DNA of 40,591 bases from NCBI GenBank assembly GCA_021833665.1, contig JAKBES010000007.1, forward strand, positions 1 through 40,591, in the 5' to 3' direction. The stretch's first letter is position 1, and each line of letters opens with the position of its first letter. The notes below the pieces were generated by a model that was given only the letters and a program-made list of their open reading frames with translations, did no database searches and was not told where the DNA came from. The translations under genes were made by a program, and so were the position numbers. Origin of the DNA: Acidobacteriota bacterium. Its GTDB lineage: Bacteria; Acidobacteriota; UBA4820; DSQY01. Below are positions 1 to 40,591 of the stretch, piece after piece.

Positions 1-344
1 AGCTTGACGAGCTCCTTCATCTTGAAGGGCTTGGGCACGAACTGGTAGGCGCCGAGGGCCTGGGCGGCGTGGCTCGTCTCGATGGTGGCGTAGCCCGTGA
101 TGACGATGACCTGGGAGGCGGGGGCGTTCTCCTTCACGAACCTGAGGATGTCCATGCCGGAGGGGCCGCGCATCTTCATGTCCGTCACGATGGCGGTGAA
201 GGTCTTTTCCTTGAGGCGCGCGAGGGCCAGGGAGCTGTCCGTGAAGACCTCCACGGCGAAGCCCTCCTTCTCCAGCTCGGGCTTAAGCCTGTCTCCCACG
301 ATGGGTTCGTCGTCCAGGACCATCACGCTCTTTTCGTCCGCCAT
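1..344 (-). CDS. response regulator receiver domain protein (C-terminus cut by window edge)
   Basis: Reverse-strand read from ATG at 344: MADEKSVMVLDDEPIVGDRLKPELEKEGFAVEVFTDSSLALARLKEKTFTAIVTDMKMRGPSGMDILRF...VIVITGYATIETSHAAQALGAYQFVPKPFK. It has the DDE pair, a D phosphoacceptor (TDMKM), T/Y and KPF lysine. Open to the window edge, so absent from the ORF track. Confidence 0.88.
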   Translation of the reverse strand, partial: MADEKSVMVLDDEPIVGDRLKPELEKEGFAVEVFTDSSLALARLKEKTFTAIVTDMKMRGPSGMDILRFVKENAPASQVIVITGYATIETSHAAQALGAYQFVPKPFKMKELVK

Positions 345-349
345 GGCAT

Positions 350-1891
350 TCACTCCTCTCGTTCGTTACCCGGAAGGGCCTCGTCTTTGGCGAGGGGCAG
401 GCACACTCGGAAGGTGGTCCCCTTGCCGGCTTGGCTGGTCACTTCGATGTCTCCGCCGTGTTTGTGGATGATGCTGCTGGTCACGGAAAGGCCGAGCCCC
501 GTCCCCTTGCCCGGCTCCTTGGTGGTGAAGAAGGGGTCGAAAATGTGGGGGAGGTTCTCGTCGGGGATGCCCGTGCCCGTGTCGCTCACCTCCACGCAGA
601 GGCGGTCCTCGTCGTGGACGTGGGCCTTGAGGGCGAGAGTTCCTCCCTCGGGCATGGCTTGGATGGCGTTGATGAACAGGTTGAGGAAGACCTGCCGGAG
701 CTGGTTGGCGGCCCCTTTGACGCGAGGAAGGCTGGAGGGCAGCACGCACTCGAAGGCCACGTTGTTGATGGCCATCTCGTTTTGGATGAGGCGGAAGGTG
801 CGCTGGATCACCTCGGCCAGGTCCACGGGGGCCGTGTCCAGCCGGTCCTCCCGCGTGAAATCCAGTAGGCTCTTGACGATCTCGCTGGCCCGCTCGGTCT
901 CGAAATAGATGTCTTGCAGGAGCTTCCACTTCTGGTCGTCCCGGAGGGTCCGGAAGTCTTCCATGAGGGCTTCGGTGGTGATGGAGATGTTGTTGAGGGG
1001 GTTGTTCAGCTCGTGGGCGATGCCCGAGGTGATGGTGCCCACGGCGGCGAGCTTGCCGGCGCGCACGCACCGCTCCTGGTGGGACTGGAGGTCGGCCAGC
1101 ATCCGGTTGACGGCCAGGGCCAGGTCGGAGAACTCGTCGCGGTAGGTCCTGGCGGGGCGGATGAGGGTGAAGTCGCCGTCGGCGATGCGGCGGGTGTAGG
1201 CCTGGAACCGCCGGATGGGGTTGAGGAGCGCCTCCGTGAAGAAGTAGGAGATGAGCACGAAGAGGACGAGGAGGGCGCCCAGAAGGGCGACGGGGAGGAC
1301 TTCGGAGACCCTCAGCATGTGGTCCACGGCGCGCCGCTCGCGGGAGGCGAGGGTCTCCACGAGGCCCGTGACGGTGGAGCCCTGTTCGCGGAGGCGGACC
1401 TCGATCTCCCTTTTGCGGGCCGGGTCCAGGCTCCCGCTTCGCGCCAGGCCCTGGCAGTCCAGGAGCAGGGTCTGGTAGTCCTTCAGGTGGCCCCCGATGG
1501 CGGCCAGGTCGTCGGGGCCGGCCATGTCCAGCATGCGGGGCGTCTCCGCCCCCAGGTGCGAGGCGGCCGAACCGGCGCGCGCGAGGGCGTCATCGAGGTT
1601 GGTGCCGTAGAGAAAGTAGTCCTTCTCGAAGCGCCGGGCCTGTTCCAGGTCGAAGGCGAGGCTCTCGGTGATGCCCAGGACGAAGAGCCGGCCGCGCACC
1701 TGGCGCAGGTAGTACCAGTTCACGAGGGCGGCCGTGGCGCAGAGGCAGAAGCAGAGGGCGAGGCTGACGATGAACCTGAGCCGGATGCTGACGCGGGGAC
1801 GCGTGAGGATGAACTCTTCGGCGGTTTTGAGCTTTTCGGCCAGGGTCGGGTCGTGCACGGCCTTGGACAGGTTTTGCAGGTCGTCCTCCAT
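350..1891 (-). CDS. membrane sensor histidine kinase (two TM, helical periplasmic sensor, HAMP, HisKA, HATPase)
   Basis: H-box GIAHELNNPLNNISI; N/G boxes NAIQAMPEGG, DTGTGIPDENL, FFTTKEPGKGTGLGLS; two hydrophobic segments flanking QARRFEKDYFLYGTNL. Confidence 0.93.
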   Translation of the reverse strand: MEDDLQNLSKAVHDPTLAEKLKTAEEFILTRPRVSIRLRFIVSLALCFCLCATAALVNWYYLRQVRGRLFVLGITESLAFDLEQARRFEKDYFLYGTNLDDALARAGSAASHLGAETPRMLDMAGPDDLAAIGGHLKDYQTLLLDCQGLARSGSLDPARKREIEVRLREQGSTVTGLVETLASRERRAVDHMLRVSEVLPVALLGALLVLFVLISYFFTEALLNPIRRFQAYTRRIADGDFTLIRPARTYRDEFSDLALAVNRMLADLQSHQERCVRAGKLAAVGTITSGIAHELNNPLNNISITTEALMEDFRTLRDDQKWKLLQDIYFETERASEIVKSLLDFTREDRLDTAPVDLAEVIQRTFRLIQNEMAINNVAFECVLPSSLPRVKGAANQLRQVFLNLFINAIQAMPEGGTLALKAHVHDEDRLCVEVSDTGTGIPDENLPHIFDPFFTTKEPGKGTGLGLSVTSSIIHKHGGDIEVTSQAGKGTTFRVCLPLAKDEALPGNEREE

Positions 1892-1965
1892 GGCGCCCTC
1901 TCGATGGATTCAGTATGGGCCCGCGGCCCGGCGCGGACAACGCCCGCGGGGCCCTTGCCGGGGGG

Positions 1966-2370
1966 TTAGTGTCCCTTCAGCTTCATGTTCTCCAGGGTGA
2001 TGCGCCGCCATTCGAGGGCGCGCTCGATGGTGATGAGGACCTGCTCCTTCCTGAAGGGCTTGGTGATGTAGTCGTAGGCGCCGTGGCGCACCACCTCCTG
2101 GGCGGACTCCAGGCTTCCGTAGGCGGTGATGATGACCACGGGGATGGTGGCGTCCTTGTCGTGCACGAGATCGATGACCTCCAATCCGTCCCGTCCCAGC
2201 ATCTTCAGGTCGGAGATGACGAGGGAGAAGGCATCGGCCGCCATGAGCTCCTCGAGCTCCAGGGGGTTGTTCGTGGCCACGACGTCGTGAGGCGTTTTGG
2301 TGGAGATGATGGTCTGGAGCAGCGTCAGCATGTCCACTTCATCGTCCAGAATGAGTATCTTCTCCTGCAT
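1966..2370 (-). CDS. response regulator (single receiver domain)
   Basis: MQEKILILDDEVDMLTLLQ...LVISDLKMLGRDGLEVIDL...VVIITAYGS...YDYITKPFRKEQ. The ORF in the track is longer; ATG at 2370 fits the domain start. Confidence 0.9.
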   Translation of the reverse strand: MQEKILILDDEVDMLTLLQTIISTKTPHDVVATNNPLELEELMAADAFSLVISDLKMLGRDGLEVIDLVHDKDATIPVVIITAYGSLESAQEVVRHGAYDYITKPFRKEQVLITIERALEWRRITLENMKLKGH

Positions 2371-2410
2371 GGCCTCTCTCCTCTGGAGCGCTCTTGCTCC
2401 GTGGGGTCGT

Positions 2411-4219
2411 TCAGGACTCCTGGGGCACGATGGGCAGGTGGATCGTAAAGGTCGTCCCTGGGTGCTCCGTGCCCGCTTCATCCTCGTGGCGGCTCTCCAC
2501 GGTGATGGTTCCTCCCGCCTTCTCGATGATGCCGTGGCTGATGGAAAGGCCCAGCCCCGTTCCCTCGCCCGGGGCCTTGGTGGTAAAGAACGGGTCGAAG
2601 ATCCTCCCCAGATCCTTTTTGCGGATGCCGTGGCCCGTGTCGGTCACGGCCACCGCCACCCGGCCGTCCTCTCTCCTGGAGTATACCGCGAGAACGCCTC
2701 CCTCTTTTTTCATGGCGCCCCTGGCGTTGGTGATGAGGTTTAAGAGGACCTGCTGGATGCCCTGCGGGTCGCCCATGACCCGGGGCAGGTTCTCCTGGAG
2801 CTCCACGTGGCACTGGATCTTGTCCGTCAGCAGGGTGTTCGTGACCATGGCCACGGCGCGGTGGATCTCCTCGTTCAGGTCGGTGGTCTCGTCCCTCTGT
2901 TCGGGTATGCGGGCGAAGCGGCCCAGGTTCTCCACGATTTTCTTGCAGGCCAGGCCCTGCCGCTCGATGATCTTGAGCTGGGCGTAGGCCTCCGTGTCCG
3001 GCGAGGTCTTTTCGAGGAGGATGTCCGCGAACCCCAGGATGATGGCGATGGGGTTGTTGATCTCGTGGGCCACGCCCGCCGCGAGCATGCCCAGGGAGGC
3101 GAGCCGCGAGCTGAGGTTCACTTCCCGCTCGCGCTGCTTCTTGATCTGGGTCCAGTGGCGCTCCAAGCGAACCAGCGACAAGCCCCCCGCGAGGATAGCC
3201 AGGACGATGGCGGCCTGCATGAAGAACTGGCGCATGAAGAGGGAGGCCACCAGGCCGTGCACTTCGCTCACGGGGGCCACCACGGCCACGGACCAGAGAC
3301 GGCCGGGCCGGTCCGGATCAATATGCACGGGGCAGAAGCCGATGAGCTTGTGGATGGGGCCCACCGTTTGGCGGTGCCATCCCGACACGTAGGAGCCCGT
3401 GCCCTCCTGGCCCTTGAGCATCCGGTCGCGCATGATCGTGTTGATGCCCTCGAAGCCCATGGCGGGGTTGAATTCGGGGCGGGCCTTGAAGGCGTTCTTG
3501 CCCACGAAGGAGGGCATGGGGTGGGCGAGGAACGTGCCCTCCTCGTCGATGACCCACGCGTACCCCGTGGCGCCGGACTTGGCGTGTTCGGCGAAACGGC
3601 TGGCGATGGAGGAGGCGTCGAGCACGAAGAGGAGCACGCCCGCGAATCGCCCCGTGGGCCGCGGATGGGCCTCGTCCGGCGAGTCCTGGTACTGGGGCGT
3701 GGCCATGATCAGGAGGGGACGGGGGCCGAACCTCGCCTGGATGTAGGCGGGCGGCTCGTCGAGAAGGATCCGGTTCCGGTTCCTCGGGGCGAGGGCCCAG
3801 GCGAAATAGGGGTCGTCCCCGAACCGTCCCTGCTCCGTGTGGGCCACGCCGGCCCGGTCCAGCACCACGGCCTCCAGCCCCGTGGACGAGACCCGGCGGA
3901 TCTCCAGGAGCTCGCCCGCTTGAATGGAGCGCAGGGTCACACGGAGGCGGCTGCCCAGGGACGGTGACTCGCTGTACTGCACGGAGGGAGAGAGGTTGAG
4001 CACGGTGAGCTCCCGCCGGAGGAACTCCAGGTCCTGCTGGATAAGGGCCGCCAGGTTCTGCGCGAGAACGAGCTGCTGGCGGTTGAACTCCTCCGTGACC
4101 ACCTGCCTCATCTTGCCGAAGGAAACCAGTCCCAGGACGAAGGCGAAGATGAGGAGCAGGGCCGTGGCCAGCATGCCCACCAGGGGCACCATGCGGCGTG
4201 CGGGGTAGAAGCGCTTCAC
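2411..4219 (-). CDS. sensor histidine kinase with extracytoplasmic Cache-like sensor domain
   Basis: N-terminal TM, large sensor region (SSTGLEAVVLDRAGV...GYAWVIDEEGTFLAHPMPSFVGKNAF typical of dCache), second TM, H-box GVAHEINNPIAIILG, G boxes FFTTKAPGEGTGLGLSIS. GTG start overlaps the upstream stop (GTGA). Confidence 0.92.
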   Translation of the reverse strand: MKRFYPARRMVPLVGMLATALLLIFAFVLGLVSFGKMRQVVTEEFNRQQLVLAQNLAALIQQDLEFLRRELTVLNLSPSVQYSESPSLGSRLRVTLRSIQAGELLEIRRVSSTGLEAVVLDRAGVAHTEQGRFGDDPYFAWALAPRNRNRILLDEPPAYIQARFGPRPLLIMATPQYQDSPDEAHPRPTGRFAGVLLFVLDASSIASRFAEHAKSGATGYAWVIDEEGTFLAHPMPSFVGKNAFKARPEFNPAMGFEGINTIMRDRMLKGQEGTGSYVSGWHRQTVGPIHKLIGFCPVHIDPDRPGRLWSVAVVAPVSEVHGLVASLFMRQFFMQAAIVLAILAGGLSLVRLERHWTQIKKQREREVNLSSRLASLGMLAAGVAHEINNPIAIILGFADILLEKTSPDTEAYAQLKIIERQGLACKKIVENLGRFARIPEQRDETTDLNEEIHRAVAMVTNTLLTDKIQCHVELQENLPRVMGDPQGIQQVLLNLITNARGAMKKEGGVLAVYSRREDGRVAVAVTDTGHGIRKKDLGRIFDPFFTTKAPGEGTGLGLSISHGIIEKAGGTITVESRHEDEAGTEHPGTTFTIHLPIVPQES

Positions 4220-6801
4220 GTGGGTTCCTCCTCCTCCCGAGGTTCAAGCCCCAGCGAAACGTCGCCGGCTTTATACGCGGCGAGGGCGCGGTCCACCTGG
4301 GCGTCGTCGCCGAAAAGGGTGTCGGCCTGGCGTGTCATGACGAGCAGGCGCCCCAGGGCCCTGAGCCGGAGGGCCATCTCCTCGGGAGGGGCGTGCCCGG
4401 TCCGGGCGAAGAGGGCGTCCTCGCGGGAGTGGACCTGGAACCGGGCGGCTCCCAGGGCGCCCTCCAGGAACCGGACCCGTCGCGTCTTCCCCGCCAGGTC
4501 CGCCGCGCCCCCGTGGAAGAGGAAGCTCGCGTAGTTGTCCTCGGGGCGGTCCGAGAGGTAGGCGTCCACCCTGGAGAAATGATAGCCGAGCCGGAAGCTG
4601 AGGTTGAGGTACGCCTCCGAGACGATGACGTAGTTGGGGGATGCGGCCTGCTCCAGGGCCTCCCGCGCCGTCATGGTGTTGGCGAAGAGGGAGGCCATGT
4701 CGCGGGCGCCCGCCGCCGCGTCCGTCCGCCAGGGCACCTGTGTCATGCCTTCCCAGAGCGGGATGAGGGGGCGGCAGGTGAAGGCCTCGGGCGTCACGGT
4801 GTGGTCCTCGGATGCCGCCGTGAGGCCGCCGCCCAGGTCGATGAAATAGAAGTCCACGGGAAGGGTGCTGCGGAGTTTGAGGGCGCCCCGGGTGCCCTTC
4901 GAGGCGAGGCTCCCCGCCAGGAACATCTCCTGGACCGCTTCCTCGTGGGCGAACCTCAGGATGTCGTGGATCGTCTTGCACCGGGAGGCTCTGAAATCGG
5001 GGCTCCTGGGGTCGGTGAGGTTCAGGGGCGTGACGTGGGTGAGGCTCTCGCGGAACCGCTTGAGGAGGGGCGGCGGCTCGGCCCCCGCCTTGTCCGTGCG
5101 CGCGCTGGCCAGGAGGGCCTCGGCGCGGCCCTCGTAGACGTTGCCCAGATCCGCGTCCACGGTGACCGTCATGCCCGCCTTCAGCAGGACCGTGGCTTCG
5201 GGGGCGCCGAAAATGGAGGGGATGCCGAACTCCCTCGCCACGGTGGCCAGGTGGCTCGCCGCCGAACCCGCCTCGGTGACGATGGCCGCCACCCGGTCCA
5301 CGGCCTCCGCCAGCTTGGGCGAGGCGGTCTTCGCCACGAGGACCGCCCCCTCGGGCACGCCGTGGACGTCCTCCTCCGAGGCCAGGAGAAACACGGGGCC
5401 CGCGGCGATTCCCCGGCACGCCACCACGCCTCCGCGCACCAGGGACGCGAGGCCCTGCCTGAGCGCCATGACGTCCTGGGAGGGCTTGGCGGGAGCGGAG
5501 AGCCTGAGGGGCCGGGACTGGAGGATGAACAGGTTGTCCTGGGAGTCCAGGGCCCATTCCACGTCCTGGGGACGGCCGTAGTGCTCCTCCAGCCTCATGC
5601 CGTAAGTGCCAAGGAGTCCGAGCTGATCCTTGCTCAGGCAGGGCTGGTCCCGCATCCACTGGGGCACGTCCACGTTCACGAGTCCGGGCGCTTCTCCGCA
5701 CAGGAGCATCCTCTCCTTGACGGACACCTTGGCGTCCTGCAGGGCCGGCTCGGGGCCCCGGGACAGGGTGAAAACGTCGGGGTTGATGGAGCCGTCCACG
5801 GTGAGGCTGCCCAGCCCCCAGAGGCCGGCCACCACGAGCACGTCCTTCCCGGGCTCCTGGGGATCTCGGGTGTAGAGGACGCCGCTGGCGCGGGCGTCCA
5901 CCATGGCGATGACGCCGATGGCCATGGGGAGCACACCCGCGCTGGCTCCCCTCGCCTTCAGATAGACGAGGGCCCGCGGGCCGAACTGGCTCGCCAGGAC
6001 CTCCCGGCATTGATCAAGGAGGGATTCGCGGCCCACGTTGAGGACCGTGTCGAACTGGCCGGCGAAGCTGAACTCGCCGTCCTCTCCCACGGCGCTGGAC
6101 CGGACCGATACCCGAAGGCCCGGGCCCACGCGCCCTTCGAGGGCGGCGTGAGCGTCCAGGATGGCGCGGGCCAGGTCCTCGGGCCACGGGGCGGCGAGGA
6201 CCATGGCCTTGATGGCCTCGCTCGTCCGGTTCAGCTCCTCCTTGTCCTTCAAGGACATGCGCGCCACGTGTTCGCTGACGGTTTCCAGGAGGCCGTTCCG
6301 TTTCATGTAGGCTTCGCAGGCCGACGTGGTGATGCAGAACCCGTCGGGGACGGGCAGGCGCGCGTCCTTCATGATCTCGCTCAGCCGCCGGATCTTTCCT
6401 CCCACCAGATCCAGGGGCGCATCCTTCACGGCGGCCAGGGGCAGCACGGAGGGGCCGTGGTGGTGGCTGGGTTCTTGGCCCGCCGTCTGCCGGGCGGCGC
6501 TCGCCACCTTGTCGAGAGCGCCCTGGAGGGCCTTGTGGCGGCCGCCGGAAAGGTCCTGGATGTTCTGGACCACGGCAAAGGACAGGTCCGCCAGGCGCGC
6601 GAAGGCCCCGTCCACGTAGGCTCGGTCGAAGAGGTACTCCCCCGTGGCCTTGGCCTGCATGTCGGCCATCACCTCAAGGGCCTCGGTGTTGGCCTCCACC
6701 AGACGCCGGAAGGCCCCGTACTTGGACAGGAGGCGCGCCCTGGCCTCCTCCTCCGAAAGGCCGCCCAGCTTCGTTTTCAGGTAGCCGAGGAACCGCTCCA
6801 T
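4216..6801 (-). CDS. PEP/pyruvate-binding (PPDK_N ATP-grasp) + PEP-utilising mobile domain protein, copy 1
   Basis: LVGGKIRRLSEIMKDARLPVPDGFCITTSACEAYM (PPDK_N), VRSSAVGEDGEFSFAGQFDT, phospho-His-type motif EAGSAASHLATVAREFGIPSIFGAP. C-terminus lacks a recognisable PEP-binding TIM barrel. Start chosen at MERFLGYLK; the track ORF extends to 6891. Confidence 0.85.
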   Translation of the reverse strand: MERFLGYLKTKLGGLSEEEARARLLSKYGAFRRLVEANTEALEVMADMQAKATGEYLFDRAYVDGAFARLADLSFAVVQNIQDLSGGRHKALQGALDKVASAARQTAGQEPSHHHGPSVLPLAAVKDAPLDLVGGKIRRLSEIMKDARLPVPDGFCITTSACEAYMKRNGLLETVSEHVARMSLKDKEELNRTSEAIKAMVLAAPWPEDLARAILDAHAALEGRVGPGLRVSVRSSAVGEDGEFSFAGQFDTVLNVGRESLLDQCREVLASQFGPRALVYLKARGASAGVLPMAIGVIAMVDARASGVLYTRDPQEPGKDVLVVAGLWGLGSLTVDGSINPDVFTLSRGPEPALQDAKVSVKERMLLCGEAPGLVNVDVPQWMRDQPCLSKDQLGLLGTYGMRLEEHYGRPQDVEWALDSQDNLFILQSRPLRLSAPAKPSQDVMALRQGLASLVRGGVVACRGIAAGPVFLLASEEDVHGVPEGAVLVAKTASPKLAEAVDRVAAIVTEAGSAASHLATVAREFGIPSIFGAPEATVLLKAGMTVTVDADLGNVYEGRAEALLASARTDKAGAEPPPLLKRFRESLTHVTPLNLTDPRSPDFRASRCKTIHDILRFAHEEAVQEMFLAGSLASKGTRGALKLRSTLPVDFYFIDLGGGLTAASEDHTVTPEAFTCRPLIPLWEGMTQVPWRTDAAAGARDMASLFANTMTAREALEQAASPNYVIVSEAYLNLSFRLGYHFSRVDAYLSDRPEDNYASFLFHGGAADLAGKTRRVRFLEGALGAARFQVHSREDALFARTGHAPPEEMALRLRALGRLLVMTRQADTLFGDDAQVDRALAAYKAGDVSLGLEPREEEEPT

Positions 6802-6809
6802 GCCCACGG

Positions 6810-9431
6810 TCACGATCCTCCCTGGGGCGAAACCGCCGCGAAGTCCGGGTCGAAGAGGTAATTTCCCTTGAGGAAAGCGCTCACGTACCAATCGATATCC
6901 GCGGCGGGGCCCATGCGCATGTCGAGCTGCCGCGTGGCGACGATGAGCCGTCCCGCCTGGTCAAGGCGCTCCAGGGTGGCCTCCTCGCTGAACTTGCGAA
7001 TGCGCGCGTTGACGAGGTCCCCCAGCCGCTCCACCTGGAAGTCCATGCTCCGCAGGATGCGCTCCAGAAGAACGCAGCGGTTGGCGCGGCGCGCTTCGTC
7101 GGCGGCGCCGCCCTTGAAGCGGAAGCTGATGTAGTTGCGGCTCGGGGAGGCGGTACAGTAGGCGTCCACGGCGGCGAAGTGGTAGCCGATGCGGGAGCTG
7201 AAGTTGCAGTACCCCTCCGCCACGATGGCGTAGCTCCTGTCCCCGATGCGCCTCTCGCCGTACTCCATGAAGGGCGTGAAAATGGCCTCCGTGGTCACGG
7301 ACGCGAAGCCGCCGATGCTCATGGCCTTGGGCATCCACCAGCGCAGCTCCGGATGGGTCATGCCGGCGAGGAGGGCCTTCATGGGGGAGGAGAGGATGTC
7401 CTGAGGGCTTACCTCGCGGGCTCTGGCCCCGGGGGTGAGCCCCCCGCCCAGGTCGATGAGGTACACCGTGAAGGGGAGCCGCGCCGAGAGGGGAACGGAG
7501 CGCAGCTCCTCGTAGGAGGCCTGGTCGCTCACCCGGAACATCTCCTCGAAGGTCTTCTCGTGGACGAAGCGGGCGATGTCGTGGAAGGTGCGGCAGGACC
7601 GCGCGGTGAACTCGGGCGACTTGGGGTCCGTGAGGTTCAGGGTGACGACGTGCTTGGAGACCTCCTGGAGTACGGCGTACACCGGGGTCCCCACCATGCC
7701 CCTCGCGCCGCTGCTCGGAGCCGCCGACAGCAGGCTCTCGGCGCGGCCCTCGTAGACGGCCCCTCGGCCGCCGTCCACGGTGACGACGGCGCCGGGGCGG
7801 AGGAGCGACGTGGCGCGGTGGGTGTCCAGGACGGCGGGGATGCCGAACTCCCTCGCCAGGGAGGCCATGTGCCCCGTGGGGGCGCCGATGTCGGTGACGA
7901 TGGCGGAGGCCCGGTCCATGACGCGCACGTACTGGGGGTGGGAGTGGCGGGCCACGAGGACCCCTCCCTCGGGAAATCCCTGGAGGTCCTCGGGACCGTA
8001 GGAGAGGAAGGCGGGGCCGCTGCCCGAACCCCCGGAGGCGGGAACCCCCGTGAGAATCAGCGCGTGGCCCTCCACCTCGCGCGGGGTTTCTTCCGGCTCC
8101 GTTCCCCGGGCGCTGGCGTGGACGGGCCTGCTCTGGAGGAGGATGAGGCGGCCCGCGCGGTCCAGCGCCCACTCCACTTCCCGGGGGCCGCCGAAGTGAT
8201 CCTCGGCGGCTTGCACGAGCCCGGCCAGCTCCTGCACCTGAGATTCGGTCAGGCAGAGAGCAGGCTGCATGCGGGCGGACACGGGGACGGAGTGGACTCC
8301 TCCCGCGCCGAGAGGCTCCACGCGGGTCTCTTTCAGCCCTGCGGCGGAGGTGATGACCGCCCTCGTGCCGTCTTTCGCCACGGTCCACGTGTCGGGGCTC
8401 ACCGATCCCTCCACCGTGCCGATGCCCAGGCCCCACGCGCCGTTGATGACCATGCGCGGCGCCGCGGGCCTGTTGGGGTCCACCGAGGAAGCCACGCCGC
8501 TGGCCGCGGCATCCACCATGGCGAGGCAGGCCACGCCCATGGGAATGTCCTCCTCGGGGATGCCCTTGATGGCCCTGTAGCAGATGGCCCTGGGCGTGTA
8601 GAGCCCCGCGATGACCTCCTTGTAGGCGCCGAGGATCTGGTCCCGGGCGACGTTGAGGAGGCTCACGTACTGTCCAGCGAAGGAGATCTCGCCGTCCTCT
8701 CCCACGGCGCTGGACCGCATCGCCACGCGGGGCGTCCCGCCTGAGGAGGCGCAGAGGCGCTCGTAGCCGTCGAGGATGGCCGCTTCGAGGCGGGAGGGGA
8801 GGGGAGCGGCCATGATGGCGCGGCGGATGGACTCGCTGGTTTCGGCCGCGGCCTGGAGGTCCCCCGTGCCCAGGTTCATGAGGATGGCGCGGATGTCGTC
8901 CCAGAGCTGGTTCGCCTCGAAGAACTCGATGCACGCGTCGGTGGTGACGGCGAAGCCTTCGGGGACGGGAAGGCCGGCCCGGTTCTTCATCTCTCCCAGG
9001 TTGGCGCTCTTGCCTCCCACCGCGTCCAGGTCGTGAAGGCTCACGGAGGCGAGAGGCAGCACCAGCGGTCCCCGCTGGCGGACCTTTCCCATGGCGAGGA
9101 CGCCCTCCACCGCCTGCTGGATTTCCGAAAACCTCGGATAGAGGTCCTGGTAGCGGCGGCGGGACAGGCTGTTGAGGTTCTGGATCATCCGGTAGGCGTG
9201 GCTGGCGGCGGTCACGGCCCTGGAGCGGACGAAGGCCATGCCGAAGGTGGTCCCCCCTTGGAGCTTGCTCTCCATGTCGGCGATCACCTCGAGGATCTCG
9301 TCGTTGGAGGTGATGAGGTCCTTGAAGGTCAGGTATTGGAGGTGAAGGGCCGCCCGCGCGTCGGGGCGGGCCTCCAGCGGCTTCCATCTCTCCCGCCCGA
9401 AGAGCCTTCGGAGGAACCGCCGCGCCTTCAT
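6810..9431 (-). CDS. PEP/pyruvate-binding (PPDK_N ATP-grasp) + PEP-utilising mobile domain protein, copy 2
   Basis: DAVGGKSANLGEMKNRAGLPVPEGFAVTTDACIEFF, MRSSAVGEDGEISFAGQYVS, TDIGAPTGHMASLAREFGIPAV. Same architecture as the downstream neighbour, including the C-terminal block LNLTDPKSPEFTARSCRTFHDIARFVHEKTFEEMF. Confidence 0.87.
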   Translation of the reverse strand: MKARRFLRRLFGRERWKPLEARPDARAALHLQYLTFKDLITSNDEILEVIADMESKLQGGTTFGMAFVRSRAVTAASHAYRMIQNLNSLSRRRYQDLYPRFSEIQQAVEGVLAMGKVRQRGPLVLPLASVSLHDLDAVGGKSANLGEMKNRAGLPVPEGFAVTTDACIEFFEANQLWDDIRAILMNLGTGDLQAAAETSESIRRAIMAAPLPSRLEAAILDGYERLCASSGGTPRVAMRSSAVGEDGEISFAGQYVSLLNVARDQILGAYKEVIAGLYTPRAICYRAIKGIPEEDIPMGVACLAMVDAAASGVASSVDPNRPAAPRMVINGAWGLGIGTVEGSVSPDTWTVAKDGTRAVITSAAGLKETRVEPLGAGGVHSVPVSARMQPALCLTESQVQELAGLVQAAEDHFGGPREVEWALDRAGRLILLQSRPVHASARGTEPEETPREVEGHALILTGVPASGGSGSGPAFLSYGPEDLQGFPEGGVLVARHSHPQYVRVMDRASAIVTDIGAPTGHMASLAREFGIPAVLDTHRATSLLRPGAVVTVDGGRGAVYEGRAESLLSAAPSSGARGMVGTPVYAVLQEVSKHVVTLNLTDPKSPEFTARSCRTFHDIARFVHEKTFEEMFRVSDQASYEELRSVPLSARLPFTVYLIDLGGGLTPGARAREVSPQDILSSPMKALLAGMTHPELRWWMPKAMSIGGFASVTTEAIFTPFMEYGERRIGDRSYAIVAEGYCNFSSRIGYHFAAVDAYCTASPSRNYISFRFKGGAADEARRANRCVLLERILRSMDFQVERLGDLVNARIRKFSEEATLERLDQAGRLIVATRQLDMRMGPAADIDWYVSAFLKGNYLFDPDFAAVSPQGGS

Positions 9432-9437
9432 GCGCGC

Positions 9438-9854
9438 TCAGGCACCGGGCCCGTGCTGGGCGGCCAGACGCTCTTCCTGGATGAGCTTCTTGTGGAACGC
9501 CTCTTCGATCTTGGCGAGGACGTCGTCGATGTTGGCGGGTTTGAGCAGGTATTCGGACGCTCCCAGCCGCATTCCCTCCACAGCCGCGTTGATGGAGGCG
9601 TTGCCGCTGAGCATGATGACCTGAAGCAAAGGCTGCAGCTTCTTGATCTCGCGGAGGGTCGTGAGGCCGTCCATGCCCGGCATGCGGACGTCCAGAAGGG
9701 CCACGTCGAAGGGTTTGCCTTGGAGGAGGGCGAGGGCATCCGCGCCGGAGTGCACGCCTTCCACGTACAGGCCCCTGGCCGTGAGCCTCTTGGATAGTGT
9801 TTCCACGAGGCGCGCCTCGTCGTCCACGATGAGCAAGCGGATGGGCCTGGTCAT
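9438..9854 (-). CDS. response regulator (single receiver domain)
   Basis: MTRPIRLLIVDDEARLVETLS...VALLDVRMPGMDGLTTLREI...VIMLSGNASINAAVEGMRLGASEYLLKPANIDD. Confidence 0.92.
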   Translation of the reverse strand: MTRPIRLLIVDDEARLVETLSKRLTARGLYVEGVHSGADALALLQGKPFDVALLDVRMPGMDGLTTLREIKKLQPLLQVIMLSGNASINAAVEGMRLGASEYLLKPANIDDVLAKIEEAFHKKLIQEERLAAQHGPGA

Positions 9855-9914
9855 GGGTGCCTCCGTTCTGGGTGCTGGGCCGGTTCCCTCATGGAGCTGG
9901 CATTCGATCTCCGG

Positions 9915-10916
9915 CTACGGGCCGGGTGCGTCCTTCTTTGCCTGAACGGGGAGGGTCACGTGGAAGGACGTGCCCGACCCCTCTTTGCTCTCCACGCCGA
10001 TGGTGCCCCCGAGCTTCTCCACGATCCACCGGCTGATGGGGAGGCCCAGGCCGGTGCCTTCGCCGGCGGGCTTGGTGGTGTAGAAGGGCTCGAAAATGTG
10101 GTCCAGCGAGGAGGCCGGGATACCGGGACCCGTGTCGGCGATGGTGATCGTGAGGCCGGCCGCGTCCGCGCGGGTGGCAAGGGTCATGGTTCCTCCCCTG
10201 GCCTTCATGGCGTCCAGGGCGTTCTTCATGAGATTCAGAAACACCTGGCGCAGTTCGGGCGCGCCCCCTCCCACCGGGGGCAGATCCGGAGGAAGGTCCT
10301 TGGCCACCGTGACCCCCGCGGTCTCCAGCTCGCTTTCAAGCAGGTAGAGGGTCTTGTTGAGGAGGAGGTTGATGTCCACCGTCTCCGTGCGGGGGGCCGA
10401 GTCGCGGCCCCATTGGAGGAGGCGCCGGGTGATCTCGCGGGACCGCTCGATCTGGATGTCGATCTGCTGGAGGGAATTGGCGATCTCGGTCTGGGTGTGG
10501 CTGCCCTGGAGGTCTCCGCCCTTCATCAGATCCTGAATCCAGCCCGCCTCTTCCCGCATGATGGCCAGGGGATTGTTGAGGTCGTGGGCGATGCTGGAGG
10601 CCACTTCCCCGAGGCTCGCCGATTTGGAAAGGCGCAGAAGCTCCTGGTAGAAGGCGTCGCGCTGCCGCGCCAAGGCCGCGAGCTGGTGCCGGAGCTTGGC
10701 CGCGAGGGGCCAGCCCAGGGCCGTGGAGAGGATCAGGGCCGCGAGAAGGGGAACAAAAAAGGCCTCGGAACGGTCCGGCCCCCAGAAAAAGATGGCGAGG
10801 CCGAGAAAAACGAGGCACGCGGGAGGCGTGAGAAGGAGGGCCAAAATGGACCTTCTCAGGAGCCGGCTGGGCTCCCAAAGGCTGGCCTTGGCTCCCCCCT
10901 GCGTCGCGGCCGTCAT
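9915..10916 (-). CDS. sensor histidine kinase
   Basis: Two N-terminal TM segments; H-box SSIAHDLNNPLAIMREEAG; NALDAMKARGG; DTGPGIPASSL; FYTTKPAGEGTGLGLPIS. Start taken at MTAATQGG (10916); the track ORF starts at 11006. Confidence 0.9.
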   Translation of the reverse strand: MTAATQGGAKASLWEPSRLLRRSILALLLTPPACLVFLGLAIFFWGPDRSEAFFVPLLAALILSTALGWPLAAKLRHQLAALARQRDAFYQELLRLSKSASLGEVASSIAHDLNNPLAIMREEAGWIQDLMKGGDLQGSHTQTEIANSLQQIDIQIERSREITRRLLQWGRDSAPRTETVDINLLLNKTLYLLESELETAGVTVAKDLPPDLPPVGGGAPELRQVFLNLMKNALDAMKARGGTMTLATRADAAGLTITIADTGPGIPASSLDHIFEPFYTTKPAGEGTGLGLPISRWIVEKLGGTIGVESKEGSGTSFHVTLPVQAKKDAPGP

Positions 10917-11201
10917 GACCACCCCTCCGAGGACATGTGTGACGCAAGCGCATTGTATCACCGGCCGCGGGTCCCGCCAGAGAGGATGAGCCGTCTGCTT
11001 GGGCAAATCGCGCGGTTTTGGCGAAAATGGAACGGTTGGTTCACCGATTTGGGGAGAGTAAGCTGCCTATACCGCGGCAACGGTTTGCAGGACAAATACT
11101 TGTAGCGATAGGCGCTGACTGTCTAAATGTCCTCATGGGTGGGAGATTTGGCTCACCGAATTTTGTCGAGGCGTGGAATCCCCGTTTTGTGGGCGTGGGG
11201 C

Positions 11202-11221
11202 CCTACCATGACTTAGGTAGG
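11202..11221. repeat. short inverted repeat CCTACC-N8-GGTAGG upstream of the TauE operon
   Basis: ccctaccatgacttaggtaggacc: perfect 6-bp arms, 8-nt spacer, about 28 bp before the first ORF. Confidence 0.55.
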
Positions 11222-11248
11222 ACCTCGGAGTGAAGGGAGGGGGGACTC

Positions 11249-11545
11249 ATGCTCATACGGAAGAAGGTACTGGCGCTGGCTTGGGGGCTCGCCATGGTCT
11301 TGGCGCCCGTGGGGCTCATGGCGGAGGGAGGGGAGAAGCAGGGCAAGCTGGTCCACGTGGCCGACACGAGGGGCCTAACGGGGTTCAACCTTTACTTCGC
11401 CGACCTTTACAACACCAACCGGCTTCTTTTCGCCATCGAGGCTGTCCTGATTACGGTCATCATGGGCGTGACCCTGGGCATTCTCATGGATAAGCTGGTG
11501 TCGGTCATCGGCCTGGACCTGAGCAAGCGCTCCGTGAAGGAATAA
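11249..11545 (+). CDS. small exported/membrane protein associated with TauE/SafE permease
   Basis: 98 aa; signal-peptide-like N-terminus (LALAWGLAMVLAPVGLMAEG) and one C-terminal TM (LLFAIEAVLITVIMGVTLGILMDKLV); 10 bp upstream of the permease gene. Confidence 0.75.
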   Translation: MLIRKKVLALAWGLAMVLAPVGLMAEGGEKQGKLVHVADTRGLTGFNLYFADLYNTNRLLFAIEAVLITVIMGVTLGILMDKLVSVIGLDLSKRSVKE

Positions 11546-11555
11546 GGGGGAAACC

Positions 11556-12575
11556 ATGGATTTCTTCACCATCACCTTGCCCATATCCGGCGTGGAGATC
11601 AACGCGCTCCTTCTCGTCCTGCTGGGCGTGGCTGTGGGAGTGCTGGGGGGCTTCTTCGGCATGGGCGGCGCCTGGATGGTCACGCCGGCCCTGAACATTT
11701 TTGGTTTTCCCATGCCCTTCGCGGTGGGGACGGACCTTTGCCACATGGCGGGCAAATCCATCATCTCGACCCGGCGGCACGCGAAATTCGGGAACGTGGA
11801 CATGAAGCTCGGCTTCATCATGCTGGCCTTCGACGTGGTGGGCATCGAGATCGGGGCCAGGGTGGTGATGTTCCTGGAGAAGCTCGGCCTGGCCGGGCCC
11901 GTCATCCGGTGGGTCTACGTGGTCTTCCTCGCCCTCATCGGCATCCTGGTCTTCTACGATTTCTACAAGAAGCAGCAGCTTGACAAGGCCGGGGCCGACG
12001 AGGCCCAGTCCGCCATCACGTGGCATGAGACCCTCCACAAGATCAAGATTCCTCCCATGGTCAAGCTGCCCGTGGCTGGGGTGGAGTGCTCCCTGTGGCT
12101 CCCCGCTTCCGTGGGATTCATGGTGGGGCTCCTGGCGGGGTTCCTGGGCATCGGCGGGGGCCTGCTCATGATGCCCGCCCTCGTCTACCTCATCGGCTGT
12201 CCCACCTTCGTGGCCGTGGGGACGGACCTGTTCACGATCATGCTCGCGGGGCTCTACGGGGCGTTCACCTACGGCGTGAAGGGGCGCATCGAGCTGCTCG
12301 CGGTCCTCATCATGCTCGCGGGGGCGGCGCCCGGCGCCCAGATCGGGACCATCGCCACCAAATACATCCGGGGCTACGGCATCCGGCTCATGTTCGGCGT
12401 CACGGTCATCTGCGCCATGGCCTCCGTGATCCTCAAACAAGTGGGGTGGGGAGGCGCCGCCTCCTGGGTGATCATGACGGCCGTCAGCATCATGACCCTG
12501 GTGGTCATCGTCGGCATGTTCAAAGGAGCGGCCCAGGAGCTGCGGGCCAAGAGGTTGAGCCATGAGGGACATTAA
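11556..12575 (+). CDS. sulfite exporter TauE/SafE family permease
   Basis: Polytopic; repeated halves GVLGGFFGMGGAWMVTPALNIFGFPMPFAVGTDL and GLLAGFLGIGGGLLMMPALVYLIGCPTFVAVGTDLF are TauE/SafE hallmarks. Confidence 0.92.
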   Translation: MDFFTITLPISGVEINALLLVLLGVAVGVLGGFFGMGGAWMVTPALNIFGFPMPFAVGTDLCHMAGKSIISTRRHAKFGNVDMKLGFIMLAFDVVGIEIGARVVMFLEKLGLAGPVIRWVYVVFLALIGILVFYDFYKKQQLDKAGADEAQSAITWHETLHKIKIPPMVKLPVAGVECSLWLPASVGFMVGLLAGFLGIGGGLLMMPALVYLIGCPTFVAVGTDLFTIMLAGLYGAFTYGVKGRIELLAVLIMLAGAAPGAQIGTIATKYIRGYGIRLMFGVTVICAMASVILKQVGWGGAASWVIMTAVSIMTLVVIVGMFKGAAQELRAKRLSHEGH

Positions 12576-12891
12576 ATCGCCGAGCCGCGTAGCGGCGTGG
12601 GTTTTCCTCTTCGCCGCCCTTCTGGCCGCGCTGGCGTGCGCCCCGGCGGCGCCCGTCGTGCAGGGCCAAGTGGTGAGCGTGGACCCGGGTGGAGCGACCA
12701 TGTCGGTCCAGGACGAGACCAAACCCGGCGGCGAGCCGCTCACCTATGACATCAGCAAGGCCGAAATCGGGGCCGCGCCCTTGTCCGGCGACCTGGTCAG
12801 GATGGCCTACCGGGTGGAGGGCGGCAAGAACGTGGCCCTTCGCGTGATGAACCTAACCCAGCAGAAGGAGCGGGACAAGAAGGGCAACTGA
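12562..12891 (+). CDS. small putative lipoprotein
   Basis: 109 aa; signal peptide with lipobox LAALAC|APAAP; start overlaps the end of the permease ORF by 14 bp. Confidence 0.7.
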   Translation: MRDIKSPSRVAAWVFLFAALLAALACAPAAPVVQGQVVSVDPGGATMSVQDETKPGGEPLTYDISKAEIGAAPLSGDLVRMAYRVEGGKNVALRVMNLTQQKERDKKGN

Positions 12892-12936
12892 CAGGGCCGT
12901 CCTGCGGCGAGGCTGCCTCAGGGGGGCCCGCCGCGG

Positions 12937-12942
12937 TATACT
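12937..12942 (+). promoter_or_regulatory. candidate -10 element (TATACT) for a leaderless transcript
   Basis: TATACT ends 6 nt before the ATG at 12949; no purine-rich RBS in front of the ATG. Confidence 0.45.
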
Positions 12943-12948
12943 GCCGAC

Positions 12949-13857
12949 ATGGATATCTTCCTGCCCGTGGCGGGCACGAGCATTAACGCGGCTGTGCTGG
13001 TGGGGGCGGGTGTATTGGTGGGCTTTCTGTCGGGACTTCTGGGCGTCGGGGGGGGATTCCTCCTGACGCCCCTCCTCATCATGCTGGGCATCGATCCCCT
13101 CGTGGCGGCGGCCTCGGGGACCAACGCCATCGTGGGGGCAAGCGCCTCGGGAACCATGGCGCACCTCAAGGCCCGCAACGTGGACCTCAAGATGGGCACC
13201 TTCATGCTCGTGGGCGGCGTGGTGGGCGGGGGCGCCGGAACCCTGCTGGTGAGGGCCTTGCGGCGTGCGGGCAATGCCGACGTGGTCATCGTCCTGTGCT
13301 ACGTCACCCTCCTGGCCGTCATGGGCGTGGTGCTGTTCGTGGAAGGCCTCGCCAGCCAAGTGAAGGGGGAGGCGGAGGTGAGGGCGGAGTCGCGGGGATA
13401 CCGGCTCCTTCAGCGGCTGCCTTTCTCCACGAGCTTTCCCGCCTCGGGAGTCACGACCAGCGCGCTGGCGCCGGTGGTTCTGGGGTTCCTCGTGGGAGTT
13501 CTCGCGGCCCTGCTGGGGGTGGGGGGCGGCTTCTTTCTCATCCCGGCCATGGCCTACTTTCTGGCCATGCCCATGGGACTGGTAGTGGGGACGAGCCTCT
13601 TCCAGATGCTCTTCACTTCGGCCGCCGTGACCATCATGCAGGCCGCCGTAAACCACAGCGTCGACGCGTTTCTCGCCGTGGGTCTGCTCCTTGGGGCCTC
13701 GGTGGGCGCCCAAGGAGGGGCGCGGGTGGCCCGGGGGCTCAAGGGCGACCAGTTGAAAGTGGTCCTGGCTCTCCTCCTCCTGGCCCTCTCCGTGAAGATG
13801 TTCGATGACCTTCTGGTCCTCCCGCGCCATTTCCTCGCCGTCGGAGGCGGGCCGTGA
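12949..13857 (+). CDS. sulfite exporter TauE/SafE family permease (second copy)
   Basis: GFLSGLLGVGGGFLLTPLLIMLGIDPLVAAASGTNAIVGAS and GVLAALLGVGGGFFLIPAMAYFLAMPMGLVVGTSLFQ repeated motifs; polytopic. Confidence 0.92.
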   Translation: MDIFLPVAGTSINAAVLVGAGVLVGFLSGLLGVGGGFLLTPLLIMLGIDPLVAAASGTNAIVGASASGTMAHLKARNVDLKMGTFMLVGGVVGGGAGTLLVRALRRAGNADVVIVLCYVTLLAVMGVVLFVEGLASQVKGEAEVRAESRGYRLLQRLPFSTSFPASGVTTSALAPVVLGFLVGVLAALLGVGGGFFLIPAMAYFLAMPMGLVVGTSLFQMLFTSAAVTIMQAAVNHSVDAFLAVGLLLGASVGAQGGARVARGLKGDQLKVVLALLLLALSVKMFDDLLVLPRHFLAVGGGP

Positions 13858-14654
13858 GAAGGGCGAGAGCAGCGCCGCTGGTTCTGGCCGTCGCCCTCGC
13901 GCACGCCGCGTGGGGCGGCGGCTTGTGCGCGGCCGAAGGGAAGGGGATCACCCTCACCGTGGACAAGCCCGAAATACGGATCACCTCCGGCTTCCACGGC
14001 GACTTCCTGCGCGCCGCGGGCACGGCGCCCGCGGACTGCGGCGTGATCCTCCGCCTGACCTCGGCGCGGGGAGGGGAAACCCTCGACGTGAAAGGCAAGC
14101 GGGGGCTCTTCTGGCTCACCGTGGGCAAGGTTCGCTTCGAGGGCGCGCCGCGCGTGTACATGCTGAGGTCCACACGGCCCGTGGAGGCCCTCCTCCAACC
14201 CCAAGAGCAGGCCCGGGAAGACCTGGGGATCTTCGGCCTCCGATCCGCCCTGCGTGTCCAGAGCCACGGGGACTCGGATCTCCTCATCTCCGAGTTCTTG
14301 CGCCTGAAGCGGGACAGGGGGCTCTATGGCTGGACGGGAGGCGGCGTGGCGCGGGGGCCGGAGGGCAAGTACGAGGCCGAGTTTTCGTGGCCCGCCCACG
14401 CTCCGTCGGGCACCTACACCTTGACCGCGTTTGCGGTGAAAGGAGGCGGAGTGACAAGCAGCGCCTCCTCGACGATCCTCGTCCGTAAGGTCGGCCTGGA
14501 GGCGTGGATCAGCCGTCTCGGGGAGCGCCACGGCGTCCTCTACGGGGTCCTGGCGGTTCTCATCGCCCTGGCCGCGGGCGTGGCGGCGGGGGCCGTCTTC
14601 GGCGGCTCCTTCAGGAAGGAAAAGAAGGCCGGTCCCGGCCGGGAGTCCGCCTGA
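13854..14654 (+). CDS. TIGR02186-like exported/membrane-anchored protein
   Basis: Signal peptide, beta-rich ectodomain (ITLTVDKPEIRITSGFHGDFLRAAGTAP...), C-terminal TM. Directly downstream of and overlapping a TauE gene, the usual context of this family; family call is from recall. Confidence 0.65.
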   Translation: MRRARAAPLVLAVALAHAAWGGGLCAAEGKGITLTVDKPEIRITSGFHGDFLRAAGTAPADCGVILRLTSARGGETLDVKGKRGLFWLTVGKVRFEGAPRVYMLRSTRPVEALLQPQEQAREDLGIFGLRSALRVQSHGDSDLLISEFLRLKRDRGLYGWTGGGVARGPEGKYEAEFSWPAHAPSGTYTLTAFAVKGGGVTSSASSTILVRKVGLEAWISRLGERHGVLYGVLAVLIALAAGVAAGAVFGGSFRKEKKAGPGRESA

Positions 14655-14660
14655 CGCCCG

Positions 14661-16202
14661 TCAGGCCTTCACGGAAGGCAGACAGACGCGCACCGTGGTG
14701 CCGCGCCCTTCCACGCTCTCGATCTGCACGTCTCCCCCGTGCCGCTTGATCACGCCGTAGCAGATGGAGAGCCCCAGCCCGGTGCCCTTCCCCCTGGGTT
14801 TGGTCGTGAAGAAAGGGTCGAAGACCCGGGGAAGGATCTCCAGAGGAATTCCAAGCCCTTCATCAGAAACCTCCAGGCACACCGTGCCCCCTTCCGAAGA
14901 CTTGATCTTGACGAGGATCGTGCCGCCCTTCGGCATGGCTTCGATGGCGTTGAGGAAGAGATTGAGAAAGGCTTGGCGCAGCTCATTCGGGGCCCCCATG
15001 ACCATGGAAGAGCCCGGGGGGATGTCCTGCACGAGGCGGACGCCGCGGAGGGCCATCTCGTTTTCCACGATCTGGCGGGCCGATTCCACCACCTCCGCCA
15101 GGTCCATGGCCTTGCGCTCCGGTGCGTTCTGCCGGATGAAATCCAATAGGCCCATGATGATGAGGTTGGCGCGGTCCGTCTCCTGGCAGATGTCGGCCAG
15201 AAGCTTGTGGCCGCGTTCGTCCTTCCTTTGCTCGCACTCGTTCATGAGGGCTTCGGCCGTGATGGAGATGTTGTTCAGCGGATTGCTCAGCTCGTGGGCG
15301 ATGCCCGTGGTGAAGGTTCCCACTGCGGCGAGCTTGCCCGCCTGGAGGACTTGGGCCTCCCTCGCCCTCAGCTCGAAGAGCATGCGGTTGACCGCCATGG
15401 CCATGTCCGAGAACTCGTCGCGGTAAGGCTTGGCGGGACGGATCGGGTCGAAGTCTCCCCCCGCGATGCGCCGGGTGTAGCCCTGAAATCGCACGAGGGA
15501 CTGGGTGATGGTTTTGGCGAGGAGGTGGGCCACCCAGAAGATGAGGACGAGAAGAATGGCGAGAAAGATGAAGGGGATGGCCTGGGACAGAGTGAGCATC
15601 CTGTCCACGGCCGCCGATTCCCTTCCGTTGAGGGCCCATGCCAAATCCGTGACCCTGGAGCCCCGGTCCCGCAGTTCGCCCTCAATCTGTCCACTCCTCC
15701 CTGCTCGCGAGACGGCGTTTTCGAGGGCAACGCACTGGCCCAGGAGGGCGTCGTACTGGCCCAGGTCCCGGCTCAGCTCGGCGAGGTTTTTCTCCCCCAC
15801 CACGTCCAGGATGTTCACGGTCTGCGACTGGAGGAGAGCCAAGGCACGCTCCGCGTGAATCTTGGCGTCTGGCAGGTTGGTGCCGTAGAGGAAGAAGTCC
15901 TTCTCGAACCGCCGGGCCTGGAGGACTTCGAAGGTGATGTCCTGGGAAGTTTTGAGGAACTGCAGCTTGCCCCTGGCCTGGTAGAGGATGGCCAGGGTCA
16001 CGAGAGCCGTGATCCCGGTGAGGAAGAAGCAGAGCAGAAACCCCGCCACGATGCGCATGCGGATGCTCAATTGGGGGCGGGAAATGAAGGCCCTTTCCGC
16101 CTCCTTCAGTTTTCGGGCTTCCGTCTCGCCGAGGGTATATTCGGGCGGCTCCTGCGACTGTAAGTTCACGCGATCTCCTGTCCCGGGAGGGGCATGGCCC
16201 AT
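14661..16202 (-). CDS. membrane sensor histidine kinase (HAMP, HisKA, HATPase), paralogue of 350..1891
   Basis: QARRFEKDFFLYGTNLPDA sensor motif, H-box GIAHELSNPLNNISITAEAL, FFTTKPRGKGTGLGLSI; same length (513 aa) and layout as the 350..1891 product. Confidence 0.93.
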   Translation of the reverse strand: MGHAPPGTGDRVNLQSQEPPEYTLGETEARKLKEAERAFISRPQLSIRMRIVAGFLLCFFLTGITALVTLAILYQARGKLQFLKTSQDITFEVLQARRFEKDFFLYGTNLPDAKIHAERALALLQSQTVNILDVVGEKNLAELSRDLGQYDALLGQCVALENAVSRAGRSGQIEGELRDRGSRVTDLAWALNGRESAAVDRMLTLSQAIPFIFLAILLVLIFWVAHLLAKTITQSLVRFQGYTRRIAGGDFDPIRPAKPYRDEFSDMAMAVNRMLFELRAREAQVLQAGKLAAVGTFTTGIAHELSNPLNNISITAEALMNECEQRKDERGHKLLADICQETDRANLIIMGLLDFIRQNAPERKAMDLAEVVESARQIVENEMALRGVRLVQDIPPGSSMVMGAPNELRQAFLNLFLNAIEAMPKGGTILVKIKSSEGGTVCLEVSDEGLGIPLEILPRVFDPFFTTKPRGKGTGLGLSICYGVIKRHGGDVQIESVEGRGTTVRVCLPSVKA

Positions 16203-16345
16203 TCCCTGTTCCCTGGCGTGTCCTGGCCCCTTTCACAAGGGTATCACCTGCGGCGCGGGACGGGCAAAGGCGGGGCGGACCGCCGCAGGCGTACGCAACG
16301 GCTGGGTGTCTAGCCCCAGGAAGGCCGCCGCCGCGTGCGCGGTCC

Positions 16346-16374
16346 TTGCCAAGAGAGGTGCAATCCTTTAAGAT
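16346..16374 (+). promoter_or_regulatory. sigma70-like promoter upstream of the cytochrome gene
   Basis: TTGCCA - 17 bp - TAAGAT, about 60 bp before the ATG. Confidence 0.55.
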
Positions 16375-16435
16375 AGGGGTGTCGGACGAGACAGAACCGG
16401 TCCATTGGCCCGGGGGGCTGTAGAGGAGGTTCGGA

Positions 16436-16792
16436 ATGAAGAAGGCGATCGTCATCATCCTCACCCTTGCGGTGGCTCTGCTCTTCGTCATGAGCGCCAG
16501 CGCCGCCACCAAGGTGGGTGCCGAAAAGTGCAAGATGTGTCACAAGCTGCAGTACGACTCCTGGGCCGCCTCCAAGCACGCCGCCCAGAATCCCAAGGTG
16601 GACTGCGAGACCTGCCACGGTCCCGGCAGCGACTACTCGAAGATGTCCGTCATGAAGAACCCCGCCGCCGCCAAGGCCGCCGGCCTCATCATGCCCACCA
16701 TGGCGGACTGCGCCAAGTGCCATGGTAAGGGGAAGGTGCCCGCCATGACGCCTGAGCTCTTCGCCAAGGTGCACGCGCACAAGGCCAAGTAA
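16436..16792 (+). CDS. small periplasmic tri-heme c-type cytochrome (cytochrome c554-like)
   Basis: Signal peptide MKKAIVIILTLAVALLFVMSASAA; three CxxCH motifs (CKMCH, CETCH, CAKCH); CHKLQYDSWAASKHA is typical of c554-type multiheme proteins; RBS gaggagg. Confidence 0.9.
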   Translation: MKKAIVIILTLAVALLFVMSASAATKVGAEKCKMCHKLQYDSWAASKHAAQNPKVDCETCHGPGSDYSKMSVMKNPAAAKAAGLIMPTMADCAKCHGKGKVPAMTPELFAKVHAHKAK

Positions 16793-16817
16793 GGCTTCCC
16801 ATCCATGACCAGCACAC

Positions 16818-16843
16818 GAGGGCGGGCCGGGAGGCCCGCCCTC
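16818..16843 (+). terminator. strong hairpin downstream of the cytochrome gene
   Basis: GAGGGCGGGCC-GGGA-GGCCCGCCCTC: perfect 11-bp stem, 4-nt loop, about 25 bp after the stop. The T-tract is weak (TTCGTCT). Confidence 0.65.
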
Positions 16844-16879
16844 TTCGTCTGCCGTGGCTGGCGGTCCAGGGCGTCCGCA

Positions 16880-16908
16880 TTGTGCCGCGGGCCCATGTCC
16901 GATAGAAT
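16880..16908 (+). promoter_or_regulatory. sigma70-like promoter upstream of nadB
   Basis: TTGTGC - 17 bp - TAGAAT. Confidence 0.5.
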
Positions 16909-16967
16909 CTCTAGTTTGGAGGCGGGATGCACAGGAGGCGGATGGCACGGCCAAAGGCCAAGCGTTC

Positions 16968-18542
16968 ATGAGCATCAGAGACCCCCTCGTCTGCGACCTG
17001 CTCGTGCTCGGGTCTGGCATCGCCGGTTTCCGCGGCGCCATTGAGGCAGCGCAGGCGGGATGGCGTGTGGTGGTGGCCACCAAGGATCGTCCCCGCGAAT
17101 CCAATACGGAATACGCTCAGGGCGGCATCGCCGTCTCCCTCGCGGAGGGGGACACGCCGGAGCAGCACCTCGCCGACACGCTGGAGGCGGGGGACGGCCT
17201 CTGCGACCAAGAAGCTGTAAAGGTTCTGGTGGAGGAGGGCCCCGTGGAGGTCCTTCGGCTCATCCAGTGGGGCGCCCTCTTTGACAGGGAGGACGGCGGC
17301 CTCCACTTCACCCGCGAGGCGGCCCACGGCCAAAACCGCATCCTCCACGCCCACGGCGATGCCACGGGCCAGGAGCTGGAACGGACCGTCGTGGAAAAGG
17401 CCCGGTCCCTCGACACGATCACGGTGATGCCCTACCACATGGGCGTGGACCTCATGAGCGAGGAGGGATACGCCCGGGGGGCATGGCTTCTGGACGAGCG
17501 GGACAACAGCCTCGTCCCCGTGCTGGCTCGGGCGGTGCTCATCGCCACGGGCGGCCTGGGGCGTCTTTTTAAGGAGTCCACGAATCCGGCGGTGGCCACG
17601 GGGGACGGCATGGCCATGGCGCTGCGGGCCGGCCTCGTCATGGCCGACCTGGAGTTCGTGCAGTTCCATCCTACAGCTCTCTTCATGAAGAACGCGCCGC
17701 GCTTCCTCCTCACCGAGAGCCTCCGAGGCGAGGGCGCCATTCTGAAGAACGCCGACGGCGAGCGGTTCATGGATGAGCTGGCGCCCCGGGACGTGGTGAC
17801 CCGAGGCCTCGTGGCGGAGATGGCCCGCACGGGCGGACGGCCCGTAACCCTGGACATGACGCACCTGGACGGGAGTTACATCCAGTCTCGCTTTCCCACC
17901 GTCTTCGCCGCGTGCCTGCAGTACGGCCTGGACATCCGCCGGACGCCGATTCCCGTGCACCCCGCGGCGCACTATGCCATGGGGGGCATCGAAACGGACG
18001 TCTTCGGGCGGACCTCCATGCCCCGGGTCTACGCCGCGGGGGAGGCCGCCTGCACGGGAGTCCACGGGGCCAACCGCCTGGCGAGCAACTCGCTCCTGGA
18101 AGGCCTCGTCTTCGGGGCCCGGGCCGTGAGGGCGGCCCTCGACGAAACGGGTCGCCTGCCGGTGGGGCCCGAATCCAGGGCTCCCGAGCCCAGAGGTTGC
18201 CGGGACCTGGAAGTGGCGAACAACCTTCGGCGGCGGGTGGCGGACGTCATGTGGTACGGCGTGGGCATCATCCGGGACGCCCCGGGCATGGCGCAGGCGA
18301 GGGTGGAGCTGGAGGGGATCAAAACCCATTTGGGCGGAGGGATGCTCCACCGGCGGATCCTTGAAACCTGCAACATGGCCCAGCTCGGGGACGCCGTGGC
18401 CTCCTGCGCGGCCTACCGGGAAGAGAGCCGGGGCGGCCATTTCCGCCGGGACTTTCCCAAGACCGATGACGGACGATGGAAGCGCCACACCCGCATGCGC
18501 CTCGCCGCTTCGGGCGCCCACTTCCTGGAGACACAGCCTTGA
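16968..18542 (+). CDS. nadB: L-aspartate oxidase
   Basis: FAD-binding LLVLGSGIAGFRGAIEAA; NTEYAQGGIAVSLAEGDTPEQHLADTLEAGDGL; HAAHYAMGGIETD-type motif (HPAAHYAMGGIETDVFGRT); GVHGANRLASNSLLEGLVFG. ATG at 16968 preferred over the track start at 16854. Confidence 0.9.
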   Translation: MSIRDPLVCDLLVLGSGIAGFRGAIEAAQAGWRVVVATKDRPRESNTEYAQGGIAVSLAEGDTPEQHLADTLEAGDGLCDQEAVKVLVEEGPVEVLRLIQWGALFDREDGGLHFTREAAHGQNRILHAHGDATGQELERTVVEKARSLDTITVMPYHMGVDLMSEEGYARGAWLLDERDNSLVPVLARAVLIATGGLGRLFKESTNPAVATGDGMAMALRAGLVMADLEFVQFHPTALFMKNAPRFLLTESLRGEGAILKNADGERFMDELAPRDVVTRGLVAEMARTGGRPVTLDMTHLDGSYIQSRFPTVFAACLQYGLDIRRTPIPVHPAAHYAMGGIETDVFGRTSMPRVYAAGEAACTGVHGANRLASNSLLEGLVFGARAVRAALDETGRLPVGPESRAPEPRGCRDLEVANNLRRRVADVMWYGVGIIRDAPGMAQARVELEGIKTHLGGGMLHRRILETCNMAQLGDAVASCAAYREESRGGHFRRDFPKTDDGRWKRHTRMRLAASGAHFLETQP

Positions 18543-20026
18543 TCAACAAAGTGCTCATCGCCAACCGGGGAGAGATCGCCGTGCGGATCCTCCGGGCCCT
18601 AAGAGACATGGGCATCGCGAGCGTGGCGGTCTACTCGGAGGCGGACCGGGCCGCGCGCCACGTGCGCCTGGCCGACGAGGCCTACTGCATCGGGCCCCCT
18701 CCCTCGGCCCAGAGCTATCTCAACATGGACGCCATCCTCTCCACCGCCAAGGCCTGTGGGGCCCAGGCCGTCCACCCGGGCTACGGCTTCCTCTCGGAGA
18801 ACGCTCACTTCGCGGAGCGATGCGAGAAGGAGGGCATCCTCTTCGTGGGACCTCCCGCCGATGCCATCAGGGCCATGGGCGAGAAGACGCGCGCGCGCCA
18901 GCTCATGGCGGAGGCGGGCGTACCCGTGGTTCCCGGTACCCTGGCGCCGCTGGACAGCCCCGAGGCGGCGGAGGCGGCGGCGGAGACGACGGGCTACCCG
19001 GTGATGCTCAAAGCGGCGGCGGGCGGAGGCGGAAAGGGAATGCGCCTGGTGGAGCGCCGGGCCCAGATCGCCAGCGCCTTCCGCGACGCGTCCTCGGAGG
19101 CGCTCAAGGCCTTCGGCGACGGCTCCGTCTACCTGGAGCGGGCGGTGGTCCGTCCCCGGCACATCGAGATGCAGATCCTCGCCGACGGCCACGGAAATTG
19201 CATCTACCTCGGGGAGCGCGAATGCTCCATCCAGCGCCGCCACCAGAAGGTGGTGGAGGAGGCGCCCTCTCCCCTGGTGACGCCGGCGATGCGGGCGTCC
19301 ATGGGCGAGGTGGCCGTCCGTGCCGCACGGGCGGTGGGCTATCGGAGCGCGGGAACCATCGAGTTCCTCGTGGACCAGAGCGGGGAGTTCTTCTTCATGG
19401 AGATGAACACCCGCCTCCAGGTGGAGCACGCCGTCACGGAGATGGTCACGGGGATCGACCTGGTCCGGGAGCAGATCCACATCGCCGAGGGAGAACCCCT
19501 CTCTCTTCGGCAGGAGGACGTGGAGATCAGGGGGTGGGCCATGGAGTGCCGCATCTACGCGGAGGACCCCCAGCGCAATTTCCTGCCGTGCCCCGGAACC
19601 ATCCACGCGGTGCGGCTTCCCGAGGGCCCCAACGTGCGGGTGGACTCGGCCGCCTTCACGCGAGGCGAGATCAGCATGTTCTACGATCCCATGGTGGCCA
19701 AGGTCATCACCTGGGGAAGCGATCGGGACGCCTGCGCCGCCACCATGAACCGCGCGCTCATGGAGTTCCAGATCGTAGGGACCCACACGAACCGCGATTT
19801 CCTTCTGGCCATCGTGAACCACCCCGACTTTAAGGCGGGAGCCCTGGACACGGGGTTCATTCCGCGACACTTCAGCGGTGTTTCCATGCCCGTGAGTTCG
19901 CCGGCGGCGGCGGCCGACATCGCGGCGGCCATCTATGCCTACGAGTCCTCCAGAAAGCAGCCCTGCACCGCTCCGCCCCAGGCGGCACCGAGCGCCTGGC
20001 GGCGGGCCATGATGGGGGACCGCTAA
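18539..20026 (+). CDS. accC: biotin carboxylase subunit of an acyl-CoA/acetyl-CoA carboxylase
   Basis: [37 protein letters not shown]...[15 protein letters not shown]...[12 protein letters not shown]...[20 protein letters not shown]...[24 protein letters not shown]. TTG start at 18539 overlaps the nadB stop (TTGA). Confidence 0.92.
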   Translation: [495 protein letters not shown]

Positions 20027-20027
20027 G

Positions 20028-20546
20028 ATGAGATTCTGGATCATCAGAGATGAGCGCCAGATTCCCGTGGAGCTGGAGGAGCGGCCCGAGGGGTACACCG
20101 CCGTGCTCGACGGGGTGACCTACGAGGTGGGGTGCGCGAGAATCCTGGACGGCCTCTACTCGCTCCTCATGGAGGGAGAGAGCTATGAAGTCGCGGTCCA
20201 CAGCCACGAGCCCGGCAGCTACGACGTGCACATGTACGACGGCGTCAGGCACGTGGACTTGCTCAGCCCGCTGGATCTGGTCCTGCGCTCCCAGCACGGC
20301 GGGCCCGGGACCCGCGGTGGAAGCGTACGGGCTCCCATGCCTGGCAAGGTGGTGAAGGTCCTCGTGGAGGAGGGCCAGTCCGTTCTCAAGGGACAGGGCC
20401 TGGTGGTCGTCGAGGCCATGAAGATGCAAAACGAGCTTCAGGCCACTGCGGACGCCGTGGTCCAGCATGTCCGCGTCCGGGAGGGCGACAGCGTCGAATC
20501 GGGGGCGGAGCTCGTGACCTTCGGGGGGGCCCAGGAGGGCGACTGA
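20028..20546 (+). CDS. biotin/lipoyl attachment (BCCP-type) protein
   Basis: VRAPMPGKVVKVLVEEGQSVLKGQGLVVVEAMKMQNELQA: canonical EAMKM biotinylation motif at the C-terminus. Confidence 0.9.
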   Translation: MRFWIIRDERQIPVELEERPEGYTAVLDGVTYEVGCARILDGLYSLLMEGESYEVAVHSHEPGSYDVHMYDGVRHVDLLSPLDLVLRSQHGGPGTRGGSVRAPMPGKVVKVLVEEGQSVLKGQGLVVVEAMKMQNELQATADAVVQHVRVREGDSVESGAELVTFGGAQEGD

Positions 20547-20566
20547 TTGTGTGAAGCCCTCGCCAC

Positions 20567-20595
20567 AAAAAAAGAAGGGGCCCTTCGGCCCCTTC
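20567..20595 (-). terminator. rho-independent terminator for the HU gene
   Basis: GAAGGGGCC-CTTC-GGCCCCTTC hairpin (9-bp stem); on the minus strand followed by a run of 7 T. Confidence 0.85.
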
Positions 20596-20618
20596 CTTCA
20601 GATCAGGCAGAGCAGGTC

Positions 20619-20891
20619 TTACTTGACCTTGTCGGCCAGGCCCTTGCCGGGCTTGAATTTGGCGACCTTCTTGGCCGCGATCTTGATGGGCTTGCCGGTC
20701 TTGGGGTTGCGGCCAGTGCGGGCGTTGCGCTTGCCCACGCTGAAGGTGCCGAACCCGACCAGGGTGACCTTGTCGCCCTTTTTCAGGGCTTTCTCGATCG
20801 CGGTGATGAAAGAATCGAGCGCCTTTCCCGCCTCAGCCTTGTTGATCCCTGCCCCGTTCCCGATTGCGGTGATCAGTTCCGCCTTGTTCAT
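20619..20891 (-). CDS. hup: HU family DNA-binding protein
   Basis: [85 protein letters not shown]: textbook HU. Confidence 0.98.
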
Positions 20892-20920
20892 AGTGGCCTC
20901 CTTTCAAAGGTTCCACGGGT

Positions 20921-20949
20921 AATATATGACGCGAATGGCCTGCTGTCAA
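20921..20949 (-). promoter_or_regulatory. sigma70-like promoter for hup
   Basis: Minus strand TTGACA - 17 bp - TATATT, about 30 bp before the start codon; RBS AAAGGAGG. Confidence 0.85.
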
Positions 20950-21025
20950 GGGTTCCTGGCGATGGGGGCTACCACGAAGCCCGTGTTTCGGGACCTTTAC
21001 CTGCGCTTCTGGAGTTGAACCAGGC

Positions 21026-22237
21026 ATGAAATCCTTGCTGGACGGTGCTTTCATGGCCTCCGCCCTCGGTGATTTTCTCCGCCAGGCCACCCCGGGCCGC
21101 GTCGCCACTCAGGGGTGGACCACCCTTCTCAGGTCCATGCCCGAGCCCCGGCGAATTTTCTGCCTAGGCAAAGCGGCGCCCGCCCTGGCCCGCACGGCGA
21201 GCTTGATCTGGCCCGGGGTTCCCGGCATCCTCTACGGCACCTCCCCGGAGGGAATGGCACCGCATTCCTTTCAGGCCTTCTACGGCGACCACCCCTTCCC
21301 GACCTCCCGCAACGCGGCCATGACGTCCCGGGTGGAGGAATGGATTGAGGACGGCGAAGGGCCGGTCCTGGCGTGCATCTCGGGCGGGGGCTCGTCCCTC
21401 CTCGTGCATCCTCGCCCGCCCTGGACCCTGGATGAAAAGGCTGCCCTCACCGCGGAGGTGTGGCGCCGGGGCGTGCCCATCCGGGATCTGAACTCGGTCC
21501 GGTCGCGCCTCTCTGAGGTGAAGGGGGGAGGCCTCCTCCGTCTCGTTGGCCCGTGGCCCGTGGCCACCGCCCTCTGGTCCGACGTAGGGTACCGAGATGC
21601 CCGGTGGGTCAGCTCGGGTCCCACCCTTCCCGTGGACGCCGGAGGACGGGCCGAGGAGGTGCTGGCGCGATGCGGCATCGTCCCTCCGAAGCCATTGCCA
21701 CCCCGCCGGCAGCCCGCCAATCGTCCTCCGGGTGACACGACGATCGTGCTCTTCGACGCCGTGGCCCTTCGTAAAGGCTGCGTCCGTGGGTTCAGAGAGG
21801 AAGGCCACCGCACTCGTGAGGTCCCTTGTGCGGAGGGTGAGAGCGCGAGAACGGCGGCGCGCCGCCTCGCGAAGGAGGCTGCCGGAGGCCGCCCGCTGGT
21901 GCTCGTGGGAACCGGGGAGGTGCGCGTGGATGCGGAGGCCGGAGCCGGCAAAGGCGGGCGATGCAGCCACCTGGCGGCGGAGGTGGCCCTGGTCTTGGGC
22001 GGAGCGGGATCTCGTCGGCCGTGGTCCTTCGCGGCTCTGGCCACGGACGGCGTGGACGGTACGGCGGGGGGCGGAGCCTGGACCGATTCGAGCCGCTGCC
22101 CTTCTGAGGCTTCTCTTCGGCGCGCCGTCGCCGCCTGCGATACGGGAACCCTCTGGGAAGAGGCAGGTACGCTCCTTCCGCGGCGGCCCACGGGCAATAA
22201 CCTTCGCGACCTGTGGGTCCTGGTGATGGGCCCATGA
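21026..22237 (+). CDS. glycerate 2-kinase (MOFRL/DUF4147) family protein
   Basis: FCLGKAAPALARTA; GPVLACISGGGSSLLVHP; RDLNSVRSRLSEVKGGGLLRL; LATDGVDGTAGGGAWTD. Confidence 0.82.
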   Translation: MKSLLDGAFMASALGDFLRQATPGRVATQGWTTLLRSMPEPRRIFCLGKAAPALARTASLIWPGVPGILYGTSPEGMAPHSFQAFYGDHPFPTSRNAAMTSRVEEWIEDGEGPVLACISGGGSSLLVHPRPPWTLDEKAALTAEVWRRGVPIRDLNSVRSRLSEVKGGGLLRLVGPWPVATALWSDVGYRDARWVSSGPTLPVDAGGRAEEVLARCGIVPPKPLPPRRQPANRPPGDTTIVLFDAVALRKGCVRGFREEGHRTREVPCAEGESARTAARRLAKEAAGGRPLVLVGTGEVRVDAEAGAGKGGRCSHLAAEVALVLGGAGSRRPWSFAALATDGVDGTAGGGAWTDSSRCPSEASLRRAVAACDTGTLWEEAGTLLPRRPTGNNLRDLWVLVMGP

Positions 22238-23412
22238 AGGCGTGGTTCGATGCCGCGGCCACGGGGCTTTACGTCCACGTGCCCTTCTGCGCCAGCCTGT
22301 GCGGGTACTGCGACTTCTTCCGCGTCGAAAGCCCGGGGGGCGTCCCCGCGGGCTTTGAGGCCCTCCTCGTCGAAGAAGCCGCGCTGTTCCGAGAGGCACC
22401 TCCTCTTCAGGTGGACACCGTTTTCTTCGGAGGAGGAACTCCCTCGCTCATGGGCCCCGATCGGTTGGGGAGGCTCCTTGCCGAGCTTGGACGGGTGTTT
22501 GAAATTCGGCCTTCAGCCGAGATCACCTTGGAAGCCAATCCCGAAACCGTAAACGAGGCCAGCCTCGCAGGCTGGCGCCACGCCGGGGTGACGCGCCTCT
22601 CCATCGGCGTCCAGAGCCTCGCTCCGGTTGTCCTGGCGGCCCTTGAGCGGAGGGCGCCCGCAGCAACGGCCCTTGCGGCGGTGGAGCTTGCGGCCCGGAG
22701 CGGATTCAAGCACCTCTCCGCGGACGTCATGAGCGGCGTGCCGGGCCAGGGCGGCGGGGACCTCGAAGACACGGTAGAGCGCCTGGCGGAGCTGCCGCTG
22801 GATCACCTGTCGGTCTACTCCCTCGAGCTCCATCCCAAGACACCGTTATGGGAAGCGGTGGCCGCGGGAAACCTGGCCCTTCCCGGCGACGACGAAGCGG
22901 CCGACCAGTTCTTGGCGGTCCACGGCATCCTTCAACAGCGGGGCTTCGAACACTACGAGGTGTCCAACTACGCCCGCCCCGGCGGGCGGTCCCGCCACAA
23001 CCTTCGCTACTGGCAGGGAGGGCAGACCGTCGGCCTCGGGCCGTCGGCGTGGAGCCGCTTCAAGGGCCGCCTCTGGGGTAACCCGAGGAGTCTGGACGCA
23101 TGGGCCCGCCGCGTGCACGAAGGCGGGATTCCGCCCGAGGACGCCGAGCGCCTGACCCCCGAGCGGGAGCGGGAAGACCGGGTTATCTTCGGCCTCAGGG
23201 TTTCTGACGGCACCGTTCTCCAGGATCTGATCGATCTGTTCGCCGTGGATCAGCGGGAGGCGGACGTTGTGCTCAAGCCCCTGCTGGCCCAAGGCTATGC
23301 CGTGGTGGAAGACTCCCGGCTGAAGCTCACCGTGCAAGGGTTTCTCATGTCCAACGAGGTCCTGACCTATCTGCTGCCCCGGTCGTGGCCAAGGGCCCGG
23401 CCAGAAGCCTGA
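22234..23412 (+). CDS. hemW: radical SAM coproporphyrinogen III oxidase-like / heme chaperone HemW
   Basis: GLYVHVPFCASLCGYCDFF (CX3CX2C), FFGGGTPSLM, EANPET, RLSIGVQSL, YEVSNYARPGGRSRHNLRYW. ATG overlaps the previous stop (ATGA). Confidence 0.9.
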   Translation: MKAWFDAAATGLYVHVPFCASLCGYCDFFRVESPGGVPAGFEALLVEEAALFREAPPLQVDTVFFGGGTPSLMGPDRLGRLLAELGRVFEIRPSAEITLEANPETVNEASLAGWRHAGVTRLSIGVQSLAPVVLAALERRAPAATALAAVELAARSGFKHLSADVMSGVPGQGGGDLEDTVERLAELPLDHLSVYSLELHPKTPLWEAVAAGNLALPGDDEAADQFLAVHGILQQRGFEHYEVSNYARPGGRSRHNLRYWQGGQTVGLGPSAWSRFKGRLWGNPRSLDAWARRVHEGGIPPEDAERLTPEREREDRVIFGLRVSDGTVLQDLIDLFAVDQREADVVLKPLLAQGYAVVEDSRLKLTVQGFLMSNEVLTYLLPRSWPRARPEA

Positions 23413-23437
23413 GAGACGGCTGGCCAAGCCCACCGTC

Positions 23438-23466
23438 TTCTCAATCCGGCCCACTTTCTCTATACT
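23438..23466 (+). promoter_or_regulatory. promoter for tRNA-Arg
   Basis: TTCTCA - 17 bp - TATACT immediately before the tRNA. Confidence 0.55.
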
Positions 23467-23477
23467 GCGCCATGGCC

Positions 23478-23554
<77 letters not shown>

Positions 23555-23563
23555 AAGCCGCTC

Positions 23564-24970
23564 TTGATGGATGGCGGGCGGCCAGAGATGGGGGAGATGG
23601 TGGCCAGCAAGAAGAACTCCGTAGCGGTGAGCTCCGTCCTGGCCGCCGTGTTCCTCACGGGCACCAAGCTGGCCATAGGCCTCCTCACCGGAAGCCTGGG
23701 TATCCTCTCGGAGGCGGCCCACTCGGGCCTCGACCTTCTCGCCGCGGTCATGACGTGGTGGGCCGTAACCGTGTCCGATCGGCCGGCGGACAAGGACCAC
23801 CCCTACGGCCACGAAAAAATAGAGAACATCTCGGCCCTCTTCGAAACGCTCCTCCTGCTCCTGACATGCGTATGGATCATCTACGAGGCGGTACAGCGGC
23901 TCCTGTTCAAGGCGGCCCACGTGGAGGTGAACGCCTGGAGCTACGGAGTGGTCATCTTGGCCATCGTGGTGGATTTTTCTCGAAGCCGCGCCCTGAGCAG
24001 AGTGGCGAAGGCGACACGCAGCGCCGCCCTGGAAGCGGACGCGCTGCACTTCTCCAGCGACATCTACAGCTCCCTCGTGGTGTTGGCGGGGCTGGTGGCC
24101 ACCCAGCTCGGCTATCCCCAGGCCGACGCCGTGGCGGCCCTCGGGGTTTCACTGCTGGTGATCTGGATCTCCCTCCGGCTGGGCCAGAAAGCCGTTCGGG
24201 CGCTCACGGACCGGGTAGCGGAGGGACACGTGGAGCGGGCCGAGCAGGCGGCCTTGTCCATCCCGGGCGTGAAGCGCGCCTACGACGTGCGCGTGCGGGA
24301 AGCGGGGGCGAAACACTTCGTTGACCTCAAAGTGGCCGTGGACAGGACGGCCTCCCTGACCGTGGCCCACGAGGTTACGGAGGCCGTGGAGAAGGCCCTC
24401 AAGGGGACCTTCAAGGACGCCGACGTCCTGGTCCACGCGGAGCCCGACGAGCGACAACCCAAGGGCCTCATGGAGGAAATCCTGGTGCTGGGGGAAAAGG
24501 CGGGAGCCAAAGCACACGGCATGGAGATCCACCAGACGGACGGCGGGATCGAGGTCGAGATGCACCTGGAATGGCCTCCGGCCATGCCGCTCAGCGAGGC
24601 CCACGCCCAAACCACCGACATCGAAGAAAACCTCCGGAAGAGCTTTCCCGATGTCCGGTTCGTCCAAACCCACCTGGAATGCCGGGGTGAACAGCCCTCC
24701 TCGCGGCACGACGCCACGAAGCGGCAACCTTCGCTGGCCTCCGCCATCGCCGAGCGGGCCGCCACCGTGGACGGGGTGAAGGGGTGCCGCGACGTGAGGA
24801 TCGCCGAAGGGGGCGGGCGGCTTTGGGTGTCCCTTGTCTGCCTCTTGGCCACGGGGCTGACCGTGAGGCAGGCCCACGCCATCGCCACGAAGGTCGAGGA
24901 AGAGGTTCGAAACCTGGACGTGCGCGTGGGCGCCGTGAACGTGCATACGGAGCCCGCCGCGAAGGACTGA
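23564..24970 (+). CDS. cation diffusion facilitator (CDF) family transporter with extended C-terminus
   Basis: AAHSGLDLLAAVMTWWAVTVSDRPADKDHPYGHEKIENIS and ALEADALHFSSDIYSSLVVLAGL are CDF hallmarks; 468 aa instead of about 300. Start may be an internal ATG. Confidence 0.9.
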   Translation: MMDGGRPEMGEMVASKKNSVAVSSVLAAVFLTGTKLAIGLLTGSLGILSEAAHSGLDLLAAVMTWWAVTVSDRPADKDHPYGHEKIENISALFETLLLLLTCVWIIYEAVQRLLFKAAHVEVNAWSYGVVILAIVVDFSRSRALSRVAKATRSAALEADALHFSSDIYSSLVVLAGLVATQLGYPQADAVAALGVSLLVIWISLRLGQKAVRALTDRVAEGHVERAEQAALSIPGVKRAYDVRVREAGAKHFVDLKVAVDRTASLTVAHEVTEAVEKALKGTFKDADVLVHAEPDERQPKGLMEEILVLGEKAGAKAHGMEIHQTDGGIEVEMHLEWPPAMPLSEAHAQTTDIEENLRKSFPDVRFVQTHLECRGEQPSSRHDATKRQPSLASAIAERAATVDGVKGCRDVRIAEGGGRLWVSLVCLLATGLTVRQAHAIATKVEEEVRNLDVRVGAVNVHTEPAAKD

Positions 24971-25018
24971 CGGCCGGTTTCGAGCCACGCCTGCCTCCGG
25001 TCCGGCCCCATGGCCGCC

Positions 25019-25048
25019 TTGCCCAGCCCGCGGCCTTGGGCCTAGAAT
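25019..25048 (+). promoter_or_regulatory. sigma70-like promoter upstream of the ACP gene
   Basis: TTGCCC - 18 bp - TAGAAT. Confidence 0.4.
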
Positions 25049-25066
25049 CAATGCATGGGAGGTATC

Positions 25067-25330
25067 ATGGAAGACCTCAAGGACCGCCTGCGCGACGTGA
25101 TCATCAGGAGCCTCCGCCTGGAGAACGTGAAGCCCGAAGACATCAAAGACGACACGCCGCTCTTCGGCGAAGGTTTGGGGCTCGACTCCATCGATGCTCT
25201 GGAGCTCGTGGTGGCCCTGGAAAAGGAGTTTGGCATCAAGATCTCCGACGAAGAGGTGGGCGTCAAAGTATTCCAGAACATCGCGACCCTGGCCGAGTTT
25301 ATCGAAGCCAAGGGAGAGAAAGCCCCATGA
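25067..25330 (+). CDS. acpP: acyl carrier protein
   Basis: MEDLKDRLRDVIIRSLRLENVKPEDIKDDTPLFGEGLGLDSIDALELVVALEKEFGIKISDEEVG: DSID phosphopantetheine site; RBS GGGAGG upstream of ATG 25067. Confidence 0.9.
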   Translation: MEDLKDRLRDVIIRSLRLENVKPEDIKDDTPLFGEGLGLDSIDALELVVALEKEFGIKISDEEVGVKVFQNIATLAEFIEAKGEKAP

Positions 25331-25809
25331 GGGGACTGGCCGTTTATCCAGGATCCTTCGATCCCATCACCAACGGCCACCTGGACCTGATCCGCCGGGG
25401 AACCCAACTCTGCGACAAGCTCATCGTCGCGGTCCTGCGAAACACGGAGAAGTCGTATCTCTTCTCCGTGGAGGAGCGGCTCACGCTGCTTCGGGAAAGC
25501 GTGGCGGACATACCAGGCGTTGAGGTGGACGCCTTCGACGGGCTCCTCGTGGAGTTCGCCCGAAGGCGCGGCGCCGACCGTATTCTCCGCGGCATCCGCG
25601 CCCTATCGGATTTCGAGTACGAGTTCCAGATGGCCCTCATGAACCGGCGCCTCGCTCCAAACGTGGAAACACTCTTCCTCATGCCCCGCGAGGAATTCAC
25701 CTTTCTGTCCTCCCGGCTGGTCCGGGAGGTGGCACGGCTGGGCGGCCCCGTGGACGGCCTTGTGCCTCCGCCCGTGGCCCTCCGCATCAAGGAGAAATTG
25801 CGCCCGTGA
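25327..25809 (+). CDS. coaD: phosphopantetheine adenylyltransferase
   Basis: MRGLAVYPGSFDPITNGHLDLIRRG...RGIRALSDFEYEFQMALMNRRLAPNVETLFLMP...FLSSRLVREVA: canonical CoaD. ATGA overlap with the ACP gene. Confidence 0.96.
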   Translation: MRGLAVYPGSFDPITNGHLDLIRRGTQLCDKLIVAVLRNTEKSYLFSVEERLTLLRESVADIPGVEVDAFDGLLVEFARRRGADRILRGIRALSDFEYEFQMALMNRRLAPNVETLFLMPREEFTFLSSRLVREVARLGGPVDGLVPPPVALRIKEKLRP

Positions 25810-26978
25810 TCGCACCCAGGATGAACCGCATCGAGCGGTCAACGCTGTTGGATCTCATCGCCCTCGGCCAGCGCATGCGCCGCGAAGGCGTGGATTTCGT
25901 GGACCTCGGGCCCGGCCAGCCCGATTTCCCCGTGCCGGACGTGATTCTGGAGGCCACCGCCCGCGCCCTCCGGGAAGGGCACACCTACTACAGCCCCGTC
26001 ATGGGTATTCCCGAGCTTCGGGAGTCCGTGGCCCGCCGCTACAACGAGCGGTACGGCGCGCGCTACACGGCCGACAACGTCATGATCACGGCGGGGGCCA
26101 AGGGCGCCCTCTACCACATTATCGGGTCGCACCTGGAGACGGGAGGCGAGGTCATCGTGCCCGCGCCCTATTACGTCTCCACGCCTCAGATCGTGAAGCT
26201 GTGGGGAGGCACGCCGAGATTTCTGCCCTGCAGGATGGACAACGGCTTCCTGCCCGATCCGGAGGAGCTCAAGGCCATGATCGGGCCCGCCACGCAGGGC
26301 ATCGTCCTCAACTCGCCCTGCAACCCCACGGGGGCGGTCATCTCGAAGGCTCTGTTGACCTCCCTGTTCAACGTGGCCGCTTCGCGAGGCCTCTTCGTCA
26401 TCATGGACGAATGCTACGACCGGTACGTGTATGGGGACACCGCCTATGCCACCGTCCCCCATGTGCATCCCGAGGCCCTGGAACCCTTCTTCATTGCGGG
26501 GTCCTTCTCCAAGACGTTTTCCATGACGGGGTACCGGCTGGGCTACGCCATCGGACCCGTGCAGGACGTGGCCGCCGCGGGCAAGATCCAGTCCCACTCC
26601 ATGAACGGGGTGACGACCTTCGCCCAGTTCGGGGGCCTGGCCGCCCTCCAGCACGAGGAGGACATCTTCGGTCCCATCCTCGGCCTCTTCGCCCAAAGGC
26701 GTAAGGCCATGCTTGACGAACTCGCCCGCATCCCCGGACTCGCCTTTCGGGAACCGGATGGAGCCTTCTATGTGTTCCCCGAAGCCAGGGCCATGATGGA
26801 GAGGGTGGGAGCCGGCACCAGCGAAGAGCTGGCGGCGAGGCTTCTGAAAGAGGCGGGCGTGATGGTCATCCCCGGAGGCGCCCTGGGGGCGGAAGGGTTT
26901 TTGCGTGTGTCCTTCGCCGTGTCCGAAGAGCAGATCCGGGAGGCGGCGCGCAGGATGAAGGCATTCGTGGGGCAGTAG
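25806..26978 (+). CDS. class I/II pyridoxal phosphate aminotransferase (aspartate aminotransferase-like)
   Basis: DLGPGQPDFPVPDVILEA, YSPVMGIPELRESVARRY, NSPCNPTGAV, SFSKTFSMTGYRLGYAIG (PLP lysine). GTG start overlaps the coaD stop. Confidence 0.92.
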   Translation: MIAPRMNRIERSTLLDLIALGQRMRREGVDFVDLGPGQPDFPVPDVILEATARALREGHTYYSPVMGIPELRESVARRYNERYGARYTADNVMITAGAKGALYHIIGSHLETGGEVIVPAPYYVSTPQIVKLWGGTPRFLPCRMDNGFLPDPEELKAMIGPATQGIVLNSPCNPTGAVISKALLTSLFNVAASRGLFVIMDECYDRYVYGDTAYATVPHVHPEALEPFFIAGSFSKTFSMTGYRLGYAIGPVQDVAAAGKIQSHSMNGVTTFAQFGGLAALQHEEDIFGPILGLFAQRRKAMLDELARIPGLAFREPDGAFYVFPEARAMMERVGAGTSEELAARLLKEAGVMVIPGGALGAEGFLRVSFAVSEEQIREAARRMKAFVGQ

Positions 26979-26982
26979 AGGG

Positions 26983-27045
26983 AAGTGAAAAGTAAAAAGT
27001 GAAAAGTGAAAGGAGCCCGCTCCCCGCTTCCTGCTCCCCGCTCCC
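26983..27045. repeat. two abutting heptanucleotide tandem repeats filling the convergent gap
   Basis: AAGTGAA AAGTAAA AAGTGAA AAGTGAA | AGGAGCC | CGCTCCC CGCTTCC TGCTCCC CGCTCCC, all in the same 7-nt register. Confidence 0.9.
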
Positions 27046-27049
27046 TCTT

Positions 27050-27964
27050 CTACAACGGAAACTCCGGTCCTTCCGGGAACTCTCCGAAGGCATCCTTCGG
27101 TTCCATGGCCTTGGGATACTCCACGCGCCAGAGGGCCAAGCCCTGAGCAGGAAGCGCTGGAATCTGAGGGCCGTCCATGGCGCCCGAGAGGGCGCGCCGA
27201 ACATGGGCTTCTCCCATGCGGCCACCGCCCACCGCCACCAGAAGTCCTGCGATGCAGCGCACCATGCGGTGGAGGAACGAGGGGCCGCCCACGTGAAGCA
27301 CGAGGAGGGGCCCCCGGTGCTCCCAGCGGCATTCGGCCACGGTTCGCAGGGTGTTCTTCTCTCGCCCGTCGGCGGTGGTGAAGGGGGAAAAATCGTGTTC
27401 TCCCAGAACAAGCCGCGCCGAAGCGTCCATGTCAGGCAGGCTCAGAGGTCCGTGCCACTGCCAGACAAAGGGCGTGAGGGCGGGGGGAACGACGGATCCC
27501 GTGTAAAGGTGATACCGGTACGCCTTCCCGTTGGAGGAATAGCGGGCGTGGAAGTCGGAGGGCGCCCAGGCCGCGCGGTAGACGCGGACGTCCGGGGGCA
27601 GGTTGGCGTTGAGTCCCTTGAGCAGGGCGGGGAGGGGACGGTCCAGCGCCGTGTCGGCGTGGGCCGTGAACCGCAAGGCGTGGACGCCCGAGTCGGTGCG
27701 GGAGCACCCCACCACCTTGGGGCCGCGGTGGCCGATTTTGCGCAGGGCATCGTCCACGAGTCCTTGAACGGTCGTTCCGCGCGCCTGGACCTGCCAGCCC
27801 CGATACGACGTGCCGAGGAAGGCCAGGTCGATTCTGAGTCGCCTGAGCCCCTGGCGGGGTCCGTCGTTGCCGTGTTCCTCGGATCGGTAGGGGCGAGGTA
27901 GGGCGGGTCTGGTCCCGCCGTGCCGGACGGCAGAGCGCCCGGATGGCTCAGGGTGCCTTTTCAA
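27050..27964 (-). CDS. truA: tRNA pseudouridine(38-40) synthase
   Basis: RIDLAFLGTSYRGWQVQARGTTVQGLVDDAL; VGCSRTDSGVHALRFTAHADT; SSNGKAYRYHLY; FLHRMVRCIAGLLVAVG. TTG start at 27964 overlaps the end of the upstream gene; exact start uncertain. Confidence 0.92.
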   Translation of the reverse strand: MKRHPEPSGRSAVRHGGTRPALPRPYRSEEHGNDGPRQGLRRLRIDLAFLGTSYRGWQVQARGTTVQGLVDDALRKIGHRGPKVVGCSRTDSGVHALRFTAHADTALDRPLPALLKGLNANLPPDVRVYRAAWAPSDFHARYSSNGKAYRYHLYTGSVVPPALTPFVWQWHGPLSLPDMDASARLVLGEHDFSPFTTADGREKNTLRTVAECRWEHRGPLLVLHVGGPSFLHRMVRCIAGLLVAVGGGRMGEAHVRRALSGAMDGPQIPALPAQGLALWRVEYPKAMEPKDAFGEFPEGPEFPL

Positions 27965-28328
27965 TGACGTCCCCGATGACCTTCAGCAGGTGCGAGGACT
28001 GGATGGGCTTGGAGATGTAGGCGTTGGCGCCCAGTGCAAGGCCCCGGTCCCGGTCCTCCTGGGCCCCCTCGGTGGTGATGATGATGATGGGCAGGTCCCG
28101 TGTTTTGGCGTTCTGACGGACGAGGGACACGAGTTTGAGCCCGTCCATGACGGGCATGTTGATGTCCGTCAGGATCATGTCCACCTCTTCCGTTTGAAGC
28201 TTCTTGAGGGCGTCCACTCCGTCCACCGCCTCCACGATCTTGCATCCCTTGAACCGCTTGAGGGAGAAAGAGATGAGCTGGCGCATGGTGGGCGAATCTT
28301 CGACAACGAGAAACCGCAAGCCTTCCAT
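27948..28328 (-). CDS. cheY: CheY-like response regulator
   Basis: LRFLVVEDSPTMRQLISFSLKRFKGCKIVEAVDGVDAL...MILTDINMPVMDGLKLV...IIITTEGAQEDRDRGLALGANAYISKPIQ. Confidence 0.92.
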   Translation of the reverse strand: MEGLRFLVVEDSPTMRQLISFSLKRFKGCKIVEAVDGVDALKKLQTEEVDMILTDINMPVMDGLKLVSLVRQNAKTRDLPIIIITTEGAQEDRDRGLALGANAYISKPIQSSHLLKVIGDVIEKAP

Positions 28329-28342
28329 GGTGTTCCCCCTCC

Positions 28343-29200
28343 CTATCCCTTCTGCGGCGGCGCGGTCAACAGGTCGAGGAAGCCTTGGATGGTGGTGAGG
28401 CGGCGCTCGGACTGTGAGTAGAGCTTGCTGGAGAAGATGGCCGTGGCGGCGTGGGCGGCCAGGAGGGAGAAGAGCTCGTAGTCCACGGCCGTGAAGGCGT
28501 CCTTCTGTACGAGCAACTTGTTGATGCTGATGACGCCGATGACGTTCTCTTTGATCTTCAGCGGAATGGCCGCCAGAGGGTGGAGGAAGTCCACCGCGTA
28601 TCCCGCGCCGGCCTGATTGATGTAGTAGGGCTCACCGGTCTTGGAGACCGTGCCCAAGATGCCTTCCCCGATGCGAACCGTGGGGAGAGGCTTAGCGGCG
28701 TCGTGCCCTTCCTGCGCGATGGTTCCCAGCTCGTTGGTCTTCTCGTCCAGCAGCATGATGGCGAACACCTCGGCGCCGATGAGGTTGATGATGATCTCCA
28801 TCACGATGTGGACCACTTCCTGGAAATCCAGGGTGGAGTGCAGCTGGTAGGATGCCACGTAGAGGTTGGCCAGATTGTTGTTCTGGTCTTCGATCTCCAC
28901 GTAGCGCTGGGCGAAATCCTTGTTTTCCTCTTCCACCCGTTGATAGGCGGCTTCCACCTCGCGCTTCTCCAGGTCCAACTGCTCAAGGCGCTTCTTGAGA
29001 AGCTCGATCTCCTGCCGAAGCAGCCCGTCGGTCTCGCCGGAGCGGGGCCTGAGGGCCGCCACTTCGTAACGGAGGCGCTCGTTCTCCTTCAGGAGATCCT
29101 GGATGAAGTCCTTCTGCTTGGACAGCATCTGAAGGAATTCCTGGCTTTTGCTGAAGATGTCGCTGTGGTCTTCGACCATGTCGCGCTCCCACTCTGCCAT
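28343..29200 (-). CDS. coiled-coil + GAF domain protein
   Basis: Long N-terminal heptad-rich helix (LKENERLRYEVAAL...EIELLKKRLEQLDLEKREVEAAYQRVEEEN), then a GAF-type domain (VEVIMEIIINLIGAEVFAIMLLDEKTNELGTIAQEGHD...IPLKIKENVIGVISINKL). Confidence 0.78.
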   Translation of the reverse strand: MAEWERDMVEDHSDIFSKSQEFLQMLSKQKDFIQDLLKENERLRYEVAALRPRSGETDGLLRQEIELLKKRLEQLDLEKREVEAAYQRVEEENKDFAQRYVEIEDQNNNLANLYVASYQLHSTLDFQEVVHIVMEIIINLIGAEVFAIMLLDEKTNELGTIAQEGHDAAKPLPTVRIGEGILGTVSKTGEPYYINQAGAGYAVDFLHPLAAIPLKIKENVIGVISINKLLVQKDAFTAVDYELFSLLAAHAATAIFSSKLYSQSERRLTTIQGFLDLLTAPPQKG

Positions 29201-29255
29201 ATCATACCACGCCCGAACGCGAATGCAACGGCGCCGGCGCCCCTCCGGCCGGCCC

Positions 29256-30329
29256 CTAACCGTTCTCCGAGGTGCCCGTATCCAGGAGGCCGTGATGGTT
29301 CACGAGGTCCGTGAGGCCCTGGATGTCCAACACGTGCCTGGCGACGCCGGCTTTGATGACCTCGCGGGGCATGCCGAAGATGACGGCCGATTCCTCCGAC
29401 TCGGCCGCCACGATGCCGCCCGCCGCCGCGATGGCCACGGCCCCCTCCTTGCCGTCGTCACCCATGCCCGTGAGGACGATGGCCAGGGACGCACTGCCGT
29501 ACACCTTGGCCACGCTTTGAAAAAGGTAATTTGCGGAGGGGGCGAAGCGGTCCTCCTTGAGCCGGTCACTCACCACGGCCCGCGGTCGGCCGTCGGCGGT
29601 GGCGATACGAAGTTGTTTGCCCCCGGGAGCGATGTAGGCGTGTCGCGGGAACAAGGCTTCCCCGTCGGCGGCCTCCTTGACGACCCGGTGGGCGAGGGTG
29701 GAGAGGCGCTCCGCGAAGAGCCGGGTGAATACCGGGGGCATGTGCTGGCAGATGACGATGGGTGAGACGAGGGCGGGCGAAAGGCCCGTCAAAAGCTGCT
29801 GGATGGCCGGGGGGCCGCCCGTGGAGGCGGCGATGGCCACCACCTCGGCGGTGCGCTCGCCGTGAGCCCGGGGCAGGGCCACGGGAGTGGGGATAAGGGG
29901 CGCTTGGGCCACCCGTTGCCGGATGTGGTCGAACTTGAGCTGGGGGATGGAGAGGATCTTGGAGAGCAGTTCCTCCTCGATGAGCTTGAGCTGGGGAGAG
30001 GCGGTCCTGGACGGCTTCACGACGAAATCCACGGCGCCCAAGTCGAGGGCCTTGAAAACGGACCGGTTGGATTCGCGAGAGGAGACGACCAGGACGGGGA
30101 GCGGACGGTTGACCATGAGCCAGCGCAGGACCGCGAACCCATCCATTCTGGGCATTTCCAGATCCAGCGTAATGACGTCGGGGTTGAGCTGGAGGATCTT
30201 GCGGATGGCGTCTTCCCCGTCGAAAGCCGTCCCCACCACGTCAATGCGCTCCGAAGACCGGAGGATCTCGGAGATGACCTTGCGGTTGAAAGATGAGTCG
30301 TCCACCACGAGAACGCGTATCTTGCTCAT
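29256..30329 (-). CDS. cheB: chemotaxis response regulator protein-glutamate methylesterase
   Basis: RVLVVDDSSFNRKVISEIL...VITLDLEMPRMDGFAVLRWLM; CheB catalytic domain VVAIAASTGGPPAIQQLL, ICQHMPPVFTRLFAERL, VLTGMGDDGKEGAVAIAAAGG. Confidence 0.96.
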   Translation of the reverse strand: MSKIRVLVVDDSSFNRKVISEILRSSERIDVVGTAFDGEDAIRKILQLNPDVITLDLEMPRMDGFAVLRWLMVNRPLPVLVVSSRESNRSVFKALDLGAVDFVVKPSRTASPQLKLIEEELLSKILSIPQLKFDHIRQRVAQAPLIPTPVALPRAHGERTAEVVAIAASTGGPPAIQQLLTGLSPALVSPIVICQHMPPVFTRLFAERLSTLAHRVVKEAADGEALFPRHAYIAPGGKQLRIATADGRPRAVVSDRLKEDRFAPSANYLFQSVAKVYGSASLAIVLTGMGDDGKEGAVAIAAAGGIVAAESEESAVIFGMPREVIKAGVARHVLDIQGLTDLVNHHGLLDTGTSENG

Positions 30330-31183
30330 GGCCCCTCCTTGACGTAAACGAGGTCGCCCGGAAGGTGGATGAGTTTGAAGGTGTCCGTGACGGAGATGAG
30401 GCTTTCGGAGTGGCCCAGAAGCAGGTAGCCCGGGGCTCTGAGCTTCTCGTGGAACTTTTCCATGACCTTGACTTTGGCTTCCATGTCAAAATAGATGATC
30501 ACGTTGCGGCAGAAAATGACATCGAACGCCGGCAGGAGGCCGTACCTGCCTGGGTCGAAGAGGTTGAATCTCGAAAAGTTCACGCATTTTTGGATGGAGG
30601 GGGCGACGCGGAAGCGCCCAGGTTCTTCCTCCGTGAACCAGCGTGCTTTGAAGGCTTCGTCCACGGCCCGGAAGGAGCTCTCCGTGTAGAGGCCCGACTT
30701 GGCCTTCGCCAGGACTCGCGAGTTGATGTCCGTGGCGTAGATCTCCAGGGCCCCTTCGGGATAGCGGCCCGTTTCCCTTGCCAGGATGGCGATGCTGTAA
30801 GGCTCCTCCCCGCTGGAACAGCCCGCGCTCCAGACCCGTATCCTGCTTCGCCCGCTCCGTTCCCAGAGGGCGGGGAGGATGTCGTTCTGGAAGCACCGAA
30901 GCTGCTTGATCTCCCTCATGAAGTAGGTCTCGTTGGTGGTGATGACCGTCACGAGGTGATCCCATTCCTGGGTCCTGTCCGGGTCGTATCGGATGTAGTT
31001 CAAGTAATCCCTGGGGCTCACGCCTCCGAGGGCCGACATGCGCGATTCCAGCCTCCGCTCCAGGAAAAACTGGGAGCCCGGCCCGAAGGAGAGGCCCGTC
31101 TCGTCATGAATCAGGACACAGAAGCGCCTGTAGAGATCGTCGTCCAGCAGGGGCCTCTGGGGCCCATCGTTGATGTTCCACAT
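30326..31183 (-). CDS. cheR: chemotaxis protein methyltransferase
   Basis: VITTNETYFMREIKQLRCFQNDILPAL; RVWSAGCSSGEEPYSIAIL; DINSRVLAKAKSGLYTESSFR; VIFCRNVIIYFD. Overlaps cheB start. Confidence 0.96.
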   Translation of the reverse strand: MWNINDGPQRPLLDDDLYRRFCVLIHDETGLSFGPGSQFFLERRLESRMSALGGVSPRDYLNYIRYDPDRTQEWDHLVTVITTNETYFMREIKQLRCFQNDILPALWERSGRSRIRVWSAGCSSGEEPYSIAILARETGRYPEGALEIYATDINSRVLAKAKSGLYTESSFRAVDEAFKARWFTEEEPGRFRVAPSIQKCVNFSRFNLFDPGRYGLLPAFDVIFCRNVIIYFDMEAKVKVMEKFHEKLRAPGYLLLGHSESLISVTDTFKLIHLPGDLVYVKEGP

Positions 31184-31192
31184 GGCCGAACT

Positions 31193-33403
31193 TTAAAGAT
31201 TCTCCAGGTGCTTGAGGATTTCGATAAGGATGAGCTTGGTCTGGAAGTCCACCGATTGAGCCTCGTTCTCGATGAGGCGGGCGTGTTCCCTTCCCAGAGA
31301 CGTGAAAAAGGCAAAGGTGGCGTCCTTCAGGGCCGGGTCCGTCAGATAGTTGAGCATGCGCGGTACGGCTTCGATGGCCTTGAGGGCGATGAGCGCGTGG
31401 ATGACGGTCTGGCGCACGAGGGTGTCCTGGTCCCGTTCGAGCTCTTTCAGGAGGATCGGGATAAACCGGCGGTCCTGGGAGGCTCCCATGAGCTCGATGG
31501 CCGTGGATCGGATCTCCCATCGGTGTTCCTGCACGGCGTCCGTGAGGGCCTTCACGGCATCGGGGCGCCCCGATTTGGCCAGAGCCCCCAGGGCCGCCTG
31601 GCGGACCTCAAGCGGGCTGGAGGCTTGGGTGGCGAGGGCGAGGACCGCCTTGAAGAGGCTTCCGCAGCCCACCTCGGCGAGGCCCCGGAGGGAGCCGAGC
31701 CGGACGGGCAGCTCGTCCTCCTCGAGGGCTTTGAGCAGGGACCGGCTGATGGACGGATCGGTGCTCTGGGAAAGGAAGAAGGCCGTCTCCGCCCGGACCC
31801 AGACGTCGGGGTCCGAGAGCGACGTGATGAGGATTTCCGGTTGGCGCGCCAGCAGCTCGCGCCCCAGGGCCGAAATGACGGCCCGGCGAACCCGGGCAGC
31901 CGTGTCTCCCAGCATGGGCAAAAGGTCCTGGAAGGTGCGGGCGCCCCCTCCCTGGGCGATGATCCGCACCACGGCCTGCCGGACCACGGGTGACGGGTCC
32001 TGGAGTCCGGGGACGAGCAGGGCCGCGTCGCCGTTTCGGCCCTCCGCCAGGAGGGCGTAGGCCGCGCAGCGCACCGTCTCTTCATCGTCGGAGACCATGG
32101 TCTCTCCCGAGATGGCGAGCCGGGCCCGGTGCTCGGGATGTTTCCGGGCGAGGTTGCGCGCGGCCCTCAGGGCCACGTCGTGGAACGTCATGTCGGGCTC
32201 TCGCAGGACGCCCACGAGTTTCTGGAGGCAGCGGGGATCGTCCACCTCCCCCAGCGCGGCGATGGCTTCCATCCGGATCTGGACGTCGTCTTCGTACGAC
32301 TGGTTCAGAAGAGGCACCACGGCGTCGGGGCCGCCGGCGGCGGCGAGGAGGCGGATAAGGAGGAGGCGCTGGTCCTGGGCCGGCGAAGCGTTGAGGCGCG
32401 CGATGAGGGTGCGTGCTGCCGCCCGGCCGAAGGCCAGAGCCGCGTTGAAGGCGTCTCGCTGGAGGTAGGGGCTCGCCAGCTCGGCGAGGACCTTGTCGAG
32501 CAGCGATAGGTCCGCCAGGGCCCCGGCTACCAGAATCATGCCGCGGCGCTCGGTCACTTTAGCTTCTCCCCAAGCCGTTTCGAGGCGGGACAGGACCTCC
32601 ATGGGGAAGTGAAGCTGGATCTGACGCGCCACTTCCCGGTGATGGCGGGGCAACAGGGCTTCGGGGATGTTGGCGTTGTAGATCTGTCCCAGGGCCTCCA
32701 TCACGGCGAGGAGGGGCGAACCGGGGTCGGCGGCCCGCTGGAGGAGGAAGGAGACGGTATGAAGATCGCCCATCCTCCCGAAGGACTTGAGGACGGCCCT
32801 GCGGTACTTGGGATGCTCGTACAGCTCGATGAGCTTGGACGTGGCGGCGGGACCGCCGATGCCGCTGAGGGCTTCGATGAGATGGAACCAGACCCAATCG
32901 TCCTGGCGTTGGAAAAGGTCGACGAGAACGGGCAGGTTGCCCGCGTCCTTCAGGCGCCCGAGGCTGGTGATGGCCGCGGAGACGACGTTGATGTTGTCGT
33001 GGCTCAGGTAGTAGATGAGGTGAGGGGCGGAATTTCGGCTCGGCACCTCGCCCAACAAGGAAATGAGAGCGAGTTTTACGTCCGTGTCTTCCTCCACCAG
33101 GTGGTCGTAGACGTGGGGAAGAACCGAAGGGCCCGCCTTGACGAGAGATTCGTAGGCCGAATTGCGCTTGCCTGCGTTTTCGGGGTCATAGAGCGCCTGG
33201 ATGAGGGTCGGCATGACGGCCTCGGTGGGAAGGGCCAGGACCGTCTCCACGGCTGCCTTCCGGACCCGCCAGTTGGGGTCACCCAGGAGGGTGTCCAGCC
33301 ACGGGAGGGCCGTCGCCGCCGTCTCGTCCGCCAGGGCGATGGCGGCCCTTCGGCGCGTCTCCACGTCCGGAGAGGCGATCTCTCGGGCGAACTCCGTGTT
33401 CAT
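31193..33403 (-). CDS. HEAT-repeat protein
   Basis: 736 aa of repeating helical pairs (e.g. NWRVRKAAVETVLALPTEAVMPTLIQALYDPENAGKR; ARVRRAVISALGRELLARQPEILITSLSDPDVWVRAETAFFL). Confidence 0.88.
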   Translation of the reverse strand: MNTEFAREIASPDVETRRRAAIALADETAATALPWLDTLLGDPNWRVRKAAVETVLALPTEAVMPTLIQALYDPENAGKRNSAYESLVKAGPSVLPHVYDHLVEEDTDVKLALISLLGEVPSRNSAPHLIYYLSHDNINVVSAAITSLGRLKDAGNLPVLVDLFQRQDDWVWFHLIEALSGIGGPAATSKLIELYEHPKYRRAVLKSFGRMGDLHTVSFLLQRAADPGSPLLAVMEALGQIYNANIPEALLPRHHREVARQIQLHFPMEVLSRLETAWGEAKVTERRGMILVAGALADLSLLDKVLAELASPYLQRDAFNAALAFGRAAARTLIARLNASPAQDQRLLLIRLLAAAGGPDAVVPLLNQSYEDDVQIRMEAIAALGEVDDPRCLQKLVGVLREPDMTFHDVALRAARNLARKHPEHRARLAISGETMVSDDEETVRCAAYALLAEGRNGDAALLVPGLQDPSPVVRQAVVRIIAQGGGARTFQDLLPMLGDTAARVRRAVISALGRELLARQPEILITSLSDPDVWVRAETAFFLSQSTDPSISRSLLKALEEDELPVRLGSLRGLAEVGCGSLFKAVLALATQASSPLEVRQAALGALAKSGRPDAVKALTDAVQEHRWEIRSTAIELMGASQDRRFIPILLKELERDQDTLVRQTVIHALIALKAIEAVPRMLNYLTDPALKDATFAFFTSLGREHARLIENEAQSVDFQTKLILIEILKHLENL

Positions 33404-34170
33404 GCTTCCCCCTCTTGAGCGATCTGAAGGTAGCGCACGACCACGTCCCGCAGGTGGTCACCGGCGCCCTGTTTTCGGGTCTCGATGTAACGCCGTCCCT
33501 CAGCCACCTCGTCCCTGAAGAGCTGAAAGAAGTCTTCGGGTGTTTTCACCTGGGCCATGCGCCGCGGATCGTAGACCAGCAGATCGGCGAAGACGCTTCT
33601 CGCCAGTCTCGTGGCTTCCTCGTCGGAGCCCTCGGGGGTGGATGCGGATGGCGCAAGCTGCAAATGGAACTCGATTTTCCGCAGGACCGCTTCGTCCGAA
33701 CCCCCTTCGTCCAGGTAGTCGTCGGCTCCGTAGAGGGACTGGGGCCGCCGTCTGTATCGCTTCCGATTGTGGATGGCTCCCAGGAGGATGATGGTGGGAG
33801 GCGCCGCCTCTTCGGCCCTGAGCCGGGCGATGAGATCCGTCCCCATGAGCCCGGGAAGGTACGGATTCACAAGCAGGAGACGGGGCTTTTTGGACCGGAC
33901 CTCCGCCAGCGCCGTGAGGCCGTCTTCCGTGACCACCAGGTTGAGGCCCAGGCGGTGGAGCAGCTCCACCAAGCTGTTGCGGAAGTCCCGCTGGATGTCG
34001 GCCACGACGGCCGTGGCACGCCCGTGGGCTCCCGCCAGCTCATGGCTCGGCTCCACGGAGGGCGACACGAGGAACTCGGTGCTGCAACTTCGGCACCGGA
34101 TTCTGAGGAGCCTGGCCTGACTCTCGTTGAGGCGGTATCGCTTGAGGCAATTCGGACACTGGACAAACAT
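33400..34170 (-). CDS. zinc-ribbon (MJ0042-like) + degenerate receiver domain protein
   Basis: MFVQCPNCLKRYRLNESQARLLRIRCRSCSTEF (CxxC...CxxC) followed by a receiver-like fold ATAVVADIQRDFRNSLVELLHRLGLNLVVTEDGLTALAEV...LLLVNPYLPGLMGTDLIARL. Overlaps the HEAT gene start. Confidence 0.78.
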   Translation of the reverse strand: MFVQCPNCLKRYRLNESQARLLRIRCRSCSTEFLVSPSVEPSHELAGAHGRATAVVADIQRDFRNSLVELLHRLGLNLVVTEDGLTALAEVRSKKPRLLLVNPYLPGLMGTDLIARLRAEEAAPPTIILLGAIHNRKRYRRRPQSLYGADDYLDEGGSDEAVLRKIEFHLQLAPSASTPEGSDEEATRLARSVFADLLVYDPRRMAQVKTPEDFFQLFRDEVAEGRRYIETRKQGAGDHLRDVVVRYLQIAQEGEA

Positions 34171-34187
34171 GGCGGCGGCTCCCCGGG

Positions 34188-34855
34188 TCAGACGTCGAAC
34201 GCAAGGAACATGGGCAGATTGAGGAAGCCAACGGCTCGCCCCTTGTGGTGAAAGACACCCTCCACGAAGTCCTGGACCACGGGCTTGAACCCCTCGGGCA
34301 CCGGTTCCAGCGCGGCCACGTTCACCTCCACCACCTGGTCGATCTGGTCCACGAGAAGTCCGATGTGGTCTGCGCCCAAATCCAGCACGATCACCTTGGG
34401 TGCCTCCGGTTTGGAGGAGATCAAGCCCAGTCTGGACGCCACGTTGATGATGGAGACGATCCGCCCCCGGAGGGAGAAGATGCCGGACAGAAAGGGCGGT
34501 GCGTTGGGGACGAACGTGGCGGGCGGCATGTCGATGATCTGGGCGATGTCGTGGATGGGGATGGCGTATTTCTCGCCGTCCAGATCAAAGATGAGGAGGC
34601 GCTCTCCTGCGGCCGCGGGCTCGGCGGGAGCTGCCGTGTCCTCCTTTGCGGGCTGGGCCGTCGGGAGGGCGATGGCCGGCGATTCGGAGTCGGCCGCAGG
34701 CTCTGGCAGAACATCCAGGTCCGCCGCCTGGGCCGCCGGTGCCGATGGTTCCGCCTCCGGCGGCGGTCCCGCGGCCCTTGTTCCTCCCGGCGCGCCGCCC
34801 CGAGCTTTTTTTCGGATCTTCGCCAAGTCCACGTTCAGCTCCCATCTAAAGCCCA
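34188..34855 (-). CDS. cheW: CheW-domain protein
   Basis: RLLIFDLDGEKYAIPIHDIAQIIDMPPATFVPNAPPFLSGIFSLRGRIVSIINVASRLGL...VIVLDLGADHIGLLVDQIDQVVEV. Start taken at MGFRWELNVDLAK; long A/P-rich linker before the CheW domain. Confidence 0.9.
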
Positions 34856-34954
34856 TTATAAGGGACCCGAGGGGCCTCCGCAACGCGGAGAACCAGCCGA
34901 GCACGAAGGTCGGCCGTGGGGAGGCGCCGCCGGCCCCGGGGAGGCGGACGCCCC

Positions 34955-35497
34955 TCAAAGGGACTCGGAGCCGAATTCGCGTTCCAGCGTCTGCCGGGCC
35001 AGGGATGCATGGCGCCGCACGGTCACCTCCCGGAGGCCCGTGAGGCGGGCGATTTCACCGTCCTCTACTCCGAGAACGTCGCGCAGGAGGAACACGAGAC
35101 GCTGGGCCGGGGGCAGTTTCGCCGCCCAGAGGTATAGGGTCCGGATCTCGTACGGGTGTCCTTGGACCGAAAGCTGGGGAGTGCCCTCGGGAAGGTGGTC
35201 CAGCGAAACATGGATGCGGTCATTGCGCTTCAAGAAGCTGTAGGTGCGCCGCACCGCGATGGTTTTCAAGAAAGGGAAGGGATCCTGTCCGGGGATCAGC
35301 CGCCGGAGAGCCTGAAAGAACCTGAAAAACGTCTCTTGGAGGATGTCCTCCGCGTCGTGGGCGTGAGGCACCATCTGGTATACGAGGCGGAAGAGGGGCC
35401 CATAATAAGCCTTCACCAGACAGGCGAAGGCCTCCTCGTCGCCGTCTCTCGCTTCCCGGAGCCACTGTTCAACCGCGACAAGGTCCTGCACCGGCAC
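34955..35497 (-). CDS. RNA polymerase sigma-70 family ECF-type sigma factor
   Basis: DEEAFACLVKAYYGPLFRLVYQMVPHAHDAEDILQETFFRFFQAL (region 2) and LPPAQRLVFLLRDVLGVEDGEIARLTGLREVTVRRHASLARQTLE (region 4). GTG start. Confidence 0.92.
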   Translation of the reverse strand: MPVQDLVAVEQWLREARDGDEEAFACLVKAYYGPLFRLVYQMVPHAHDAEDILQETFFRFFQALRRLIPGQDPFPFLKTIAVRRTYSFLKRNDRIHVSLDHLPEGTPQLSVQGHPYEIRTLYLWAAKLPPAQRLVFLLRDVLGVEDGEIARLTGLREVTVRRHASLARQTLEREFGSESL

Positions 35498-35577
35498 CTC
35501 TCCCCTTCATGCCCGGTTCCACTATACGGATCCCCATGCGCGAAGGAAAGAACGTGTGGCCGGTGGAGGGAAGAGGG

Positions 35578-38500
35578 TTACGGGCCCTGGCGCCACTGGT
35601 TGCCTTTGCGGTTGTAGCTCACCGTCGTCTCGCCTCCGTCGCCGTTCACCAGGCGCACGGGCACGAAGACGCCCGCGGGGAAGAGCGCCTTGAGGCCCGA
35701 GCCCTTGAGGACGACCTTCGTTTCCGGGACGATCTTGACCGTGGCCCACTGCTGGCCGCCCACGTAGACGGCCACGTCGTCGTGCAAGCCCGACCCCGTG
35801 ATGATGAGGCGGAAGGGGCTCGCGGCCTTCTGCACGCCCGTGACGTGGGGGGGGACGGCCACCACGATAGTGCCGCTTTTCATGCAGGAGGCCGATTCGG
35901 CCGAGGCGGTGAAGGTCCAGGTGTAGGTGCCGGATGAGACATAGACATGGGTGGGGGCCAGGATGCTCCCATGAGGGCTCCCGTCTCCGAAGTCCCAGTC
36001 GTAGGCCAAGCTGCCAGCACAGCTCGTGCTGGTGGCCGAAGCCTGAAAGGGCACGGAAGCCCCTGGGGAGCCCGAGGCGGGCGCCTGGGCCTGGCACAGC
36101 ACGGTGCAGATGCCAGGTTCGGGCACGGCGGTGGCCGCGCGGCTCGGCGGGCCTTCGAAGCCGCCCGTGTCCAGGCTCGTGGCGTAGTATGTGTATTCCA
36201 CGCCATTCACGAGGCCGCCATCGTTATATCCACGGTCCGAGGGCCCTGGACTCTCCACCGCCGCCCAAGTCTTGCCTCCGTCGCCGGACCTATAAATTTC
36301 AAATCTCGAGACGGGAGCCGCCGGAGAGCCCCAGGACAGAACCACGGCTCCGTCCGCGGCCGCGGCGGCGAAGGCCGGTGGAGGATCGGGGGCGGGCAAG
36401 CGGAGCGAGATGGAGGGATCGCCCATGAGGATGTTGCCCAAGACCGACCGGGCATCGGAGGAGGGCAGAGAGAAGCGCCCCGCATCCACCAGTGGCCCCA
36501 CCGGTCTAGTTTTGGACGGGCCGAAGGCCTGCTCGAAGAAGGCGTTGGCGAAGGTGTGTTCCTCGTCGGGGTAGGCGATAGTGGAGAACCCGCAGGACCC
36601 GATGGTACCCCGGTCCGCCCTGGCCAATAGAACTTCCATGAGGGCGTCGGTGCTCACCTCGTCGAAAGCCGAGTTATAGCAACTGCTGCTCACGACGAAG
36701 GGCAGGGGCGCTGAAGGGGCCGAGGGCGTGAGGTCTATGGGGGGGAGCAGATCCACGTCCGAATCGCTGCACGTACCGCTGGTGCAATTCCGGGAGGGGT
36801 ACGAGGTGAAGAAGGCGTACTGGTTTCCCAGACTGGTGATGGCACTGTGCCCGCTGTAGTGCATGAGAGCGGCGCCCGGCCATGCCGCCCGCAAGGCGGA
36901 GGCGAAGGCGTTGGCGTCGGTGCCGTTGTAAGGAGCGTCGTGGAAAAAGAGGTGGGTGCCGCTCCATGGCGGTGCCATGTAGGTGGTTTGCAGGAGGGTG
37001 TTGGCTTGTTCGAAGACCTGCTCCCAGGTTTGGGTCCACGTGTCGGCCACGAAGAGGCCGCTCTTGTACCAAGTGCCGGTCAGGGCCTGATCCTCATAGG
37101 CCATGATCTTGGTGAGCATGCCCGCCAGTTCCTGATAGGACCGTGCTGGGAGGCGCCCCACCGCCGAATCGGGATAGCCGTCCCCGTTCACGTCGGCGAA
37201 CCAGGCATCGGAAGGGTAGCGGCCCATGTAGGTGGAATCCCCCGCGTCTTCAAACATCATGGTAGGGACCCGGTTGGTGTTGCCGGGCGTCCCCGTGTAG
37301 TTTTTGTAGTCATAGGATGCGTCCCCCACGAGGAGGACGTACTTGGGAGCCCGGCCCCATGCTGCCGCGGCGGCGGCCAGGTAGCTCCGAATCGCCGTGG
37401 GGTCCATGAGGCCGTAGGAATAGGCGTTAAAGATGCTTTCCACATCCACCGCTACTACCGTCATGGCCTCCGACCGCCTCGCCAGGTATGCTTGCCACAC
37501 GGCATCTGCTCCCGCTGGATGAAAGTCGGGATGGGTGATGATGACCATGTCCGCGGGGTTGGCGGGGTCGGGAATCGCGGGCGCGGCAGCCACATAAGCG
37601 GCGCTCGGCAGGAGCGGCGCGCTGGATAGGGCCACGAGGCGCCGCGTCACGCTAGGATTTGCAGGCATTTCGAAGGTGGCCGTGCCCGCGGAGAATGTGG
37701 CTCCCGTGAGCAGGATGGGGCGTTTGAGCCCCGTCGCCGGGTCCGAGGCGGAGAGATCGAGAATGTAAGGTGCCGTTCCGTGCCCCGGGCATGCGTACTG
37801 GGCGGAAGCCTCAACATCCGTGATGAGGAGAGTGCCTGAGTCCGAATCCAAGGTCCTCGAATAGGTGAAATCGAAGTAGTCCAGAAGCTGGAAATCGGGC
37901 TGTCCACCGGCCCCCGGTAACGTCAAGGTGACGGTGTTGGTTCCGCTTGCCAAGCCCGAGCTGAAGCTGCACGTCTGGGCCGAGAGGGCTTTGCCCTGCC
38001 AGGGACCGGGGTCGGGTGCCGCGCTGGACGGGACACCGTTGAGTGCCAAGGTGATTTCGTGCTGGCCGTCGTTGAGGCCCGCCAGGATTGCAGTGGCCGA
38101 GAGGCCCTCTCCGTAAGGGTGGGGCAGGTTCACCGTGAAATCTCGGGAGGTGCTTGACCCCGCGGGCGCGGCCAGAATGGGGGCCCAGAACCAGTTGTCC
38201 CCGTTGGGCCTGAAGTGGTCCAGCGAGTCCAGGTAGGTGTTCACCTCCAGGTGAACCGAGGCCGTGAACTGAGCGGCCGAAGGGAATCGGCCCGTGGGCG
38301 CCGCGGGGGCGGTGGCCATTCGGAGCCCCCGCAGGCCGTCGGAGTAAAGCCAGTACACGTTCGTGTCCGAGAAGTCGCCGCCGTCGAACATGGGCCGGTT
38401 CGTGATGGCGAGCTTTTGGCCGTAGAAGACCACGGCGCTGGACGGGGAAAGGGGTCCCGAGGATGGGCCCTCGATCCAGATGGGAATCTCCACCCCCCTG

Positions 38501-39222
38501 CACGTGAGGTGGATGGTCTCCACCTGGGTTCCGGGGCTTAGCCCGTGGGAGGTGAGATAGGTGTAATCCAACCGGTAAATGCCGTCCTGCACGACGTCCA
38601 CCCGCACGGGGCTCGCGCTCGGAGGAAAGGTGGACGCCCCAGAGGGCGAACTCTCGCGGCTCATCTCGGAGGCGTGCCGAAAGGCCAGAGCTCCCGTGGG
38701 GTTGAGAAAGAGGCTGGCGCTGGCCCACGGGCTGATCCCGGAGGGCAGGGGAGGGTCGAGGGAGGCGGCCAAGCCAGGCACTTCAAGCGTTCCTTCGAGG
38801 GCAGACAGAACTTGCACTCCCCCGGAGGGACTCCGCCGGACCGGATGCACGATGATTTCCTGGTAGGGGACTCCGTGCCACACGCCGCGTTGGCCGAGAA
38901 CCGCGGCCTCGCACGTGCCGGGGACCCAGTCGCCGGGCGGGGCCACGCGCCAGTAGGCGCTCGCCACGCGGAGGGATGCTTCCTGGGCCTTGGCCGGCAG
39001 GGCGACTTTAAGAGATACGACGGGAGTACTGGGCGGGAAGCCTTTTGGGGAGGGTACGGACCAGAAAACCAGTTGCTCCGGTGAAGGGGACCACGTGAAA
39101 TGAAAAACCGGCCGCCCCCCGGAGGAGGCGTCAGAGGGAGAAGTTAGAATAACGAAGGCCACCAACCCGGCGACGAAATGCCAACAGGGACGGCGGCGAT
39201 TAGATCTCTGCGTTCTTACCAC
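35578..39222 (-). CDS. secreted C25 (gingipain-like) cysteine protease with FnIII, PKD and TIG-like C-terminal domains
   Basis: Signal-peptide-like PCWHFVAGLVAFVILTSPSDASS; C25 core KYVLLVGDASYDYKNYTGTPGNTNRVPTMMFEDAGDSTYMGRYPSDAWFADVNGDGYPDSAVGRLPARS; catalytic-type His (LMHYSGHSA) and Cys (PFVVSSSCYNSAFDE); FnIII (VSRFEIYRSGDGGKTWAAV...YYATSLDTGG); PKD (LAYDWDFGDGSPHGS...HVYVSSGTYTWTFTA). GTG start at 39222 chosen because the upstream part of the track ORF (to 39273) overlaps the peptide gene; start uncertain. Confidence 0.85.
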   Translation of the reverse strand: MVRTQRSNRRRPCWHFVAGLVAFVILTSPSDASSGGRPVFHFTWSPSPEQLVFWSVPSPKGFPPSTPVVSLKVALPAKAQEASLRVASAYWRVAPPGDWVPGTCEAAVLGQRGVWHGVPYQEIIVHPVRRSPSGGVQVLSALEGTLEVPGLAASLDPPLPSGISPWASASLFLNPTGALAFRHASEMSRESSPSGASTFPPSASPVRVDVVQDGIYRLDYTYLTSHGLSPGTQVETIHLTCRGVEIPIWIEGPSSGPLSPSSAVVFYGQKLAITNRPMFDGGDFSDTNVYWLYSDGLRGLRMATAPAAPTGRFPSAAQFTASVHLEVNTYLDSLDHFRPNGDNWFWAPILAAPAGSSTSRDFTVNLPHPYGEGLSATAILAGLNDGQHEITLALNGVPSSAAPDPGPWQGKALSAQTCSFSSGLASGTNTVTLTLPGAGGQPDFQLLDYFDFTYSRTLDSDSGTLLITDVEASAQYACPGHGTAPYILDLSASDPATGLKRPILLTGATFSAGTATFEMPANPSVTRRLVALSSAPLLPSAAYVAAAPAIPDPANPADMVIITHPDFHPAGADAVWQAYLARRSEAMTVVAVDVESIFNAYSYGLMDPTAIRSYLAAAAAAWGRAPKYVLLVGDASYDYKNYTGTPGNTNRVPTMMFEDAGDSTYMGRYPSDAWFADVNGDGYPDSAVGRLPARSYQELAGMLTKIMAYEDQALTGTWYKSGLFVADTWTQTWEQVFEQANTLLQTTYMAPPWSGTHLFFHDAPYNGTDANAFASALRAAWPGAALMHYSGHSAITSLGNQYAFFTSYPSRNCTSGTCSDSDVDLLPPIDLTPSAPSAPLPFVVSSSCYNSAFDEVSTDALMEVLLARADRGTIGSCGFSTIAYPDEEHTFANAFFEQAFGPSKTRPVGPLVDAGRFSLPSSDARSVLGNILMGDPSISLRLPAPDPPPAFAAAAADGAVVLSWGSPAAPVSRFEIYRSGDGGKTWAAVESPGPSDRGYNDGGLVNGVEYTYYATSLDTGGFEGPPSRAATAVPEPGICTVLCQAQAPASGSPGASVPFQASATSTSCAGSLAYDWDFGDGSPHGSILAPTHVYVSSGTYTWTFTASAESASCMKSGTIVVAVPPHVTGVQKAASPFRLIITGSGLHDDVAVYVGGQQWATVKIVPETKVVLKGSGLKALFPAGVFVPVRLVNGDGGETTVSYNRKGNQWRQGP

Positions 39223-39248
39223 CTGCAAAGGGGACGGCCCCGAACCGG

Positions 39249-39371
39249 CTAGCTCACAAAGGGGGCACTGCAAGCCGGGTTGCCGGTGCCATCCTTGCTG
39301 CTACACGCATTGGCTCTGGCCTCGATCCGTTCTTTGTAGATCACCGCAGGTTTCTCGTAGGGCTTTTTCAT
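39249..39371 (-). CDS. 40-aa RiPP precursor-like peptide (not in the supplied ORF track)
   Basis: Reverse-strand read ATG 39371 to TAG 39249: MKKPYEKPAVIYKERIEARANACSSKDGTGNPACSAPFVS. RBS GGAGAGGTGGCAGA-ATG; lies directly after a radical SAM/SPASM gene on the same strand; leader-like N-terminus, Cys-containing C-terminus. Confidence 0.75.
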   Translation of the reverse strand: MKKPYEKPAVIYKERIEARANACSSKDGTGNPACSAPFVS

Positions 39372-39399
39372 TCTGCCACCTCTCCTTCATCCCAAAGGC

Positions 39400-39428
39400 A
39401 AATTGCAGTATTTCCTGCCGCCTGTCAA
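39400..39428 (-). promoter_or_regulatory. sigma70-like promoter for the small peptide gene
   Basis: Minus strand TTGACA - 17 bp - CAATTT (consensus -35, weak -10), about 30 bp upstream of the ATG. Confidence 0.5.
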
Positions 39429-39490
39429 GTCCCCTTTCCTATTGGCCTCACCGCCCAAGCCCCTAGGTAAGGAACGGAACCGTCCGGCGG

Positions 39491-40558
39491 TCATGTCTCC
39501 GCCAGATTGGAGCGGATTTTCGCCACCCTCACATACTGTTCGTCGGGGCGGAGGGGATCCCCGCACTTCAACTGGGACAGGCCGGGGCAATGGGCGCAGA
39601 AGGCGTGCTCCTTCACGGTGTCCTTGAGCATGGCCGCGCTCTTGAGGTTAGCCTCCCGAGCCGCCATCAGGAGGGGCGAAGTGGCCCAGATCTCCTGAAG
39701 GGTTTTCTCCCGAATGCTGCCCACGGACTGTTTCCACTGGACGCAAGGGTGAATCTCTCCAAAGGGGGTGATGTGGAGGGTTCCCGTGCCCACGCTGCAA
39801 TTAAAATCGCCGGGCTCCCGCTCAAAAGGCGAGTTGCCCAGATTCAAACCCGAGGTTTTGTAGAGCCAGGCGATGGCCTCGTCCGAGGCCCGCAGCTCCA
39901 TGGGATAAAGTTGCCGGTCGTCCGAGATCGTGAGGACCGGGTCGAAGTAAAGGGGAAACCCGAAGCCGTCGGCCATCGCCTTAATGTCGGCCAGTTCGTT
40001 CTCCACCAGGCGTGTCACGGTGCACTTGAGAAAAACCCGGAGGCCCGACCTTTGAAGGAGAGAGAGCGCGTTCATCTGGCGCCGGAAGGACCCTTTCACC
40101 TGGGGGAGGGCCTCGGCGGTCTCGGCCTTGGCCCCGTGGATGGACATCTCCAGGCAGAAGGGCATGAGGGTCGCGAGCCGGTCCACCACGCTTTGAGTGA
40201 GAGCCGCGCCGTTGGTGTAAATACGAACGGCGAAAGCGCGATCCTTGGCAGCCTTGGCGATATCCCAGAACCGGGGATGCATGAGCGGCTCACCACCCGT
40301 GAGGGTGAGGTAAAGGACGCCCATATCTTTCAATTGGTCCAGGACGCCCACGATCTCCTCGAAGGTCAAAGGAGACTCGGCTCTCTCCGGGGCCGGCTGA
40401 GTCCGGTTCTGATTCTTGCGCTGGACGGGGTTGTAGCAGAAGTAGCAGGCCAGGTTGCAGGTGTCCGTGAGTTCAATCGACGCAAAGAGAGGGTGGCGCA
40501 CCCTGAAGGCGCTTTCGTATAACCGCTGCAGGTGCGTTCCCCGCTCAGTCTGCGCCAT
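39491..40558 (-). CDS. radical SAM protein with SPASM-type C-terminus (candidate peptide maturase)
   Basis: SIELTDTCNLACYFCYN (CX3CX2C), LYLTLTGGEPLMHPRFWDI, C-terminal Cys set CSVGTGTLHITPFGEIHPCVQW...FCAHCPGLSQLKCGDPL. ATG at 40558 (MAQTERGTH) preceded by AGGAG; the track start is 40579. Confidence 0.9.
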   Translation of the reverse strand: MAQTERGTHLQRLYESAFRVRHPLFASIELTDTCNLACYFCYNPVQRKNQNRTQPAPERAESPLTFEEIVGVLDQLKDMGVLYLTLTGGEPLMHPRFWDIAKAAKDRAFAVRIYTNGAALTQSVVDRLATLMPFCLEMSIHGAKAETAEALPQVKGSFRRQMNALSLLQRSGLRVFLKCTVTRLVENELADIKAMADGFGFPLYFDPVLTISDDRQLYPMELRASDEAIAWLYKTSGLNLGNSPFEREPGDFNCSVGTGTLHITPFGEIHPCVQWKQSVGSIREKTLQEIWATSPLLMAAREANLKSAAMLKDTVKEHAFCAHCPGLSQLKCGDPLRPDEQYVRVAKIRSNLAET

Positions 40559-40591
40559 CGGCCAGAGCTCCTGAATCACGCAGCGCCTGCA
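40545..40591 (-). CDS. 3' end of an upstream gene overlapping the radical SAM start (truncated by window)
   Basis: Open frame from the window edge to TGA at 40545: ...QALRDSGALADGAD*, overlapping the radical SAM start by 14 bp, as expected for a coupled upstream gene. Confidence 0.4.
   Translation of the reverse strand, partial: QALRDSGALADGAD

Follow-up and report, generated by a model that had tools for sequence, protein, structure and literature searches.

A candidate RiPP cassette of an Acidobacteriota bacterium joins a two-cysteine peptide to a radical SAM enzyme, an RRE protein, an HPrK-like kinase and a C25 protease

Does a 40-codon reading frame next to a radical SAM (rSAM) gene encode the precursor of a modified peptide, and what would the modification be? 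The pair lies at 39249-40591 of contig JAKBES010000007.1 from an Acidobacteriota bacterium (GCA_021833665.1), whose positions 1-40,591 constitute the window, the whole 40,591-nucleotide stretch analysed here. A first-pass annotation proposed a RiPP locus made of the precursor and its rSAM maturase. The proposal is supported by peptide-rSAM pairs in many genomes and by conservation at the codon level. Its extent was right for these two genes and otherwise too narrow, leaving out a Peptidase_C25 (C25) gene downstream (~39222 to 35578) and kinase and PqqD genes upstream. The features of the window are as follows.

35578..39222, minus strand: large secreted Peptidase_C25 protein with a PKD domain (PF01364, E 1.3e-62; catalytic residues; start candidates)
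39249..39371, minus strand, stop included: precursor peptide gene, 40 aa (cross-phylum homologs, purifying selection on codons, conserved RBS)
39252..39305, minus strand: putative core, residues 23-40, with C23, K26, C34 and the C-terminal S40 (Cys, K/R and Ser counts over distinct members)
39306..39371, minus strand: putative leader, residues 1-22, with YxxP and ExxE motifs (Y5, P8, E14, E17 and A20 invariant or nearly so)
39372..39395, minus strand: RBS region, AAGGAGAGGTGGCAGA, 5' of the ATG (read from the sequence; identical bases in the sister species)
39491..40579, minus strand: putative rSAM/Twitch (SPASM-like) maturase, 362 aa (PF04055, PF13186; SkfB as best match; CxxxCxxC with C261, C279 and C331)

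The peptide frame, 39371-39249 on the minus strand, translates exactly as annotated, to MKKPYEKPAVIYKERIEARANACSSKDGTGNPACSAPFVS; its start lies 119 bp beyond the stop of the rSAM gene at 39491. The good ribosome-binding site ascribed to it is there: AAGGAG lies about 10 nt 5' of the ATG and is kept in the sister species (L113). The promoter proposed with it, TTGACA-N17-CAATTT, fared worse, as CAATTT matches TATAAT at only 2 of 6 positions and a promoter scan returned no sigma-70-like site. Compared with the sister species, leader codons 4-23 have a pS of 0.61 and a pN of 0.10; the cores differ in length by multiples of three nucleotides, and the RBS keeps its sequence amid drifting flanks. 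Judged by these comparisons, the codons of the peptide are under purifying selection and the frame is a real gene, more than a product of chance.

Used alone as a query, the peptide is found in all same-family genomes tested except one (G007), and its profile alone detects relatives at E<=0.05 in 75 of 396 Acidobacteriota genomes. An rSAM scan of named genomes retrieved records from Acidobacteriota, Myxococcota, Gammaproteobacteria and Deltaproteobacteria. Homologous peptides beside related rSAM genes elsewhere, a check set beforehand, were indeed found in many genomes: the same rSAM has them as neighbours in the window's family, Acidobacteriota at large, Myxococcota, Gammaproteobacteria and Deltaproteobacteria MAGs. 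The linkage appears in two mutually independent search directions. Among the 48 strongest loci fetched by rSAM, 33 contain an ORF that the peptide profile matches, and an rSAM gene lies within ~1.5 kb in 17 of the 28 loci fetched by the peptide alone. A short conserved precursor near an rSAM gene is what an rSAM-dependent RiPP is expected to have. Searches of Pfam and NCBIfam with 28 peptide members gave zero significant matches, and a PLSDB search for the cassette on plasmids was also without a match. The locus of Thiocapsa marina (L157), inspected as that of a cultured host, showed no recognisable peptide.

Alignment of 72 distinct members gives the family motif Y/W-x-x-P-x-[ILV]-x3-E-x-[LIV]-E-x2-A-x2-C-x(1-9)-K-x(4-5)-C-x2-G-P-[ILV]-x-S. 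Two cysteines are present in 71 of the 72; a Lys or Arg lies between both in 69 of these 71, with 4 or 5 residues separating it from the second Cys in 59. The last residue is Ser in 69 members and Thr in two of the three exceptions (Ser/Thr in 71/72). The division into leader and core proposed earlier fits this conservation, with a YxxP...E.ΦE leader followed by the two-Cys core; the R/K preceding the core is not conserved beyond the window's group. We rejected a lipobox at the first Cys for want of a hydrophobic stretch. The two-Cys core was part of the first-pass account, which missed the RRE protein, the HPrK-like kinase, the C25 partner, the near-invariant C-terminal Ser and the inter-Cys K/R.

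By comparison of gene neighbourhoods, the conserved unit is a set of five genes, encoding an HPrK-like kinase, a PqqD/RRE protein, a SkfB-like Twitch rSAM enzyme, the peptide and a secreted Peptidase_C25. A congener (G002) has all five side by side, as HPrK, PqqD, rSAM, peptide and C25. The kinase and PqqD genes are not seen in the window because the contig end cuts the cassette. On another contig of the same genome, C194, the same rSAM start lies at the end and is immediately preceded by an HPrK-like gene and a PqqD-like frame; from this shared rSAM start and the arrangement in the congener, we infer that the two contigs join. The set recurs in other phyla in varying order. All five genes occur in 32 of 73 loci, many of the others being cut by contig ends; the 73-locus totals are descriptive only, since the loci are partly redundant and were partly collected by rSAM. 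No dedicated exporter was found in the cassette.

These elements suggest the following scheme. The PqqD-like RRE protein would bind the leader at YxxPxΦ...E.ΦE, by analogy with lasso peptides, and present the peptide to the rSAM/Twitch enzyme. This enzyme would cross-link the two-Cys core by radical chemistry, a Cys thioether being the likeliest product. Phosphorylation of the near-invariant C-terminal Ser would fall to the HPrK/PEPCK-fold kinase. Finally, the secreted C25 cysteine protease would remove the leader or trim the product outside the cytoplasm; alternatively, it may be a functional partner. The position of the cross-link, the order of the steps and the route of export are likewise predictions, drawn from gene content, precursor conservation, fold assignments and intact catalytic residues. 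We hold the scheme as a whole to be rather likely, and the peptide is probably cross-linked, phosphorylated at its last residue and paired with the secreted protease.

The first and third steps lean on relatives from lasso peptide clusters. The PqqD-like protein of a homologous cassette matches PF05402 at E 5.9e-12, and among solved structures the lasso RREs TfuB1 and TbiB1 come closest to it, with weak E-values (0.002 to 0.06). Lasso leaders carry YxxPxL (PMC10368454). The leader-recognition protein expected beside an rSAM-modified precursor is therefore present, in the window's genome on contig C194. The kinase is modelled with a PEPCK/HPrK fold (mean pLDDT 93) and has an invariant His, a P-loop and an Asp pair, spaced as in the lasso kinase BsfK (PMC10368454); as far as model and alignment can tell, these are the features of a lasso-type Ser kinase. 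That the C-terminal Ser is the phosphorylation site is inferred from lasso clusters, whose HPrK homologs act on this residue with little other specificity (PMC8498205), and the terminal Ser/Thr of 71 of the 72 peptides is consistent with it. BsfK itself, a kinase of the lasso type, modifies Ser3 and not the terminus (PMC10368454). The kinase gene is absent near some peptide loci, yet it is encoded in 14 of the 14 peptide genomes tested. Assignment to the HPr-rel-A system was rejected, the kinase scoring below the HprK_rel_A cut-off (35.8 vs 200 bits).

The C25 protein likely starts at GTG 39222, with a hydrophobic, signal-like N-terminus. It scores 212.7 bits with PF01364, for a gathering score of 23, and possesses the catalytic His and Cys, which are found in 56/56 and 55/56 family members, respectively. 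Its protease domain is closest to PorU among solved structures. Of the 49 cases in which a locus has both genes, 48 show C25 and the peptide on one strand. Nearly every genome of the window's family has a single C25, that of the cassette; the window's genome has a second, partial match besides. G007 lacks the peptide, a close rSAM ortholog, the kinase and an above-cut-off C25 all together, which is supportive but no proof because that genome is 86% complete.

It is possible, if unlikely, that regulation of its own C25 is the dedicated role of the modified peptide: the two-Cys loop with its conserved Lys would inhibit or activate the protease in the manner of a substrate, and each peptide would be matched to its C25. 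Such a role, which may overlap with the RiPP scheme, would agree with the adjacency and shared strand of the two genes, the lone C25 of the family and its joint absence in G007, and with the three loci where two peptides accompany two C25 genes. The inter-Cys K/R would also suit it, gingipains (family C25) being known to prefer Arg or Lys. Against it, two other loci have two peptides for one C25, and the incompleteness of G007 weakens the joint absence. A RiPP that receives both a radical cross-link from the rSAM/Twitch enzyme and a phosphate on its C-terminal Ser from the lasso-type kinase, and then serves as dedicated ligand or regulator of the co-encoded secreted C25, is a more specific proposal that we put forward quite tentatively and would not expect to hold in all its parts.

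The thioether predicted in the RiPP scheme would be the work of the rSAM enzyme. Its frame runs to the contig end, with a start at GTG 40579 or at a later ATG. The CNLACYFC motif noted earlier is borne out (PF04055, E 2.7e-22). The SPASM-like Cys set holds for the region as such, which matches PF13186 at E 1.2e-8 and has the C261-C279 spacing of SPASM, C-x12-G-x4-C; the auxiliary cysteines conserved in the family number only three, as in Twitch. In the alignment, from which one sequence holding a stop (L158) was left out, the conserved cysteines are C41, C45 and C48 and otherwise only C261, C279 and C331. This set fits one Twitch-type auxiliary cluster, and SkfB, a sactisynthase, likewise has three visible ligands (PMC6231123). 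SkfB is also the best solved match, both by profile and by fold (model mean pLDDT 86). Scores against curated NCBIfam maturase models are all below cut-off (SkfB 59.9 vs 300, AlbA 57.5 vs 850, StsB 88.3 vs 625 bits), and membership in the named sactipeptide maturases was rejected on this ground. Two conserved cysteines and a SkfB-like enzyme point, indirectly, to a thioether of the sactipeptide or ranthipeptide type. Related folds among the structural matches, PqqE and EpeE included, also carry out epimerisation or C-C linkage. The enzyme might hence produce a small redox cofactor, an epimerisation or a C-C bond, in the manner of PQQ, mycofactocin or EpeE, with the cysteines forming a disulfide only. 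The PqqD-like partner and the lack of a detected exporter would fit this as well. We find it doubtful nonetheless: cysteines near-fixed in 71 of 72 peptides indicate sulfur as the site of chemistry, and the best match remains SkfB.

How does the cassette compare with known systems? With SkfB/SkfA it shares an rSAM enzyme with one Twitch-type auxiliary site and a Cys-containing core. It differs in that its precursor is unrelated by the models tested and its RRE is a separate PqqD-like protein, whereas that of SkfB is fused N-terminally (PMC6231123). With kinase-bearing lasso clusters (paeninodin, BsfK) the likeness extends to the YxxP leader, the discrete RRE and the C-terminal Ser, to the catalytic residues of the HPrK-type kinases and their spacing, and to NTP_transf_5 in some distant loci. 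Unlike those clusters, the cassette has an rSAM and a C25 protease and is without the PF13471 (lasso B2) leader peptidase, for which a search found no match in the window's genome. Lasso membership was rejected on that absence. A lasso cluster with protease and cyclase lost or moved, to which the leader, the lasso-like RRE and the kinase might otherwise point, is very improbable: PF13471 is also missing from 16 of 18 other genomes tested, the rSAM stands in its place, and a survey of recurring neighbours showed no Asn-synthetase-like cyclase. That the peptide ORF is a chance or untranslated frame, for all its shortness, its weak promoter and the absence of a Pfam or NCBIfam model covering it, is barely credible in view of its conservation across phyla, the selection on its codons, the conserved RBS and its linkage to rSAM in both search directions.

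SynChlorMet (Scm, NCBIfam) also combines an HPrK-like protein with a SPASM rSAM in a peptide cassette; identity with it was rejected on scores (ScmC 27.3 vs 125, ScmE 63 vs 400, ScmF 73.4 vs 400 bits), and no peptide model matches. The C25 protein resembles gingipains and PorU in PF01364 and its conserved His and Cys. The rSAM RiPPs, RREs and peptide kinases are each known singly, and to our knowledge skf has no kinase or C25 partner. None of the curated models tested matches the combination, the precursor family or the C25 partner. In the open-access literature searched, we found no report of C25 as partner of an rSAM peptide cassette and no description of the five-gene set; an earlier account elsewhere is possible. 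The cassette is a candidate for a new RiPP class once its product is seen. It defines a cross-phylum precursor family that lies outside Pfam and NCBIfam models, suggests a combination of radical SAM chemistry with leader recognition and C-terminal Ser kinases of the lasso type, and offers a first handle on the tie of C25 to rSAM peptide cassettes in environmental bacteria. Given the motif and the five-gene context, co-expression and mass spectrometry could put the idea to a direct test.

Several variations were observed around the cassette. Two loci from the same order as the window's genome (L069, L070) have an expanded form, in which three HPrK-like genes and two rSAM genes stand in series. 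An NTP_transf_5 nucleotidyltransferase or an S24-like peptidase is added in some distant loci (L136:10208-11107, L160:9992-10495); the S24-like peptidase recurs in 18 loci, and the NTP_transf_5 type is also found in kinase-bearing lasso clusters. A distance of ~10 kb separates the peptide from C25 and rSAM in one family (L072:5202-5360, L195, L197), with large secreted proteins between them in L071/L072.

Residue 39 of the rSAM enzyme (window 40463-40465) is Asp, against a near-invariant Tyr in the family (ELTYxCN). Tyr is also what the overlapping end of contig C194 encodes, and the Asp is probably a contig-end error or strain variation. After C25, on the same strand, the window continues with a chemosensory-type operon (29256-35497, minus strand) encoding an ECF sigma factor, CheW, a response regulator with a zinc ribbon, a HEAT-repeat protein, CheR and CheB. 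The order of sigma factor, CheW-like protein and regulator occurs again beside C25 in L069, which belongs to a different family of the same order.
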